A DNA stretch of 64,000 nucleotides from Pelagibacterium limicola (GTDB lineage: Bacteria; Pseudomonadota; Alphaproteobacteria; Rhizobiales; Devosiaceae), in NCBI RefSeq assembly GCF_015694405.1, contig NZ_JADQDB010000002.1, positions 1-64,000 on the forward strand, read 5' to 3'. Positions within the stretch are counted from its first letter, which is position 1. Each line of letters starts with the position of its first letter. A program made the translations under genes and the position numbers. The notes under the pieces were generated by a model. The model was not told the DNA's origin. It worked only from the letters and a program-made list of their open reading frames with translations, and did no database searches. Of this stretch, positions 1 to 64,000 are shown piece after piece.

Positions 1-427
1 ATCAAGATCAAGCTGCCCCTCGAACCACTCCTGGCGCTGTTTCAGGATGTCTGGCCGGTCTTGTTCGGATGCGTGGAGCGTCTTTTTTTTCGAGTGATGG
101 CGTGACGCACGAAGAAGCGTTGAATCGTGCCGAATCCGAAGCGGTGACCACGCGCGCTCAGAGCTTGCCGCAACTCCTTGATCGTAATGTCGGGCGCCTC
201 CTCCAGCAGCGGTAGGATCAAAACCTTACAGGCGTCGATGCGTCCGGATCGAAGATCACCGCCCAGCGCCTTGGGACGAGGCGCTCCCTGATCGCGCTCA
301 CGCGTCCTCCAGCGGCTGACACTCGCAGCGCTGACACCAAAGCGTTCAACTGCCTGGCGATGGCTGAGCCCGCTGGCCCGGCGGCGAAAACACTTCTGCG
401 AAGGTCGAGCGAGAGAGCTTTAGACAT
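1..427 (-). pseudogene. IS630-family transposase, N-terminal part, frameshifted
   Basis: Starting from ATG at 427 the minus strand reads MSKALSLDLRRSV, the typical start of these transposases. It then needs a shift to another frame near 370-380 to continue GLSHRQAVERFGVSAASVSRW, a helix-turn-helix segment, through RHAITRKK. A second shift at an A8 run gives TLHASEQDRPDILKQRQEW to the window edge. The second shift sits at a slippery site and may be programmed, as in many IS630 elements. The first has no such signal and probably disables the gene unless an alternative start is used. The DDE catalytic domain is outside the window. Confidence 0.75.
83..90 (-). other. Poly-A slippery site for -1 frameshifting in transposase
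   Basis: On the minus strand eight A residues followed by G (codons CGA AAA AAA AGA) sit at the point where the frame must change by -1. After the shift the codons read AAG ACG CTC CAC and resume the expected transposase sequence. A6-7G runs of this kind are the classical programmed frameshift signal in IS630 and IS3 families. Function here is inferred from sequence only. Confidence 0.6.
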
Positions 428-542
428 GTCCACCGGCCTCCTCATCCGGCAGACATGATGAATCAGAAACGCGTTGATTTGGGAACCCGCACCGATTCAT
501 TCAGCTCGGGTGACGCTCTAGCCGGACAACAGCCTCATTCAC

Positions 543-659
543 CTATTCCTGGCTCCGTCCCGTCAGGAACACCTTGGCCCCTTCGGAGATGAGCTTTTCG
601 GCCACCGCGAAACCTATTCCTCTGGTTCCCCCTACCACAAGGGCGATCTTATCCATCAT
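543..659 (-). pseudogene. Truncated short-chain dehydrogenase/reductase, N-terminal fragment
   Basis: The minus strand from ATG 659 (or 656) reads a 38-residue start of an SDR. It has the first beta strand, the cofactor-binding glycine motif GGTRGIG (a TGxxxGIG variant), helix alpha-B and the second strand ending FLTGRSQE, followed at once by TAG at 543-545. SDR enzymes are about 250 residues, so this is only the first sixth of the Rossmann fold. The break coincides with the presumed end of the IS630 element, which suggests disruption by insertion. The rest of the gene may lie beyond the element. The neighbouring divergent HxlR gene is a common partner of such oxidoreductases. Confidence 0.7.
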
Positions 660-686
660 CATTCGGCGCTCCTTTAGCGAACTATT

Positions 687-696
687 GATGGCCATC
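687..696. promoter_or_regulatory. Palindrome in the HxlR/SDR divergent promoter region
   Basis: GATGGCCATC is a perfect 10-base palindrome in the 89-base gap between the divergent SDR remnant and the HxlR gene. HxlR dimers bind dyad sites between divergent genes, so this is a candidate operator. A 10-base palindrome can occur by chance. Confidence 0.25.
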
Positions 697-748
697 TAGA
701 TATACGCAATAAATCTGCTATCAAGAACGCACTTAAGGTAGCGCAGAT

Positions 749-1141
749 ATGGTTGACTATACTGACTGGTCCTCCGGCATAGCTTGCACTGCGCCCAACC
801 TGAAACTGGTGCGGCCCACTCTTGAAAGAATTGCCGACAAATGGACGATACTTATCGTCACCGTGATTAGTGGGCGCCCAATGCGGTTCAATGAGATCAA
901 GCGGAGCCTGGATGGCATCACGCACAAGGCATTGTCCGATGCGTTGAAGCGGCTGGAACGAAATGGTCTCGTCACTAGGACGATACTGCCGACCAAACCA
1001 ATCGGCGTGGAATATGCCATCACGCCATTGGCGTTGTCGCTGGGTCCTCCATTCCAGGCACTTTTCCGTTGGGCGCTGGAATTCGGCGAACAAATGGATG
1101 CAGCCAGCGCAAAGTATGACGCCGGCCAGCCAACGACCTAG
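749..1141 (+). CDS. HxlR-family winged-helix transcriptional regulator
   Basis: This 130-residue protein matches the HxlR family in length and layout. It has an N-terminal segment with a single Cys (CTAPNLKLV), a core winged helix starting near LERIADKWTILIV, the family motif RFNEIKRSLDGITHKALSDALKRLERNGLV (recognition helix and wing, roughly residues 50-78), and a C-terminal dimer helix. Many HxlR proteins sense aldehydes, quinones or redox stress through that N-terminal Cys and control a divergent oxidoreductase. The divergent neighbour here is a truncated SDR, so its original target may be lost. The start is ATG with no strong Shine-Dalgarno. Confidence 0.9.
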   Translation: MVDYTDWSSGIACTAPNLKLVRPTLERIADKWTILIVTVISGRPMRFNEIKRSLDGITHKALSDALKRLERNGLVTRTILPTKPIGVEYAITPLALSLGPPFQALFRWALEFGEQMDAASAKYDAGQPTT

Positions 1142-1421
1142 ATCCAGTCAATTTTCTGATACGCCCATTCCGGTCGCTTCCGGGATTTATGGATCTGCCT
1201 TGAACGGCAAAGATTGCGTCGACTGCGGAACGTCAGCTTTGCCATTTCCTCCCCGAAACCCGCCGGTCCGGAATCGGCCCCCGATTCTGCCCCGATTTTG
1301 CGAGCTGAAACTGCTTTCAGTCATCTTTCACGAACTCATCTGGCAAATGCACACAGAAGTGCATACCCATCGGGTCGCTTGGACCAATAGCTTTCAAAAT
1401 CAGCAACATAACTGAATAGAA

Positions 1422-1511
1422 TGGCGGAGAGGAAGGGATTCGAACCCTCGAGACAGTTACCCGCCTACGCCCTTAGCAGGGGCGCGCCTTCGACCACTCG
1501 GCCACCTCTCC
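1422..1511 (-). tRNA. tRNA-Ser (anticodon GCT)
   Basis: The minus strand folds as a class II tRNA. It has acceptor stem GGAGAGG/CCTCTCC, discriminator G, encoded CCA (1422-1424), an anticodon loop with GCT, a long variable arm typical of serine tRNAs and the T loop GGTTCGAATCC. The length is 90 bases including CCA. Confidence 0.95.
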
Positions 1512-1615
1512 GAGCGGGGTGGTAGCCCGGATCATGCCGGTAGTGCAAGGCATTTTTCCCTCCCGGGGATGGAAACGCACAGCACACTGCCGCGAAGTGC
1601 GCTGCTTGAAAAGCA

Positions 1616-1640
1616 ATGGGCGCGGGATGACCGCGCCCAT
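1616..1640 (-). terminator. Intrinsic terminator after the liv/aldehyde dehydrogenase operon
   Basis: A perfect 10-bp stem (ATGGGCGCGG with CCGCGCCCAT) around a 5-base loop lies about 30 bases past the stop of the aldehyde dehydrogenase. On the minus strand it is followed by TGCTTTTC, a short U-rich tail, so it probably ends the long minus-strand operon. Confidence 0.7.
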
Positions 1641-1670
1641 AAGGCTTGCGACGAGTAATCGTATGTCGGA

Positions 1671-3131
1671 TCAGAACACGGGCGGGTAGGGACGTCCGCC
1701 GCGATCCAGCGTGATCCAGCGGGTTTCGGTGAACGTCTCCAGCGACCAGCGCCCGCCATGCTTGCCGACGCCCGAGGCCTTGAAACCACCGAACGGAACA
1801 TGCGGCTCGTCGTTCACCGAGGAGCAGTTGATGTGGCAGTTGCCTGTATCAAGCCGGTTGACGATGGCCAGCCCGCGGCCTTCGTCGCGCGTCATCACGC
1901 CCGCGGAAAGCCCGTACTCGGTGTCGTTGGCAATCTGGATTGCCTCGTCGTCCGTGCGGAACGGGATGACCGGCACGACCGGCCCGAATGTCTCGTCCTG
2001 ATAGAGCTTCATGTCGGGGGTGACGCCGGTGAGAATGGTCGGCTCGACGAAGCGCCCGTCGATCTTACCGCCCAGCACCACTTTGGCGCCCTTGGCGACT
2101 GCGTCCTCCAACTGCTCGCGCACCTTGCCAGCCTGCTTGTCGTTGATGAGCGGGCCGATGATGTTCTCCTTGCTTTTGGTTGGATCGCCAACCTTGAGCT
2201 TGGACGCGCGTTCGACAAATCGCTTGAGGAAATCGTCGTAAATCTTTTCGTGGACGAGAACTTTTTCGACTGACATGCAGATCTGGCCTTGATGCATGAA
2301 CGAACCGAAATTTGCCGCTTGTGTTGCACGCTCCATGTCCGCGTCCTCAAGGACGATGAGCGAGTCCTTGCCGCCGAGTTCCACGCAGCATTTTTTCAAA
2401 TGCGCCCCGGCCTTGGCGGCGATCTGGCGGCCCACAGGGGTCGAGCCGGTAAAGGAAATGCCCTTGACGTAAGGATGCTCGATCAGTTCGTCGCCGACTT
2501 CGGCAACGTTTTCACGCGAACAGGTGACGACGTTGAATACGCCCTTGGGCAGCCCGGCTTCCTCGAAGACTTCGGCAAACAGCAGCCCGCCCAGATACGG
2601 TGTTTCCTCCGAGGGTTTCAGGACGATCGTGTTCCCCGCGGCTAGCGGGAACAGGAAACCACGGGCCGAGAGAATGCAGGGGAAGTTCCACGGGCTGATG
2701 ACGGACACGACGCCCATCGGGCGGCGGACGGCCATGGAGACCTTGCCGTATTCGGATGGCAGCACCTCGCCGGTCGATTGCCACACCGAGGCAGCGGCGG
2801 CGTGGAAGACCTCGGTCACATAGCCCGTTTCGAACATGCCCTTGCCGAACCATCCGCCACCTTCGGCCTGAATGGCATCGACGATGTCCATCCTGCGTTT
2901 TTCCCAGACCTCTGCGGCCTTGTGCAACACATGGGCGCGCTTGGAGAAGGGGAGCTGAGACCACTCCGGGAAGGCGGCGTGTGCGGCTTCGATGGCCGCA
3001 GCGGTTTCGCTGCGACCGGCATCGGGCACTTCCGCCCAAACCGAGCCGTCCGCCGGATTAAGGTCCTTGAAGGTCTTGCTCGCAGCGGTCCAATTGCCGC
3101 CGATATACATGCCTCCGAAAGAGCGGGCCAT
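1671..3131 (-). CDS. NAD(P)-dependent aldehyde dehydrogenase (vanillin/benzaldehyde dehydrogenase-like)
   Basis: This 486-residue ALDH-superfamily enzyme oxidises an aldehyde to the acid with NAD(P). Visible residues are the oxyanion Asn in SPWNFP (N149), cofactor Lys in LKPSEE (K172), general base Glu in VELGGK (E251) and the catalytic Cys in HQGQICMS (C285). The Rossmann motif FTGSTPVG is also intact. It starts 2 bases after the LivF-like ATPase stop, so it is translated as the last gene of the operon. The ICMS context and overall layout resemble aromatic aldehyde dehydrogenases, but substrate assignment is inference. The closest certain label is ALDH family. Confidence 0.9.
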   Translation of the reverse strand: MARSFGGMYIGGNWTAASKTFKDLNPADGSVWAEVPDAGRSETAAAIEAAHAAFPEWSQLPFSKRAHVLHKAAEVWEKRRMDIVDAIQAEGGGWFGKGMFETGYVTEVFHAAAASVWQSTGEVLPSEYGKVSMAVRRPMGVVSVISPWNFPCILSARGFLFPLAAGNTIVLKPSEETPYLGGLLFAEVFEEAGLPKGVFNVVTCSRENVAEVGDELIEHPYVKGISFTGSTPVGRQIAAKAGAHLKKCCVELGGKDSLIVLEDADMERATQAANFGSFMHQGQICMSVEKVLVHEKIYDDFLKRFVERASKLKVGDPTKSKENIIGPLINDKQAGKVREQLEDAVAKGAKVVLGGKIDGRFVEPTILTGVTPDMKLYQDETFGPVVPVIPFRTDDEAIQIANDTEYGLSAGVMTRDEGRGLAIVNRLDTGNCHINCSSVNDEPHVPFGGFKASGVGKHGGRWSLETFTETRWITLDRGGRPYPPVF

Positions 3132-3133
3132 TT

Positions 3134-4750
3134 TCAGGTCTCCTTGTCTATTTCCTGCCCGTCGGGGTCAGGGTTGTCGTGGTTCTCGTAAGGGGCGGCC
3201 GCAAGGGCCGGCATCTTGAAAGCCTTGAGGCGGTGTCGCTCTTCCGCGGAAGGAAAAGCCGAAACTGCCTTGCGTTGGCGCGCTATGTGCGCGGCATGGA
3301 TGGCAGCCGCACGCGCAACGATATCGGCGATGGACAAGCCGCTGGCCGAATCCTTGGCTGCGTCCTGCTCGGGCTCGTTTTCGATTCCGAACGCCGCGCT
3401 ATTGTGGCCAATTTGCCCGTGGCGACCGGTCTGGTCGGGGGGAGGCGTAACTTCTGCGGCGCTGGAAATCTCGCGGTGCGACTTTGCTTCGGCAAAAGCG
3501 CTGGGCAGGGCCGCCGACATGCGCATTTTTGCGATATGAGCGCTCATCCTCTCGCTGGCCCGGCGCGCCAGATCGATGGGCGACTCGATGGTTGAATCGG
3601 TTGTCCGGCTGGAAGGCGCGGTTGTCGCCGGCGGCGGCGCTTTCTGCTGGCGGGCCTGGGCAAAGGCGCTGGGCTGGCGCTGCGAGAGGCGCAGGGAGCG
3701 GATATGCGCCGCGAGCCGGTCGGTCGCCTGCCGCACCATGGCGTCGGTGCGCCCAGCCAGGTTCCGTACATCAGCACCGACGGCGGGCGGGCTGGAGGGA
3801 AACGTTTCCCGGGGTACCATTGCGATGTCCTCCCATGGATCAGGCCCGGCTTTGGGATCGTAGCGCCCGACAAAGGCCGAGGGCAGGGCGCTGCTGCGCC
3901 TGAGTGCGCGAATATGGGCCTTCTGAATATCTCCGGCCCGGGCACCGAGCGCGGGGACCGATCTGCCGATCCCGGAAAGCGAACCGGGGAGGCGAAACGG
4001 CGGAGGCAGGGTGACGGTGGGCTTGACGGGCGTCCTGCCACCGCCGCCGCCAAGATAGGCACTGATGACCGCAGGATCGTCGGCCAGCGCATCGGCCGTG
4101 CCTTCCCCAACCACGTGGCCGTTCTCGATAAGGTATCCGCGCCTGGCGATCTTGAGGCTCTGCTTGGCGTTCTGTTCAACGAGAAGAATGCCGACGCCGC
4201 TCTTTGCAACTTCACCCAGAGAACGAAAGAGCTCAAGGCTCAGAAGAGGGGAAAGACCGAGGGAAGGCTCGTCGAGCATCAGGATATGCGGCTTGGACAT
4301 CAGCGCGCGGCCGATGGCGACCATCTGCTGCTCGCCGCCCGACATCGTGCGTGCGATCTGCCGCTTGCGCTCGGCAAGGCGCGGGAAGAGTTCATAGATC
4401 CGACGCAGCGTCGTCGCTTCCTCGCCGCGCGCGCGGGCAGCGAACGCGCCAAGCTGGAGGTTTTCGGCGACCGTCAGGTCACCGAAAATCCCGCGCCCCT
4501 CGGGGACGAGGGCAATGCCGGCCTCCACGATCTTGTGCGGCTTGAGCTTTGTGATGGACATTCCATTCATCACGATCTCGCTGCCGGGATCGGCCCGTTC
4601 CATCCCCGCGATAGCCTTGAGCAGCGAGGATTTGCCAGCGCCGTTGGCGCCGAGAATGACGCATATCTCGCCTTTCTCGACGGAGAGGTCGATCGCCTCC
4701 AGGGCGCGATGGAACCCGTAGGTAACCGAGAGATTCTTGACCTCAAGCAT
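3134..4750 (-). CDS. LivF-like ABC ATPase with a long repeat-containing C-terminal extension
   Basis: Residues 1-234 are a complete branched-chain amino-acid-type ATPase: Walker A GANGAGKS (34-41), signature MSGGEQQ, Walker B HILMLDE and the LLVEQN switch, ending AYLGG where LivF proteins normally stop. Residues 235-538 are extra. A Gly/Pro-rich linker leads to four spaced copies of a 22-residue helical-looking repeat (first copy at 272, then 342, 398, 481) with invariant A...AHI...R and mostly PSAF. The spacers are Pro/Ser/Ala-rich. I know no LivF with such a tail and do not recognise the repeat. The frame is open throughout and the downstream gene begins 2 bases later, so a sequencing fusion is unlikely. 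It overlaps the LivG-like gene by 8 bases. Confidence 0.9.
   Translation of the reverse strand: MLEVKNLSVTYGFHRALEAIDLSVEKGEICVILGANGAGKSSLLKAIAGMERADPGSEIVMNGMSITKLKPHKIVEAGIALVPEGRGIFGDLTVAENLQLGAFAARARGEEATTLRRIYELFPRLAERKRQIARTMSGGEQQMVAIGRALMSKPHILMLDEPSLGLSPLLSLELFRSLGEVAKSGVGILLVEQNAKQSLKIARRGYLIENGHVVGEGTADALADDPAVISAYLGGGGGRTPVKPTVTLPPPFRLPGSLSGIGRSVPALGARAGDIQKAHIRALRRSSALPSAFVGRYDPKAGPDPWEDIAMVPRETFPSSPPAVGADVRNLAGRTDAMVRQATDRLAAHIRSLRLSQRQPSAFAQARQQKAPPPATTAPSSRTTDSTIESPIDLARRASERMSAHIAKMRMSAALPSAFAEAKSHREISSAAEVTPPPDQTGRHGQIGHNSAAFGIENEPEQDAAKDSASGLSIADIVARAAAIHAAHIARQRKAVSAFPSAEERHRLKAFKMPALAAAPYENHDNPDPDGQEIDKET
3245..3937 (-). repeat. Four protein-level repeats in the LivF extension
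   Basis: Copies lie at 3872-3937, 3662-3727, 3494-3559 and 3245-3310 on the minus strand. The consensus is A-x3-hydrophobic-x-A-H-I-x2-(L/M/Q)-R-x5-P-S-A-F. Copies 1 to 3 keep PSAF; copy 4 reads FPSA one residue later. A hydrophobic-x-x-R-A stretch also precedes each copy, so the unit may be about 28 residues. Copies differ at DNA level, which means they are old or under protein-level selection and not recent DNA duplications. Confidence 0.8.
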
Positions 4751-5474
4751 CGTCGTCCCCGAGGTAGGCGCGTATGACTTCGGGGTTCGACAAGGTCTCG
4801 TCGACGCCGCCTTCGGCGATCTTGACGCCGCTCGACATGACGACGCACCGCCCGCATAGCGAACGAATGGCGTCCATGACGTGCTCCACCATGATGATGG
4901 TACGGCCCTCGCGGTTCACCTGCTCGATCAACGCGATGCCGATCTTGAGCTCGCTCGGATTAAGCCCCGCCAGCCATTCGTCAAGCAGCAGGACCCGAGG
5001 GTCCGAGGCGAGTGCCCGCGCAAGCTCTACCCGTTTCTGGTCGATATAGGTCATGGCGCCGACGGGCATGTCGCCTCGACCCTTCAGGCCTACCCGCTCA
5101 AGCAACTCGTGGGAGAGATGCAAGGCCGCCTCGCCCCAAAGCCGTCGACGACCAAAGACGGCCCCCGCCATGACGTTCTGGGCAGCACTCATCGAGGGCA
5201 GGACACGCACGAGTTGGAAGGTCCGCGCCACGCCCTTGCGGGCAATCCTGTGAGCGGAAAGGCCCGAAATGCGTTCCCCCTCCAACGCGATTTCGCCCGT
5301 AGTGGGTTTGAGCGCACCGGAGATGAGATTGAGCATCGTGGTCTTGCCGGAGCCGTTCGGACCGATGAGCCCCAGCAATTCGCCTTGCCTGACCTCAAAG
5401 CTAACATCATTGACGGCAACGAGGCCGCCGAAGGCCTTGCGTGCGGCGTGGACGCCTAAGATAACCGCGCTCAT
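4743..5474 (-). CDS. LivG-like ABC ATPase of a branched-chain amino-acid-type importer
   Basis: This 243-residue ATPase pairs with the LivF-like subunit on the cytoplasmic face of the importer. Walker A is GPNGSGKT (38-45), the Q-loop region reads ARTFQLVRVL, Walker B is RVLLLDE (160-166) and the D-loop is LAGLNPSE. The signature region, usually LSGGQ-like, reads MTYIDQKRVELARALA, a degenerate variant I have seen in one subgroup of LivG proteins. The start ATG at 5474 overlaps the LivM stop as ATGA; a longer in-frame opening upstream is only a shadow of LivM. Substrate unknown. Confidence 0.92.
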   Translation of the reverse strand: MSAVILGVHAARKAFGGLVAVNDVSFEVRQGELLGLIGPNGSGKTTMLNLISGALKPTTGEIALEGERISGLSAHRIARKGVARTFQLVRVLPSMSAAQNVMAGAVFGRRRLWGEAALHLSHELLERVGLKGRGDMPVGAMTYIDQKRVELARALASDPRVLLLDEWLAGLNPSELKIGIALIEQVNREGRTIIMVEHVMDAIRSLCGRCVVMSSGVKIAEGGVDETLSNPEVIRAYLGDDDA

Positions 5475-6436
5475 GCTGCCTTCTCCGCAGCGGGCTTGGC
5501 GGTGCGGCGCGATTGGAGCCTGTTCCAAACCTGCTCGAGGCGTCCAGTGACTCCCTGCGGGAGAAGAAAGACAATGGCCAGGAAGGAAAGACCCATGGCG
5601 ATCGGCATGTAGTTTGAGAACCGGACTGTGATGAAGTCCATGAGGATCACGAAGGGGATTACCCCGACGATCGGACCCCAAAGCCGTTTGGTGCCACCGA
5701 GAAGAGCCATGATGACGACAAGGAACGAAGTCATGGGATTGAAAGCCGTAGTCGCCTGGATGTAGCCGTAACGCGGCGCGCATATGGCACCGGCGATGCC
5801 GATGAAGGCGCCGGAAATGACGAACAGGGCAATCTTGGCTTTGGCGGTATCGATGCCCGAGTGGCGCGCCACCGTTTCGTCGTCGCCGATGATGCGCATG
5901 GCAAAACCGAGGCGCGAGCGGTTGATGAGCCAACCCGTGAGGAACACCAGCGCCGTAAGCGCGAGCAGCATCCAGTAGATGTGCATTTCCCGCAAGTCGG
6001 TGAATACATACAGCCCCATCCGGGTCGTGAATTTGCCCTGGGCCCAAGTGACGATCTGGCGCACAAGTTCTGCAAGGCCGAGCGTGAAGATCACGAAATA
6101 GACCCCCGAGAGGCGAAGCGTAGCAACGCCCACGAGCGCCGCCAATGCGCCTGCGGCAACTGCTCCGAACCCAACGAGAAGCGGGAAGGGGAGCACGTCC
6201 ACCCAGAGCGCCACGGCGTACGTGCCGAGACCGAAGAACGCGGCTGTCGCCAGCGAAACATAATGGGTCGGCCCGGAAAAGAGGGTCCAGGCCGTGCAGA
6301 GCGCGGCGTAAAGCGTGATGTTTACCGCAAGGGAGAGGTAATAACCCTGATCGACGAAAGGCAACATTGCCGCTAGTGCGAGAAAGAGAATGGCGGCAAC
6401 GCCGATGGCGATTTCCTTTTGCGAGAGGCGCGTCAT
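5471..6436 (-). CDS. LivM-like inner-membrane permease
   Basis: This 321-residue polytopic protein has about eight to nine hydrophobic helices. It carries the LivM family hallmarks, including the YHMI-like early helix YYLSLAVNITLYAAL and the conserved cytoplasmic loop RLGFAMRIIGDDETVARHSGID that contacts the ATPases. It forms the translocation pore with the LivH-like subunit. It is joined to both neighbours by ATGA overlaps, showing translational coupling. The C-terminal tail is Arg/Lys/Ala-rich. Confidence 0.92.
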   Translation of the reverse strand: MTRLSQKEIAIGVAAILFLALAAMLPFVDQGYYLSLAVNITLYAALCTAWTLFSGPTHYVSLATAAFFGLGTYAVALWVDVLPFPLLVGFGAVAAGALAALVGVATLRLSGVYFVIFTLGLAELVRQIVTWAQGKFTTRMGLYVFTDLREMHIYWMLLALTALVFLTGWLINRSRLGFAMRIIGDDETVARHSGIDTAKAKIALFVISGAFIGIAGAICAPRYGYIQATTAFNPMTSFLVVIMALLGGTKRLWGPIVGVIPFVILMDFITVRFSNYMPIAMGLSFLAIVFLLPQGVTGRLEQVWNRLQSRRTAKPAAEKAA

Positions 6437-7302
6437 GTGGTCTGCCTCCCAAACATGCCCTGCGGGCGGAAGAGAAGAACCACGATAAAGAGCGTGTAGG
6501 TGGCGGCCAGCGTCAGGCTCGGATCGATCAAGCTGGCGACGGCGGTTTCCGCAACGCCGAGGATCAACGCCGCCAGCACCGCGCCGCGCACGTCACCCAC
6601 CCCGCCCATAATGACGATAATCAGCGCCTTCATGGTGAACACCACACCCATTGAGGCATTGAAGGTGTAAAACGTTGAGAGCAATGCGCCGCCGCAGGCC
6701 GTCAACGCACCCCCTAGCGCAAACGCAATTGCGGCCGTGCGCGCAACGTCGATGGCGACGAGATTGGCCGATTTCGGATCAACTGCCACGGCGCGCATGG
6801 CGGTGCCGTGGCGCGTCCGATAGAGGAAAAAGTAAAGCGCAACGGCGATAGCCACGGCGGCAGCGAACGCTACGACCCGATTGAGACCATAGCCCGAGCC
6901 CAGGATTTCAAAGCGCTGGGCGAGAAATGTGTAGTTGAAATATTCTCCGCCGAAGGTAAGCAGCATGATGCCCTGGAAAAGGAACAACAGACCGAAAGTC
7001 GCCAGAATCGAGTCGACCTCCAACTGTCCTCGGCTCTTGGCGCGTTTGACGAGCGGCTCGAGCGCGACCCGGTAAATACCCCAGTTGGCCGCGAAGGCCG
7101 CCGGCGCAATGATGAGCAGGCCGACGACTGGATTAATCGTGAGGGTCGCGAATAGCCACATCGCGATGAAACAACCGGCAACTAGGGTTTCCCCATTTGC
7201 CAGGTTCATGATGCGGGCGACGCCGTATTGCAGGGTCAGCCCCAGGGCAATCAAGGCGTATGTGCCGCTCAGCAAGATGCCGGTGACTAGAATTTGGGTC
7301 AT
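6433..7302 (-). CDS. LivH-like inner-membrane permease
   Basis: This 289-residue permease has about eight membrane helices and the typical LivH opening GILLSGTYALIALGLTLQYGVARIMNLANGE. The conserved coupling loop reads RTRHGTAMRAVAVDPKSANLVAIDV, and GGVGDVRGAVLAALILGVAE near the C-terminus is also diagnostic. It pairs with the LivM-like subunit. The gap to the upstream binding-protein gene holds a GC-rich hairpin, suggesting lower expression than the binding protein. Confidence 0.93.
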   Translation of the reverse strand: MTQILVTGILLSGTYALIALGLTLQYGVARIMNLANGETLVAGCFIAMWLFATLTINPVVGLLIIAPAAFAANWGIYRVALEPLVKRAKSRGQLEVDSILATFGLLFLFQGIMLLTFGGEYFNYTFLAQRFEILGSGYGLNRVVAFAAAVAIAVALYFFLYRTRHGTAMRAVAVDPKSANLVAIDVARTAAIAFALGGALTACGGALLSTFYTFNASMGVVFTMKALIIVIMGGVGDVRGAVLAALILGVAETAVASLIDPSLTLAATYTLFIVVLLFRPQGMFGRQTT

Positions 7303-7371
7303 GAACTCATTCTACCATCGAACCGCTCCGCCGCGCCCGCACTCGCAACGGAAGGTTTTATAAAGGCAGCG

Positions 7372-7400
7372 GGCGCGCCTACCCTGGAAGCAGGCGCGCC
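7372..7400 (-). other. Intercistronic hairpin between binding protein and permease genes
   Basis: Two GGCGCGCC octamers (7372-7379 and 7393-7400) with one further T-A pair form a 9-bp stem around an 11-base loop. There is no U-tract. Such elements commonly stabilise or attenuate mRNA so that the binding protein is made in excess. Confidence 0.5.
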
Positions 7401-7411
7401 AAGTACCAGGA

Positions 7412-8605
7412 CTACCAGGCCGGCTTGACGACCGGATCGGCGCCAACCGAAATACCATCGGCCGCTACCGCGACGAACTTGCCGTCGCGCCACTGGCCAA
7501 CGGTCCAGACATTGGGGTTGACGTTATCGATGAAGTCGATGGTGCCGATAACGGTGTCGAATGTGCCGTTCTTGATGGTCTCGATCACCGCGGCCTTGTC
7601 GGTCGATCCGGTCTGTTCGATAGCCTGAGCGAGGACCTGGAGGCCGGCATAGGTCGTAGCGCTAGCCCAATAGTCAGGTTCTGAACCGGCGATCTCCTGA
7701 TGGCGCGCAAAGTAGTCCGCTACCTTGGGATCTTCCGCGTTGACCCCGCCAATGCCCATGATGCCTTCTGAGGCATCACCGAAGCGGTCGCGGAATCCGG
7801 GGAAAGCCGTGCCGACACCGGTATAGAACGCGCCGACCTCAAGCCCCTGGATCTGGGCCTGCTCGGTGAGCGCGAAGGTATCGCCGGGATAGGAAAAAGC
7901 AATGAAGCCATCGGGTTCGGCAGCCTTGGCAGCAGCAACGATCGGTGCCACGTCCTGGGTACCGAACGGGTAGGACGCCTCGTAAACGATGTCGAAACCG
8001 GCTTCGAGAAGCTGGGGCTTCGCCGCGGTCACGAGTTCCTGCCCGAATGCGTCACCGACATAGACAAGAGCGATCCTGTCGCCGATATCGCCGGCATCGC
8101 GCAGTTGCGAGAATGCCTGAACCACACCCTCGCCCAACTGGCTGGCCGTGCCGAGCATCCAGAACGAGTTCGGCCAGCGCCGGGCGAATTCCACGACGCC
8201 ATCGGTCGCTGCGCTGGTCGTGATGTGGGGATAGCCGTGCTGATTAATCATCGGCGCGGTGGCGACGTTGATGCCGGTCGAGTATGGCGTGACGATGAAG
8301 TCGACATTGTCGACGGTTGCGAGGCGCTGGATGTTCTGAATCGCAATTTCGGGGTTGGTCTGATCGTCATATTCGATCAACTCGATAGTCATCCGACGAT
8401 CACCGACCTGCAGCCCGCCGGCCTCGTTGATCTCGTGCATCCAGAGCCGGATGTTTGGCCAATGGGTCACGGCGCCACCGCCACCAAGTGGCCCGGTCTT
8501 GGGCGCACTGGCGCCGATTCTGAGCACGTCCTGCGCGAACGCGCCGGGGGCAACCAATAACCCGGCAGCGCACACCGCCGTTGCGAACAAGGTTCTTCTT
8601 TTCAT
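7412..8605 (-). CDS. Liv-type periplasmic substrate-binding protein
   Basis: This 397-residue protein begins with a Sec signal peptide (MKRRTLFATAVCAAGLLVAPGAFAQ, cleavage after AFAQ) followed by VLRIGASAPKTGPL, the first strand of the type I periplasmic binding fold (Peripla_BP_6). Later parts (ITTSAATD, FWMLGTASQLGEG, IALVYVGDAFGQE) follow the same fold. It captures the ligand and delivers it to the LivH/M-like permease. The ligand-binding pocket cannot be read from sequence. Flanking aldehyde dehydrogenases suggest an organic acid or aromatic compound and not leucine. Confidence 0.92.
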   Translation of the reverse strand: MKRRTLFATAVCAAGLLVAPGAFAQDVLRIGASAPKTGPLGGGGAVTHWPNIRLWMHEINEAGGLQVGDRRMTIELIEYDDQTNPEIAIQNIQRLATVDNVDFIVTPYSTGINVATAPMINQHGYPHITTSAATDGVVEFARRWPNSFWMLGTASQLGEGVVQAFSQLRDAGDIGDRIALVYVGDAFGQELVTAAKPQLLEAGFDIVYEASYPFGTQDVAPIVAAAKAAEPDGFIAFSYPGDTFALTEQAQIQGLEVGAFYTGVGTAFPGFRDRFGDASEGIMGIGGVNAEDPKVADYFARHQEIAGSEPDYWASATTYAGLQVLAQAIEQTGSTDKAAVIETIKNGTFDTVIGTIDFIDNVNPNVWTVGQWRDGKFVAVAADGISVGADPVVKPAW

Positions 8606-8670
8606 AGCCTGGATCCTCCCAAGGGTTCTTATGATCTACACCTGCCGCCCCATCCGGCATATGTTCTTTT

Positions 8671-8689
8671 CGCTGCCTGGTCGGCAGCG
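8671..8689. other. Intercistronic hairpin between aldehyde dehydrogenase and binding protein
   Basis: CGCTGCC and GGCAGCG form a 7-bp stem with a 5-base loop inside the 103-base gap. There is no U-tract on either strand that would make a strong terminator. It may be an RNA processing site, or may separate the first gene from the liv genes. Confidence 0.35.
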
Positions 8690-8708
8690 GTCTTCCGGCA
8701 ATTGCCGC

Positions 8709-10172
8709 TCAAGCGTAGTGAATAGTCTTTGTCTCGAGATAGTTCTCGAGGCCTTCCGGACCGCCCTCACGTCCCATGCCGGACTGCTTGTAGCCGCCGA
8801 ACGGGTGCTTCGGATCAACGATCATGCCGTTAATCGTGACGCTTCCCGTCCGCATCCGGCGCGCGACAGCATAGCCGCGCTCGGGATTGGTCGTGTAGAC
8901 TGCACCCGAGAGCCCGTAGGGCGAATTGTTGGCCTTGGCGATGGCGTCGTCTTCGTCCGAATAGGTCAGCACGGAAACGACTGGTCCGAAGATCTCCTCC
9001 TGAACGATCTTCATGTGCGGCGTGACATCTGTGAACACTGTCGGTTCGACATAATAGCCGCGCTCCAGCCCGGCAGGGCGACCGCCGCCGCATGCGACCA
9101 TTGCCCCTTCCGCGCGGCCGGCGGCGATATAGCTTTCAACGCGGGCCCGCTGGCGGGCCATTGAAAGAGGCCCCATCTGGGTATCGGGATCGAACGGGTC
9201 GCCCACCCTGATGTTCCTGACCGCGCCCACATAGAGATCGAGAAACTCCTGCTTGCGGGTTTCGGGCACCAGAATTCGGGTGAGCGAGAAGCAAACTTGG
9301 CCGGTGATGGGCATTGTATAGACCATGAGGCTGGGCAGGGCCGCCTTGAAATCGGCATCGTCGAGCAGGATTGCGGCGGACTTCCCTCCCAGTTCGAGGC
9401 TGACGCGGGCCAGCCTATCGGCGCAGATCTTCGCGATGGCCTTGCCCGCTGCCGTTGAACCGGTAAAGGCAACCTTGTCGATGGATTTATGGCTGACGAG
9501 GTATTCGCCGCCTTCTCGATCGGCTGGGACGAGGTTGAAAACGCCCGCTGGCAGCCCGGCCTTTTCGATACACTCGGCAAGTATATAGGCTTCGAGGGGC
9601 GTTTCGGGCGAAGGTTTGGCTACGACGGTGCAGCCTGCGGCAAGCGCCGCGGAAACCTTATAGCTCAGAAGCACCATCGGTGCATTCCAGGGCGAAATCG
9701 CCGCACAAACGCCCACCGGCTCCTTGGCAACTCGGACGCGCCCGCCATCGTCGCGCTTGCGCTCATCCACGAAGGGGAAGGATTCGATGAGATCGGCATA
9801 ATAATTGAACAGCGTGGGGTTCTGGCCGACGAGCTTTTTTGTAAGCATGATCGGCGCGCCAACCTGAAGCGTCCATGCTTGGGCGATGTCCTCGAGCCGT
9901 TCGGAGAGATATTCGGCGACCTTGCGCAAATAGCGCGCGCGCTCGGAAGGCGACATGCTTGGCCAAGGTCCATTGTCGAACGCATCGCGCGCTGCGGCAA
10001 CGGCGCGGTCGATATCCGCTCTACCCGCTTCGGGATAACTGATGACGAGCTCTTCGGTAACCGGGGAGACGACTTTGAGCTGCTGGACGGAGATCGGCTC
10101 AACCCACTTGCCACCGATAAAGAACCGTTCCGGTGCTTTCGGCGCCGCGATATTGCGAAACGCTACGTTCAT
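8709..10172 (-). CDS. Aldehyde dehydrogenase (first gene of the liv-type operon)
   Basis: This second ALDH-superfamily enzyme has 487 residues and is clearly different from the one at 1671. Key residues are Asn in SPWNAP (N163), Lys in AKPSPE (K186), Glu in LELGGK (E260) and nucleophilic Cys in TGQVCFS (C294). FTGSTAAG is the Rossmann motif. The C-terminal GGYKQSGMGREGG matches betaine-aldehyde/succinate-semialdehyde-like classes, but no specific substrate can be named. It lies directly opposite the GntR regulator, across a 506-base gap, and probably opens the operon. Having two ALDHs bracket one importer suggests that the imported compound yields two aldehydes or an aldehyde and a semialdehyde. 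Confidence 0.92.
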   Translation of the reverse strand: MNVAFRNIAAPKAPERFFIGGKWVEPISVQQLKVVSPVTEELVISYPEAGRADIDRAVAAARDAFDNGPWPSMSPSERARYLRKVAEYLSERLEDIAQAWTLQVGAPIMLTKKLVGQNPTLFNYYADLIESFPFVDERKRDDGGRVRVAKEPVGVCAAISPWNAPMVLLSYKVSAALAAGCTVVAKPSPETPLEAYILAECIEKAGLPAGVFNLVPADREGGEYLVSHKSIDKVAFTGSTAAGKAIAKICADRLARVSLELGGKSAAILLDDADFKAALPSLMVYTMPITGQVCFSLTRILVPETRKQEFLDLYVGAVRNIRVGDPFDPDTQMGPLSMARQRARVESYIAAGRAEGAMVACGGGRPAGLERGYYVEPTVFTDVTPHMKIVQEEIFGPVVSVLTYSDEDDAIAKANNSPYGLSGAVYTTNPERGYAVARRMRTGSVTINGMIVDPKHPFGGYKQSGMGREGGPEGLENYLETKTIHYA

Positions 10173-10293
10173 TACCTGTTCCTCCCTACCGCCCCGCTGC
10201 TTCGCCCTTAAGGGTTCCTATGCTGCAGTTAGGCATATTTTCGGGCGTTCCGCCATGCGCGGCATCGCAGAACTCCCGACCTCTCCCCACAGA

Positions 10294-10303
10294 ATGTATA
10301 CAT
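10294..10303. promoter_or_regulatory. Candidate GntR operator 1 (ATGTATACAT)
   Basis: This is a perfect 10-base palindrome centred on GTATAC, 121 bases upstream of the aldehyde dehydrogenase start. FadR-group GntR regulators often use GGTATAC-type half sites. Assignment to the adjacent regulator is inference. Confidence 0.35.
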
Positions 10304-10417
10304 AAATACATTGTCTGCAAATATCAATCTGTCAGCTTCGTCGCCAGACATGTCAATCCTACCTCTTTGAGTATCTGGTTAAACTGACTTTTCCTAGAAG
10401 CTCACCTCCAGTCCATT

Positions 10418-10427
10418 TGGTATACAT
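10418..10427. promoter_or_regulatory. Candidate GntR operator 2 (TGGTATACAT)
   Basis: This is a second GTATAC-centred site, 124 bases from the first. Its left half TGGTATAC matches the UxuR/NanR-style half site. The spacing would allow looping between two dimers. Not tested. Confidence 0.35.
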
Positions 10428-10678
10428 TTTGTTTCTATCCCGGCACTGCGTTGCCAGAAATTTGACGTGGTGGCATCCAGCGAAGGGCGCCCATGCCGGG
10501 GCATCCTTCCCCTGCAGTGTATTTGCACGAGGCCAACTCACTGTAGCTGGTTGGTAGGACCAGTTAGGCATAAACACTGCCACAATTGACGGTTGCGCTT
10601 GGAAAATCCAATTGACAGCGGTATCATCGCTCAATTAGCGTCTGCTGGTCCAACAAATAAGCGCGGGATACGCTCGAA

Positions 10679-11428
10679 ATGTCGGCCGCCGGAAGCGCAT
10701 TGCGAAATGAAGATGGCGGGGAGCCTTCGGATAGGCGCGCGTACTTGGCTGATTCTGCAGTGGAGACGGTGGTCGACGGCATCAAGTCACTCATCGACAA
10801 ACGCAATCTCAGCGTCGGCGACGCGCTGCCGTCCGAACGCGAGCTCTGTGAGATGTTTGCCTCATCCCGGAACACGGTACGCGAGGCCATGCGCATCCTG
10901 AAGGCCTACGGCGTGGTGGATGTGAAGCCCAAGATCGGGGCTATCATCATCGATCGGCGTATGGATGCGGTGTTTGAGCTTTATTCCTTCAATACGCTGG
11001 AACTAAGCCGCGAGACGTTTCTCGACACCCAAGGATTCCGCACTCTCGTGGAAGTTGGCGCTGTGGATCAGTTGTTCGAAAAGGCTGAGCCTGCCGATAT
11101 TGCCGAACTGCGCCGCCTTAACGAGGTCATGGCGGCCGCAAGAGAAACGCGTCAGGCCGCGGAGGGCGACTTCGCTTTTCACTACTACCTCATCAGCATT
11201 CTCGATAACCGCCAGCTCAAGGATGTCTATCGCATCATGAAGCCGGTGATGCTCAAGATTATGGAAAATGGCATCGCCAAAAGGAAACAGGGTTGGGAGA
11301 GCTTTGTCGAACATGGAGCGATCATCGACGCACTGGAGGTGCGGAACAGGATCGCGTTCAAGTTTGAAATGAGCAGGCACCTCGAAGCGGGCCTTGCTCT
11401 TTTCAAGGAGGGCGCCGGACCCGGGTAG
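10679..11428 (+). CDS. GntR-family (FadR subgroup, FCD domain) transcriptional regulator
   Basis: This 249-residue regulator has an N-terminal winged helix (residues about 25-90; LPSERELCEMFASSRNTVREAMRIL is the GntR signature region). An all-helical FCD ligand domain follows (about 110-240), with metal/ligand-type residues in FHYYLISIL and EHGAIIDAL. FCD proteins respond to small carboxylates or sugar acids. It faces the aldehyde dehydrogenase/liv operon and precedes the sugar importer, so it could control both. The ATG has a weak Shine-Dalgarno; a slightly later start is possible but would eat into the first helix. Confidence 0.9.
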   Translation: MSAAGSALRNEDGGEPSDRRAYLADSAVETVVDGIKSLIDKRNLSVGDALPSERELCEMFASSRNTVREAMRILKAYGVVDVKPKIGAIIIDRRMDAVFELYSFNTLELSRETFLDTQGFRTLVEVGAVDQLFEKAEPADIAELRRLNEVMAAARETRQAAEGDFAFHYYLISILDNRQLKDVYRIMKPVMLKIMENGIAKRKQGWESFVEHGAIIDALEVRNRIAFKFEMSRHLEAGLALFKEGAGPG

Positions 11429-11518
11429 GGAGTTGGGGTCGTGCGTCAACGTGGGAGGACGGCCGTCGGAGGATCGGTTGTCCTTTGGCGATAAGCCAAA
11501 ACAATGGGAGGAACTGTT

Positions 11519-12652
11519 ATGATACGCATTGGTACCGCTATCATCGCTGTCTCGGCTTTGATGGCATCTACATCCATGACATATGCCGGCCCTGAGATCG
11601 TCTCGGGTCCTGGCCATGATCCCGCCTGCTTTGCACCTTGGGACGACGATGTCAGCTATTTCCAGTGGCCGGCGCGCGAAGGTCCATTCCGCATTGCTCT
11701 TGTCAACGGCTTCGTCGGTAACACCTGGCGCATCCAGATGGTGCAGACGGCAAAGGCTGCTGTTGCCGAGCAGGATATCGGCGAAAAGGTCTCCGAATTC
11801 CGTGTTGTGTCCACGGGCACCGACGCTCCGGCCCAACTCGGTGCAATCGAGGACTTCATCAACCAGGGATTCGATGCCATCGTGACCATTGCCGTCGCGC
11901 CGGAAGGCTTTGACCGTGTGATCCGCCTGGCAGATCAGAACGATGTGGTGCTCGTGCCGTTCGACAACGTGCTCGACACCGGTGCCGTGATGCAGATCAA
12001 CGAGAACCAGATCGAAATGGGCCGGACTTGGGCTCAGTTCGTCGTCGACGAACTCGCCGCACAAGGAAAGACTTCTGGCCGTCTATTGGAGGTCCGTGGG
12101 CTTGCCGGCAACTCGGTCGATCGTGACCGCTCGATCGGCATCCACCAGGTGCTCGATGAATCGGGCGGTGACTGGGAAGTCATCCAGGTCGTCGGCAATT
12201 GGGACGACGGCACCGCGCAACGGGTGACTGCTGACGCTATCGCCGTTCACGGCCATTTCGACGCCCTTCTGGTACAGGGTGGAACCACCGGTGCCGTTCA
12301 GGCGCTGATTGATGCAGGCCACCCCTTCGTGCCCGTTGCCGGTGAATCGGAGAATGGCTTCCGTAAGCTCGTGGCTACGCACGCCGACGACGGCCTCAAA
12401 GGGCTCTCCATCGGCCAATCGCCAGGTATGGTTGCCGTTGCGATAAAGGCGGCGATTGCGGCGTTGGAAGGCAATGTCATGCCGAACCTGATCGCGATTC
12501 CCCTGCCGATGGCTCGTTACGACGAACTGGAAGATGGGGTGAATTACTGGTCGAATCTGCCCGACAATTTCTTCACCACCAATGAATTTGCGCCCTGTGG
12601 CGTGAATATCTCCGGGCCCTCGATCATGGCCCAGACTGAAGCCGATTCCTGA
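11519..12652 (+). CDS. Periplasmic sugar-binding protein of a ribose-type ABC importer
   Basis: I chose ATG at 11519 because GGGAGGAA stands just upstream and it gives a clean signal peptide (MIRIGTAIIAVSALMASTSMTYAGP). An in-frame ATG at 11504 lies on top of that ribosome site. The mature protein has the Peripla_BP_4 fold: IALVNGFVGNTWRIQMVQTAK (first helix), DAIVTIAVAPEGFDRVI, the hinge VLVPFDN and EVRGLAGNSVDRDRSIG. Members bind pentoses, polyols or related ligands; the actual ligand is unknown. An N-terminal stretch with DPACFAPWDDD and a later APCG give two Cys that could form a disulfide. Confidence 0.88.
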   Translation: MIRIGTAIIAVSALMASTSMTYAGPEIVSGPGHDPACFAPWDDDVSYFQWPAREGPFRIALVNGFVGNTWRIQMVQTAKAAVAEQDIGEKVSEFRVVSTGTDAPAQLGAIEDFINQGFDAIVTIAVAPEGFDRVIRLADQNDVVLVPFDNVLDTGAVMQINENQIEMGRTWAQFVVDELAAQGKTSGRLLEVRGLAGNSVDRDRSIGIHQVLDESGGDWEVIQVVGNWDDGTAQRVTADAIAVHGHFDALLVQGGTTGAVQALIDAGHPFVPVAGESENGFRKLVATHADDGLKGLSIGQSPGMVAVAIKAAIAALEGNVMPNLIAIPLPMARYDELEDGVNYWSNLPDNFFTTNEFAPCGVNISGPSIMAQTEADS

Positions 12653-12661
12653 GCTCAGTAA

Positions 12662-12689
12662 TGCGGCGCCGGTTTTTGCCGGCGCCGCA
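12662..12689 (+). other. Intercistronic hairpin between binding protein and ATPase genes
   Basis: This is an 11-bp GC-rich stem (TGCGGCGCCGG with CCGGCGCCGCA) and a 6-base loop, starting 9 bases after the binding-protein stop. No U-tract follows. It probably stabilises the upstream message or causes partial termination. Confidence 0.55.
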
Positions 12690-12764
12690 ATATCCAAGTT
12701 TCTTGCCGAACGGGGATGATCCCGGGCGTGGAAACTGTGCCGCCATCGGAACTGCGGGACGCAA

Positions 12765-14318
12765 ATGAATACCAGTTTATACGAACACCCATTTGTCGAG
12801 TTGAATGGCGTTTCCAAATTCTACGCGGGAGTCCGGGCACTCGAGGGTGTCGACTTCGCCTGTCGGCGCGGCTCGATCCATGCCGTGCTCGGCGAAAACG
12901 GCGCAGGCAAATCCACCTTGATCAAGGTTATGGCGGGCGTCGTAAGCCCCACCGAGGGTACATTGCGGGTCGAAGGCAGGGCGTGCAGCTTTTCCGGTCC
13001 TTCCGAGGCGGTGAGCGAGGGAATTGTCTGCGTTTTCCAGGAACTTTCCCTGATGCCCGACCTGTCCGTGGCGGACAATATCTCGATTTCCGACCCACCG
13101 CGCCGGATGGGCCTGATCGACAGGGGCGCCCAGAACCGGCGCGCCGAGGAGCTGCTGGCACGCATCAATTGCGAGGATGTAGACCCACGGATGCTGGTGC
13201 GCGAGCTTTCCTTGTCCCGCCGACAGATGGTCGAAATCGCCAAGGCGCTTGGCAAGAATCCAAAATTGCTCATCCTCGATGAAGCGACCTCTGCACTGAC
13301 CGCGCGGGACGTCGAGACCGTCTATCGCGTTCTTGGCGAATTGCGGGATGAAGGCGTGGGTATGCTGTTCATCTCGCACCGCATGCATGAGGTCGAAGCT
13401 CTCTGCGACCGACTGTCCGTCTTCCGCAACGGCAAGCATATCGAAACTTTCGACAGGGGAGAGCGTACGCAGGACGATATCGTCAAGTTGATGATCGGTC
13501 GCGAAGTTGAGCACCAGTTTCCACCCAAGCCCGAGCCCGTTGCACGCCCGGCGCATCTGATCGTCTCGAATCTTGCCTGGGAGAACCGGCTGAACGGCGT
13601 CGATCTGGCTGTTGGACGTGGGGAGATCGTCGGTCTCGGAGGGCTGGACGGCCAGGGGCAGAAGGAGCTTTTGCTCGCCCTATTCGGCTGCCTGCGTGGC
13701 GTGAAGGGGAGCGCGAGTATTGGCGGTAATAATGCGCTTACGCTGTCGCCGGCTGAGGCCAAATCCTCTGCACGTCGTATTGCCCTGGTTCCCGAGGATC
13801 GCAAAACCGAAGGTCTGATGCTGCCAATGTCGATCACGGACAATCTGCTGGCCGCATCCTTCAGCCGGGTTTCACGGGGCCCGTTCATCGATCCCCAGAA
13901 GGCGAAAGCCGCGGTTGCCGCAGGTATCGAGAAGTTGCGGATCAAGGCCGGAAGTCCCGACGCCGCCGTTGCGACGCTCTCGGGCGGCAACCAGCAGAAG
14001 GTGGTGATCGCCAAATGGTTGATGACTGACCCTGAACTGATTCTCCTCAATGATCCTACGCGCGGCATCGATGTCGGCACCAAGCAGGAGATCTACCGCT
14101 TGATGCGCGACCTCGCCGACGCCGGCAACGCGATCCTTTTCTATTCGACTGACTACGCCGAACTCATTGGCTGCTGCGACCGGGTTGCCGTCATGTATGG
14201 CGGGCGCATCGTCGCCGAGCTCCAGGGAGAGGCCATAACCGAGGAAGCGATCATCGCGGCCTCGCTCAACATTTCTACCGCCCGGACGGCGGCTATATAT
14301 GCGGAGTCAGGCGTATGA
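12765..14318 (+). CDS. RbsA-like double ATPase of a sugar ABC importer
   Basis: This 517-residue protein has two fused ATPase halves. The first has Walker A GENGAGKS near residue 44, signature LSLSRRQMVEIAKAL (LSGGQ-like but degenerate) and Walker B LLILDEATSAL. The second half starts near 262 and has a shortened phosphate loop LDGQGQKE in place of Walker A, an intact signature LSGGNQQKV and Walker B LILLNDPTRGID. Loss of the canonical second Walker A is normal for this family. It energises the two permeases encoded next and overlaps the first by ATGA. Confidence 0.93.
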   Translation: MNTSLYEHPFVELNGVSKFYAGVRALEGVDFACRRGSIHAVLGENGAGKSTLIKVMAGVVSPTEGTLRVEGRACSFSGPSEAVSEGIVCVFQELSLMPDLSVADNISISDPPRRMGLIDRGAQNRRAEELLARINCEDVDPRMLVRELSLSRRQMVEIAKALGKNPKLLILDEATSALTARDVETVYRVLGELRDEGVGMLFISHRMHEVEALCDRLSVFRNGKHIETFDRGERTQDDIVKLMIGREVEHQFPPKPEPVARPAHLIVSNLAWENRLNGVDLAVGRGEIVGLGGLDGQGQKELLLALFGCLRGVKGSASIGGNNALTLSPAEAKSSARRIALVPEDRKTEGLMLPMSITDNLLAASFSRVSRGPFIDPQKAKAAVAAGIEKLRIKAGSPDAAVATLSGGNQQKVVIAKWLMTDPELILLNDPTRGIDVGTKQEIYRLMRDLADAGNAILFYSTDYAELIGCCDRVAVMYGGRIVAELQGEAITEEAIIAASLNISTARTAAIYAESGV

Positions 14319-15367
14319 GGAGCCTGTTTGCCACCCTTGGCGTTTCCATCCGCCAGAACCGCGGTTTTTATGGCGCGCTGGCGATGTTCTGCATCATCTA
14401 CTTTTTCTATCATGTTCTGCATCCGCGCGGGTTCTCGACCAACGTCCTCGTCGCCAATGCCAATGAATCCGTAGCGCTGGCCTTCGTCGCGATGGCACAG
14501 GCAATCCCGGTGCTGATCGGGGGACTCGACCTATCGGTTGGTGCCGTCATGACCCTAACCGCCTGTATCGCCTCCGGGTTGCTCCATGGCAGCCCGGAAC
14601 AGATCGTCTTCGGCATGGTCGTGACCGTACTGACGGGCACGGCATTCGGCTTTTTCAATGGCCTCGTCATCGTCTTGGGCCGTTTGCAGCCCATTATCGT
14701 AACGCTCGCCACTGGCGCTATCGCCATGGGTTTCGCCCTACTCGTCCGGCCGTCACCTGGTGGGCGCGTGGATGGCGATCTCAACTGGGCACTGACCAAC
14801 TCTCTCCGCGAATTTGCTGATGTCTATGGACTGGCAGACGGGGGGAGGGCGGATTGGTTCCAGCCTGTCGCCTGGGTACCAGTCCCGTTGATCATCCTTT
14901 TTGGCGTGGCGGCTCTGGTCTGGGTGCCGTTCCGGCGTACCGTTACGGGCCGGACGCTGTATGCGATTGGTTCGGCGGAAGGCGCGGCTTACATGTCGGG
15001 CCTGCCGATAGCGCGCGCCAAGATCGCCGCCTTCACGCTGGCTGGCTTCTTTGCAGGCTGCGGGGGTCTTTATCTGGCCATCCAGACGTCGACCGGCAAC
15101 GCCGACATTCCGCAGGCAGGCGCCTATACGCTCAATTCGATTGCCTCGGTGGTTCTTGGCGGTGTCTCGCTGCTGGGAGGCATCGGGTCGGCCATTGGTG
15201 CCTTGATCGGAGCACTCATCCTGCGCGTCATTTCCTTCTATTTCCGGATTCTGGCCATCGATCCGCTACTCCAGCCGCTGGTCGAAGGTATTGTCCTGTT
15301 GCTCGCGGTGAGCCTTGGGGCGGTGCGCGCCCTGCGCGTCAAGAACCGCCTCGAGCTGTTCCGATAA
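14315..15367 (+). CDS. RbsC-like sugar ABC permease, first copy
   Basis: This 350-residue permease has about eight to ten hydrophobic helices. It carries the family motifs LIGGLDLSVGAVMTL (early) and GRTLYAIGSAEGAAYMSGLPI plus GGVSLLGGIGSAIGALIGALIL (late). It sits in the inner membrane and likely forms a heterodimer with the next gene product, since two non-identical permeases follow the single double ATPase. Confidence 0.93.
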   Translation: MRSLFATLGVSIRQNRGFYGALAMFCIIYFFYHVLHPRGFSTNVLVANANESVALAFVAMAQAIPVLIGGLDLSVGAVMTLTACIASGLLHGSPEQIVFGMVVTVLTGTAFGFFNGLVIVLGRLQPIIVTLATGAIAMGFALLVRPSPGGRVDGDLNWALTNSLREFADVYGLADGGRADWFQPVAWVPVPLIILFGVAALVWVPFRRTVTGRTLYAIGSAEGAAYMSGLPIARAKIAAFTLAGFFAGCGGLYLAIQTSTGNADIPQAGAYTLNSIASVVLGGVSLLGGIGSAIGALIGALILRVISFYFRILAIDPLLQPLVEGIVLLLAVSLGAVRALRVKNRLELFR

Positions 15368-15379
15368 GGGGAGGGAACG

Positions 15380-16339
15380 ATGAACGCGATCATTAATCGC
15401 ATCAAACCGGATGATTTTCCAATTCTCATCGCCGGCGGTTTCGTGGTGATCATCCTTCTCGCAGGCACCGCCTACACCATGACGGTAATGGGGACCGCGC
15501 CGCTGCTCACTCCCAATTACCTCATGACACAGTTGCAGATTGGCGCCTTTCTGGGCATCGCGGCAATCGGGATGATGATGGTCATCCTGCTCGGGCATAT
15601 CGATCTTTCCATTCCCTGGACAATGGCGGCGGCGGCCATGATGGCGACCTCGGTGGGCGGGCCTGCGGCCATTCCCACCGGGCTCGCCATCGGGTTGCTC
15701 GTCGGGTTGTTCAACGGTTTTGGCGTCGCTTACCTGCGCATACCGTCAATGATCTTCACGCTCGGCGTGGATACGGTCTTGCGCGGGCTGATGGTTGCTC
15801 ATACCGGAGGCTACGCGCCACAGACCGAAGCGACCGAGTTGATGCGTTGGCTCGCTTCGGGCCGCGTATTGGGCATTCCCAATGCCCTGTTCGTCTGGGC
15901 CGCAATTGCTCTGATCATCGGCGTGGTCCTGCAACGCACGGCGTTCGGTCGTGCCATCTATGCGACCGGCAACAAGGAAGCGGCTGCTTACCTTTCGGGA
16001 ATCCGCACGCGCTGGGTGATCGTCGGATCCTTCGTCGTCTGCGGCCTGTGCGCCGCCGCCGCCGGGATGCTGCTTGCCGGATATTCGACCCGGGCCTATC
16101 AGGGCATGGGTAACGCCTATCTGTTGCCATCCATCGCCGCGGTCGTCATCGGCGGGACGCGCATTCTGGGCGGGAGTGGGCGACTGACTGGGACCGTCGT
16201 CGGCGTTATCCTGATCGTATTGCTCAACTCGGTCCTATCGATCATGCAAATGCCCGAGGCAGGACGGCAAATCATCTATGGGACTGTGATCGTGGGGATG
16301 CTGCTCGTCTATGGCCGCAACGCCAAAATCACCTCGTGA
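15380..16339 (+). CDS. RbsC-like sugar ABC permease, second copy
   Basis: This 319-residue paralogue of the preceding permease has the motifs LLGHIDLSIPWTMAAAA, GRAIYATGNKEAAAYLSGI and GGTRILGGSGRLTGTVVGVIL. A strong Shine-Dalgarno (GGGGAGGG) lies 6 bases before ATG. The 12-base gap to the first permease supports one operon. It is the last gene of the importer; I see no kinase, isomerase or dehydrogenase after it. Confidence 0.93.
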   Translation: MNAIINRIKPDDFPILIAGGFVVIILLAGTAYTMTVMGTAPLLTPNYLMTQLQIGAFLGIAAIGMMMVILLGHIDLSIPWTMAAAAMMATSVGGPAAIPTGLAIGLLVGLFNGFGVAYLRIPSMIFTLGVDTVLRGLMVAHTGGYAPQTEATELMRWLASGRVLGIPNALFVWAAIALIIGVVLQRTAFGRAIYATGNKEAAAYLSGIRTRWVIVGSFVVCGLCAAAAGMLLAGYSTRAYQGMGNAYLLPSIAAVVIGGTRILGGSGRLTGTVVGVILIVLLNSVLSIMQMPEAGRQIIYGTVIVGMLLVYGRNAKITS

Positions 16340-16362
16340 GCCACCGCCCTACAGCCGACCGG

Positions 16363-16602
16363 TCACTCGGAACTGGTCCACTTGGCGACGACTTCCGCGC
16401 TTGGAGCAGTGCCCTTTGCATGTGCTTCGACGCTCACCGGTTTGTGGTGCACGCTGATGACCGTGAGGAAATGCGTGGCACCGTCATAATCGCACGCGAT
16501 CCGGTCACCCGGGGAGGGTGCGGAGAGAAAAGTATAGTCGCCCCAATCCTGGGACTGGAAATTGACCGACCCGCGTTCGACCAGAAGCCGGGCTGAATAC
16601 AT
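16363..16602 (-). CDS. Small conserved-looking hypothetical protein
   Basis: The frame encodes 79 residues from ATG 16602, with GGGAG nine bases upstream; an in-frame GTG at 16608 is the alternative. It has no signal peptide and no membrane helix. The sequence (MYSARLLVERGSVNFQ, then a GDRIACDYDG strand-turn pattern) suggests a small beta-rich fold. I do not recognise a family. It is convergent with the sugar permease and divergent from trkA. Codon use is like its neighbours, which favours a real gene. Confidence 0.55.
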   Translation of the reverse strand: MYSARLLVERGSVNFQSQDWGDYTFLSAPSPGDRIACDYDGATHFLTVISVHHKPVSVEAHAKGTAPSAEVVAKWTSSE

Positions 16603-16819
16603 CTGCACTTACTCCCACAGATAAGGACAGCGCGATACCGGAAGTTGTTGATTTTCTGCGCGAACCACGCGCCGCGACCGGCCCGTCGCAATACTAGAAT
16701 GAACGTTTTTTGTGAGACGTGTCCAGCGTATTTTTGCACAGCATTGCGCTTTGGGCTTGGCTTATGGGGGCAGGCGCGGTAGTAACCGCGCCCGTATCGC
16801 ATTGCTCGGAGACCGAGAA

Positions 16820-18205
16820 ATGAGAGTTGTCGTTTGCGGGGCCGGCCAGGTCGGCACCACTATTGCCCGACATCTCGCGACCGAAGGCGTTAACGTCACC
16901 GTCATCGATAACGATCAGGACCAGGTTCGCCGGGTCGATGAGAGCTATGACGTGCGGGGTATCGTTGGGTATGCCTCTCATCCGGCAACGCTGCGCAAGG
17001 CTGGTGCCAAGGACGCGGACATGCTGATTGCCGTCACGCGGTCCGACGAAGTGAATATGGTGGCCTGTCAGGTGGCCTATTCGCTGTTCGGCGTCAAACG
17101 CCGCATAGCGCGCCTGCGGCACGCCGGTTATCTGTCACAAGACAAGACGGGGCTGTACGCGGCCGAGCATTTGCCGATCGACGTCATTATCTCGCCCGAA
17201 ATCGAAATCGCCGAAGGCATCTCCCGCCGCCTGCGCACGCCGGGTGCGTTCGATATGGTCCCGATGGCCAATGGCGAGGTGGAACTGCTCGGCATTCACG
17301 TCGAATCCAACCGCTGCGCCGTTGTCGGCGAGCGCTTGATGGACATTTCGCGTAGCGACGAGCTCGACGGTGTGTCCATTGTGGCCGTTATCCGAAAGGG
17401 TCGGTTCTTTGTCCCTGACGATAACGACAGGGTCGAGGTTGGCGACGACGTTTACGTCATCGCGCGCGCCGACATGGTGGATCAGGTGATGATGGCCTTC
17501 GGGCATCGAGAACGCGTGGCGCGGCGGCTGGTGATGGTGGGGGCGGGCAACGTCGGGCTTCATCTCGTGCGAAAGGCCCGCAAGGCATCTCCGGGCATCG
17601 ACATCAAGATTATCGAACGCGATCGCCAGCGTGCAGAATATGTCTCGGGCGAATTGGGCGGCGCCGCCGTCGTCCTTCAGGGCGATGCGCTGGACCGCGC
17701 GCTACTTGAGGAGGCGCAGGCTGGACTGGCGGAAACCATCGTTGCCGTAACCAATGACGACGAGACCAACATTTTCGCTTCGGTGCTTGCCAAGCAGGCG
17801 GGCTGCAAGCGTGCCATTACGCTCGTCAACAAGAGTTCGTATGAAAGCCTTATCCCCACGTTGGGGATCGACGCTGTGGTCAATCCAAGTGCGGTGACCA
17901 TCTCCACTGTATTACGCCATATCCGCCGCGGGCCGATTGCCGCGCTCTACACCTTGCGCGAAGATTTCGGCGAGGTCATCGAGGCCGAAATTACCGAAGG
18001 CTCTCGCATGTTGCGGCGCCCGCTCGACCAACTGGGCCTACCCCAGGGCATGAAGATCGGTGCAGTCGTCAGGCAGGGCAGGGTTTTCATCCCCGAGCCC
18101 AGCACTCAGCTTGAGCAGGGAGATCATGTCGTGGCTATGGTGACCTACAGTTACCTGCGGCTAGCCGAGGCGCTGTTGGGCGCCGAAAGGACACATCTGG
18201 GATGA
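16820..18205 (+). CDS. trkA: Trk potassium uptake regulatory protein TrkA
   Basis: This 461-residue cytoplasmic gating protein for TrkH-type K+ channels has two tandem RCK units. Each has an NAD-binding motif (GAGQVG near residue 7; GAGNVG near 240) and a following TrkA-C domain. I start at ATG 16820, which begins MRVVVCGAGQVG as in known TrkA; the frame is open upstream but without homologous sequence. The stop overlaps the trkH start (ATGATG), so the pair is translationally coupled. Confidence 0.95.
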   Translation: MRVVVCGAGQVGTTIARHLATEGVNVTVIDNDQDQVRRVDESYDVRGIVGYASHPATLRKAGAKDADMLIAVTRSDEVNMVACQVAYSLFGVKRRIARLRHAGYLSQDKTGLYAAEHLPIDVIISPEIEIAEGISRRLRTPGAFDMVPMANGEVELLGIHVESNRCAVVGERLMDISRSDELDGVSIVAVIRKGRFFVPDDNDRVEVGDDVYVIARADMVDQVMMAFGHRERVARRLVMVGAGNVGLHLVRKARKASPGIDIKIIERDRQRAEYVSGELGGAAVVLQGDALDRALLEEAQAGLAETIVAVTNDDETNIFASVLAKQAGCKRAITLVNKSSYESLIPTLGIDAVVNPSAVTISTVLRHIRRGPIAALYTLREDFGEVIEAEITEGSRMLRRPLDQLGLPQGMKIGAVVRQGRVFIPEPSTQLEQGDHVVAMVTYSYLRLAEALLGAERTHLG

Positions 18206-19704
18206 TGCCCGCCCGCGCCAGAAGCGTAGGTGTTAAATCCACCGTCGCACCGGGGCTGAAGCCGGTGCTCTACCTCGTGGGGCTGGTACTCCTGACCGCC
18301 GCCGCCATGATGGTCTTCCCGATGCTCGTGGACATTTACTACCGCAACCCCGATTGGCAGGCGTTTGCGTCAGCTGCCATGCTGGCGGCGGTCATAGGCG
18401 GATTGCTGGTCCGCTACGGGCGCAAATCGCTCAAGGTTGGGCTGACGTTGCGCCAAGCCTTTTTGCTGACACCTTTGAGCTGGTTCAGTGTCGCCGCCGT
18501 AGGGGCATTGCCGTTCTATTTCTCCGAATACGGGATTGTCAGCCGATCCATCGTCGATTCGGTCTTTGAATCGGTTTCGGGCATTACGACCACGGGCTCC
18601 ACGGTCCTGAGCGGGCTCGACGGAGCGCCGCCAGGCATGTTGCTCTGGCGCGCGTTGCTGCAATGGATGGGTGGCATCGGGATTATCGGGACGGCCATCG
18701 CCATTCTTCCCGCTCTCGGCATCGGCGGTATGCAGCTGTTCCGGACCGAATCCTCGGACCGCTCGGAAAAAGCCATGCCCCGGGTCAGGCAGATCGCCGC
18801 GAGCATCGTTCTCGTCTACCTCGGGCTTACCGTCCTCGCCGCAATCGTCTACTGGGCGGCCGGCATGCGGCTCTTCGATGCTGTAGCCCACGCGCTGACG
18901 TCGATCGCCACCGGCGGTTATTCCACCTCGGACTCCTCGTTTGGCAATTGGGAAGAGAACGGCATTCAGTGGTTCGCGACCTTGTTCATGCTCTCAGGAG
19001 CTATTCCCTTCGTGCTTTACGTCCGCCTGATCGCGGGAGAGGGTAGGGCGCTGTGGGATCAGCAGGTCCGCACGCTGGTCGCCTTTCTCGCCGTTGTTAT
19101 CCTGGCGCTAGGCCTTTGGCTGACCTTGTCCGGGCAATACGATCCCGAGCCAGCCTTCCGGCACGCCGCATTCAATGTGGTGTCGGTCGTAACCACGACG
19201 GGTTACGCCACGGCGGATTATGGCCTTTGGGGCAATTTTGCCATTGGCCTGTTCTTCGGCTTGACGTTTATCGGCGGCTGCACTGGTTCGACATCCGGCG
19301 GGATCAAGATCTTCCGCTTCGAAGTCATGGCATTGATGCTCAAGGCGCATTTCATGCGCTTGCTGTATCCGCGCGGTGTTTTCCGCAGCTACTACGGCGA
19401 GCGCCCGGTCGGCGATGAGGTCATCGGTTCCGTCGTGGCGTTCTTCGCCGTGTTTTTCCTCTGCTATGCGGTGTTCACAATCGCGCTGATGGCACTGGGG
19501 CTCGATTTCCTCACAAGTGCCAGTGGGGCAGTAACTGCGCTGGCGAACGTAGGCCCCGGATTGGGTGAAATTATCGGCCCTGCCGGCAACTTCGGAACGC
19601 TGCCCGATGCCGCGAAATGGCTCCTGAGCCTTGCAATGCTGCTCGGACGGCTGGAACTGTTCACCGTACTGATCCTGTTCGTTCCTCGCTTCTGGCGAGG
19701 GTAG
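18202..19704 (+). CDS. trkH: Trk potassium uptake transmembrane protein TrkH
   Basis: This 500-residue K+ translocating subunit has four pore-loop repeats. Recognisable filter segments are SGITTTGSTV, LTSIATGGYS, VVTTTGYATADYG and a fourth near ALANVGPGLGEIIG. GGCTGSTSGGIKIFR is the conserved loop region before the last repeat. The protein is in the inner membrane and gated by TrkA. It ends 3 bases before the convergent ABC exporter gene. Confidence 0.95.
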   Translation: MMPARARSVGVKSTVAPGLKPVLYLVGLVLLTAAAMMVFPMLVDIYYRNPDWQAFASAAMLAAVIGGLLVRYGRKSLKVGLTLRQAFLLTPLSWFSVAAVGALPFYFSEYGIVSRSIVDSVFESVSGITTTGSTVLSGLDGAPPGMLLWRALLQWMGGIGIIGTAIAILPALGIGGMQLFRTESSDRSEKAMPRVRQIAASIVLVYLGLTVLAAIVYWAAGMRLFDAVAHALTSIATGGYSTSDSSFGNWEENGIQWFATLFMLSGAIPFVLYVRLIAGEGRALWDQQVRTLVAFLAVVILALGLWLTLSGQYDPEPAFRHAAFNVVSVVTTTGYATADYGLWGNFAIGLFFGLTFIGGCTGSTSGGIKIFRFEVMALMLKAHFMRLLYPRGVFRSYYGERPVGDEVIGSVVAFFAVFFLCYAVFTIALMALGLDFLTSASGAVTALANVGPGLGEIIGPAGNFGTLPDAAKWLLSLAMLLGRLELFTVLILFVPRFWRG

Positions 19705-19707
19705 GTC

Positions 19708-21612
19708 TCAGGTTCGCGCCGCTCCAGCGTTGATATTTTCGAGCATCTCGTCGGGAATGTCGTCAAAGCTGGCGTAGTTCATGTTGTAGAGCTTGGCATA
19801 GAGCCCGCCTTTTTCCATCAGTTGGTCGTGGTTCCCCTCTTCGATCAGTTCGCCGTTCTGGAGGACGATAATGCGATCCGCACCGCGGATGGTGGCGAGA
19901 CGATGCGCAATGACCATCCCCGTGCGGCCCTTGAGCAGTGTTTCGAGCGCCTTCTGTATTTCCCGCTCTGTATAGGAGTCGATACTGGCGGTCGCCTCGT
20001 CCAATACGAGGATTTTCGCGTCCGCAACTAGCGCGCGGGCAAAGCTCAGAAGCTGTCGCTGACCAAGCGAAAGATTCGAGCCGCGCTGTTCGAGAATTGT
20101 GTCGTAGCCTTGCGGCAGTCGCTCGATAAATTCGTGCGCGCCGACGGCTTTAGCCGCGGCAACGACATCATCACGATGGGCCCTTTCAGAATTGTAGCGA
20201 ATGTTCTCCAGAACCGAGCCGGTAAACAGAAACGGCTCCTGCAAGACCATTGCCACCTGCCGGCCGAGCGATTCCTGGGTGACTTCGCGCACATCATGGC
20301 CCCCCACCAGAACGGCACCCGATTGTACTTCGTAAAACCGGTGTACCAGCGCCATCGCGCTCGTCTTGCCTGAACCCGTCGGTCCGACGATGGCCACCGT
20401 TTCCCCCGGATTGACCCGGAACGAGACGTTTTTGAGCACGGGACGATTGGGGTCGTATCCGAATACGACATCGCGGAACTCGACCGAGCCATCCATATCG
20501 GCAGTGAGCGCAACGGCGTCCGGCTTGTCGTCTATAGCGACAGGCAGATCCAGCACTTCGATAATGCGCCGCCCTGACGTCATGGCGCGCTGCATGATCG
20601 AGTACTGCATGGTCAGCGAACGTATGGGATCAAAGAACCTCTGAATGTAAAAGAGGAAGGCGACGACGATACCGACCTGCAGGCTTCCATTGAGCACCAG
20701 CGATCCGCCAGCGACGATCACCGTCGCCATCGCAATCCCGGTCAGTGTATCGACGATGGGCACCATCACCTGGGCATATTTGGAGCCGGTGAGTTGGGTC
20801 CTGAGATTGTGATAAGCGCGGTCGTCGTAAAGGTCGAGATTGACCTGCTGGCGGTCTAGGTTCTGGATGGTCCGCACCCCGTTGATGCCCTCGGCCATCG
20901 CTCCATTGGTGAGCGAATTGGTTTCGTGCGCCTTCCAGAAGGCCCGCTTTGCACGCGGCAGCCAGAACAGGCGGACGACGAACAGGGCCGGCATGGTGGA
21001 TAGCGTGAGCAGCCCCAGTCCCCAATCAAGGCTAAGCAGCACGACGACGATGCCAACGAGAAGCACTGCGTCACCCACCGAAACGATGGACGTTTCGAGG
21101 AATTCCTGCATGGAGTTGACGTCGCCTTGAAGCCGGCTCATTAGCCGCCCCACCTCGGTCTTGTCCATGAAACTCAGCGACACGGCCTGAAGGCGAGCGA
21201 ACATGGCCCGGCGCATGTCGAACAGGACGTTTTCCGCGACGTGGCCGACCTGGATTTCCTGCAGGTAGGAGGCTCCGTAATTGAGCAGTACCATGGCGGC
21301 GAAGGCCGCAATGGCCCAGCCGAGATTAGTAAGGTTGCCCCCTTCCACCATGCCGCTGTCGATGGCGTAGCCGATGATTAGCGGAATCGCGAGTTGGGTC
21401 ACGGTGAAGGCGAGTACCGCAGCGATGGAAATGTATATCCGGCGCCGGTAGGGGTGCACGAACTTCCAGATCCGGCGGACCGTCCGGGGGTCATAGGCCT
21501 TGCCGAAGACTTCTTCCTCGATTGTGTGGCTGCCTACGGTTGCGTGCGGCGGGCGGCGCTGGGTGGAATAGGCGCTGGCCATTTGTTCTTCGTCGGGATT
21601 TGTCGTCTTCAT
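19708..21612 (-). CDS. ABC exporter, fused membrane-ATPase subunit (canonical catalytic Glu)
   Basis: This 634-residue type IV ABC exporter subunit has six helices in roughly residues 50-340 and a C-terminal ATPase with Walker A GPTGSGKT. The signature LSLGQRQLL deviates from LSGGQ. Walker B is ILVLDEATASID with the catalytic Glu, and the H-loop is VIAHRLATI. It overlaps the upstream subunit gene by 4 bases. Together the two subunits have the asymmetric site pattern of heterodimeric exporters (TM287/288 or LmrCD type). Substrate unknown; drugs, lipids or peptides are possible. Confidence 0.92.
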   Translation of the reverse strand: MKTTNPDEEQMASAYSTQRRPPHATVGSHTIEEEVFGKAYDPRTVRRIWKFVHPYRRRIYISIAAVLAFTVTQLAIPLIIGYAIDSGMVEGGNLTNLGWAIAAFAAMVLLNYGASYLQEIQVGHVAENVLFDMRRAMFARLQAVSLSFMDKTEVGRLMSRLQGDVNSMQEFLETSIVSVGDAVLLVGIVVVLLSLDWGLGLLTLSTMPALFVVRLFWLPRAKRAFWKAHETNSLTNGAMAEGINGVRTIQNLDRQQVNLDLYDDRAYHNLRTQLTGSKYAQVMVPIVDTLTGIAMATVIVAGGSLVLNGSLQVGIVVAFLFYIQRFFDPIRSLTMQYSIMQRAMTSGRRIIEVLDLPVAIDDKPDAVALTADMDGSVEFRDVVFGYDPNRPVLKNVSFRVNPGETVAIVGPTGSGKTSAMALVHRFYEVQSGAVLVGGHDVREVTQESLGRQVAMVLQEPFLFTGSVLENIRYNSERAHRDDVVAAAKAVGAHEFIERLPQGYDTILEQRGSNLSLGQRQLLSFARALVADAKILVLDEATASIDSYTEREIQKALETLLKGRTGMVIAHRLATIRGADRIIVLQNGELIEEGNHDQLMEKGGLYAKLYNMNYASFDDIPDEMLENINAGAART

Positions 21613-23465
21613 TGGGCCGCACCTCCAAGTTCCAGCACTTCCGGAGGACGGGTCTGCAGATCATAGAGCGCCCTGTACCGCCCTCCCAACGCGAGGAGGG
21701 TTTCGTGATTACCTTCCTCCGTGACGCATCCACACTCGAGGAACAGAATCTTGTCCGCGTGCATGAGTGAACTCAAACGGTGCGAGATGATGATGGTGAC
21801 GCGATCTTCTGCATAACGCCTGATAGCTCTGCGGATGCGGTGTTCGGTGCCCGCATCGATTGCGGCCGTCGAGTCGTCGAAGATCATGATGGCTGGCTTG
21901 AGCAAGAGGCTGCGCGCGATGGCCAACCTCTGGCGCTGGCCGCCTGAAAGCGAAACCCCCCGCTCGCCCACAACCGTATCGTAGTCGGCCGGAAGGCCCG
22001 CGATGTAGTTATGAAGCTGCGCGCTTTCCGCTGCCCGCTCGATGCGGGTTTCCTTGGCCCAGGGGTCGCCATAAGCGATGTTGTTTTCAATGGTGGTGGT
22101 GAACAGGAAAGTATCCTGCTGCACCACGGCTACGGCGCGCCTCAGCGAGTCCAGTGTGACATCACGGATGTCCTGGCCGTCGATAGTGATCCGGCCCGCC
22201 GTTACGTCATAGAGCCGAGGAACAAGATGGGCGATAGTGGATTTCCCGCTTCCCGGCGCACCGACGATTCCAATCGTCTGACCAGCACGAGCCTCGAAAC
22301 TGACCCCGCTCAAAGTGGAATGTTTCGCGCCGCCATAGGCAAAGTGGACATTCTCGAAGCGGAGCGTGCCCTTCGTTACCTCAAGTGGCTTGGCATCGGG
22401 CCTGTCTTCAATTTCGACAGGCAGGTCGAGCACCGAAAAGAAGCGATCGCCACAGATCGAGGCGCGGGCAAAGGAATTGACCATCAGCCCCAACTGACGC
22501 ACTGGCATTTGCAGGATCGTCATGAAGGTGAGGAACGAGGCAAGTGTGCCCACGGTCATCTCGCCGGCGATGACCTTGGTGCCGCCGGCCCACAGCACGA
22601 GGCCCATCGCGATAAAGAAGGAGAATGTCATGACCGAGGTATTGCGCACCCTGATGCCGACTCGCTCATGCGCCAATTCGAGCGCGTCGCGGGACGCCGC
22701 GTCAAATTTTTCGAGTTCGTGTTTCTGCCCCGAAAAGGCGCGCACGACACGGATGCCGCCCAGGTTCTCGTCCATGACTCTGGTGAGGGCGGAAAGCTTG
22801 TCCTGAAGAATCAGCCAGGTCTTGCGCAGAGCGAGCTGCGCAGACGAAGAGCGCCAGGCGACAAAGGGGGCGAAGCTCAGCGAAAGCAGGCCCAGCAAGA
22901 GGTCGGTGGAAATCAAAAGCCAGGCGCCAAATCCAAGCAGGACCGACAGCAGAACAACCCGGATGAGACCCGTCGAGAAAAAGATGCGAAGGCCTTCGAG
23001 ATCGAGCAGGCCGACGGTGATGAGGTCACCCGAATGTACCTTGTCGTGATAGGAATAGGGAAGCCGCTGCACCTTGTCGTAAAAGGCCAGGCGCAACTCG
23101 TAGCCGACATGGTGACCGACCGATTCCGCGAAATAGTTTTGTAATAGCGTGAAGATACCGCGCCCGATCGAGACGGCGAGCAAGGTGAGCGCGCTCCACC
23201 ATAGCGCCTGTTCAGCCCCTTCCGTGGTAACCGAGAGTATATTCTGCGCCCGGTCGATCGCTTCGCCAAGCAGACGCGGTATCGTCAATTGCAGCAATGC
23301 GGCAATAACAGTCGCACCTATGGCAATGGTCGCCTGCCAGTAGTGGCGCAGGGAAAAGAGCGTCAAACGGACGAGCGGAACGCGGCCTTTCCCGCTATGG
23401 GCAGCCGCAATATGGCTTCTCGCATCGCCGCGAGCACGATCGCGGCCAGCCTTGAGCGTGATCAA
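21609..23465 (-). CDS. ABC exporter, fused membrane-ATPase subunit (degenerate catalytic site)
   Basis: This 618-residue partner subunit has six helices (about residues 35-330), then Walker A GAPGSGKS and a canonical signature LSGGQRQRL. Its Walker B segment reads IMIFDDSTAAID, so the catalytic Glu is Asp (residue 531). The deviant LSLGQ of the partner completes one inactive ATP site, as known for heterodimeric exporters. The ORF begins at TTG 23465; no earlier ATG is in frame, and a later start is possible, so the start is uncertain by up to about 30 residues. Confidence 0.9.
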   Translation of the reverse strand: MITLKAGRDRARGDARSHIAAAHSGKGRVPLVRLTLFSLRHYWQATIAIGATVIAALLQLTIPRLLGEAIDRAQNILSVTTEGAEQALWWSALTLLAVSIGRGIFTLLQNYFAESVGHHVGYELRLAFYDKVQRLPYSYHDKVHSGDLITVGLLDLEGLRIFFSTGLIRVVLLSVLLGFGAWLLISTDLLLGLLSLSFAPFVAWRSSSAQLALRKTWLILQDKLSALTRVMDENLGGIRVVRAFSGQKHELEKFDAASRDALELAHERVGIRVRNTSVMTFSFFIAMGLVLWAGGTKVIAGEMTVGTLASFLTFMTILQMPVRQLGLMVNSFARASICGDRFFSVLDLPVEIEDRPDAKPLEVTKGTLRFENVHFAYGGAKHSTLSGVSFEARAGQTIGIVGAPGSGKSTIAHLVPRLYDVTAGRITIDGQDIRDVTLDSLRRAVAVVQQDTFLFTTTIENNIAYGDPWAKETRIERAAESAQLHNYIAGLPADYDTVVGERGVSLSGGQRQRLAIARSLLLKPAIMIFDDSTAAIDAGTEHRIRRAIRRYAEDRVTIIISHRLSSLMHADKILFLECGCVTEEGNHETLLALGGRYRALYDLQTRPPEVLELGGAAQ

Positions 23466-23596
23466 GGGATATTCCAGACGTCAAAAGGCGACGAAAGGGG
23501 GCTTCGTCGGCGAAATTGTGTGAATAGACTCGCAAAGAATGATTGAAGGGCGATTTTTTCGCCAGATCAAGGGGTAAGGCAATAAAAGATGAGCCC

Positions 23597-23627
23597 TTGA
23601 CCTTCCCATGATGGGAACCTCTACATT
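23597..23627 (+). promoter_or_regulatory. CueR-type promoter of copA (19-bp spacer, dyad in spacer)
   Basis: TTGACC (23597-23602) and TACATT (23622-23627) are 19 bases apart, the overlong spacer typical of MerR-family activated promoters. The spacer holds a perfect inverted repeat TTCCCAT-G-ATGGGAA (23603-23617). CueR would twist this DNA when bound to Cu(I). copA starts 24 bases downstream of the -10. Confidence 0.75.
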
Positions 23628-23650
23628 GCGTTCACAATGAGGATACGCCC

Positions 23651-26140
23651 ATGAGTGAACTGGATTTGGAGCCCAAACGCACGCCGCTGATCTTCCCGGT
23701 CCGAGGAATGAGCTGCGCTTCTTGTGTAAAGCGGGTTGAAGGGGCTGCCGCTAAGGTGCCGGGCGTCTTGCACGCAACGGCCAATTACGCCAGCGACACG
23801 CTGAGCGTCGAAACCGACGGCGAATTCGATCCCACTGCGCTGGAGCAGGCGGTGCGGGAAGCGGGCTATGATCTTTCCGTCTCGCATGTCGAGATCGGCA
23901 TCGAGGGCATGTCGTGTGCGTCCTGCGTCAAGCGTGTCGAGAACGCGATTTCCGCTGTGCCCGGCGTCGTTTCGGCATCGGTCAATCTCGTTTCCGAGCG
24001 CGCCACGATCGCATTGGTCCAGGGAGACGCTGGGCTGGCCGACGTGGAAGCCGCGATAACCAGGGCGGGCTATACGCCGCGCCGGCTTTCAGGGCGGACC
24101 GGAGCATTGCGCCAGGATGCCAAGGAAAAGGAAAGCGATGAGCTCAAGCGCGACGTTCTGATTGCCGGGCTGCTGACGATCCCGCTCTTCGTTCTTGAAA
24201 TGGGCGGGCATCTTTATCCGCCTCTACATCATTGGCTTATGGGCATTGTTTCGATGCAGTGGCTGTATGTCGGCTACTTTGTCCTGGCCAGTATCGTCAT
24301 GTTCGGTCCGGGGCGCCGGTTTTATGTCAAAGGCTTCCCCGCACTTATCCGGGGCGCTCCCGACATGAATTCGCTGGTGGCGATCGGAACAAGCGCCGCC
24401 TGGCTCTATTCAAGCGTCGTCACCTTTGCGCCGCACCTGTTGCCCGCTTCCGCGCGCAATATCTACTTCGAGGCCGCCGCCGTTATAGTCGCGCTGATCC
24501 TCGTCGGCAGGCTGCTCGAAGCAAGGGCAAAGGGCCGGACCAACGAAGCCGTCAGGCGACTGATCGGCCTGCAGGCCAAAACCGCACGCGTGGAGCGCGG
24601 CGGCGAAACGGTGGATGTACCCATCGATCAGGTAAGACTCGATGACATCATCATCATCCGACCAGGCGAGAAAATCGCCGTCGACGGAAAGGTGACCGAG
24701 GGTGCATCCTATGTCGATGAATCGATGATCTCGGGTGAGCCGGTGCCGGTTGCCAAGGCAGCAGGGGACTCGGTTATCGGCGGCACGATCAACAAGACCG
24801 GCAGTTTCCGCTTTCGCGCAACCCGCATCGGGGGCGATACGATGCTGGCCCAGATCATCCGGCTGGTCGAAGCGGCACAGGGCAGTAAGCTGCCCATTCA
24901 GGCGCTGGTCGATCAGGTTACGGCATGGTTCGTTCCAGTCGTGATCGCCATCTCGGTCCTGACCTTCGGCGTCTGGGCAATCTTTGGCCCCGAACCGGCG
25001 CATACGTTTGGACTTATAAATGCCGTCGCCGTACTCATCATTGCGTGTCCGTGTGCGATGGGGCTTGCGACGCCGACTTCAATCATGGTCGGGACGGGGA
25101 GGGCGGCCGAATTTGGCGTCCTGTTCCGCAAAGGCGAGGCGTTGCAGCGGCTGCGCGATGTCGGCGTTGTCGCGTTGGACAAAACCGGTACGCTGACCAA
25201 AGGCGCACCGGAAATGACCGATTTCATCGTTGCCGACGGGTGGGATGAAGCCGAAACGCTGGCGCTCGTCGCGGCCGCCGAGGTCGGTTCGGAACACCCG
25301 ATTGGAGAGTCGATCGTTGCTGCGGCGAAGGCCCGCGGCTTGGCGCTGGAAAGCGCACAACAGTTCGATACGGTCGCCGGTTCGGGCGTAGTCGCGACAG
25401 TCGCCGGTAAAAAGATCGAGATCGGAACCGACCGGTTCATGACCGGCTTGGGCTATGACACATCGGGGTTTGTGCCGACAGTTGCGGCCCTTGGCGAAGA
25501 AGGCAAGACCCCCGTGCTTGCCGCCATCGATGGTAGGATCGCCGCTGTCATCGCCGTCTCCGATCCAATCAAGCCGACGAGCCGGGAGGCGATAGACCAT
25601 TTCCACGCGATGGGTCTAAAGGTGACGATGATAACCGGCGACAACCGGCGAACGGCCGATGCCATCGCGCGCCGCCTCGGCATCGACACCGTGGTGGCTG
25701 AGGTCCTTCCCGCCGGCAAGGTGGACGCCATCAAGAGCCTCAAGAGCGAAGGGATGCTCGCTTTTGTAGGAGACGGGATCAACGACGCGCCAGCGCTTGC
25801 AGAAGCCGATGTTGGGATCGCGGTCGGGACGGGAACCGATGTCGCCATCGAAAGCGCTGATGTGGTGCTGGTGGGCGGCGACATGCGCGGCACCGTTCAG
25901 GCGATCGCCATCTCCCGCGCTACCTTGCGCAATATTCGCCAAAATCTTGTCTGGGCGTTCGGATATAACATGCTGCTCATCCCGGTGGCGGCGGGCGTGC
26001 TCTATCCGCCCTTCGGTATTCTGCTTTCGCCGGCACTCGCAGCCGGAGCCATGGCGCTATCGAGCGTTTGCGTGCTGGCGAACGCCCTGCGGCTCAAGGG
26101 ATATGTGCCGCCCCTCGCGGAAAGAGGAGGACAGGAATGA
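23651..26140 (+). CDS. copA: Cu(I)-exporting P1B-type ATPase CopA
   Basis: This 829-residue copper pump has two N-terminal heavy-metal domains with GMSCASC motifs (Cys 22/25 and 89/92). It has eight membrane helices, the intramembrane site CPC in [13 protein letters not shown], the phosphorylated Asp in DKTGTLTKG, the actuator motif SGEPVP, and MITGDN and [10 protein letters not shown] of the ATP-binding domain. CPC with these domains indicates Cu(I)/Ag(I) export to the periplasm. It is coupled to cueR by an ATGA overlap and preceded by a MerR-type promoter. Confidence 0.96.
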
Positions 26141-26550
26141 TGAACATCGGGGAGGCCGCTAAAGCCTCAGGCGTCTCAGCTAAGATGATCCGCTACTATG
26201 AGTCGATCGGACTCATCTCCGAGGCCGATCGCACCCATAGCAATTACCGCGTCTATGGAACGAACGACGTGCATACGCTGCGCTTCATCAAGCGAGCACG
26301 AAATCTGGGATTTTCGATGGAAGAAACGTCGGCGTTGCTGGCGCTTTGGCACGACAGGACGCGCGCGAGTGCCGACGTTAAACAGATCGCGACCGAACAC
26401 GTTCAAGCTCTGGAAACGCGCATCTCCGAACTCCAGGAGATGGCGGATACGCTCCGCCACCTCGTTCATTGCTGCTCGGGTGATAATCGCCCGGATTGCC
26501 CCATACTGAGCAATCTGGCCGGGCAGGATAGGGCGGTCGGGCAGGCCTGA
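26137..26550 (+). CDS. cueR: CueR-like copper-responsive MerR-family regulator
   Basis: I start at ATG 26137, which gives [27 protein letters not shown], the standard MerR N-terminus, after a GAGGAGGACAGG ribosome site; the longer open frame overlaps copA. The 137-residue protein has the winged helix, a long dimer helix and the metal loop [12 protein letters not shown]. The paired Cys (CSGDNRPDC spacing) match Cu(I)-sensing CueR. It likely activates copA and the convergent DUF305 gene through the two boxes described here. Confidence 0.93.
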
Positions 26551-26559
26551 CAGTGGGAT

Positions 26560-26913
26560 TTACTGGGCGCTGCGTGCAAGCCATTCGCGCATCCAGGCAA
26601 TCTCGGCTTCCTGTGCCGCAATGATCTCTTCGGCAAGCGCGCGGATTTCGGGGTCTTCGCCATGTTCCAGAACCACGCGCGCCATGTCGATGGCGCCTTG
26701 ATGGTGGGGGATCATCCCGCGCACGAAATCGACGTCGGCGTTACCGGAATAGTCGATGTTCATGCCTTCGTGCATGCGCGCATTGGCGTCGACATAACCG
26801 CGAATAGCGGGGTTGTCAGCGTTGTTTCCGGTATCGAGGTGCTGGTGGTCTTGTGCAAATGCGAAACTCGCGGCAAAGGCAGCGGATCCGAACAGGAGGG
26901 CACGTTTCTTCAT
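26560..26913 (-). CDS. Periplasmic DUF305-family protein, probable copper-binding
   Basis: This 117-residue protein has a signal peptide ([21 protein letters not shown]) and a compact helical DUF305 domain with the family motif [16 protein letters not shown]. His- and Met-rich stretches ([21 protein letters not shown]) are plausible copper ligands. DUF305 proteins often sit in copper-resistance clusters, and this one ends 10 bases from cueR on the opposite strand. Its promoter carries a second MerR-type box. The precise role (metal buffering or chaperone) is inferred. Confidence 0.88.
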
Positions 26914-26948
26914 CGTTTTAGGACCTTTCTACGGTTACTAGCGTGCCG

Positions 26949-26979
26949 ATGTTCGGGCTTTCTACCGTGGGAAGGTCAA
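26949..26979 (-). promoter_or_regulatory. Second CueR-type box upstream of the DUF305 gene
   Basis: Read on the minus strand, TTGACC is followed by a 19-base spacer beginning TTCCCA and then GAACAT. This matches the copA promoter in its first 12 bases (TTGACCTTCCCA) and in spacer length. The second arm of the dyad is poorly kept. It starts 36 bases upstream of the DUF305 ATG. Confidence 0.55.
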
Positions 26980-27133
26980 GGCCGGCATTGGAGCAAATTG
27001 CCCACCTTAGCGCCAAGATATTCCAATGCCCGCCAGATCGTGACGGAGATGATTGTCTCGTTATCCGAGAGGACTGATTGCGCCCGGGGGTTGAACGGGT
27101 CGGAGTGCCCGTTGACCGGCGATGCCGAATCCG

Positions 27134-27439
27134 TCAGTGCGTCCAGGGGAACTTGCGGTCGTGGCGGAAATTGTCCGGATAGCTGACCTTCTTGACCGAA
27201 GCGTCGTGCGCCGGTTCGATCCGATAGGGAATGCCGCTGCGGCGCGCATAGGATTCCGCCTCTTCGACCGTATCGAAACGCAGCTTGACCTGCTGGCGCA
27301 TGTCGGTCGAGGACGTATAGCCCATAAGCGGATCGATGGAACGCGGCGCTTCGGGCTCGTATTCGAGCACCCAGTTGCGGCTTTTGCCCCTGCCGGACTG
27401 CATCGCATTCGGTGCTGGGCGATAGATACGTGCGACCAT
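27134..27439 (-). CDS. NDUFS4-like NADH dehydrogenase accessory subunit (ETC complex I subunit family)
   Basis: This 101-residue protein starts at ATG 27439 (AAGGG nine bases upstream) with MVARIYRPAPNAMQSG. This is characteristic of the alphaproteobacterial homologue of the mitochondrial 18-kDa complex I subunit. The body follows the family pattern WVLEYEPEAP, DPLMGYTSS, QVKLRFDTVEEAESYA and PYRIEP. It would bind at the NuoE/F/G arm of complex I, whose operon lies 25 kb downstream. The open frame extends upstream into tRNA-Pro, which is not coding. Confidence 0.88.
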   Translation of the reverse strand: MVARIYRPAPNAMQSGRGKSRNWVLEYEPEAPRSIDPLMGYTSSTDMRQQVKLRFDTVEEAESYARRSGIPYRIEPAHDASVKKVSYPDNFRHDRKFPWTH

Positions 27440-27464
27440 TCCCGTCATCCCTTGTATTCGTGGT

Positions 27465-27541
27465 TGGTCGGGGCAGCAAGATTCGAACTTGCGACCCCCG
27501 GTTCCCAAAACCGGTGCTCTACCAGGCTGAGCTATACCCCG
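27465..27541 (-). tRNA. tRNA-Pro (anticodon TGG)
   Basis: This is a 77-base cloverleaf on the minus strand. It has acceptor CGGGGTA with TGCCCCG, discriminator A, encoded CCA (27465-27467), anticodon stem CCGGT/ACCGG with TGG, and T loop TTCGAAT. Confidence 0.95.
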
Positions 27542-27639
27542 ACGTGGCCACGACGATCCGATACACATTCTTTTCTGACAGGGCAAGGCGTGTTACCCGG
27601 TTGCGCCCGCGCAATTTACCACACGGGAGACGCGTCAGC

Positions 27640-28434
27640 TTGTTTGCAGACAATACTTTCAGTGATCGCTTCTGGCGTTGGATCGCGCAGGAGCATCTGA
27701 GTCGCCGCATATATCTGCGTTGGCTGCCGGCGATTGTGCTGGCGCTTCTAGTTACGGCCGTGTTTTTCGATGCGCCTGTCAGCGTTGCCCTGCGGAATTG
27801 GCCTGCCTATGAGCGCGCCTTCTTCACCTTCCTCACCGGCTTTGGAAAATCCGACTGGATTCTGATCCCCACGCTCCTGGGTATGATTCTCGGTTTTGCC
27901 GCCCGGTATGCAAATCTGACCTATAGCTGGCGCTGGGCTGCACGCGGGGTTTTGGGGGTCTCGGCTTACGTTTTCACGTCCGTTGCCCTGGCTGGTCTGG
28001 TCACGGTGGTTCTCAAGCGCGTGATCGGCCGCGCCCGGCCAATGTATCTCGAACAGTACGGAACGCTGCATATTGAGCCCTTCAATATACTCGACTGGTC
28101 GATGCATAGTTTTCCGTCCGGGCATTCGACCACCGCGCTCGCTTTCACCGTCGTGCTGATAACCCTTGCGAACGGGCGGTTCGCAAGAACACTCACGGCG
28201 ATTGGCCTGGGAATCGGCCTGAGCCGCATCGTGGTGGGCGATCACTTTTTGTCCGACGTGGCCGCAGGTTGTGTGGTCGGAACCCTGGTCGCTCTGCTCG
28301 TGCGCGACTATTTCGCGACCAGGGGCTGGACCATGCGCGTCGAAGGCAAGGCGGTCCGATTCCGCATGTTTGCTGCGTTCTTGCCGCTCTTGCGCTGGCT
28401 GAGGCGCCGTCACGTTCCCAAACTGTTTAGGTAG
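27640..28434 (+). CDS. PAP2-family membrane phosphatase
   Basis: This membrane phosphatase has about 264 residues and six hydrophobic helices. The three phosphatase motifs are visible: KRVIGRARP (KX6RP), PSGHST (SGH with the acid His) and SRIVVGDHFLSDV (SRX5HX3D). These act on lipid phosphates such as phosphatidic acid, undecaprenyl pyrophosphate or PGP. The frame is open back through tRNA-Pro. I place the start at TTG 27640 because GGGAGA lies upstream and no suitable ATG exists; this is uncertain. Its 3' end overlaps metC on the other strand by 25 bases. Confidence 0.85.
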   Translation: MFADNTFSDRFWRWIAQEHLSRRIYLRWLPAIVLALLVTAVFFDAPVSVALRNWPAYERAFFTFLTGFGKSDWILIPTLLGMILGFAARYANLTYSWRWAARGVLGVSAYVFTSVALAGLVTVVLKRVIGRARPMYLEQYGTLHIEPFNILDWSMHSFPSGHSTTALAFTVVLITLANGRFARTLTAIGLGIGLSRIVVGDHFLSDVAAGCVVGTLVALLVRDYFATRGWTMRVEGKAVRFRMFAAFLPLLRWLRRRHVPKLFR

Positions 28435-29603
28435 CGTGCGAATCCGGCTGCCAGGTCCGCCTTGAGGTCATCGATATCCTCGAAGCCCACATGGATGCGG
28501 AAGGTGTTCCCTGCCTCGTCCCAGGGAACCGCAGTGCGGAATTTCCGCGGATCGACGGGAAGGAGCAGGCTTTCGAAGCCTCCCCAGGAATATCCCATCC
28601 CGAATAATTCCAGTCCATCCACAAACGCGGCAATTGCCGTACGGCCTGCTGGTGGCAGGACGAAGGAAAAAAGCGAACCTGACCCGGAAAAATCGCGCTT
28701 GAACAACGCATGATCGGGATGGGATCGTAGGGCAGGGTGGAGCACCCGGGTGACGAGATCCTGCTCCTCCAGCCACTGGGCCAGATCGAGCGCCCGCGCC
28801 TCATGCGCTTTCATGCGCACGCCCAGTGTGCGTGTGCCGCGCATCGTGAGGAAAGTATCGTCCGGCGATGCAACGATGCCCAGGACGTGAGCCGTTCTGA
28901 GAAGCTGCGGCCAATAAGCAGCGTTTGCAGAGACGGTTCCGAGCATCAGGTCGGAATGGCCGCCGAGCATCTTGGTGCCCGAATGCACAACGATATCCGC
29001 GCCAAGCTGGAGGGGGCGGCAGAACAGCGGCGTCGCCCAGCTGTTATCGGCCACAATAGCGATGTTCTTGCCAGCCAGAGCGGACTTGATTGCAGGAATA
29101 TCCTGCAGTTCGAAGGTTAGCGAGCCGGGGCTTTCCACGAACACGGCGCGCGTGTCGGGCCCGACGAGGTCGGCAATGCTGGAGCCGATGCGAGGATCGA
29201 AATATCGAGCCTTGATTCCGTACCCACAGAGGAAGGTGTCGGCCAGCTTTCGCGTGGGATCGTAAGCGCTGTCGGTGACGAGAATTTCGTCACCACCGTT
29301 GAGACAAGCAAGCAGCGCAAGCGAAATGGCGCTTATCCCACTCGGCGCCAGATACGTTCCCGCCGAACCCTCCAGCCCCGAGACTATCTCCTCAAGACCA
29401 GTTGTCAGCGGGGTTCCTTGGCGCCCGTAGCGATAGCGGATGGTATAGTCATCCAGTTCCGCAAGCGTCTCGAAGATGACTGTGCTCCCCCTGTAGACTG
29501 GCGTATTAACGAACCCCGATTGCGCGGCCGGATTTCGCCCGCCATGTGTAAGGAACGTTTCGGCACCTACCGAGAATCCCTGATCATTTTGAGATTTTTT
29601 CAT
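28410..29603 (-). CDS. metC: Cystathionine beta-lyase (Cys/Met metabolism PLP enzyme)
   Basis: This 397-residue fold-type I PLP enzyme cleaves cystathionine to homocysteine. The PLP Lys is in HSGTKMLGGHSD, with the cofactor Asp in IAIVADNSWATP and the YRYGRQGTPLT segment that contacts the neighbouring subunit. SLLLPVDPRKFRT near the C-terminus is typical of MetC rather than gamma-synthases. ATG at 29603 is preferred over the in-frame TTG at 29615 because a GGAAA stands 12 bases before it. It fits with the sulfur-assimilation genes at 37-41 kb. Confidence 0.88.
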   Translation of the reverse strand: MKKSQNDQGFSVGAETFLTHGGRNPAAQSGFVNTPVYRGSTVIFETLAELDDYTIRYRYGRQGTPLTTGLEEIVSGLEGSAGTYLAPSGISAISLALLACLNGGDEILVTDSAYDPTRKLADTFLCGYGIKARYFDPRIGSSIADLVGPDTRAVFVESPGSLTFELQDIPAIKSALAGKNIAIVADNSWATPLFCRPLQLGADIVVHSGTKMLGGHSDLMLGTVSANAAYWPQLLRTAHVLGIVASPDDTFLTMRGTRTLGVRMKAHEARALDLAQWLEEQDLVTRVLHPALRSHPDHALFKRDFSGSGSLFSFVLPPAGRTAIAAFVDGLELFGMGYSWGGFESLLLPVDPRKFRTAVPWDEAGNTFRIHVGFEDIDDLKADLAAGFARYLNSLGT

Positions 29604-29847
29604 TTCGATGGACAATTTCCGAGCTTCAATAGGTCAGTGCTATTGCTTCTATTTTAGGCGCAAGTCCAAGAGTGGTTAAATTCGTATCGGTAGCCCTTGA
29701 CGGCGGCGGCAAACCGGGCTTCGATGCTGGCCATCAAATCGTCCGATGGCAATAGGGCGTTTGATCTCAATACCAACGTCTGGCACGGAGCAGGCAGTCC
29801 TCGCTTTGGAAGCCGGATAATCAAGGGTTAGGAAAAAAGGCAATCCA

Positions 29848-30867
29848 ATGAAAAATAAACTTTTGACTCTCGCCGTTGCGACCGCAACGGCTGTGGCGGC
29901 GCCTGCAGCATTCGCCGACACGCTCGATGACGTAATCGAGCGCGGCTATGTGCAATGCGGCGTTACCCTTGGTGTGCCCGGCTTCTCCATGCCGGACGAG
30001 AACAACAATTGGTCCGGGCTTGAGGTCGATTATTGCCGCGCGCTGGCTGCGGCCATCTTCGATGACCCCGACGCCGTCCGCTATACCGGCCTCACCTCAC
30101 AGGCCCGTTTCGAGAGCCTGGGCAATGGCAACGTGGACGTGCTGTCCCGTACCACGACGTGGACGATGACACGTGACACTGACCTCGGTCTCACCTTCGT
30201 GGGCACGATGTTCTATGACGGCCAAGGCTTCCTCGTTAAGGCTGCGGACGGCATTTCGTCCGCCCTTGAGCTTTCGGGTGCTGCGGTGTGCATCGAGGCC
30301 GGTACCACGACCGAACTCAACGCCGCCGACTATTTTGCAGCCAACGGCATGGACCTTTCCAACGCCGTTATCTTCGTGACGCGCGATGAGGTGACGCAAG
30401 CCTATCTCGACGGTCGGTGCGACGTCTATACCACCGACGCTTCGGCGATCGCCGCCGAGCGCACCCAGTTCCCCGATCCTTCGGCACACGTCATCCTGCC
30501 CGAAATCATTTCCAAGGAGCCGCTCGGCCCCGTGGTTCGCTCGGGCGACACCCGTTGGTTCAACATCACCCGCTGGACGTATTTCGCCCTGCTCAATGCT
30601 GAAGAACTCGGTGTAACCCAGGCCAACGTCGATGAAATGCTGGGCTCGGATAACCCTGAGATCAAGCGCCTGCTCGGTGTTGAAGGCGACTTCGGTTCGC
30701 CGATCGGACTTTCCGCCGATTGGGCTTACCGCATCATCAAGCACATCGGCAACTATGGCGAGGCTTACGACCGCCATGTCGGCCCGAACACCCCGCTCGG
30801 TATTCCGCGTGGCATCAACGCCCTTTGGTCGCAGGGCGGCATCCAGTACGCTCCGCCGATCCGCTAG
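29848..30867 (+). CDS. aapJ: General L-amino-acid-binding protein AapJ-like
   Basis: This 339-residue periplasmic protein has signal peptide MKNKLLTLAVATATAVAAPAAFA. A family 3 solute-binding domain follows, with GYVQCGVTLGVPGFSMP, GLEVDYCRALAAAIF and the Asp-containing loop DVLSRTTTWTMTRDTDLG typical of AapJ/BztA. It feeds the AapQMP importer, which has broad specificity for polar and acidic amino acids in rhizobia. A ribosome site AGGAAAAAAGG precedes ATG. The 152-base gap to the next gene carries a hairpin. Confidence 0.93.
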   Translation: MKNKLLTLAVATATAVAAPAAFADTLDDVIERGYVQCGVTLGVPGFSMPDENNNWSGLEVDYCRALAAAIFDDPDAVRYTGLTSQARFESLGNGNVDVLSRTTTWTMTRDTDLGLTFVGTMFYDGQGFLVKAADGISSALELSGAAVCIEAGTTTELNAADYFAANGMDLSNAVIFVTRDEVTQAYLDGRCDVYTTDASAIAAERTQFPDPSAHVILPEIISKEPLGPVVRSGDTRWFNITRWTYFALLNAEELGVTQANVDEMLGSDNPEIKRLLGVEGDFGSPIGLSADWAYRIIKHIGNYGEAYDRHVGPNTPLGIPRGINALWSQGGIQYAPPIR

Positions 30868-30884
30868 GATCTGAGCGCCCTATC

Positions 30885-30910
30885 GAACCCGGCGCCTTGG
30901 CGCCGGGTTC
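30885..30910 (+). other. Intercistronic hairpin between aapJ and aapQ
   Basis: This is a perfect 11-bp stem (GAACCCGGCGC with GCGCCGGGTTC) and a 4-base loop, 18 bases after the aapJ stop. No U-tract is present. It resembles 3'-stabilising or attenuating elements that raise binding-protein mRNA over transporter mRNA. Confidence 0.55.
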
Positions 30911-31019
30911 AGCAATAAGGGCCTGCTGCAAACAGGAACGATCCGCCGGACCAACTCGTGGCGCCGCAGGAATCGGATACCGGCTCGCAACGTTGCCGAG
31001 GGCTGGGCAGGGGGTATGA

Positions 31020-32639
31020 ATGTCTGTAGAAAACGGGGCGTCGCCCAGGGCGCAGACCGCGTCATCCATATTAAATAATCCCACCGTTCGCGCGGTCTTT
31101 TATCAGGTTGCGCTGGTCATATCGGTGGTCGTGCTGTTCTGGTGGCTGTGGTCCAATGCCATGCAGAACCTGGCCTTGCAGAACAAGGCTACGGGCTTTG
31201 GCTTTCTCAATCAGGTTTCCGGATTCAACATCAGCTTCGCGCTCATTCCGTTCGAGCGTACGTCTAGCTATTTGACGGTCTATTTCGTCGGCATCCTCAA
31301 TACGTTGCTCGTTGCGGCTATCGGTATCGTCCTGGCGACGATCCTCGGGTTTACGATGGGTATCGCGCGGCTTTCCAAGAACGTGCTGATCCGCGGATTT
31401 GCGGCCGTCTACGTCGAATTGACCCGCAATACCCCCCTTCTGCTACAACTGATATTTTGGTATTTCCTCTCGCTCAACGCCTTTCCGCCTGTCAGGCAGA
31501 GCTGGGAGCTTCCCGGTTCCATTGTCGTCAATCAGCGCGGCCTCTCCTTTCCAGCGCCCGCTTTCGACGGCCCTTTCCTTTTGCTCGTAGCGGTCGCGCT
31601 TCTGGCGGTTGTGATTGTCTTCGTGATGCGGCGATGGGCGATGAAGGCGAGGGACGTCAGTGGCACAATTCCCTCCGGGATTGTCACCGCGGCCCATTAT
31701 ACCGACGTGATCGTCGTGTTCGCCATTGCCTGGTTGCTGGCGCTGTTTGCGCAGGTGATGATATTGGGCGAGGCCAATACAATCGCCTCGACGCTTACCG
31801 CCGCTGTGATCGCGGCCGTTTCCGCCACCCGTTATGAACGCCTGGCCCGGCTGGCGATTATCGCGCTGGTGGTGGTGGGCGCCGGCGTTCCCGCGATGCT
31901 TGCGGCGCTCAGTGCGCTACCCGCGTTTCTTTCAAACGGGTTCGATGCAGTCGGCGCGGCAATTGGCGGGACCCAGGGCCTGGAGGCGGACGCAGGACGG
32001 ACTGTCATCGCCCGGGTGCTTGCGTTCGTTCTTGCCGCCGCCGCAATCTGGCACGCCTTTAGGACGATCCCGGAGAAGCGCGGGAGCCGCAACCTGCGTT
32101 TTCCCGTTTCGCTAAGCGTGGTGCTGATCGTCGGATTGCCCACCCTTTTCTATTTCTTGAGCGGGGCCGAACTGGCCTTCGATCCACCCGAATTGCAGGG
32201 CTTCAACTTCCGGGGCGGATGGACGGCACCGCCTGAATTGACAGCGTTGATATTCGGGCTTGTCGTCTACACCGCAGCCTTCATCGCCGAGATCGTTCGT
32301 GCAGGCATCCAAGCGGTGAATTACGGACAGACCGAGGCAGCTGCTTCGCTCGGGCTGAAGGACGGCGATCGGTTGCGCCTTGTGATCATTCCCCAGGCGC
32401 AGCGCATCATTGTACCGCCCCTCACCAGCCAGTATCTGAACCTCACGAAAAACTCGTCGCTCGGCGCGGCAATCGGCTTCCCCGAACTGGTGAACGTCTT
32501 CGTGGGCACGGCGCTCAACCAGAGCGGCCGCGCCATCGAGATCATCGGCATGACGATGTTGGTCTACCTGACGTTCTCGCTTGCGACCTCGCTGTTCATG
32601 AACTGGTATAATGCGCGCGTTGCGCTGGTGGAACGTTGA
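31020..32639 (+). CDS. aapQ: AapQ-like amino-acid ABC permease, enlarged
   Basis: The family core is clear: an N-terminal FYQVALVISVVVLFWWLWSN segment, the LTRNTPLLLQ loop and the EAA motif TEAAASLGLKDGDRLRLVIIPQA near residues 438-460, ending MNWYNARVALVER. The protein has 539 residues, whereas AapQ/BztB proteins are about 400. The excess is an insertion of roughly 140 residues (about 211-355) between RRWAMKA and FPVSLSVVLIVGLP. It contains three hydrophobic stretches long enough for membrane helices. The frame is intact and codon use is normal. Confidence 0.9.
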   Translation: MSVENGASPRAQTASSILNNPTVRAVFYQVALVISVVVLFWWLWSNAMQNLALQNKATGFGFLNQVSGFNISFALIPFERTSSYLTVYFVGILNTLLVAAIGIVLATILGFTMGIARLSKNVLIRGFAAVYVELTRNTPLLLQLIFWYFLSLNAFPPVRQSWELPGSIVVNQRGLSFPAPAFDGPFLLLVAVALLAVVIVFVMRRWAMKARDVSGTIPSGIVTAAHYTDVIVVFAIAWLLALFAQVMILGEANTIASTLTAAVIAAVSATRYERLARLAIIALVVVGAGVPAMLAALSALPAFLSNGFDAVGAAIGGTQGLEADAGRTVIARVLAFVLAAAAIWHAFRTIPEKRGSRNLRFPVSLSVVLIVGLPTLFYFLSGAELAFDPPELQGFNFRGGWTAPPELTALIFGLVVYTAAFIAEIVRAGIQAVNYGQTEAAASLGLKDGDRLRLVIIPQAQRIIVPPLTSQYLNLTKNSSLGAAIGFPELVNVFVGTALNQSGRAIEIIGMTMLVYLTFSLATSLFMNWYNARVALVER

Positions 32640-32649
32640 GGAGCCGGCC

Positions 32650-33801
32650 ATGAGTGATCTGACCTTCGTTCGTTCCGATATGCAGCCGGCGCTTCCGCCT
32701 CCGGTCAGGACGACCGGTGCTATAGCCTGGACGCGCAAGAACCTTTTTCCCTCGGTCTCCAACGGCGTGTGGACGATCGTGGCAATTCTGTTCCTGCTCT
32801 GGCTCGTCCCGCGCCTTTATGGTTTTCTCATTGGGGACGCCATTTTTACCGATCCGGAAGGGCTGCGCGGAGAGGCCTGCCGCTTCGAGGGGGTAGGTGC
32901 GTGCTGGGCCTATGTGGCTGCGCGTTTCAATTTCTTTATTTATGGGTTCTTCCCCTTGGGTGAGGTCTGGCGGGTGAACATCATGTTCATCCTCGGGATC
33001 ATCTTCCTTGCCCCGCTGCTGATTCCGAAGGCCCCGTTGCAAAAGACCGCCGCGCTGATGTTCTTCGTCGTCTATCCCATCGTCTCCTATTGGCTGATGG
33101 CGGGCGGAGAATTCCTCGGTATTCCGGGTACGGCACTGCGCACGGTTCCTACCAATCAGTGGGGCGGCCTGACCCTGACTCTGATCATCTCGATGATCGG
33201 TATCATCGTCTCGATGCCACTCGGCATTCTCCTTGCCCTTGGTCGCCAGTCGAAGCTGCCGATCATCAAATGGTTCTGCGTGGCCTTTATCGAGCTCTGG
33301 CGCGCCGTACCCCTGATCACCGTGCTGTTCATGGCTTCGGTGATGTTCCCGCTGTTCATGCCGCAGGGCGTCAATCCCGATACGCTCCTCCGCGCCATCG
33401 TCGGCATTTGCCTCTTCCAGGCCGCCTACATGGCCGAGGTCGTCCGCGGCGGGCTGCAAGCCATGCCGCGCGGCCAGTACGAGGCGGCTTCGGCCTTGGG
33501 GCTCAGCAAACCCAAGACGATGGGGCTGATCATACTTCCTCAGGCGCTCAAGCATGTGATCCCCGGGATCGTCAACAACTTCATCGCGTTGTTCAAGGAT
33601 ACCTCGCTGGTATCGATCATCGGCGTCTTTGAGTTGCTCAATACCGTCCGCGCTGCGGCGCGCGATCTCGACTGGTCATCACCGACACAGGCCGTAACCG
33701 GCTACATTTTTGCTGGCTTCGTCTTCTGGATATTCTGTTTCGGCATGTCCCGGTATTCCATCTACATGGAGAACCGCCTGCATACCGGACACAAGAGGTA
33801 A
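32650..33801 (+). CDS. aapM: AapM-like amino-acid ABC permease
   Basis: This 383-residue partner permease starts at ATG 32650 after GAGGAGCCGG; the longer frame reading into aapQ is discarded. Typical AapM features are the long N-terminal periplasmic region and an EAA loop reading YEAASALGLSKPKTMGLIILPQAL. The C-terminal ending is YSIYMENRLHTGHKR. It pairs with AapQ in the inner membrane, 10 bases after it and 6 bases before aapP. Confidence 0.93.
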   Translation: MSDLTFVRSDMQPALPPPVRTTGAIAWTRKNLFPSVSNGVWTIVAILFLLWLVPRLYGFLIGDAIFTDPEGLRGEACRFEGVGACWAYVAARFNFFIYGFFPLGEVWRVNIMFILGIIFLAPLLIPKAPLQKTAALMFFVVYPIVSYWLMAGGEFLGIPGTALRTVPTNQWGGLTLTLIISMIGIIVSMPLGILLALGRQSKLPIIKWFCVAFIELWRAVPLITVLFMASVMFPLFMPQGVNPDTLLRAIVGICLFQAAYMAEVVRGGLQAMPRGQYEAASALGLSKPKTMGLIILPQALKHVIPGIVNNFIALFKDTSLVSIIGVFELLNTVRAAARDLDWSSPTQAVTGYIFAGFVFWIFCFGMSRYSIYMENRLHTGHKR

Positions 33802-33807
33802 ACCGAC

Positions 33808-34602
33808 ATGTCCCTTGAACTCGATATCGATCATACGCCCGACCGCTCCAAGATGACGGTCTCACAGACCGACATCGCCATCGAAATCAGGTCGATGAAC
33901 AAATGGTACGGCGATTTCCATGTCCTGAGGGATATCGACCTCAAGGTCATGCGGGGCGAGCGGATTGTCATTGCGGGACCGTCCGGCTCCGGCAAGTCGA
34001 CGCTTATCCGCTGCATCAACCGCCTCGAGGAGCATCAGGACGGCGACATCATTGTCGACGGCATCGAACTGACGTCGGACCTCAAGCGCATCGATGAGGT
34101 GCGCCGGGAAGTGGGAATGGTGTTCCAGCATTTCAACCTGTTCCCGCATCTGACCATCCTCCAGAACCTCACGCTCGCGCCGATCTGGGTTCGGGGCGTT
34201 CCCAAGGCGGAAGCCGAGGAAACCGCGATGAAGTATCTCGAGCGCGTAAAGATTCCCGAACAGGCGAACAAGTTCCCCGGCCAGCTTTCGGGTGGCCAGC
34301 AGCAGCGCGTGGCGATTGCCCGTTCACTGTGCATGAACCCCAAGATCATGCTGTTCGACGAACCCACCTCTGCCCTCGATCCTGAGATGATCAAGGAAGT
34401 ATTGGAGGTCATGGTGCAACTTGCCGAAGACGGCATGACCATGCTGTGCGTGACCCACGAAATGGGTTTCGCCCGCCAAGTGGCTAATCGCGTGATCTTT
34501 ATGGACCAGGGGCAGATCATCGAGCAAAACGAGCCCGAGGCGTTCTTCTCCAACCCGCAGCATGAGCGGACAAAGCTGTTCCTGAGCCAGATTCTGCACT
34601 GA
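33808..34602 (+). CDS. aapP: Amino-acid ABC transporter ATPase AapP
   Basis: This 264-residue ATPase of the polar amino-acid group has Walker A GPSGSGKS, the Q-loop [13 protein letters not shown] and signature [15 protein letters not shown]. Walker B is [15 protein letters not shown] and the H-loop [10 protein letters not shown] 30-residue N-terminal leader precedes the ATPase, as in AapP/GlnQ-like proteins of rhizobia. It energises AapQ/AapM. Confidence 0.96.
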
Positions 34603-34614
34603 GTTTGAATTGTG

Positions 34615-34644
34615 CCGGATGGCGGCACGCTTGCCGCCATCCGG
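34615..34644 (+). terminator. Strong hairpin after aapP
   Basis: This is a 13-bp perfect stem (CCGGATGGCGGCA with TGCCGCCATCCGG) and a 4-base loop, 13 bases past the aapP stop. The following sequence is AACAAACTT, not a U-tract. It may end or weaken transcription before the second binding-protein gene. Confidence 0.5.
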
Positions 34645-34712
34645 AACAAACTTAGTAAAATTAGACGGGATTGCGCCGGGTTCGCCTTGACCCCCCACTG
34701 AGCAATGCCAAT

Positions 34713-35834
34713 ATGGCGCAAGGACCACAAGGAGCGGCTGGCGCCGTATCAGCTTTGCACGCCACAGCGAAATCGATAAGCCGCCTGGTGCGCTTAGTCC
34801 TTGCATTGGTCTTGATGGCAGGGGCTGCCGCATCACCCGTCCTCTCTCAGACGGAAGGGGAGACTGCGAGCCCGCCGTTCTCGATTTCTACGCTCGAGAC
34901 GGTTCGCACGCGTGGCTACGTCATTTGCGCCGCCGCCCGCCCGATGCCGGGCTTCGCGCAAATCAGCCCGGAAAGCCTTTGGTCCGGTTTCGACGTTGAT
35001 ATCTGCCGCGCCGTCGCGGCGGCGATCTTTGGCGATCCGTCCCGCGTGGAGTTCCGGCCCCTCTCAGGCGAAAGCCGCTTTGCGCATTTGGTCCAGGGCG
35101 AAGTCGATCTCGTTTCCCGCACCGCGTCATGGACCATGTCGCGGGATACCAATTACGGCATCACCTACGTGGGCACGTCATTTTTCGATGGTCAGGCGTT
35201 CATGGTCTCCGACAGTGTCGGCGCCGTATCGGCTTATGAACTCGAGAACCTGGTCGTATGCGCTACAACGGGCACAGAATCGCTGGGGCGGATGCGCGAT
35301 TTCTTCTTTGCCGGCCAGGTGAGTTACGAAGAGCTGCTCTATGAGGATCGCGAAGATATCGCTGTTGCTTATCGGTCGGGACGTTGTGATGCGATCACGG
35401 GTCCCGCGAGCTGGCTCCACGCGATCCGTCGCACGATGCCTGAGCCGGGCACCCACCGCATCCTTCCTGAGCGCATTTCCAAGGAGCCCTACGGCCCGGT
35501 GGTTCGCAGCGGCGACAAGCAGTGGGAAGATCTGGTCCGCTGGACGTTATTCACCGTTATCAACGCCGAGGAACTGGGTGTCACTTCGGTCAACATTGAT
35601 TCCATGCTCTCGGCTCGCACGCCTGCCATTCGTAGGCTCCTCGGCGTCGAGGGTGATTTCGGCGCGCCGTTCGGGCTCGAACGCACGTGGATGCGGGACG
35701 TCATCCGCGCGGTAGGGAGCTACGGTGAGCTCTACGAGCGCCATTTCGGCGCCGCCAACGGCACACCGTTGCGGAGAGGGCAGAATGCGCTGTGGACCAA
35801 TGGAGGCTTGATCTTCGCGCCGCCGATCACCTAA
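34713..35834 (+). CDS. Second AapJ-like amino-acid-binding protein
   Basis: This 373-residue paralogue of AapJ has matching signatures (GYVICAAARPMPGF, GFDVDICRAVAAAIF, DLVSRTASWTMSRDTNYG, LPERISKEPYGPVVRSGD). Its N-terminal lead is longer and ends in a likely signal peptide (LVRLVLALVLMAGAAASPVLSQ). I start at ATG 34713; TTG 34671 is the only earlier option. It follows the importer genes after a hairpin and may supply a second specificity to the same AapQMP complex. No separate permease accompanies it. Confidence 0.88.
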   Translation: MAQGPQGAAGAVSALHATAKSISRLVRLVLALVLMAGAAASPVLSQTEGETASPPFSISTLETVRTRGYVICAAARPMPGFAQISPESLWSGFDVDICRAVAAAIFGDPSRVEFRPLSGESRFAHLVQGEVDLVSRTASWTMSRDTNYGITYVGTSFFDGQAFMVSDSVGAVSAYELENLVVCATTGTESLGRMRDFFFAGQVSYEELLYEDREDIAVAYRSGRCDAITGPASWLHAIRRTMPEPGTHRILPERISKEPYGPVVRSGDKQWEDLVRWTLFTVINAEELGVTSVNIDSMLSARTPAIRRLLGVEGDFGAPFGLERTWMRDVIRAVGSYGELYERHFGAANGTPLRRGQNALWTNGGLIFAPPIT

Positions 35835-35838
35835 GCGT

Positions 35839-37278
35839 CTAAAGAATGGGCGAAAACAGCCTTGCGCCCTGGCATACTACGCGGAAGAGGTAGGAGCGGC
35901 TCTTCAAGTTTTCTTCTGTAGTGAGCCGCGATGATGCGAAATCGACCTCGAGCATGGACTTGACGTTCTCAATCGTCTTCTGTCCGGTAAACCAGAGGGT
36001 TACCTCGAAATTGATATTGAATGACCGGTAATCGAAGTTGACCGTTCCGACACCAGCGATGGCGTCATCGACCAGGATGACCTTCTGATGGAGGAAGCCG
36101 CCTTCGTAACGATGCACCTTGATCCCGTGTGCAACCATCTGATCGGCATGCGCGTAGCTTGCCAGCCATACAAGCTTGTGATCGGCCTTTTCAGGCAAGA
36201 GGATGCGTACATCGACCCCGCGGAGTGAAGCGGCAAAGAGTGCCGTTTGCACCTCGATCCCGGGCACGAAGTAAGGGCTCACGATCCATAGCCGTTCGCG
36301 GGCCCGCGAAATCACGTCGGTAAACGCTATCGAACAGTCTTCCAGCTTGTCGGCCGGTCCCGTAGGCATCACCAGCACCGATTGATCGCCGGGGGTAGGG
36401 ATCTCGGACGGATACCGCGCGGGCAGTTCCTCGCCTGTCGCCCAGTGCCAGTCCTCGCGGAACATCAGCGCGCAAGCCAACGCCGCCGGTCCAGCCACAT
36501 GAACATGGGTGTCGCGCCAACGCCCGAACCGTGGATCGCGGCCGAGATACTCGACGCCGATATTATGACCGCCGACCCAGGCCTCGCGTCCGTCAACGAC
36601 GACGTTCTTCCGATGATTGCGGTAATTTATGCGGGTCAGCCCGAAGAGCCGCAGATAGGGATGCCGATGATTGAACGAATAGATATTGACGCCGGCATCC
36701 TTAAGTCGGCGCTTGTAGGATCCCGGCAGCTGGTGACTGCCTGCTTCGTCGTAAAGGAAGTATATCTTGACGCCTGCGCGCGCGCGCGCTTCCAGGGCGT
36801 CGGCTACCCGTTTACCGAGGTCGTCGTCGCGGACGATGTAAAACTGCATCAGGATATAGTCTTGGGCCCGCGCGATGCCGTCGAGGATTGAGGCGAAGGT
36901 GTCCTCACCGTCGACCAGCAAGCTGACAGCGTTGCCATAAAGGAAAGGCAATTCCGCTACACGGTATAGGACCGGCCATTCTTTCGCCGTTTCCGCATCG
37001 ACGATCCGCAGGTCCTCGGAATGGGCCAGGCGCCAGGACCGCCCGGAATGCGTTTGGGATTCCGCATAGTCGTCGAAAAGCTTCCATCCGAAGACGAGAT
37101 AGATGAACGTCGTCGGGAAGGGCAGGAGGAGGAGGGAGATCAGCCAGGCGATTGTGCCCTGCGAGGTCCGCGAATTCATCAACTCGCGCACTGCGCAGAC
37201 AGCCGCGAGCCCGTAATTGAGAATATAGAGCGTCGCGATGAAGCTGAAATTCTCGATGAACGCCCTGACGAAATCCAC
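35839..37278 (-). CDS. cls: Cardiolipin synthase (phospholipase D family)
   Basis: This 479-residue enzyme joins two phosphatidylglycerols into cardiolipin and glycerol. It has two N-terminal membrane helices (about 5-28 and 38-62) with the PLDc_N motif, then two HKD motifs: HRKNVVVDGREAWVGG and HQKVILVDDAIAGVG. The start is GTG 37278 with GAAAGCGGA upstream. It ends 4 bases from the convergent aapJ-like gene and lies 22 bases downstream of cysK on the same strand. Confidence 0.93.
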   Translation of the reverse strand: MDFVRAFIENFSFIATLYILNYGLAAVCAVRELMNSRTSQGTIAWLISLLLLPFPTTFIYLVFGWKLFDDYAESQTHSGRSWRLAHSEDLRIVDAETAKEWPVLYRVAELPFLYGNAVSLLVDGEDTFASILDGIARAQDYILMQFYIVRDDDLGKRVADALEARARAGVKIYFLYDEAGSHQLPGSYKRRLKDAGVNIYSFNHRHPYLRLFGLTRINYRNHRKNVVVDGREAWVGGHNIGVEYLGRDPRFGRWRDTHVHVAGPAALACALMFREDWHWATGEELPARYPSEIPTPGDQSVLVMPTGPADKLEDCSIAFTDVISRARERLWIVSPYFVPGIEVQTALFAASLRGVDVRILLPEKADHKLVWLASYAHADQMVAHGIKVHRYEGGFLHQKVILVDDAIAGVGTVNFDYRSFNINFEVTLWFTGQKTIENVKSMLEVDFASSRLTTEENLKSRSYLFRVVCQGARLFSPIL

Positions 37279-37300
37279 GTCCGCTTTCTTTTTCTATTTT

Positions 37301-38347
37301 CTAGAGATCGGGTTCGAGCACCGCCTGGATGTCCACACTCGCCTCTGCCTCAAGCCATGCGGGAACCGGAAGGTCCTTGGACCGCAGGAACGAGGGGTTA
37401 AACAGCTTTGACTGGTATCGGTTCCCGTAGTCGCAAAGAACGGTAACGATCGTTTTGCCAGGGCCGAGCTCCTTTGCCATGTGCACTGCACCGGCGATAT
37501 TAATGGCGGACGAGCCACCAAGGCAAAGCCCTTCGTCCTTTATGAGATCGAAGACATAGGGCAGGGCTTCGGCGTCGGGGATCCGGTAAGCCATATCGAC
37601 TTCGAGATCGGTAAGGTTCGCCGTTATTCGCCCTTGACCGATCCCCTCGGTAATGGAAGAGCCTTCGGCCTTGAGCTCGCCGTGCTTGTAGTAGCTGTAA
37701 AGCGCTGCGCCTTCAGGGTCGGCGATGCCGATTCGGATATCCTTGTTCCGGTCCTTGAGCGCAATCGCGACACCACCGAGCGTGCCGCCAGACCCGACGG
37801 CGCAGATGAACCCGTCGACCTTTCCTTCAGTTTGGGCGAAGATTTCCGGGCCAGTTGTCTCGATGTGGGCCTGCCGGTTTGCGACGTTATCGAACTGGTT
37901 TGCCCAGACCGCACCGTTGGGGAGTTCTCCTGCCAGTTTTTCGGCAAGTCGGCCAGAAACCTTTACGTAGTTGTTGGGGTTCTTGTAGGGCTTGGCCGGA
38001 ACCTCGATCAATTCGGCGCCGGCAAGGCGGATGGCATCCTTCTTTTCCTGGCTCTGCGTATCAGGAATGACGATGACCGTCCGGAACCCCAGCGCATTGC
38101 CGACGAGCGCCAGCCCGATGCCGGTATTGCCGGCAGTTCCTTCGACAATGGTGCCTCCCGGTCCCAGCGCTCCGCGCGCAATAGCATCGCGGATGATGTA
38201 AAGTGCCGCGCGGTCCTTGACCGACTGGCCAGGATTCAAGAACTCGGCCTTGCCCCATATCTCGCAACCTGTGGCCTCGGAAACCTTGTGGAGACGAATG
38301 AGCGGCGTATTGCCGATCGCCTGGGTAACATCGCTGAAACGGGACAT
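37301..38347 (-). CDS. cysK: Cysteine synthase (O-acetylserine sulfhydrylase)
   Basis: This PLP enzyme makes cysteine from O-acetylserine and sulfide. I start at ATG 38347 (MSRFSDVTQAIGNTPLIRL) because AAGG lies 5 bases upstream. The PLP Lys is in PGQSVKDRAALY. The substrate loop reads EGTAGNTGIGLAL, with Ala where TSGNTG is usual. The glycine loop CAVGSGGTLGG and the C-terminal CDYGNRYQSKLF are present. At 348 residues it is longer than E. coli CysK by about 25, mostly at the C-terminus. It is divergent from cysD, consistent with joint sulfur control. Confidence 0.92.
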   Translation of the reverse strand: MSRFSDVTQAIGNTPLIRLHKVSEATGCEIWGKAEFLNPGQSVKDRAALYIIRDAIARGALGPGGTIVEGTAGNTGIGLALVGNALGFRTVIVIPDTQSQEKKDAIRLAGAELIEVPAKPYKNPNNYVKVSGRLAEKLAGELPNGAVWANQFDNVANRQAHIETTGPEIFAQTEGKVDGFICAVGSGGTLGGVAIALKDRNKDIRIGIADPEGAALYSYYKHGELKAEGSSITEGIGQGRITANLTDLEVDMAYRIPDAEALPYVFDLIKDEGLCLGGSSAINIAGAVHMAKELGPGKTIVTVLCDYGNRYQSKLFNPSFLRSKDLPVPAWLEAEASVDIQAVLEPDL

Positions 38348-38750
38348 CGAACCTTGGAGCATAGCTTTAACGAAGGACCATCGTATTCAGGCCCCCCATG
38401 GTGGGCAAGCCGTATAAGTCCGCTACGAGATGGCTTTTCCATCCATGGCCACTCCCACGCAATTGCATGGCGCTGTAGGGAGTTTCGCGGAAACGACTTG
38501 CCCTTTTTCAGGAGGATGGGCCCTTTGGCGGGAACGTTTCGCTTGGAATGAAATAGTTTTCTCTCTCTTCGCCGTAGTTTCGCAAGCCTGGAGCCATTTA
38601 CGCGAGCAGCGCGAAACCTGCCCATCGACTAAACCCGCTTCGGAGAAAACCACTCGTCCATCCTGCCTTAGTTCTTCCCAGAACGCTTGTTATCGCGCCG
38701 TTTCAGTCGTATTCGGGCATCTCGCAGATATTGACCACGAAAGTATAGCA
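38348..38750. promoter_or_regulatory. 403-base divergent region between cysK and cysD
   Basis: No gene is supported here. The cysD frame is open upstream to 38430, but that stretch has no similarity to CysD and no ribosome site. The middle (38545-38590) is locally T-rich and AT-rich. I could not identify a riboswitch or a clear operator. Confidence 0.5.
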
Positions 38751-39665
38751 ATGGCTATTGCACGCGCAGGTTTGACCCATCTCGAGCGCCTCGAGTCCGA
38801 GAGCATCGAGATATTTCGAGAGGTCGCGGCGAGTTTTGAGCGTCCGGTCATGATGTATTCGATCGGCAAGGATTCCTCGGTCCTGCTGCATCTGGCGCGC
38901 AAGGCTTTCTATCCCTCGCGGATACCATTCCCGCTCCTGCACATCGACACGACCTGGAAATTCCGGGAGATGATCGCCTTCCGTGACAGGACCGCGGAAG
39001 AATACGGGTTCGAGTTGCGCGTGCATACCAATCCTGAGGGGCTCGCTGCCAATATCAACCCATTCGATCATGGCTCGGCTCGCTACACCGACATCATGAA
39101 GACCCAGGCGCTCCGCCAGGCGCTCAATGCTGGGCAGTACGATGCCGCGATCGGCGGTGCGCGGCGCGACGAGGAAAAGAGCCGGGCCAAGGAGCGAATC
39201 TTCTCCCACCGCAATGCGTCCCATGCTTGGGACCCCAAGAACCAACGACCCGAACTTTGGCGCGTGTTTAACACGCGTCTCAATCCCGGCGAGTCGATGC
39301 GCGTCTTCCCGCTTTCGAACTGGACCGAGCTCGATATCTGGACCTACATCTACGCCGAGAATATTCCAATTGTTCCGCTCTACTTTGCCGACAAGCGTCC
39401 GGTCGTCGAACGTTCTGGTACGCTGATCATGGTCGATGACGACCGCTTCCGGCTCGAATCCGGGGAGGAGCCCCGCGAAGAAGTGGTCCGGTTCAGGACA
39501 CTTGGTTGTTACCCCCTGACCGGTGCCATTCGCTCGAGCGCGGCGACTTTGGCCGAGGTGATCATGGAAATGCAGGCTTCGCGGACGTCCGAGCGTGAAG
39601 GGCGGCTTATCGATTCCGATCAGGCCGGCTCGATGGAAAAGAAAAAGCAGGAAGGGTATTTCTGA
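38751..39665 (+). CDS. cysD: Sulfate adenylyltransferase subunit 2
   Basis: This 304-residue ATP sulfurylase small subunit forms APS from sulfate and ATP with CysN. The start ATG 38751 gives [21 protein letters not shown], the usual N-terminus. The PP-motif-like loop [13 protein letters not shown] binds [23 protein letters not shown] and [15 protein letters not shown] are family signatures. The stop overlaps the cysN start (TGATGA), so the two are coupled. Confidence 0.96.
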
Positions 39666-41554
39666 TGAGCGTCACCGCATCCGTTACACCCGATACCGAC
39701 ATCGCCCTCTGGCTTGCCCAGCAGACGGACAAGTCGCTGCTGCGTTTTTTAACCTGCGGATCGGTGGACGATGGCAAGTCGACGCTGATCGGGCGGCTGC
39801 TCTATGACAGCCAGCTGATCCTCGATGACCAGCTCGCTTCCCTCAAGAAGGAGAGCAGAAACCGCCACGTGGGTGACGAGGGCATCGACTTCTCGCTGCT
39901 TGTCGACGGCCTTGTGGCCGAGCGCGAACAGGGCATCACTATCGATGTGGCGTACCGCTTCTTTTCCACCGACAAGCGCAAGTTCATCGTTGCCGACACC
40001 CCCGGCCACGAACAGTACACACGCAATATGGCAACAGGCGCTTCGAACGCCGATCTCGCCCTGCTGCTGGTCGATGCGCGCAAAGGACTTCTGACCCAGA
40101 CCCGGCGCCATAGCTTCATCCTCTCGCTGATCGGGGTGAAGCACGTCGTGCTTGTGGTCAACAAGATCGATCTGGTTGGCTATGACGCCGATACCTTCGC
40201 GGCGATTGAGAGCGACTATCGTCGGTTTGCGCAAGGGTTAGGTTTCAAATCGATCGCTGCGGTCCCAGTTTCTGCGCTCAGGGGCGACAACATTGTCACC
40301 TCGAGCGCCAATACACCCTGGTACCAGGGTGCGCCGCTGCTGCCCTATCTCGAAGAGATTGTCGTTGACGAGGACCGCTCCGATGCGCCGTTCCGCTTCC
40401 CGGTCCAATGGGTTAACCGGCCCAATCTCGATTTCCGAGGCTTTTCGGGCACCGTCGCGTCTGGAACTGTCGCGATTGGCGACGAAATTCTCGTCGCCGC
40501 CTCCCGCAAGCCGGCAAAAATCGCCCGGATCGTCACGATGGATGGCGACCGCGAAGAGGCGATTGCCGGGCAGGCCGTAACCCTCGTCCTCGACCGGGAA
40601 ATCGACATCTCGCGCGGCGATGTTCTCACTCATCCAGGCAAGACGCCGGAATACTCCAACCAGTTCCAGGCCGAGGTGGTCTGGATGGCCGAGGAGCCGG
40701 CCTTTCCTGGCCGTTCCTATCTCCTGAAGCTCGGCACCCAGCTGATCCCCGCGACCATCACCGATCTCAAATACCGCACGGACGTCAACACGCTCGACAA
40801 GATTGCAGCCAAAAGCCTCGAACTCAACGAGGTCGGCACGATTACCATCGCGACCGACAAGCCGATTGCATTCGATCCTTATGCCGAAAACGGGACTACG
40901 GGCGGCTTCATTCTGATCGACCGTATTGCCAATCAGACGCTGGGCGCTGGAACTGTCACCTTCGGCCTTCGGCGGGCGCACAATCTCACATACCAGTCCT
41001 TTGACGTGAACCGTGAGGTGCGGGCGCAGCTCAAGGGGCAAAGCCCGTCCATCGTCTGGTTCACGGGGCTTTCGGGCTCGGGTAAGTCGACGGTCGCCAA
41101 CCTTATGGAAAAGCGGCTGACAGCCGAAGGGCGGCATACCTACATTCTCGATGGCGACAATGTTCGGCATGGACTGAACAAGGATCTCGGCTTTACCGAA
41201 GCCGCTCGCGTGGAAAACATCCGTCGGGTCGCAGAAGTGGCGCGGCTGATGGCCGATGCCGGGTTGATCGTACTGGTCTCGTTCATTTCGCCGTTCCGCA
41301 ACGAACGCCGCATTGCGCGCGAAATCGCCGGCGACATCCGCTTTCTCGAAGCCTATGTCGATACGCCGCTCGAAGTGTGCGAAGCCCGCGACCCCAAGGG
41401 CCTTTATGCACGTGCACGGGCCGGTGAGATCAAGAACTTCACGGGCATCGACAGTCCCTTCGAGGCGCCTGAACGCGCAGATATTACTCTGCACGGTGCG
41501 GAAAAAACGCCGGAAGAAATGGCCGACGAGCTTTATGCAAGGCTTATGGGATAG
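39665..41554 (+). CDS. cysN: Bifunctional sulfate adenylyltransferase subunit 1 / APS kinase (CysN-CysC fusion)
   Basis: This 629-residue fusion is of the NodQ type. The N-terminal GTPase (about 1-440) has the P-loop GSVDDGKST (32-40), [11 protein letters not shown] and NKIDLVGYD, and drives APS formation with CysD. The C-terminal APS kinase (about 455-629) has its own P-loop GLSGSGKST and [15 protein letters not shown], making PAPS. PAPS can feed reduction or sulfation reactions. No cysH, cysI or cysJ lies nearby in the window. Confidence 0.96.
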
Positions 41555-41575
41555 AGGTGCGCGCTCCCTCTATCC
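41549..41575. terminator. Hairpin shared by convergent cysN/C and arsR ends
   Basis: A 9-bp stem (GGATAGAGG with CCTCTATCC) with a 9-base loop overlaps the stop codons of both convergent genes. A-runs and T-runs lie outside the stem in the wrong position for a textbook terminator, so function is uncertain. Confidence 0.4.
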
Positions 41576-41926
41576 AAAAAGATCCAGCATCACAGGTTCG
41601 GGCGCGGGAGTGGGCGTTGATCTGGGCTTGGGCTCCGGCTTTCGGGAAGGCGTGACAGTCTTGGTAGGTTCTGGCGCCACGAACGCCGTGAGCCAAGTCC
41701 TGACCGCATTCAAGCCGGCGCTGTCGAGGGTATAGAACCGCCGCTGGCGGTCGGCGCGGACGGTAACTAGGCCGGAATCCCGCAAGACCTTCAAATGCTG
41801 CGAAATCGCCGGCTGGCTGACATTGGGAAAGGCCGCGACCAGTTCGCCGGCTGCGCGCTCGCCCGCTACCAACATTTCGAGCATGGTCCGGCGCGTTGGA
41901 TCGGCAATGACAGTAAATACGTCCAT
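41570..41926 (-). CDS. ArsR-family transcriptional regulator
   Basis: This 118-residue protein has a winged helix in residues 1-85 (FTVIADPTRRTMLEML, NVSQPAISQHLKVLRDSGLV). It lacks the metal-binding Cys motif of ArsR/SmtB sensors, so it is of the non-metal class that commonly controls AHSA1-type proteins. The C-terminal tail is Pro/Thr/Lys-rich and ends PVMLDLFG. It lies 77 bases downstream of the AHSA1-type gene on the same strand. Confidence 0.9.
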   Translation of the reverse strand: MDVFTVIADPTRRTMLEMLVAGERAAGELVAAFPNVSQPAISQHLKVLRDSGLVTVRADRQRRFYTLDSAGLNAVRTWLTAFVAPEPTKTVTPSRKPEPKPRSTPTPAPEPVMLDLFG

Positions 41927-42003
41927 AAGCGCCGATTTATATTAGGCGTGGTTGAGCGCAAGGCGGCACGCTTCATTCCGCTGTTTTTGCTGTGGAAATC
42001 GAC

Positions 42004-42435
42004 CTATTCGAGGAGTTCGGCCAACTCATCGAGCGCGGCGCTCCACGCATCGATCGAAAAGATGCGCGACTCCGCATCCGCATGGGACTCAGCGACCTCG
42101 ACCAGCGTGATTTCGGTTCGCTCCTCATCGAGAGGCCGGAAGCTTATGATTAATGTCGATTCATCGGTCTCGGCATCCCCAAATTGCCACGTCTCCACGA
42201 GCTTGTGATCCTGCTCGATGGCGAGCACACGACCGTTGACGATGTGGCGTTCGCTCGGATTGTCCTCATTGGTGGTCTCAAAACGGAATATCCCGCCTTC
42301 GAAAGCTTCGAACTCGACATGTTCGGCCTGCCACTGCTCAAGCAGAGCCGGGTCCGTCCAGGCGGCGAACACCTCCTCGACGGGAGCCTCGATAGTCCTG
42401 GTGAGAGTGATGCTCTTTTCTGCTTCGTCGGCCAT
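42004..42435 (-). CDS. SRPBCC/AHSA1-domain protein
   Basis: This 143-residue protein starts at ATG 42435 (MADEAEKSITLTRTIEAPVEEVFAAWTDP); a long frame reading upstream belongs to the MFS gene shadow. The fold is the START-like helix-grip, with the AHSA1 signatures WTDPALLEQW and a C-terminal helix DAWSAALDELAELLE. Such proteins bind hydrophobic ligands or act as Hsp90-like co-chaperones. It is paired with the ArsR gene, a very common arrangement, and starts 11 bases after the MFS stop. Confidence 0.9.
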   Translation of the reverse strand: MADEAEKSITLTRTIEAPVEEVFAAWTDPALLEQWQAEHVEFEAFEGGIFRFETTNEDNPSERHIVNGRVLAIEQDHKLVETWQFGDAETDESTLIISFRPLDEERTEITLVEVAESHADAESRIFSIDAWSAALDELAELLE

Positions 42436-42446
42436 GGCTTCCTCTT

Positions 42447-43640
42447 CTAGACGTTCGTGCGCGGCAGAAAAACGGTCAGGAGGCCGATAGCGGGAAGAAA
42501 CGAGCAAAGCTGGAAGACGAAGATGATGCTCGTCTGGTCCGCGATAATGCCCATGAGCGCTGCACCCAGCGCGCCTGCGCCGAACGCCGCCCCGAACATG
42601 AGCCCCGCGATCGTTCCGACCCGGCTTGGAGCCAACTCCTGCCCATAAACGACTATAGCAGAAAATGCCGACGCCATCACGAAGCCGATAATCCCAGTCA
42701 GGACGATGGACACTTCCAGCCCGGCATAGGGCAGGGCGAGCGTAAAGGGAAGAGGCCCGAGGATCGAAACCCAAATCACGATCTTGCGCCCAACCCGATC
42801 CCCGATCGGGCCACCCAGGAATGTGCCTGCGGCGGCTGCGCCGAGAAAGACAAAGAGGTAAACTTGGGCCTGGCTGGCGGTCAGTGCAAATTTCTCGATG
42901 AGAAAGAACGCGTAAAAGCTCGTCATAGAGGCCATGTAGACGTTCTTGGAAACGACCAGCAGGCCAAGAACGAGAAAGATCCAGAAAAGCTTCCTGCGCG
43001 AGATATCGATGCTCCGCCTGGGTGCAACCGTGGGTTTGGCGATGCGGTTTTGCCCGGCATACCAGCGGCCGACCGCCCACAGCACAGCAATCGCGACCAG
43101 GGCCACCCCGGCATACCAGCTCACTGTACCCTGACCACGCGGGATGATGATGAACGCGGCCATCAACGGCCCGATTGCCGTACCGATATTGCCGCCGACC
43201 TGAAAGAGCGACTGCGCAAAACCGAGCCGTCCGCCGGAAGCCATACGCGCGACGCGGGATGATTCTGGATGGAAAATCGCCGAGCCAACCCCGATCAGCG
43301 CACCGGACACGAGGATTGCCGGGAAGCTGGACGCATTGGCAAGCAGCAGCAGCCCGCACAGCGTGAAGCACATCGCGATCGGCAGGGAATAAGGCCTCGG
43401 ATGCTTGTCTGTGTAATATCCGACGAGCGGTTGCAGGAACGAGGCAGTCAATTGGTTGACGAGTGTGATCAGCCCGATCTGCGTGAAGTCCAACGCATAA
43501 ACGTCACGCAGCAGCGGATAGACGGCCGGGAGCAGGGCCTGCATCAGGTCGTTGAGGAAATGCGAAAAGCTGACCGCGAAGATGACCCAAAGGGAGGTAT
43601 TCCGGGCAGCGGGAACCGGCCCTGCCGTCGTGGTGGACAT
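42447..43640 (-). CDS. MFS transporter, fosmidomycin-resistance (Fsr)-like
   Basis: This 397-residue protein has 12 hydrophobic helices. The Fsr family signs are SFSHFLNDLMQALLPAVYPLLRD at the N-terminus, the loop YYTDKHPRPYSLP, and GSAIFHPESSRVARMASGGRLGFAQSLFQVGGNIG. I start at ATG 43640; the longer frame has no homologous sequence. It probably exports a drug or metabolite. Confidence 0.88.
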   Translation of the reverse strand: MSTTTAGPVPAARNTSLWVIFAVSFSHFLNDLMQALLPAVYPLLRDVYALDFTQIGLITLVNQLTASFLQPLVGYYTDKHPRPYSLPIAMCFTLCGLLLLANASSFPAILVSGALIGVGSAIFHPESSRVARMASGGRLGFAQSLFQVGGNIGTAIGPLMAAFIIIPRGQGTVSWYAGVALVAIAVLWAVGRWYAGQNRIAKPTVAPRRSIDISRRKLFWIFLVLGLLVVSKNVYMASMTSFYAFFLIEKFALTASQAQVYLFVFLGAAAAGTFLGGPIGDRVGRKIVIWVSILGPLPFTLALPYAGLEVSIVLTGIIGFVMASAFSAIVVYGQELAPSRVGTIAGLMFGAAFGAGALGAALMGIIADQTSIIFVFQLCSFLPAIGLLTVFLPRTNV

Positions 43641-43701
43641 TTGGAGAAAGCTCAAGATTGAACGTGCCCGAGCAATGCGCCCGAGGCAGCGGCAAGTCAA
43701 G

Positions 43702-43728
43702 CGGCGAACGCCATTCGGGCGTTCGCCG
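43702..43728 (-). terminator. Hairpin after the terC-like gene
   Basis: This is an 11-bp GC-rich stem (CGGCGAACGCC with GGCGTTCGCCG) and a 5-base loop, 9 bases past the TerC stop on the minus strand. The tail CTTGACTTGCC is only weakly U-rich. Confidence 0.5.
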
Positions 43729-43737
43729 GGTAAGCGG

Positions 43738-44748
43738 TTATTTCTTGCCCAGTGGGGCGTGCTCGTCCACAAGCGGCTGCTCGCCGCGGGTTTTCCAGAG
43801 CGAATATCCGATGCCCGAGCCAAGTATGCTCACGGTGACGAAAAGGGACAGCGCCGTATGGATATGAATGTCGAGCGGAACGAGGAAAATCTTGATCCCG
43901 ACAAGGATCAGGATGATCGCCAGTGCCGTTTGGAGATAGCGGAACCGCACAAGCGCTGCTGACAGCGCAAAGAACAGTGCACGCAGGCCCAGCACAGCAA
44001 AGACGTTGGACGTATAGACGATGAAGGGATCCTGCGTGATGGCAAAGATCGCCGGCACGCTATCGACTGCAAAAATGACATCGACAATCTCGACCATGAT
44101 CAGCGCAACGGCCAGCGGCGTCAGCCACAACACCAGCCGACCCGTTTGGGGGTGGGGTTGCTCGACGATGAACCTGTTGCCATGGAACTGCGGGGTGATG
44201 CGGAAGCGCCGTCGCAGAAAGACGAGTATCTTGTTGTGCTCGACCTCCTCGGCCGTCTCGACCTTGGAGAACATCTTGGCGCCGGTGAAAATGAGGAATG
44301 CGCCGAACAGGAAGAGGATTGGCTCGAACGCATGCACCAACGCCACGCCCGCGCCGATCAGCAATGCGCGGAAGAACAGCACCCCGATGATGCCCCAGAA
44401 CAGAACGCGGTGCTGATAGAGTCTGGGAACGCCGAGGAAGGCAAAGATCGAGGCGATGACGAAGATATTGTCCATCGCTAGGGACTGCTCGATAATGTAT
44501 CCGGTGAAGAACTCGAGCCCGGCGTCCGCGCCGCGCACCGCCCACACCCAGCCGCCGAAGGCGAAGGCGACAGCCATGTAAAGGCCGTAGAGAACAAAGC
44601 TCTCCTTGGCGCTGATGACCTTCTGCTCCTTGTGCAGCACGCCGAGGTCGAAAACGAGAATTGCCGTAACCACGGCAAGGAAGGCCAACCAGAACCAGGT
44701 TGGCGTGCCCAGAAACCGGGCATCGAAAAACGAGGCGGGGAAAGACAT
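43738..44748 (-). CDS. TerC/Alx-family integral membrane protein
   Basis: This 336-residue protein has about nine helices. The paired acidic membrane motifs are GYIIEQSLAMDNIFVIASI and VEIVDVIFAVDSVPAIFAIT, conserved in TerC/Alx proteins and linked to metal (Mn) handling. A charged cytoplasmic loop (KVETAEEVEHNKILVFLRRRF) separates the halves. GGAGATGG precedes the ATG. I looked for a yybP-ykoY manganese riboswitch upstream and did not see one. Confidence 0.92.
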   Translation of the reverse strand: MSFPASFFDARFLGTPTWFWLAFLAVVTAILVFDLGVLHKEQKVISAKESFVLYGLYMAVAFAFGGWVWAVRGADAGLEFFTGYIIEQSLAMDNIFVIASIFAFLGVPRLYQHRVLFWGIIGVLFFRALLIGAGVALVHAFEPILFLFGAFLIFTGAKMFSKVETAEEVEHNKILVFLRRRFRITPQFHGNRFIVEQPHPQTGRLVLWLTPLAVALIMVEIVDVIFAVDSVPAIFAITQDPFIVYTSNVFAVLGLRALFFALSAALVRFRYLQTALAIILILVGIKIFLVPLDIHIHTALSLFVTVSILGSGIGYSLWKTRGEQPLVDEHAPLGKK

Positions 44749-44892
44749 CGCCGGACCATCTCCATTTCAACTGGAGCAGTTCCGACATCACGTGGCGCTC
44801 AAGGGCGCCGCGCCAGAGGGGCCCGGCACTGCGCGCGCAGATATAGGCGCTGGGCCGGCATATGTGAAGGGGTATAATGAACTGGCAGTAAA

Positions 44893-44967
44893 TGGCTCCC
44901 CGGGCCGGATTCGAACCAGCGACCAACCGGTTAACAGCCGGTTGCTCTACCACTGAGCTACCGGGGA
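44893..44967 (-). tRNA. tRNA-Asn (anticodon GTT)
   Basis: This is a 75-base cloverleaf on the minus strand. It has acceptor TCCCCGG/CCGGGGA, discriminator G, encoded CCA (44893-44895), anticodon GTT and T loop GGTTCGAATCC. Confidence 0.95.
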
Positions 44968-44999
44968 ACAAGGCAGCACTGCTTGGCAGGTGCGTCCAT

Positions 45000-45650
45000 C
45001 TAGCCAATTTGCTTGCGGTTGCCAACCCCATTTAGCGCAGTTTCGTCATCCTTTTGCACGGCGCGGGAAAGTGCCAGCAGGTCGGCCAAGGTATTGATGC
45101 CTGCAAAGGGGTTTTGGCGGCGCTCGTCATAGCTGCAGACGGTCACTCCTATTCGCGCCGCGATATCGCGCAGCCGCGGCCCGCGGGCGGCGCGCGTTTC
45201 GGCCTTCAGGGCGTCGAGCAGGGCAGGGACCCGCCACAGGGCGTTGGTGGGGTAGTCGCGCCCGCCATAGGCAGCAACGACGCAGCCGATGTCGGGCCCC
45301 AGAAGCGCCAAAGCGCGTGAGCAAAAATCTTCGGGGAAGCATGGCGTGTCGACAGAGACCGAAACCATCAGCGCGTCGGAATCGCGCGCCGCGCACCAGA
45401 GTGCGCCAGCCCACAGGCCGGCCGCCGGTCCGGTCACGCCGTCGGGCAAATCGGGCAGGAGGACAAGACCGCTATAGACCGCTGCAGACTCCTTGCCCTC
45501 TGGAATGGAGTGCAGAACGGCATCCACTTGCGGCGCGAGTCGGGCAATCGCTCTCTGCAGGAATGTAACGTTGCCGAGCCGTAGATCCCCCTTGCGGATG
45601 CCGCCGAACCGACGGCCTGACCCTCCATCCAGAATCAATCCCGATATCAT
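45000..45650 (-). CDS. mobA: Molybdenum cofactor guanylyltransferase MobA-like
   Basis: The 216-residue protein starts at ATG 45650 (MISGLILDGGSGRRFGGIRKGDLRLG). The nucleotide-binding loop normally reads LAGGxSxRMGxxK, so this copy is slightly variant but retains GG, RR-x-GG and K. VSVSVDTPCFPEDF supplies the DxP metal motif (DTP). NPFAGINTLADL matches the C-terminal NxNTPxDL. It converts molybdopterin to the guanine dinucleotide form. It lies 16 bases after the cupin gene. Confidence 0.82.
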   Translation of the reverse strand: MISGLILDGGSGRRFGGIRKGDLRLGNVTFLQRAIARLAPQVDAVLHSIPEGKESAAVYSGLVLLPDLPDGVTGPAAGLWAGALWCAARDSDALMVSVSVDTPCFPEDFCSRALALLGPDIGCVVAAYGGRDYPTNALWRVPALLDALKAETRAARGPRLRDIAARIGVTVCSYDERRQNPFAGINTLADLLALSRAVQKDDETALNGVGNRKQIG

Positions 45651-45666
45651 CGACAGCGGTCCCGCG

Positions 45667-46008
45667 TTACTCGAGCCAACGGGTAATACTAGTGCCATTG
45701 CAATGTATATCGATCGATTCGAACGGCGCCGTCCCCAGCACGGCGAATTTGTGCGGAACCTCAGTGGCACAGACGAGAATCTGCCCCTCGCCGGCTTCCA
45801 CCTCGGTATCGCCGAGGGTAAATAGCGCACGGCCAGCGCGGATGATGAAGATCTCAGGATAGGGATGCCTATGGAGCCGCGGGCCGAACCCGGCGACCAC
45901 CGTCGAATTGAAGATTATGGTGACCGGCGCGCCAAGTGCGCCACCCTCCCACATGCCGTGCCAGAGACCCGGCACCTCGGCCCACTCGTTCTGTTCGATG
46001 AGCGTCAT
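45667..46008 (-). CDS. Small cupin-domain protein
   Basis: This 113-residue single cupin has a strong ribosome site AGGAGG just before ATG 46008. Metal ligands are in RLHRHPYPEIFIIRAG (His, His, Glu) and the second motif VPHKFAVLG (His). The enzyme or binding role is unknown. It is upstream of mobA in the same operon. Confidence 0.85.
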   Translation of the reverse strand: MTLIEQNEWAEVPGLWHGMWEGGALGAPVTIIFNSTVVAGFGPRLHRHPYPEIFIIRAGRALFTLGDTEVEAGEGQILVCATEVPHKFAVLGTAPFESIDIHCNGTSITRWLE

Positions 46009-46050
46009 AAATCCTCCTCTCGCGCCAAACGCTTCGGAATTTGGAGGAAG

Positions 46051-46124
46051 TGGAGGCCTCGACCGGAATCGAACCGGTGTACACGGATTTGCAATCCGCT
46101 GCGTCACCACTCCGCCACGAGGCC
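46051..46124 (-). tRNA. tRNA-Cys (anticodon GCA)
   Basis: This is a 74-base cloverleaf on the minus strand. It has acceptor GGCCTCG/CGAGGCC, discriminator U (usual for Cys), encoded CCA (46051-46053), anticodon GCA and T loop GGTTCGATTCC. Confidence 0.95.
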
Positions 46125-46260
46125 TCTGGCGCAGGGTTCTATGTCACCCCGGTGAGCGACGCAAGGGGCGTTCGGGATTTCTCTTTCGGCGATAACCAAG
46201 GCCACCGGAACCGTGCGTATCGCACGGGCGTTTCCACTCCAATCCACTGGCGGTGTACCC

Positions 46261-46647
46261 ATGACTTCTGAATGCCCGAATTGCCGAGCGGTGATTAGCG
46301 GCCAGAGCACGATCTGCCCGGGTTGCCATGCACCACTGTTTCAACCGTCCCATGATCCGGCGCGTCCGGTATTCGTCTGGGCATTTGCCGTTTTCAACGT
46401 CCTGATGGCGGGATGGGTGGTGTTTTATCTCCTCACCGGCAGGACCAGCGTGATGGCGCCGCGCATCCTCAACGCTTCGTTCGGAGGCGGGGACGCAGCA
46501 GGTGTTCCCGTTGGAGGGAACTTCGGCCTCGGCTATCTCGTTGTTTTATGGATATGGGGCACTGTCGTCCTCGGCCTATTTGCCTTCCCGATCTGGGCAA
46601 ACGGGGCGAAACGAGGCGCCGGGTCGCGCAAACCGAATGGATCATGA
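46261..46647 (+). CDS. Small zinc-ribbon membrane protein, unknown function
   Basis: This 128-residue protein opens with a zinc ribbon (CPNC near residue 5, CPGC near 20). It then has two hydrophobic helices (VFVWAFAVFNVLMAGWVVFYLL and LGYLVVLWIWGTVVLGLFAFPI) separated by a Gly-rich loop. The tail NGAKRGAGSRKPNGS is basic and probably cytoplasmic. I do not recognise a named family. It is followed one base later by a second small membrane protein, so they likely form an operon. Confidence 0.75.
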   Translation: MTSECPNCRAVISGQSTICPGCHAPLFQPSHDPARPVFVWAFAVFNVLMAGWVVFYLLTGRTSVMAPRILNASFGGGDAAGVPVGGNFGLGYLVVLWIWGTVVLGLFAFPIWANGAKRGAGSRKPNGS

Positions 46648-46648
46648 T

Positions 46649-46840
46649 ATGCGCTCAACGATCGTTATATCCCCCCTCGCGCCCCGCCGGAAACTCGAGC
46701 CCCGGGCTCAACCGGTCGCTTCGGCGCTCCAGGGGCTCGGCATCGGAGCTCTTCTGTTGGCGCTCGGCATTTTCTATCTGATTTTCACACCTGTCGCTTG
46801 GCTCGCGCGAACGCTTGGACGCTTGCGTTTAGGCCGGTGA
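46649..46840 (+). CDS. Small single-helix membrane protein, unknown function
   Basis: This 63-residue protein starts at ATG 46649 (an in-frame ATG at 46637 is possible). It has a basic N-terminal region and one hydrophobic helix (LQGLGIGALLLALGIFYLIFTPVAWLA), ending RTLGRLRLGR. No family recognised. Position right after the zinc-ribbon gene suggests a partner. Confidence 0.6.
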   Translation: MRSTIVISPLAPRRKLEPRAQPVASALQGLGIGALLLALGIFYLIFTPVAWLARTLGRLRLGR

Positions 46841-46885
46841 GAATGAGCAGGGCGCAGACAGAGCCGCGCCCGGCCCGTGTTGAAC

Positions 46886-47194
46886 TTATTTGTTCTTGCC
46901 CGGGGGTGTGCCGTGTTGCACGGACCCTTTTTCTTCGCCGATTTGTTCGGTCGTTGTTTTGTTTTGTCCGGGGACTGGATTGCCGCTTTGCGTATTGGTC
47001 GCCTTCTCCACATAGTCTTGCAGAATAGGCGTTACCTCCCGCGAGTTATGGCTGTTGCCGATCTGGACAGTCACCGTCTCGCCAAGATACGGGTCGCCGA
47101 CTGGCTCCGGGTCTCCGTAGACTATATTCGGGTTTGCAAATGCCGGAGCGGCAAGTAATCCCACCGCCGCTATAGAGACGATCAATCTGCGCAT
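46886..47194 (-). CDS. Small secreted protein, unknown function
   Basis: The 102-residue product has a clear signal peptide (MRRLIVSIAAVGLLAAPAFA, cleavage before NPN) and ribosome site AGGAGG. The mature part is polar, Asn/Thr/Gly/Gln-rich and probably disordered toward the C-terminus (NTQSGNPVPGQNKTTTEQ). No Cys and no known domain. It is probably periplasmic. Confidence 0.75.
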   Translation of the reverse strand: MRRLIVSIAAVGLLAAPAFANPNIVYGDPEPVGDPYLGETVTVQIGNSHNSREVTPILQDYVEKATNTQSGNPVPGQNKTTTEQIGEEKGSVQHGTPPGKNK

Positions 47195-47284
47195 TTTTGG
47201 TTACCTCCTCAAGGGCCATTACCCATGTCGGGTGGCCCGCTGTTGCGGGCCCTTCCCACCAAGCCCGTGGGGAGGAGAATACCG

Positions 47285-47425
47285 ATGGTTATTGAAAGGT
47301 TAAATATATCCTTGGATATAGAGAAAATACTTATAAAACAAGAATCTATAAAAAATTGTTATCTGCCGTCATTGCCCAAGTCACTCAGATATCAATATGC
47401 GTTAGAGAGATCCTTTTGCAAATAG
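47285..47425 (+). CDS. Possible 46-residue small protein in an AT-rich patch
   Basis: ATG 47285 follows a strong ribosome site (GGGGAGGAG, 7 bases spacing). The product MVIERLNISLDIEKILIKQE and onward is charged and amphipathic with one Cys before a basic end. Its 3' end overlaps the response-regulator gene on the other strand by 41 bases. The local sequence is far more AT-rich than its surroundings. It may be noncoding. Confidence 0.35.
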   Translation: MVIERLNISLDIEKILIKQESIKNCYLPSLPKSLRYQYALERSFCK

Positions 47426-47987
47426 ACAATTTAACAAATATGTTGTGTAGATGAACTTTAATCGTTCCGTGAGCAAGGTTTAGTTTTGACGCTATCTGTT
47501 TATTTGAGTTTCCAGCGCAGACTAAATGCACAATTTCCTTTTCCCGCTCGGACAATTTCTCTCCAACCGAGGGTATTCTGTGTTTGATGTTCCCGAAATC
47601 GAGAGCTGCAACTCCGTCCGATATCTTGCATAACCGTGACGCGAAATCAGTCGCCGACAGCGTATCCGCCAATACGACAAAGGCGCCTGCTTCGATCGCC
47701 TTGCATACCGCTGTATTGTTTGGATCTGACGTGACGACGGCAAAGCGGGGAGGGCGGACAAGGCGCCGCGCGGCGTTTACCACGGCGAGGGCGCCCACCG
47801 GCGGAATTTCGATGTCGAGTATGGCTATTTGGGGCTGGTTCGTAGCAAGGGCTTCGAGGGTCTGGTCGCCGTCGCCGCAACAGGCCCTGATGTCGAACGC
47901 GCTTTTCAGCAGCGCTCTCATCCCCTGCAGGTAGATCGGGTTGCTATGGGCCAGCACGGCTGCTGGCCGCGCACGTCGCGGATCCAC
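47385..47987 (-). CDS. Atypical NarL/LuxR-type response regulator
   Basis: This 200-residue protein starts at GTG 47987 (GGGAG six bases upstream). The receiver domain (about 8-125) keeps a phosphoacceptor-like Asp (D58 in AILDIEIP). It lacks the acidic pair normally near residue 13 (reads LAHSN) and the conserved Lys (reads VVLADT). The LuxR helix-turn-helix (143-192; LSEREKEIVHLVCAGNSNKQ) is intact. It probably works without ordinary phosphorylation. The part encoding the DNA-binding domain is notably AT-rich. No histidine kinase is nearby. Confidence 0.85.
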   Translation of the reverse strand: MDPRRARPAAVLAHSNPIYLQGMRALLKSAFDIRACCGDGDQTLEALATNQPQIAILDIEIPPVGALAVVNAARRLVRPPRFAVVTSDPNNTAVCKAIEAGAFVVLADTLSATDFASRLCKISDGVAALDFGNIKHRIPSVGEKLSEREKEIVHLVCAGNSNKQIASKLNLAHGTIKVHLHNIFVKLSICKRISLTHIDI

Positions 47988-48055
47988 AATGCACTCCCAC
48001 TTCCCGCTAACATTTTAGCGCGATGGGGAGGGCTCCACAATTAAACAACCCGTGA

Positions 48056-49045
48056 TCAGGCGGCGGTTCCGGTTGCTCGACCATCGTCAGGTTTGGCCGT
48101 GATCCATTTGGATGCCCGGCTTCCCAGTTCCCGGAATTTGGAAGACGCGCCTTCAATACGCGCGCTCCATTCAGGGTCGGGCGTCTGGCCCGCAGTAACC
48201 TTGAAGAAGACCTGCATCATGCAGGCCACGGCGAAGGGCTCTATGAGCGCCGCCTTCACCGCCCAGGCAAAGACGAGAGCGAAAACAAAACCTCCGGCCG
48301 ACCAGCCGCCCGGAATCAGATAGACCACGAGCGCAGCGGGAGCCAGCATCACAAGAAATACGATGAAGCTCAGACCATAAGTGAAGATCGTCAACCAAGC
48401 GGCATTGATGAGCATAGGCTTATAGTTTTGCGCATAGAGCACCAGGGCTGTCTGGGCCGACGCCCAGGGATTTATGGCGCGGGTCCTGATGCCATATGCA
48501 AGAATGACCTCGTCGATCAGTCCAACCGCGATACGCAGGAAGGCCCGGACCAACCCCATGAACTGCTGCAGGCCGGGGAGGGGAAGGAACGAGGCCACGC
48601 CCTGCAGGAGCCCGGTGATCGCGCGAAGGACGCCCTTGACCAGCTGATCGACCGCAAACAATACGCTCGCCTCGGCGAACCGATCCTTCACGACCGCGCT
48701 TGCATACTCGATCTGGCTCCGGCCATCCGGGATTTCCTTGCCGTCGATGAGTTCCACCAGCACCGCGATATGACCGGCCTTGACGATATAGAGGATGTAC
48801 TCGCGCAGGAAATAGATAACCCCCGCCGTCAGCCCGAAACCGATCGCGCCGCCCCAGAAGATCGAGGCGATTCGGAAATCCTCATCGCCAAACGCCCCGA
48901 TGCCCCATCCGACGCCGGCGCCGACGCTCGTCGCCAGCACATAGGCGACGGCAATTCCGAAGTAGACGATTATCCGGAAGATAACGAAAGGCAGAGTCTT
49001 GCCCATCAGGCCAATTGATCGGCTAATCGAAAAATCCCACAACAT
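48056..49045 (-). CDS. Polytopic membrane protein, unknown function
   Basis: This 329-residue protein has about six to seven hydrophobic segments: two near residues 20-45 and 60-85, a hydrophobic central part (135-185), then AAWLTIFTYGLSFIVFLVMLAP and GGFVFALVFAWAVKAALIEP. A central soluble loop (about 90-130) contains KAGHIAVLVELIDGKEIPDG. The cytoplasmic C-terminus is polar. I do not recognise a family. It lies 32 bases after the XRE-cupin regulator on the same strand and could be its partner gene. Confidence 0.75.
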   Translation of the reverse strand: MLWDFSISRSIGLMGKTLPFVIFRIIVYFGIAVAYVLATSVGAGVGWGIGAFGDEDFRIASIFWGGAIGFGLTAGVIYFLREYILYIVKAGHIAVLVELIDGKEIPDGRSQIEYASAVVKDRFAEASVLFAVDQLVKGVLRAITGLLQGVASFLPLPGLQQFMGLVRAFLRIAVGLIDEVILAYGIRTRAINPWASAQTALVLYAQNYKPMLINAAWLTIFTYGLSFIVFLVMLAPAALVVYLIPGGWSAGGFVFALVFAWAVKAALIEPFAVACMMQVFFKVTAGQTPDPEWSARIEGASSKFRELGSRASKWITAKPDDGRATGTAA

Positions 49046-49077
49046 ATGATGATGCCCCCTGAATCTGGTATAGATAC

Positions 49078-49719
49078 CTATTCCTGTTCGTCCGCTTTCG
49101 GCGCTGGCATTTCAGTCCCATCGGGCCGGACGGTCTGGAAAGCCGATCCTTCCTGCGAAGAGCGGAACATGGTCAGCGTTCCGGCCCAAAGCAGTCTCGC
49201 TGGTGAATCGCTGTCGTTGGCCCAGCTATGGCTGCGATTGCCACGGAAGTGAATACTGTCCCCGGGCCCGATCTGCATCTCGTCGTCCTCGATGCGCAGC
49301 ATGAGGTGTCCGTCCAGCACCACGACCAGTTCTTCGCCTTCGTGATTGGCAATTTCCGACCGGTAGCCTGGCGCGATGGTAATGAGAAAGGACGACATCA
49401 CGTTGCCGGGGAATTCGGCGTGGAGGCGTTCATAAGAAATGCGAGGATCGTTCACCGAAAACCGCATGCGCTCGCCCCCTCGTGTCAGGGCGTCCTGCGT
49501 ACTCGGCGCGGCAATGAAATAATCGACTCCCACCTTGAGCGCACGCGCAACGGAGGCGAGCGTGCTGATGGAGGGAGAGGCCTGGTCGCGCTCCACTTGA
49601 CTGAGATAGCCCACCGAGATGCCCGCTTCCTGGCCGAGAGTCTGTAGCGTCATGCGCAATGCGTGCCGCCGCGCCCGAATGAGCGCGCCTACTCGCGCGG
49701 CCTGCAACATACTGGTCAT
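49078..49719 (-). CDS. XRE-family regulator with C-terminal cupin domain
   Basis: This 213-residue protein starts at ATG 49719 (MTSMLQAARVGALIRARRHA); a longer frame to 49779 is less likely. An XRE helix-turn-helix occupies about 8-65 (TLQTLGQEAGISVGYLSQVERDQASPS). A cupin sensor domain occupies about 115-190 (HEGEELVVVLDGHL, GDSIHFRGNRSHSW). Such PuuR-like regulators bind small amines, acids or amino acids. It faces the outer-membrane protein cluster across 384 bases. Confidence 0.9.
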   Translation of the reverse strand: MTSMLQAARVGALIRARRHALRMTLQTLGQEAGISVGYLSQVERDQASPSISTLASVARALKVGVDYFIAAPSTQDALTRGGERMRFSVNDPRISYERLHAEFPGNVMSSFLITIAPGYRSEIANHEGEELVVVLDGHLMLRIEDDEMQIGPGDSIHFRGNRSHSWANDSDSPARLLWAGTLTMFRSSQEGSAFQTVRPDGTEMPAPKADEQE

Positions 49720-50103
49720 CCGTTCCGTCCCTAACCCGGCTATAGATTCTAACGGCTGCGACGCGGATGACAACGACAAACGTTGCTTGGGGACAACGCC
49801 TGCTTTTTGGAGGGGAGAGGCTTAAACTCACGCCAAATTCTGCAGGATTTACCGCACAGTAACCATGAATGCGTTGCTTTTGAGCAACATCGACGGCTTG
49901 CCCCATTCTTGCCATGTGCTGGCCCCACTTCGTCCGCACTCGAACGTGACAGTCCGGCCCATCGCACAGGAACGATCCGTCCGAGACTGTTGTGGCAGCA
50001 AGGCAACACCTCCCATGTCTTGCTTGATCGGGCTGCGGCGGACTGGAACCGGTGCTCGCCGACACCATTTTTGATTACACGTCGGCAAACAAGGAGAATA
50101 TTT
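49720..50103. promoter_or_regulatory. 384-base intergenic region between XRE-cupin regulator and outer-membrane protein genes
   Basis: No gene is supported. The stretch ends with AAGGAG before the first beta-barrel gene. GTTGCT-TTTG-AGCAAC (49873-49888) is a 6-bp inverted repeat that could be an operator for the XRE regulator, or a chance dyad. Confidence 0.4.
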
Positions 50104-50667
50104 ATGAACACGCTCAAGAAAGTGGCTCTCGTCGCTCTTTTCACTTCGACCGCCACTGGCGGCGCACTTGCCGCCGACGCGATCGGTCTTCCCCCTCCGG
50201 CGATGCCGGCAGCGCCTGTCGTCGACTACGGCGGGTTTGATTGGAACGGCTTTTATGCTGGCGTGAGCGCCGGTATGCAGAACGAGACCGTGTCGGGCGA
50301 CAACAGCTGGACGCTCGGCGGGCAGCTCGGTGTCAACGCGACGTTCGATTTCGTCCTCGTCGGTGCTGAAGTCGGCATCGAAGGCGTGTTCGATACGCCC
50401 GATACCTATGCCTATGGTACCGTGCTGGGTCGCGCCGGTGTGCTCGTCAGCAACGAGCTGCTTGCTTACGGTGTTGTCGGTTACGGCAGCGACTTCGGAG
50501 CCGCCAACGGTTCGGGCAACCACATTCTCGCAGGTGGTGGTCTTGAATTCGCTGCGACCGACAATGTGTCGATTCGCGGTCAGTACACCTATGGTTGGGA
50601 ACAGTCTGGTGCTGCAGGCACCTCCGACATCCACAAGTTCTCGATCGGCGCGAACTTCCACTTCTAG
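50104..50667 (+). CDS. Omp25/31-like outer-membrane beta-barrel protein, copy 1
   Basis: This 187-residue protein starts at ATG 50104 after AAGGAGA. It has signal peptide MNTLKKVALVALFTSTATGGALAA, a short Pro-rich linker and the motif GFDWNGFYAGVSAG that opens the barrel in rhizobial Omp25/31 proteins. Alternating strands lead to the C-terminal FSIGANFHF, ending in Phe as outer-membrane barrels do. It closely resembles the next gene. Role: surface stability, possibly small-solute passage. Confidence 0.88.
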   Translation: MNTLKKVALVALFTSTATGGALAADAIGLPPPAMPAAPVVDYGGFDWNGFYAGVSAGMQNETVSGDNSWTLGGQLGVNATFDFVLVGAEVGIEGVFDTPDTYAYGTVLGRAGVLVSNELLAYGVVGYGSDFGAANGSGNHILAGGGLEFAATDNVSIRGQYTYGWEQSGAAGTSDIHKFSIGANFHF

Positions 50668-50702
50668 AATCTGCTCGCCGGTTATCCGGTCGACGGTTTC
50701 GG

Positions 50703-50730
50703 AACGGCCTCGCTTCGGCGAGGCCGTTTT
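50703..50730 (+). terminator. Intrinsic terminator after beta-barrel copy 1
   Basis: An 11-bp stem (AACGGCCTCGC with GCGAGGCCGTT) and UUCG loop are followed by TTCGTTTGTTATT. It is 36 bases past the stop. A near-copy follows the next gene. Confidence 0.85.
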
Positions 50731-50906
50731 CGTTTGTTATTGATTTGTTAGGGTTATCAGATTGCGTGTGCCGAAAAGGCAACAGCTCTATACAATGCGA
50801 CCAATTCGAGGCGCGTTTGTGAAAAAACGATGGTGCAAGACTCGGAACTCGGACCGCTTTGCGTTATATAACGGTCAATACCAATCGCGTTCGTTGAGGT
50901 GAATCC

Positions 50907-51458
50907 ATGAAGCTCTTTAATTCCATCCTGCTCGCTGGCGCTGCCACTGTGGTCCTTGCGGGGTCCGCTGTTGCTGCCGATGCTATCCGGCCTGCGCCCA
51001 TTGCTCCTATCGCGCCGATTCCCGCAGCATTCGACTGGAACGGCTTTTACGCCGGCGTCCGGGTTGGTGCCGAGAATCAGGTGACTCCTTCGGTAACGAA
51101 TTGGCTCATCGGTGGTGAGCTCGGTGTGAATGCCGCCTTTGACATGTTCGTCCTCGGTGCAGAGCTTGCCGTCGACGCCGTGTTCGCGACGGAAACCTTT
51201 GCCTACGGTGAAATTACCGTCCGTGGCGGTGTGCTCGTTGCTCCGGAAGTTCTGTTGTACGGCACCGTCGGCTACGGTTCGGACTTTGGTTCTACCGCCG
51301 TTGGTGCTTCGGGCCACCACATCCTGGCCGGCCTTGGTGCCGAGTTCGCTGTCACCGATAGCGTTACGCTCGATGCACGCTATGTCTACGGTTGGGCACA
51401 GGGTGCTTCTCCGACCGACATTCACAAGTTCACCATCGGCGCCAACTTCCACTTCTAG
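50907..51458 (+). CDS. Omp25/31-like outer-membrane beta-barrel protein, copy 2
   Basis: This 183-residue paralogue of copy 1 has the same layout: signal peptide MKLFNSILLAGAATVVLAGSAVAA, Pro-rich linker IRPAPIAPIAPIP, FDWNGFYAGVRVG, and the ending IHKFTIGANFHF. Strand segments such as LGVNAAFDMFVLGAELAVD align with copy 1. Tandem duplication with its terminator is evident. Its own promoter lies in the 176 bases after the preceding terminator. Confidence 0.88.
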   Translation: MKLFNSILLAGAATVVLAGSAVAADAIRPAPIAPIAPIPAAFDWNGFYAGVRVGAENQVTPSVTNWLIGGELGVNAAFDMFVLGAELAVDAVFATETFAYGEITVRGGVLVAPEVLLYGTVGYGSDFGSTAVGASGHHILAGLGAEFAVTDSVTLDARYVYGWAQGASPTDIHKFTIGANFHF

Positions 51459-51480
51459 TCGCCGCTGGATACAGATAATT

Positions 51481-51507
51481 ACGGCCTCGCTTCGGCGGGG
51501 CCGTTTT
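51481..51507 (+). terminator. Intrinsic terminator after beta-barrel copy 2
   Basis: A 10-bp stem (one G-T pair) with UUCG loop, followed by TTTTCGTTTGTG. Sequence and position mirror the terminator of copy 1. Confidence 0.85.
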
Positions 51508-51633
51508 CGTTTGTGCTGGTGAATCTTGTTTGCAATTTTAGTAAAGTCTTATCCACGTTTCCAAGGTTTGGTTGTCGGAGCGGGATCGCGCGCAATAATG
51601 GGCGTCCATTAACCTTAATTGGGGGTGAGGCGC

Positions 51634-52128
51634 GTGTCCGCTGTTCACAAATTCGCTCTTGCGACCGCCATTCTTTTGGCCGTTGCCGCGCCTGCAAATG
51701 CGCAAAATTACGGCCCTTACGGGCAGAATACCGGTTTTGATTGGGATGGCTTTTATGCTGGCGTGTACGGGGGCGGCGTCCCTGTAGGTACGACATCCTG
51801 GAACGTCGGCATCTTTACCGGCGTCAATGTGGCGATCGATAGCGCGGTATTTGGCGTCGAGGCACAACTCGGTGCCGATTTTGGCCCGGGCCTTGGTCTC
51901 GATGCACTGCTGCTTGGCAAGGCCGGCATGACGCTGGGCGACATTCTGGTGTACGGAACGGCCGGTACGGGTTTCGTCCATGGCGGTTTTGGTTACGCGG
52001 TCGGCGGCGGCGGCGAATACGCCTTTACCGATTCGATGTCCGGTCGAGTCGAGGCGCTTGGCCTCGGAACCTGGGGTGGGGGTCTGTCAGCCCTGCGTCT
52101 CACGGCCGGTGTAGCCTTCCATCTCTGA
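51634..52128 (+). CDS. Omp25/31-like outer-membrane beta-barrel protein, copy 3 (divergent)
   Basis: This is about 164 residues from GTG 51634 (a GGGGGTGAGG ribosome site is adjacent; TTG 51619 and GTG 51625 are alternatives). It has signal peptide VSAVHKFALATAILLAVAAPANAQ, then GFDWDGFYAGVYGGG, the same opening motif with Asp for Asn. It is Gly-rich and shorter than its neighbours and ends LTAGVAFHL. The paralogy is old. Confidence 0.8.
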   Translation: MSAVHKFALATAILLAVAAPANAQNYGPYGQNTGFDWDGFYAGVYGGGVPVGTTSWNVGIFTGVNVAIDSAVFGVEAQLGADFGPGLGLDALLLGKAGMTLGDILVYGTAGTGFVHGGFGYAVGGGGEYAFTDSMSGRVEALGLGTWGGGLSALRLTAGVAFHL

Positions 52129-52154
52129 GCCGACGCGCGCTCACTATTATTATT

Positions 52155-52197
52155 GAGCAATTTGCCGCAGGGTGCCTGGCAGCCTGCGGATTTGCTC
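52155..52197 (+). terminator. Imperfect hairpin after beta-barrel copy 3
   Basis: Two paired arms (GAGCAA with TTGCTC, then CCGCAGG with CCTGCGG) are separated by a small internal loop, and ATTCTTAAAA follows. It is a plausible but weak terminator ahead of the nuo operon. Confidence 0.45.
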
Positions 52198-52358
52198 ATT
52201 CTTAAAACAAGAGTAATTTCATCAAGTTTATGCCCCCTTGAAACCCGTATGGGGGTGGGTTAATCCCACTCCCAACGGCAGGCCTTCTCCGCGCGGTGAA
52301 GGCTGCCCTGCGCCCGGTTCTCCTCCTTCGGGCCTCATCGACAAGGCACGGCTGTCCT

Positions 52359-52724
52359 ATGAACGAATTGCTCGGCGATTATCTGCCAATTCTGATTTTC
52401 GTAGGTTTGTCGGGCGTTATCGGCCTCGCGCTTCTGGTCGCTCCCTTTCTCGTGGCGATCAAACGCCCTGACCCGGAAAAGGTTTCGGCATATGAATGCG
52501 GCTTTGAGGCCTTTGACGACGCCCGCATGAAATTCGATGTGCGATTCTACCTCGTCGCCATCCTGTTCATCATTTTCGACCTTGAAGTGGCCTTTCTCTT
52601 CCCCTGGGCCGTCGCGTTCGGCGATGTCGGTTGGTACGGCTTCTGGTCGATGATGATCTTCCTGGGCGTTCTCACTGTCGGTTTTATCTATGAATGGCGC
52701 AAAGGGGCGCTCGAATGGGATTGA
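52359..52724 (+). CDS. nuoA: NADH-quinone oxidoreductase subunit A
   Basis: This 121-residue membrane subunit has three helices and the conserved loop [37 protein letters not shown]. It starts at ATG 52359. It opens the nuo operon, and its end overlaps nuoB by 10 bases. It forms part of the membrane arm near the quinone site. Confidence 0.97.
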
Positions 52725-53293
52725 GCAATAGCAACACCCTTGTCGCACCCCGTCCCCGCGGTGTGATCGACCCGGCGACCAATCTCCCGGTTGGCGCGAC
52801 TGATCCCTATTATGTGGAGATCAACAACGAGCTGGCCGACAAGGGCTTTCTCGTCACTTCGACCGACGAACTTATCAACTGGGCCCGCACGGGCTCGTTG
52901 ATGTGGATGACCTTCGGCCTTGCCTGCTGCGCGGTCGAGATGATGCAGATGTCGATGCCCCGTTATGACGGAGAGCGCTTCGGCTTCGCCCCACGCGCAT
53001 CCCCGCGTCAGTCGGACGTGATGATCGTTGCCGGTACGCTCACCAACAAGATGGCCCCCGCGCTTCGCAAGGTCTACGACCAGATGCCCGAGCCGCGCTA
53101 CGTGATATCGATGGGAAGCTGCGCCAATGGCGGCGGCTATTATCACTATTCCTATTCGGTGGTTCGTGGCTGTGATCGCGTCGTGCCGGTCGATATCTAT
53201 GTGCCGGGCTGCCCTCCGACCGCAGAAGCGCTGCTCTATGGCGTCCTGCTCCTGCAAAAGAAAATCCGCCGAACAGGCACGATCGAGCGATAA
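52715..53293 (+). CDS. nuoB: NADH-quinone oxidoreductase subunit B
   Basis: This 192-residue subunit carries cluster N2, the last Fe-S centre before quinone. The cluster Cys are in [19 protein letters not shown] and [12 protein letters not shown] start at ATG 52715, since the earlier GTG/ATG region overlaps nuoA without homology. Confidence 0.97.
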
Positions 53294-53305
53294 GGCTTGG
53301 CGATT

Positions 53306-53908
53306 ATGGCAGATGCCCTTTCCGAACTCGGTGCGCATATCGCGAACGTCGCTGGCGACGCGCTCGAGGGTTACAACGTGGCGTTCGGTGAATTGACGCT
53401 GGATGCCCGCCGTGAAAAGATCGTCGATCTGATGCAGGTGCTGCGGGACGATGCCGCGTGTGCCTTCATTTCGATTATCGACGTCTGCGGCGTCGACTAT
53501 CCGGATCGCGCCGAACGCTTCGATGTTGTCTACCATCTCCTGAGCCCGACCCGGAACATCCGCGTGCGTGTGCGCGTGACCACGGACGAGACGACGCCGG
53601 TTCCCTCGATCACCGGCGTTTTCCCTGGCGCGGACTGGTTCGAGCGCGAAGCCTACGATCTTTACGGCATCCTCTTCTCCGGTCACCACGACCTGCGTCG
53701 CATCCTCACCGACTACGGGTTTGACGGCCATCCGCTGCGCAAGGACTTCCCGCTCACCGGATTCGTGGAAGTCCGCTACGACGAGGCGCGCAAGCGAGTC
53801 GTCTATGAACCTGTGACCCTGGCGCAGGAATTCCGCAATTTCGACTACCTGTCCCCGTGGGAAGGCACAGACTACGTGCTTCCGGGCGATGAGAAGGCCA
53901 AGCAATGA
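53306..53908 (+). CDS. nuoC: NADH-quinone oxidoreductase subunit C
   Basis: This 200-residue subunit has the 30-kDa family signature [37 protein letters not shown] (reads [20 protein letters not shown] and onward). It is not fused to NuoD as it is in E. coli. ATG at 53306 is preferred over TTG 53297. It overlaps nuoD by 4 bases. Confidence 0.96.
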
Positions 53909-55095
53909 CCGAACACGACGTACGGACATTCAACATCAACTTCGGCCCTCAGCACCCGGCAGCGCACGGTGTGCTGCGCCTTGTGCTGGAGTTGGACGGC
54001 GAAGTGGTCGAGCGTGTCGATCCCCATATCGGTCTCTTGCACCGCGGCACCGAAAAGCTGATAGAGCACAAGACCTATCTTCAAGCTGTTCCCTATTTCG
54101 ACCGCCTCGATTACGTGGCGCCGATGAATCAGGAACATGCCTTCGCGCTGGCGGTCGAAAAGCTGTTCGGCATCGAGGTTCCGTTCCGCGGGCAGTTGAT
54201 CCGGGTGCTCTATTCTGAGATCGGCCGTCTCCTGTCCCATTTGCTCAACGTCACGACACAAGCGCTGGACGTTGGCGCGCTGACCCCGCCTCTGTGGGGT
54301 TTCGAGCAGCGCGAGCAGCTAATGATTTTTTACGAGCGCGCGTGTGGCGCCCGTATGCACGCAGCATACTTCCGCCCTGGTGGTGTCCATCAGGATCTGC
54401 CGCAAGCGCTGATCGACGATATCGAAAAGTTCACTGAAACCTTTCCGCAGGCGCTCGCTGATCTCGACCAACTGATCACCGGCAACCGCATCTTCAAGCA
54501 GCGTAATGCCGATATCGGCGTCGTTTCGCTCGAGGATGCGTGGGCCTGGGGCTTCTCGGGCGTCATGGTGCGGGGATCGGGTGCAGCATGGGATTTGCGC
54601 AAGAGCCAGCCCTACGAGTGCTACGACCGGCTCGAGTTCGACATCCCGGTTGGTAAGAACGGCGACTGTTACGACCGCTATCTCATCCGCATGGAAGAGA
54701 TGCGCCAGTCAAACCATATCATGAAGCAGTGCATCGACCTGCTCAATTCGCCTGAAGGGCAGGGGCCCGTCTCGACCACCGACGGCAAGATCGTGCCGCC
54801 TAAGCGTGGCGAGATGAAGCGCTCGATGGAAGCGCTTATTCATCACTTCAAGCTCTACACCGAAGGCTATCGCGTGCCCGAGGGCGAAGTGTACGCCGCC
54901 GTCGAAGCTCCCAAGGGCGAGTTCGGCGTCTATCTGGTGTCTGACGGCACCAACAAGCCCTACCGCTGCAAGATTCGCGCGCCCGGATTTGCGCATCTGC
55001 AGGCAATGGATTTCCTGACCCGCGGACACCTTCTGGCTGACGTCTCGGCCATTCTGGGTTCGCTCGATATCGTGTTCGGAGAGGTTGATCGCTGA
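53905..55095 (+). CDS. nuoD: NADH-quinone oxidoreductase subunit D
   Basis: This 396-residue 49-kDa-type subunit has [22 protein letters not shown], which forms part of the quinone cavity, [14 protein letters not shown], and the C-terminal DIVFGEVDR. It binds the quinone headgroup with NuoB. Stop and nuoE start overlap by 1 base. Confidence 0.97.
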
Positions 55096-56033
55096 TGAGC
55101 GTGCGCCGCCTAGCTGACGAGTCCATCCAGCCCGCTTCCTTCGCGTTCACGAAGGAAAATGCTGCTTGGGCTAAAAAGCGCATCGCAATGTATCCCGAGG
55201 GGCGCCAGCAATCGGCTGTGATCCCGTTGCTGATGCGCGCGCAGGAGCAGGACGGTTGGGTATCCCGCGCCACCATCGAGACGGTCGCCGATATGCTCGA
55301 CATGCCCTATATCAGGGTGCTGGAAGTCGCGACGTTCTACACCCAGTTTCAGCTTCAACCGGTTGGTTCGCGTGCCCATATCCAGGTATGCGGCACGACG
55401 CCGTGCATGTTGCGCGGCGCAGAAGATATCCGCGCGGTCTGCCAGAAGCACATACATCCCGATCCGCACCACCTCAACGAGGATGGGACGCTGAGCTGGG
55501 AGGAGGTCGAATGCGCTGGCGCCTGCGTCAACGCGCCGATGGTTACCATCGGTTTCGATACCTACGAGGATCTGACACCCAACCGCTTCGAGGAGATCCT
55601 TATCGCCTTCCGCGACGGCAAGGGTGATACGATCCCGACCGGCCCACAGAACGGACGTCGTTTCTCGGCCCCGCTCGACGGCCAGACCACGTTGATTGAC
55701 GTGTCCGAGCCCGTGGAGCCGAGTCCGACGACGACCGCGCCTGCCGACGTGCCAACGCCGCCTGCCACGCGGCCGGGCCGCAAGCGCAAGATCGAGGACG
55801 AGGCCGCACCCGCAGTTCGGAGCCCCGCGCCGCAGGAGGCGGAGGTCTCGGAAGCCGAAGTCGAGGCGGAAAAGGCAAGAATCTCCGGTCGTACCCGCCG
55901 CCGGCCGGATCAGGCCATGCGCGAAGGCGCCACGGGGGCGGAGTCGCCTGCGATCGAGAAAACTGGCAGCAAGACCGGTGAAAAGGTCAAGACCACCAGC
56001 CGCAAGCCCGTATCCCCAGAGACCAAGGAGTAG
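55095..56033 (+). CDS. nuoE: NADH-quinone oxidoreductase subunit E with long C-terminal tail
   Basis: Residues 1-190 are the thioredoxin-like 24-kDa subunit binding cluster N1a through C99, C104, C140 and C144. Residues about 200-312 are an extra low-complexity tail rich in Pro, Ala, Thr, Glu, Lys and Arg. E. coli NuoE has 166 residues; tails of varying length are known in alphaproteobacteria. The tail has no recognised fold. Confidence 0.95.
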
Positions 56034-56036
56034 GCG

Positions 56037-57344
56037 ATGCTGACGGACAAGGATCGCATTTTCACCAATCTCTACGGTCAGGGCGACTGGGGCCTCGAGG
56101 GCGCGAGGCGTCGGGGCTCGTGGAACGGAACCAAGGAACTGCTCGACCAGGGCCGTGAATGGCTGACCAATGAGGTCAAGGCCTCGGGCCTGCGCGGCCG
56201 TGGCGGTGCGGGGTTTTCGACCGGCCTCAAATGGTCTTTCATGCCCAAAGTCAATGACGGGCGCCCGCACTATCTCGTCGTCAACGCCGACGAATCCGAG
56301 CCGGGCACTTGCAAGGACCGCGAAATCCTGCGCCACGACCCGCACCATCTGATCGAGGGGTGTCTCATTGCCGGCCGTGCGATGGATGCCCATGTGGCAT
56401 ATATCTATGTACGCGGTGAGTTCATGCGCGAGCGGCATCGGCTCGAAGCGGCCGTGCAGCAGGCCTATGACGCCAGGCTGATCGGCAAGAACAACATCCA
56501 CGGCTGGGACTTCGATATCGTCGTCCACCACGGGGCAGGGGCCTATATCTGCGGCGAGGAGACGGCGTTGCTGGAATCCCTCGAAGGGAAGAAGGGCCAG
56601 CCGCGTCTGAAGCCGCCATTTCCGGCCGGCATGGGCCTTTACGGCTGCCCGACCACGGTCAACAATGTTGAATCCATTGCCGTCGTGCCTGAAATCCTTC
56701 GGCGCGGCGCGTCTTGGTTCGCCGGGCTTGGCCGAGAAAACAACACCGGCACCAAACTTTTCTGCGTCTCCGGGCACGTCAACAACCCCGCGACTTTTGA
56801 AGAAGAAATGGGCACCCCTTTCGATGTCCTGATCGAAAAGCACTGCGGGGGCATCCGTGGCGGCTGGGACAACCTACTCGCCGTGATCCCTGGCGGGTCC
56901 TCGGTGCCTTGCGTGACGGGGCAGAATATCAAGTCGGCGCACATGGACTTCGACGGCCTGCGCGAGGTCGGCTCCTCGCTCGGCACAGCGGCCGTGATCG
57001 TCATGGACAAATCCACCGACATCATCCGCGCGATCTGGCGCCTTTCGGCCTTCTACAAGCACGAGAGCTGTGGCCAGTGCACGCCGTGCCGCGAAGGCAC
57101 CGGTTGGATGATGCGTGTTATGGAACGCATGGTGCGCGGCGAAGCCCAGAAACGTGAAATCGATATGCTCTTTGCCGTCACCAAGCAGGTCGAAGGCCAT
57201 ACCATCTGTGCGCTCGGCGACGCGGCGGCCTGGCCCATCCAGGGCTTGATCAAGAACTTCCGTCACGTGATCGAAGAGCGGATCGACGCATACACCTACA
57301 AGTCCACCTCGGATGGCGCCGTGCCGTCCGTCGCGGCGGAGTAA
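56037..57344 (+). CDS. nuoF: NADH-quinone oxidoreductase subunit F
   Basis: This 435-residue NADH- and FMN-binding subunit has the Gly-rich NADH loop [17 protein letters not shown], the FMN region [14 protein letters not shown], and cluster N3 Cys in [12 protein letters not shown] with a fourth in [13 protein letters not shown]. It accepts hydride from NADH. Confidence 0.97.
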
Positions 57345-57350
57345 GAACGA

Positions 57351-59444
57351 ATGGCGCAAATCAAGGTCGATGGCGAACTGATTGAGGTTCCCGATCACTT
57401 CACGCTGATGCAGGCCGCGGAAGCCGCCGGCGCGGAAATCCCGCGCTTCTGCTATCATGAGCGCCTGTCGGTGGCGGGCAACTGCCGCATGTGTCTGGTG
57501 GAAGTGAAGGGCGGGCCTCCTAAGCCGCAGGCAAGCTGCGCCATGAGCGTGCGCGACCTGCGCCCCGGCCCCAACGGAGAGCCGCCGGAAATGTTCACCA
57601 ACACGCCGATGGTCAAGAAGGCCCGCGAAGGCGTGATGGAATTCCTGCTTATCAACCACCCGCTCGATTGCCCCATCTGCGACCAGGGCGGCGAGTGCGA
57701 TCTGCAGGACCAGGCGATGGCCTATGGCGTGGATTCCTCACGGTTCCACGAGAACAAGCGCGCCGTCGAGGACAAATATATCGGCCCGCTGGTCAAGACG
57801 ATCATGACCCGCTGCATCCTCTGCACCCGCTGCGTCCGCTTTACGACCGAAGTGGCTGGCGTGTCAGAAATGGGACTGCTCGGTCGTGGCGAAGACGCCG
57901 AGATTACTTCATATCTCGAGCGCGCGCTGACCAGCGAGCTGCAGGGCAACGTCATCGATCTCTGCCCTGTTGGCGCATTGACCTCCAAACCTTACGCCTT
58001 CCAGGCGCGCCCCTGGGAGCTCAACAAGACCCAGTCCATCGACGTGATGGACGCCGTCGGCTCAAACATCCGTGTCGATAGCCGCGGCAAGGAAGTGCTA
58101 CGCATCCTTCCGCGCCTCCACGAAGAGGTGAATGAGGAATGGATTTCCGACAAGACCCGGTTCGTCTGGGACGGGCTGCGCACCCAGCGGCTTGACCGCC
58201 CATACGTCAGGAAGGGCAAGAAGCTGCAAGCCGCGAGTTGGAACGAGGCTTTCGCCGCCGTCGCCGATGCGGTCAAGAAGGCCGATGGCAAGCGCATCGG
58301 TGCCATCGCGGGAGGTCTCGCCGGTGTCGAGGAGATGTATGCCCTGAAGCTTCTTCTGGCTTCACTCGGCTCGCCCAACATCGATGCGCGCCCGGCAGGG
58401 TCGGCGCTCGATCCCAAGGCAGGCCGCGCGTCTTACATTTTCAATCCCACCATTGCGGGTATCGAACAGGCCGACGCCATTCTGTTGATCGGTACCAATC
58501 CGCGCCGCGAGGCAGCGGTGCTCAATGCCCGTATCCGCAAGGCATGGCGCAATGGCGACGTACAAATCGGTGTCGTCGGAGAAGCCGTCGACCTCACCTA
58601 CGACTATGCCCATCTGGGTACCGGCATCGACTCCCTCGTTGATCTTGCAGCCGGCAAGGGCAACTTCGCCAAGGTGTTGAAGAAGGCCGCGCGTCCCATT
58701 GTTATCGTTGGGGAAGGGGCCCTCACCGGAGCCTCCGGCAAGGACGTTCTCGCCCTCGGTTCAGCCGTCGCCAAGGCCAATGGCGCGCTCAACGCCGATT
58801 GGAACGGTTTTGCCGTGCTGCATAACGCGGCCTCCCGCGTCGGCGCGCTCGATATCGGTTTTGTCCCCGGCCGGGGCGGCCTCGATACCGCCGGCATGAT
58901 AAAGGCAGCGGGCGCAGGCAAGCTCGATGTCCTGTTCCTTTTGGGCGCCGACGAAATCGATATGTCCGCCCTCGGCGATACGACGGTCATCTATATCGGA
59001 ACGCACGGGGATGCCGGCGCGCACCGGGCCGACATTATCCTGCCGGCGGCTGCCTATACCGAAAAATCCGCGACCTACGTAAACACTGAAGGTCGGGTCC
59101 AGATGGCCAACCGCGCGATCTTTGCGCCGGGCGAGGCCCGCGAGGACTGGGCAATCCTGCGCGCGCTCTCGGGCGTTCTTGGCCACACTCTGCCATTCGA
59201 CTCCCTGCAATCCCTGCGGGCCAAACTTTATGCGGACCACCCGCATATGGCCCATATCGACGGCATCGCGGCAGGCAAGGCGGCTGACGTTGCAGCACTC
59301 GCAGGGACTGCAGCACCGCAAAAGACCTATACGCTGGTCTCGCCGGTCAGCGATTTCTACCTCACGAACCCCATCGCGCGGGCGTCTGCCGTCATGGCCG
59401 AATGCTCGCAGTTGATGGCGGGCCTCAAGCAGGCAGCGGAGTAA
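57351..59444 (+). CDS. nuoG: NADH-quinone oxidoreductase subunit G
   Basis: This 697-residue subunit has an N-terminal 2Fe-2S domain (C34, C45, C48, C63) and the His/Cys ligated cluster in [19 protein letters not shown] further 4Fe-4S set is in [10 protein letters not shown] with a distal CPVGAL. A molybdopterin-oxidoreductase-like C-terminal domain without cofactor follows. It carries electrons along the peripheral arm. Length is usual for alphaproteobacteria, shorter than E. coli. Confidence 0.96.
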
Positions 59445-59453
59445 GGCAGCGAT

Positions 59454-60551
59454 ATGGACTGGATTTTGTTCGCGCTCGACTATCTGTTTGGTGCCCCCAT
59501 CCTCGGGCTGGGCACGATGGTTGGCTTTGTCTGGAAAGCGCTGCTGCTGCTAGTGACGTTGCTGATCTTCACGGCTTACGTGTTGCTGGCCGACCGCAAG
59601 ATCTGGGCCGCAGTCCAGATCCGCCGCGGCCCCAATGTCGTCGGCGCGTTTGGCCTGCTCCAGAGCTTTGCGGACCTTTTGAAGTTTGTTTTCAAGGAGC
59701 CGCTGATACCGGCCGGCGCCGACAAGGCCGTCTTCCTGCTTGCCCCGCTGGTCACTGTGCTCCTTGCACTTTCAGCCTGGGCCGTGGTGCCGGTCGCCGA
59801 AGGCTGGGTGCTGGCCGATATCAATGTCGGTATCCTCTATATCTTCGCGATTTCCTCGCTCGGTGTTTACGGCATCATCATGGGTGGCTGGGCGTCCAAC
59901 TCGAAATACCCGTTCCTCGGCGCACTCCGCTCCGCCGCGCAGATGGTGAGCTATGAAGTCTCGATCGGCTTCGTCATCATCACGGTTTTGCTGTGCGTCG
60001 GTTCGCTCAACCTCACGCAGATTGTGCTCGCCCAGCGTGACATGGGCCTTGCCCACGCGCTCGGTGTGCCGTGGCTGACGTTCCTTAACTGGTTCTGGCT
60101 GCCGCTGTTTCCGATGTTCATCGTCTTTTTCATCTCGGCGCTGGCCGAGACCAACCGGCCACCCTTCGACCTGCCGGAAGCGGAATCCGAGCTCGTTGCC
60201 GGCTTCATGGTCGAATACGGCTCGACTCCCTACATGATGTTCATGCTGGGCGAGTACGTCGCCATCATCCTGATGTGCGCACTGACCACGATCCTGTTCC
60301 TCGGTGGTTGGACCTCGCCCATCGATTTGCCGCCCTTTACCTGGATTCCCGGTGTCGTGTGGTTCGTTCTGAAACTCTCGGCGGTCTTTTTCATGTTTGC
60401 CATGGTCAAGGCCTTCGTTCCCCGTTACCGCTACGACCAGTTGATGCGCCTGGGCTGGAAGGTCTTCCTGCCGCTTTCGCTGTTCATGGTCGTCGCCGTC
60501 GCCGCCATTCTCCAGCTTACGGGCTGGGGCTGGCATGGCGGCGTGGCATAA
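59454..60551 (+). CDS. nuoH: NADH-quinone oxidoreductase subunit H
   Basis: This 365-residue membrane subunit has eight helices. Conserved loops are [20 protein letters not shown] and [29 protein letters not shown], which line the quinone channel entrance. It connects the peripheral and membrane arms. Confidence 0.97.
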
Positions 60552-60563
60552 GGAGAGAATGCG

Positions 60564-61052
60564 ATGAGTGCTCTACGCTTTCTCGACGCGCTTTTGCTGA
60601 GGGAGTTTGTATCGACCTTCTTTTTGTCGATGCGCTACTTCTTCGCGCCCAAGCCCACTATTAACTACCCCTTTGAAAAAGGTCCGATCTCTCCGCGCTT
60701 CCGCGGCGAGCATGCCCTGCGCCGTTATCCCAACGGCGAAGAGCGCTGCATTGCCTGCAAGCTCTGTGAGGCCATCTGCCCAGCGCAGGCGATTACCATC
60801 GAGGCAGGCCCGCGCCAGAACGACGGCACCCGCCGCACGGTGCGCTATGACATCGACATGGTCAAATGTATCTATTGCGGCTTCTGCCAGGAAGCCTGCC
60901 CGGTGGATGCGATCGTCGAAGGCCCCAATTTCGAATTCGCGACCGAGACTCGTGAGGAGCTCTACTTCTCAAAGGAACGCCTGCTCGCCAATGGCGACAG
61001 GTGGGAGCGCGAACTGGCCCAGAACATCGCGCTCGACGCGCCGTACCGCTAG
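60564..61052 (+). CDS. nuoI: NADH-quinone oxidoreductase subunit I
   Basis: This 162-residue subunit has two 4Fe-4S motifs ([12 protein letters not shown] and [12 protein letters not shown]) for clusters N6a and N6b. An N-terminal amphipathic part anchors it to the membrane arm. AAGGAGA precedes ATG. Confidence 0.97.
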
Positions 61053-61061
61053 GAGCCGGAT

Positions 61062-61667
61062 GTGACGCTGCCGCTTTTCTTCTTTTATCTCTTCTCGGCC
61101 ATCGTGGTCGCGTCGGCGATCATGGTGATTTCGTCCCGCAACCCGGTTCATTCGGTGTTGTTCCTTATCCTCGCCTTCGTCAACGCGGCGGGCATCTTCA
61201 TGCTTGCAGGCGCCGAGTTCCTGGCGCTCATCCTGATCGTCGTTTATGTCGGCGCGGTCGCCGTGCTGTTCCTGTTCGTCGTCATGATGCTTGACGTGGA
61301 CTTCGGCGAACTGCGCAAGGGCATCCTGCAATACGCCCCGGTGGGCATTGTAGTCGGGATCATCCTGCTGCTCGAACTCCTGCTTGTGGCGGGCTCGGCA
61401 TTTCTCGTGCCGGAGGCAGCAGGGACGGGTGTTCTGCCCATTGACAGGGGCGTGGAAAACACGCGTGCGCTGGGGCAGGTGCTTTATACGAATTACATTT
61501 ATCTCTTCCAGGCCTGCGGACTCGTGCTGCTCGTGGCGATGATCGGGGCAATCGTCCTGACCCTGCGCCACAAGCCGAACGTCAAGCGCCAGGATATCGC
61601 AAAACAGGTGGCGCGGACTAAGGCGGGCATTGAGGTCGTCAAGGTCGAGAGCGGAAAAGGGCTGTAA
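61062..61667 (+). CDS. nuoJ: NADH-quinone oxidoreductase subunit J
   Basis: This 201-residue membrane subunit has five helices. It starts with GTG 61062 after AGGAGCCG. The conserved segment [28 protein letters not shown] includes the pi-bulge helix of proton channelling. Confidence 0.95.
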
Positions 61668-61675
61668 AGGGGGCT

Positions 61676-61993
61676 ATGATGACACCAGTTATCGGGCTCG
61701 GTCATTTCCTGACCGTAGCGGCCATTCTGTTCACCATCGGGGTGTTCGGTATCTTCCTCAACCGGAAGAATATCATCGTCATCCTGATGTCGGTCGAGCT
61801 GATCCTGCTCGCGGTGAACATCAATTTCGTGGCCTTTTCCAACCATCTCGGCGATCTCGTCGGGCAGGTCTTCGCGCTGCTGATCCTGACGGTCGCTGCA
61901 GCTGAGGCGGCCATCGGTCTCGCGATTCTGGTGATCTTCTTCCGCAACCGTGGCTCCATCGCGGTTGACGACGTCAATATGATGAAGGGCTAG
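61676..61993 (+). CDS. nuoK: NADH-quinone oxidoreductase subunit K
   Basis: This 105-residue protein has three membrane helices. The conserved Glu residues for proton transfer are in [18 protein letters not shown] and [13 protein letters not shown]. The start is ATG 61676 or the adjacent ATG 61679. Confidence 0.97.
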
Positions 61994-61998
61994 CGGGA

Positions 61999-64000
61999 AT
62001 GATCCAGGCTATCGTCTTCCTGCCGCTGATTGGTTCGCTCATCGCCGGCTTTTTCGGGAGCATTATCGGGCACCGCCCGGCAGAAATCGTCACGACCGCA
62101 TTGCTGATCGTCTCGGCGGTACTCTCCTGGGTTGTGTTCCTGCCGTTTTTTCTTGGCGACGGTCACGCCTATTCGGTCGAAGTCATGCGCTGGATCGAGG
62201 TCGGCGATCTTGATCTGCGCTGGGTGCTGCGCGTCGATACGCTGACCGCCGTCATGCTGGTCGTGGTCAACACCGTCTCCTCGCTCGTGCACCTTTATTC
62301 GATCGGCTACATGAACGAAGACCCGCACCGTGCCCGGTTCTTCGCCTATCTGTCGCTCTTTACCTTCGCAATGCTGATGCTGGTGACGGCCGACAACTTC
62401 CTCCAGATGTTTTTCGGCTGGGAAGGCGTGGGCCTCGCCTCCTACCTGCTCATCGGGTTCTGGTACAAGAAAGAGTCTGCGCGCGCTGCCGCGATGAAGG
62501 CCTTCGTGGTCAACCGCGTAGGCGATTTCGGCTTTGCTCTCGGTATCTTTGCGACCTTTTTCATGCTCGGCACGCTCGGTTTCGATGAGACCTTCGCCGC
62601 GTTGCCGAACCTGGAGGGGGCGACCATCTGGTTCTTCGGGGCGCATTTCGACGCGATCACGGTGATCTGCCTGTTGCTGTTCATGGGCGCGATGGGCAAG
62701 TCTGCCCAGTTCCTGCTCCACACATGGTTGCCGGACGCGATGGAAGGCCCGACGCCGGTGTCGGCGCTGATCCACGCCGCCACTATGGTGACCGCCGGCG
62801 TCTTCATGGTCGCGCGCCTCTCCCCGATGTATGAGATGAGCGAAACGGCAACCCTGGTCGTCATCTATATCGGCGCGATCACTGCGTTCTTTGCTGCCAC
62901 GGTTGGTCTCGTCCAGAACGACATCAAGCGCGTCATCGCCTATTCGACCTGCTCGCAGCTTGGCTATATGTTCGTCGCGCTTGGCGTAGGGGCCTATTCG
63001 GCGGGCATTTTCCATCTTTTCACCCACGCCTTCTTCAAGGCGCTGCTGTTCCTTGGCGCCGGTTCGGTGATCCATGCCATGCACCATGAACAGGACATGC
63101 GGAACATGGGCGGCCTGCGGACCAAGATCCCCGTTACCTACTGGATGATGATGATCGGCACGCTGGCGCTCACCGGCGTCGGCATTCCCGGCACCATGTT
63201 CGGCTTTGCCGGGTTTTTCTCGAAAGATTCCATCATCGAATCCGCTTACGCCTTCGGGGGCAGCGTCGGTACGCTCGCCTTCTGGCTGCTGGTCCTCGCG
63301 GCACTTATGACGAGCTTCTACTCCTGGCGGCTGGTCCATCTGACCTTCCACGGCTCACCACGCGATCCGGCCCATGACGAAACGGCGCATCCCGACCCGG
63401 CTCATGCGGCTCTCGAGAGCCACGACGAACCGCTTGACGGCCACCATCATCACGGCAGTGCTCACGACAATGCGCATGAGAGCCCTCAGGTCATGCTGAT
63501 CCCGCTCTACCTGCTGGCCATCGGCGCGGTCCTGTCGGGCGTGGTCTTCTACGATGCCTTCTTCGGCCATGCCGAACATGTCGAGCACTTCTTCCATGGC
63601 TCGCTGGTTGTCGACGCAGCGATCATCGACGCAGCCCACTACGTCCCCACCTGGGTCAAGTGGTCCGCAACCGTCGCAATGCTGATCGGCTTCGTTCTGG
63701 CCTGGTATATGTATATCCGCAACCCCGAGGCACCCAAGCGCCTCGCAGCGGAGCACCGCGGGCTCTACCAGTTCCTGTTGAACAAGTGGTACTTCGACGA
63801 GCTCTACGATCGCATCTTCGTGCGGCCGGCCCGGTGGCTGGGCACCGCGCTCTGGAAGGGCTTTGACGACTGGCTCGTGGATCAGACCGTCGTCGAGGGA
63901 CTCGGCCGTCGGGTGAAGGATGTCACCGCGCAGGTCGTCCGGCTCCAGTCCGGCTATCTCTATCACTATGCTTTTGCCATGATTATCGGCGTGGCCGCGC
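61999..64000 (+). CDS. nuoL: NADH-quinone oxidoreductase subunit L (3' end outside window)
   Basis: 667 codons are visible from ATG 61999 and the frame is still open. The antiporter-like core has [41 protein letters not shown] with the key Lys/His/Glu residues, and [21 protein letters not shown] His-rich polar loop (residues 455-497, ten His including HHHH) joins two helices. The lateral helix and C-terminal TM begin near the end. nuoM and nuoN should follow. Confidence 0.96.

Follow-up and report, generated by a model that had tools for sequence, protein, structure and literature searches.

The window analysed here is a stretch of 64,000 nucleotides from Pelagibacterium limicola (contig NZ_JADQDB010000002.1, positions 1 to 64,000). 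Its minus strand carries, in order of transcription, an aldehyde dehydrogenase (ALDH1), a substrate-binding protein, LivH, LivM, LivG, a LivF with a long C-terminal tail, and a further aldehyde dehydrogenase (ALDH2). From their spacing and conserved gene order we infer that these seven genes form a single operon. The features are as follows.

8709..10172, minus strand: ALDH1, the second aldehyde dehydrogenase of the locus, upstream; its counterpart in the relative G002 is 89% identical
7412..8605, minus strand: substrate-binding protein
6433..7302, minus strand: LivH-type permease, named from gene order and similarity
5471..6436, minus strand: LivM-type permease, named from gene order and similarity
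4743..5474, minus strand: LivG-type ATPase, with a start codon chosen in this analysis
3134..4750, minus strand: LivF-type ABC ATPase with tail, whole open reading frame (ATG start, 538 amino acids)
4046..4750, minus strand: LivF-type ABC ATPase domain, residues 1-235 (Pfam ABC_tran; NCBIfam LivF PRK11614, 251 bits; orthologue in G002)
3134..4045, minus strand: C-terminal tail, residues 236-538, with the stop codon; an open frame, 66% identical to the G002 tail
3896..3952, minus strand: repeat 1 core ALGARAGDIQKAHIRALRR, then PSAF; residues 267-285, predicted helix 258-286
3689..3745, minus strand: repeat 2 core DAMVRQATDRLAAHIRSLR, then PSAF; residues 336-354, predicted helix 326-358
3518..3574, minus strand: repeat 3 core DLARRASERMSAHIAKMRM, then PSAF; residues 393-411, predicted helix 391-412
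3383..3421, minus strand: conserved block HGQIGHNSAAFGI, located in the linker from repeat 3 to repeat 4; residues 444-456, identical in the G002 copy
3272..3328, minus strand: repeat 4 core ADIVARAAAIHAAHIARQR; residues 475-493, predicted helix 474-497
1671..3131, minus strand: ALDH2, aldehyde dehydrogenase of 486 amino acids, beginning 2 bases past the LivF stop

The ATPase itself is conventional. Residues 17-163 match Pfam ABC_tran (6.2e-29, 101.8 bits), and the residues of the motifs that we take to be its P-loop, MSGGEQQ signature and LDEPS are invariant in alignment A1. Residues 214-236 score 24.8 bits against Pfam BCA_ABC_TP_C, for which the gathering score is 25.5, and the ATPase domain is 91% identical to that of the G002 orthologue. 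Genes for LivG, LivM, LivH and a substrate-binding protein stand alongside, as judged from gene order and similarity across loci, so that in both its ATPase domain and its gene neighborhood the protein resembles the LivF ATPases of the HAAT family. Unlike these, it carries a tail of 303 residues and has two aldehyde dehydrogenases adjoining its transporter genes, and it scores 251.5 bits against the NCBIfam LivF equivalog PRK11614, below the curated cut-off of 441.

A sequence-only reading of the window had proposed that an in-frame tail with four repeats follows a complete LivF ATPase, mostly with the letters PSAF behind each copy, and that an aldehyde dehydrogenase begins 2 bases further on. 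All of this holds. The LivF stop codon occupies 3134-3136 and the ATG of ALDH2 lies at 3131. A helical unit, A..(I/L)..AHI...R, occurs four times in the 303 residues, its cores spaced 38 to 63 residues apart; PSAF stands behind three of the four, with FPSA at repeat 4. Self-similarity within the tail exceeds chance (three copies score 128 at best, and none of 300 shuffles goes above 85), and with a profile made from only these four repeats, 9 of 42 other tails beat the best of 4300 shuffled tails. An AlphaFold2 model (16 sequences) places a helix on each repeat, with pLDDT of 68-92 in ten-residue blocks lying wholly within the repeat helices and long linker stretches under 50, which suggests a largely disordered chain with helical repeats.

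The same reading had described the repeats as short amphipathic helices. Helices are indeed predicted, but a marked amphipathic face is unsupported because the hydrophobic moments of the four repeats (0.42, 0.47, 0.43 and 0.21) are equalled in 15-67% of shuffles of the same residues. Nor do the repeats fall within a known domain: neither Pfam nor NCBIfam has a match to the tail up to E = 1, and none was found among PDB sequences. We regarded as chance the sub-cut-off matches to ArgJ, FimH, ATPase inhibitor zeta and Eisosome1, together with those to two PDB chains (E 0.31 and 0.51). A profile of 18 repeats, searched against the window's own genome up to E = 10, returned nothing beyond the four repeats of the window, which match by construction because they were built into it.

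Compared with G002, linkers are 62% identical, and pN/pS rises from 0.10 in the ATPase through 0.22 in the repeat cores to 0.35 in the linkers; these figures are rough because synonymous change is near saturation. They bear out the proposal that selection acts on the repeats at the protein level, and support viewing the repeats as conserved helices. The block HGQIGHNSAAFGI lies in a region where 14 of 16 residues match G002, and it is similar in two further loci, L091 and L103, while the linkers around it vary.

How widespread are such tails? They are no general feature of the family: with the tail as query, 2 of 61 relatives (the window's own genome and G002) match at E up to 0.001. Further, more distant tails surfaced through searches with the LivF domain, which at their respective cut-offs found 25 of 61, 33 of 136 and 36 of 397 genomes. 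We extracted 18 loci by coordinate and used an alignment of tailed proteins to scan named genomes, keeping the best 80 of 591 relatives; the resulting 98 loci, less 4 duplicates and with the window added, gave 95 rows. This set leans toward kin of tailed LivF because the scan was seeded with tailed proteins. Tails were counted from 40 residues upward, neighbors were assessed on the same strand out to 300 bp, and a gene was called ALDH2 if it was at least 60% identical to that of the window.

Among the 95 rows, which include the best 80 of 591 relatives, 37 have both tail and ALDH2. One is tailless with ALDH2, one is tailless with ALDH2 on the opposite strand, 27 are tailless with another aldehyde dehydrogenase, and 19 are tailless and lack a fusion, ALDH2 or other aldehyde dehydrogenase. 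In six the LivF frame is fused to an aldehyde dehydrogenase, as set out below. The last four have a long C-terminal run with no ALDH2 seen: L079, L129 and L136 reach or approach the end of their contig, and L118 is an out-of-frame run across a dehydrogenase gene. L118 and L061 both lack an early LivF stop, and their frame crosses the downstream dehydrogenase gene out of frame for hundreds of codons; such frames could represent a damaged fusion or an overlapping read.

Complete tails among the best 80 of 591 relatives and the 18 loci span 45-360 residues and sit on LivF relatives from several Pseudomonadota orders. They fall into two types. Tails of the window type have one to four helical units each. 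The second type, seen in 28 of the 43 tails compared, mostly has one helical unit, usually the related (I/L)(D/E)(D/A)LV..A with a second helix EIE.AA..AR, and often ends with the C-terminal block IEVYRRPRVEVYRR. PSAF lies outside the general motif, as it is confined to 5 of the 43 tails (the window, L073 from G002, L091, L103 and L094). Tail type is not simply taxonomic, since the second type occurs in Rhodobacterales and other orders as well as in some Hyphomicrobiales (L080, L097, L098 and L130 among them), and a tail of the window type is present in the Rhodospirillaceae row L131. Profiles match their member tails by construction because they were built from them; independent links come from a second-type profile, built without the window, that matches the start of window repeat 4 (4e-4), and from a window-type profile, built without L108 and L096, that matches both (6e-5 and 3e-3).

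The tail is evolutionarily tightly associated with ALDH2. A tree of the 95 rows contains a 45-row clade around the window (modest support of 84/88, drawn open), and a tailed Burkholderiaceae row with ALDH2, L158, falls outside it on a long branch. After removal of the contig-end rows L079, L129 and L136, 42 rows of the clade could be judged, again including members of the best 80 of 591 relatives. In 36 of these 42 a tailed LivF has ALDH2 next to it on the same strand, with gaps of -4 to +189 bp, and in none is a tail present without ALDH2. Six are tailless: four (L087, L110, L143 and L146) have no adjoining ALDH2, L085 (genome G282) has it convergent, and L086 (G396) has it next. With L085 scored as lacking ALDH2 and related tips taken as independent, Fisher's exact test of tail against ALDH2 gives p 7e-6; the chance that all four ALDH2-less rows would be among the six tailless ones, on the same assumption of independence, is 1.3e-4.

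The genomes of four tailless rows fit this pattern. Searches of those carrying L143, L110 and L087 found no ALDH2 orthologue at E up to 1e-100; best identities to ALDH2 in the genomes of tailless members G892, G894 and G310 were 43%, none and 44%, the G310 genome being 86% complete. G893, the genome of L146, has two operons of this kind: LivF is tailless in the operon that lacks ALDH2 and has a tail of 164 residues in the operon that includes it. We also searched for ALDH2 blind to tails (E up to 1e-185), which found 4 of 385 genomes of the class and 9 of 397 of the order, one shared, for 12 distinct genomes. Ten of the 12 have a tailed LivF, and G282 and G396 do not. In G351 LivF and ALDH2 are on separate contigs, each ending close to the junction, and in G302 a contig end cuts the ALDH2 behind LivF, the listed match being a second ALDH2-like gene on another contig.

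ALDH2 orthologues following a tailed LivF are 62-95% identical. The nearest solved chains to ALDH2, salicylaldehyde and vanillin dehydrogenase (6qhn and 9ihb), place it closest to the salicylaldehyde, vanillin or benzaldehyde dehydrogenases, and because of this proximity aromatic aldehydes are its likeliest candidate substrates. No NCBIfam equivalog scored above its cut-off among 25 of the 38 families listed. In the window and in G002 the upstream dehydrogenase slot is filled by ALDH1, which is about 34-35% identical to the enzyme in the same slot of three other tail operons.

Sister operons join the two functions directly. Six of the 95 rows (L081, L082, L089, L134, L147 and L160; the rows include the best 80 of 591 relatives) encode an in-frame fusion of LivF and aldehyde dehydrogenase, with Pfam ABC_tran and Aldedh found within one chain of 764 residues, and more genomes beyond these rows have long fused LivF frames. 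On the 95-row tree, parsimony gives four gains or losses of the fusion, well-supported branches require at least two, and the fusion apparently arose more than once. The linker between the two parts is often proline-rich, and its pN/pS is 0.24 and 0.31 in two pairs of about 42 codons each. The two fused dehydrogenases compared are about 45% identical to ALDH2, and 62-67% to the dehydrogenase that three tail operons encode upstream. Judged by these identities, the fusions involve a different dehydrogenase from ALDH2, which counts against the tail as a tether for ALDH2.

We propose that the tail is a largely disordered tether with several short helical binding motifs, whose partner is the adjacent ALDH2. 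We give this an even chance of being right, and it is the best single reading because it brings together the co-occurrence with ALDH2, the layout of the repeats and the fusions reached in parallel. The helical motifs would bind ALDH2, presumably an oligomer, and keep it at the cytoplasmic face of the importer, where an incoming or quickly formed reactive aldehyde, probably aromatic, would be oxidised on arrival; channelling or detoxification would be the benefit. Sister operons may reach the same outcome through direct fusion of LivF to another aldehyde dehydrogenase. The Rubisco scaffold EPYC1 is a disordered chain whose repeated short motifs bind one enzyme. CsoS2, as described in the cited part of its source, is likewise a disordered chain, with four short repeats per protein that bind Rubisco (PMC10614612). 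The window tail, a disordered chain bearing several short motifs that resemble one another, is like EPYC1 and the N-terminal repeats of CsoS2, common descent not being implied, and many relatives have one unit only. Unlike these two, it sits on a transporter ATPase, its motif differs from that of CsoS2, and its client would be ALDH2 by our proposal.

The docking of the adjacent dehydrogenase by the repeats had already been suggested from the window alone. Co-occurrence and the sister fusions speak for it, but a structure prediction gave no signal. We modeled the three-repeat tail of G230 with its ALDH2 as a single AlphaFold2 chain (39 sequences, the stop read as a residue, a monomer without the ALDH tetramer and without a matched control), and the tail helices reached pLDDT of 68-77 in blocks wholly inside helices. 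No docking is predicted, as these values are no better than the 68-92 of the window tail without ALDH2. Retention of ALDH2 without a tail in G396, and a convergent ALDH2 without a tail in G282, also count against the tether. Any mode of binding would not be uniform, because 28 of the 43 tails have other motifs and mostly one helical unit.

Alternatively, the tail may be autoregulatory: its helices would fold back onto the ATPase dimer or the permeases, or sense a metabolite, and gate transport wherever the ALDH2 pathway exists. In that case tail and ALDH2 would be connected indirectly, by way of this pathway. MalK is an ABC ATPase with a cytoplasmic C-terminal regulatory domain. So, in the cited parts of the sources, are MetN C2, ModC and NrtC (PMC10710835, PMC6603209), and like these the window LivF has an additional C-terminal part on its ATPase. 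The cases described there are defined domains, however, whereas the model shows the window tail as largely disordered, pLDDT staying under 50 over long stretches, with repeated helices (one to four per window-type tail), no family match and nothing resembling the folded C-terminal domain of MetN or MalK. Autoregulation alone also leaves the LivF-dehydrogenase fusions unexplained, and we consider it unlikely.

A second alternative keeps docking and changes the partner, to membrane lipid, another pathway enzyme, or a signalling protein such as PII. The repeat cores of the window have a net positive charge (+2 to +3), and the tails of L074, L091, L093 and L094 have lysine-rich ends, as if for binding membrane or nucleic acid. 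In cyanobacteria PII binds UrtE, NrtC and NrtD, according to the cited part of PMC6603209, and like our proposal this gives the ATPase of an importer a soluble cytoplasmic partner; unlike it, the partner is a signal protein and not an enzyme, and that part of the source describes no repeat tail. Docking to another partner does not predict the close link to ALDH2, including the two operons of G893, and strikes us as distinctly improbable.

Tail and ALDH2 might, finally, do no more than move together as a 3' cassette, with the tail a weakly constrained extension of small role. Because the two are neighbors, a single deletion could remove both and a single transfer could introduce both, so that co-loss and co-transfer need no contact, and the linkers do change quickly (they are 62% identical to those of G002, the ATPase 91%). 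Against this, the repeat cores change less than the linkers, the helical motif turns up again in distant genomes, and several orders have tails; we find such a cassette a shade harder still to credit. The weakest explanation, two genes joined by frameshift or misassembly, is rejected as having a negligible chance: G002 has a 66% identical tail at the same place, other genomes have a tail there too, and the repeat profile (E up to 0.01) found no separate copy in eight genomes without a window-type tail, matching 2 of the 10 searched, both known carriers, and missing second-type tails such as that of G893.

Returning to the tether, we put forward, tentatively and at a little under an even chance, that these operons represent a class of importers that builds a transport metabolon, in which up to four docking sites on the tail gather an aldehyde dehydrogenase at the inner membrane and sister lineages do so by fusion. 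In the open-access literature searched we found no bacterial ABC importer physically coupled to a pathway enzyme via its ATPase, and nothing relevant-looking on a LivF-dehydrogenase fusion or a LivF tail. If the class is real, nature supplies one operon in tethered, fused and untethered forms, and comparing these could show whether an enzyme placed at an importer speeds the use of a reactive aldehyde or limits its leakage. In two of the tailed loci, L097 and L130, LivF stop and ALDH2 start overlap (gaps of -1 and -4), an arrangement that suggests translational coupling of the two genes.
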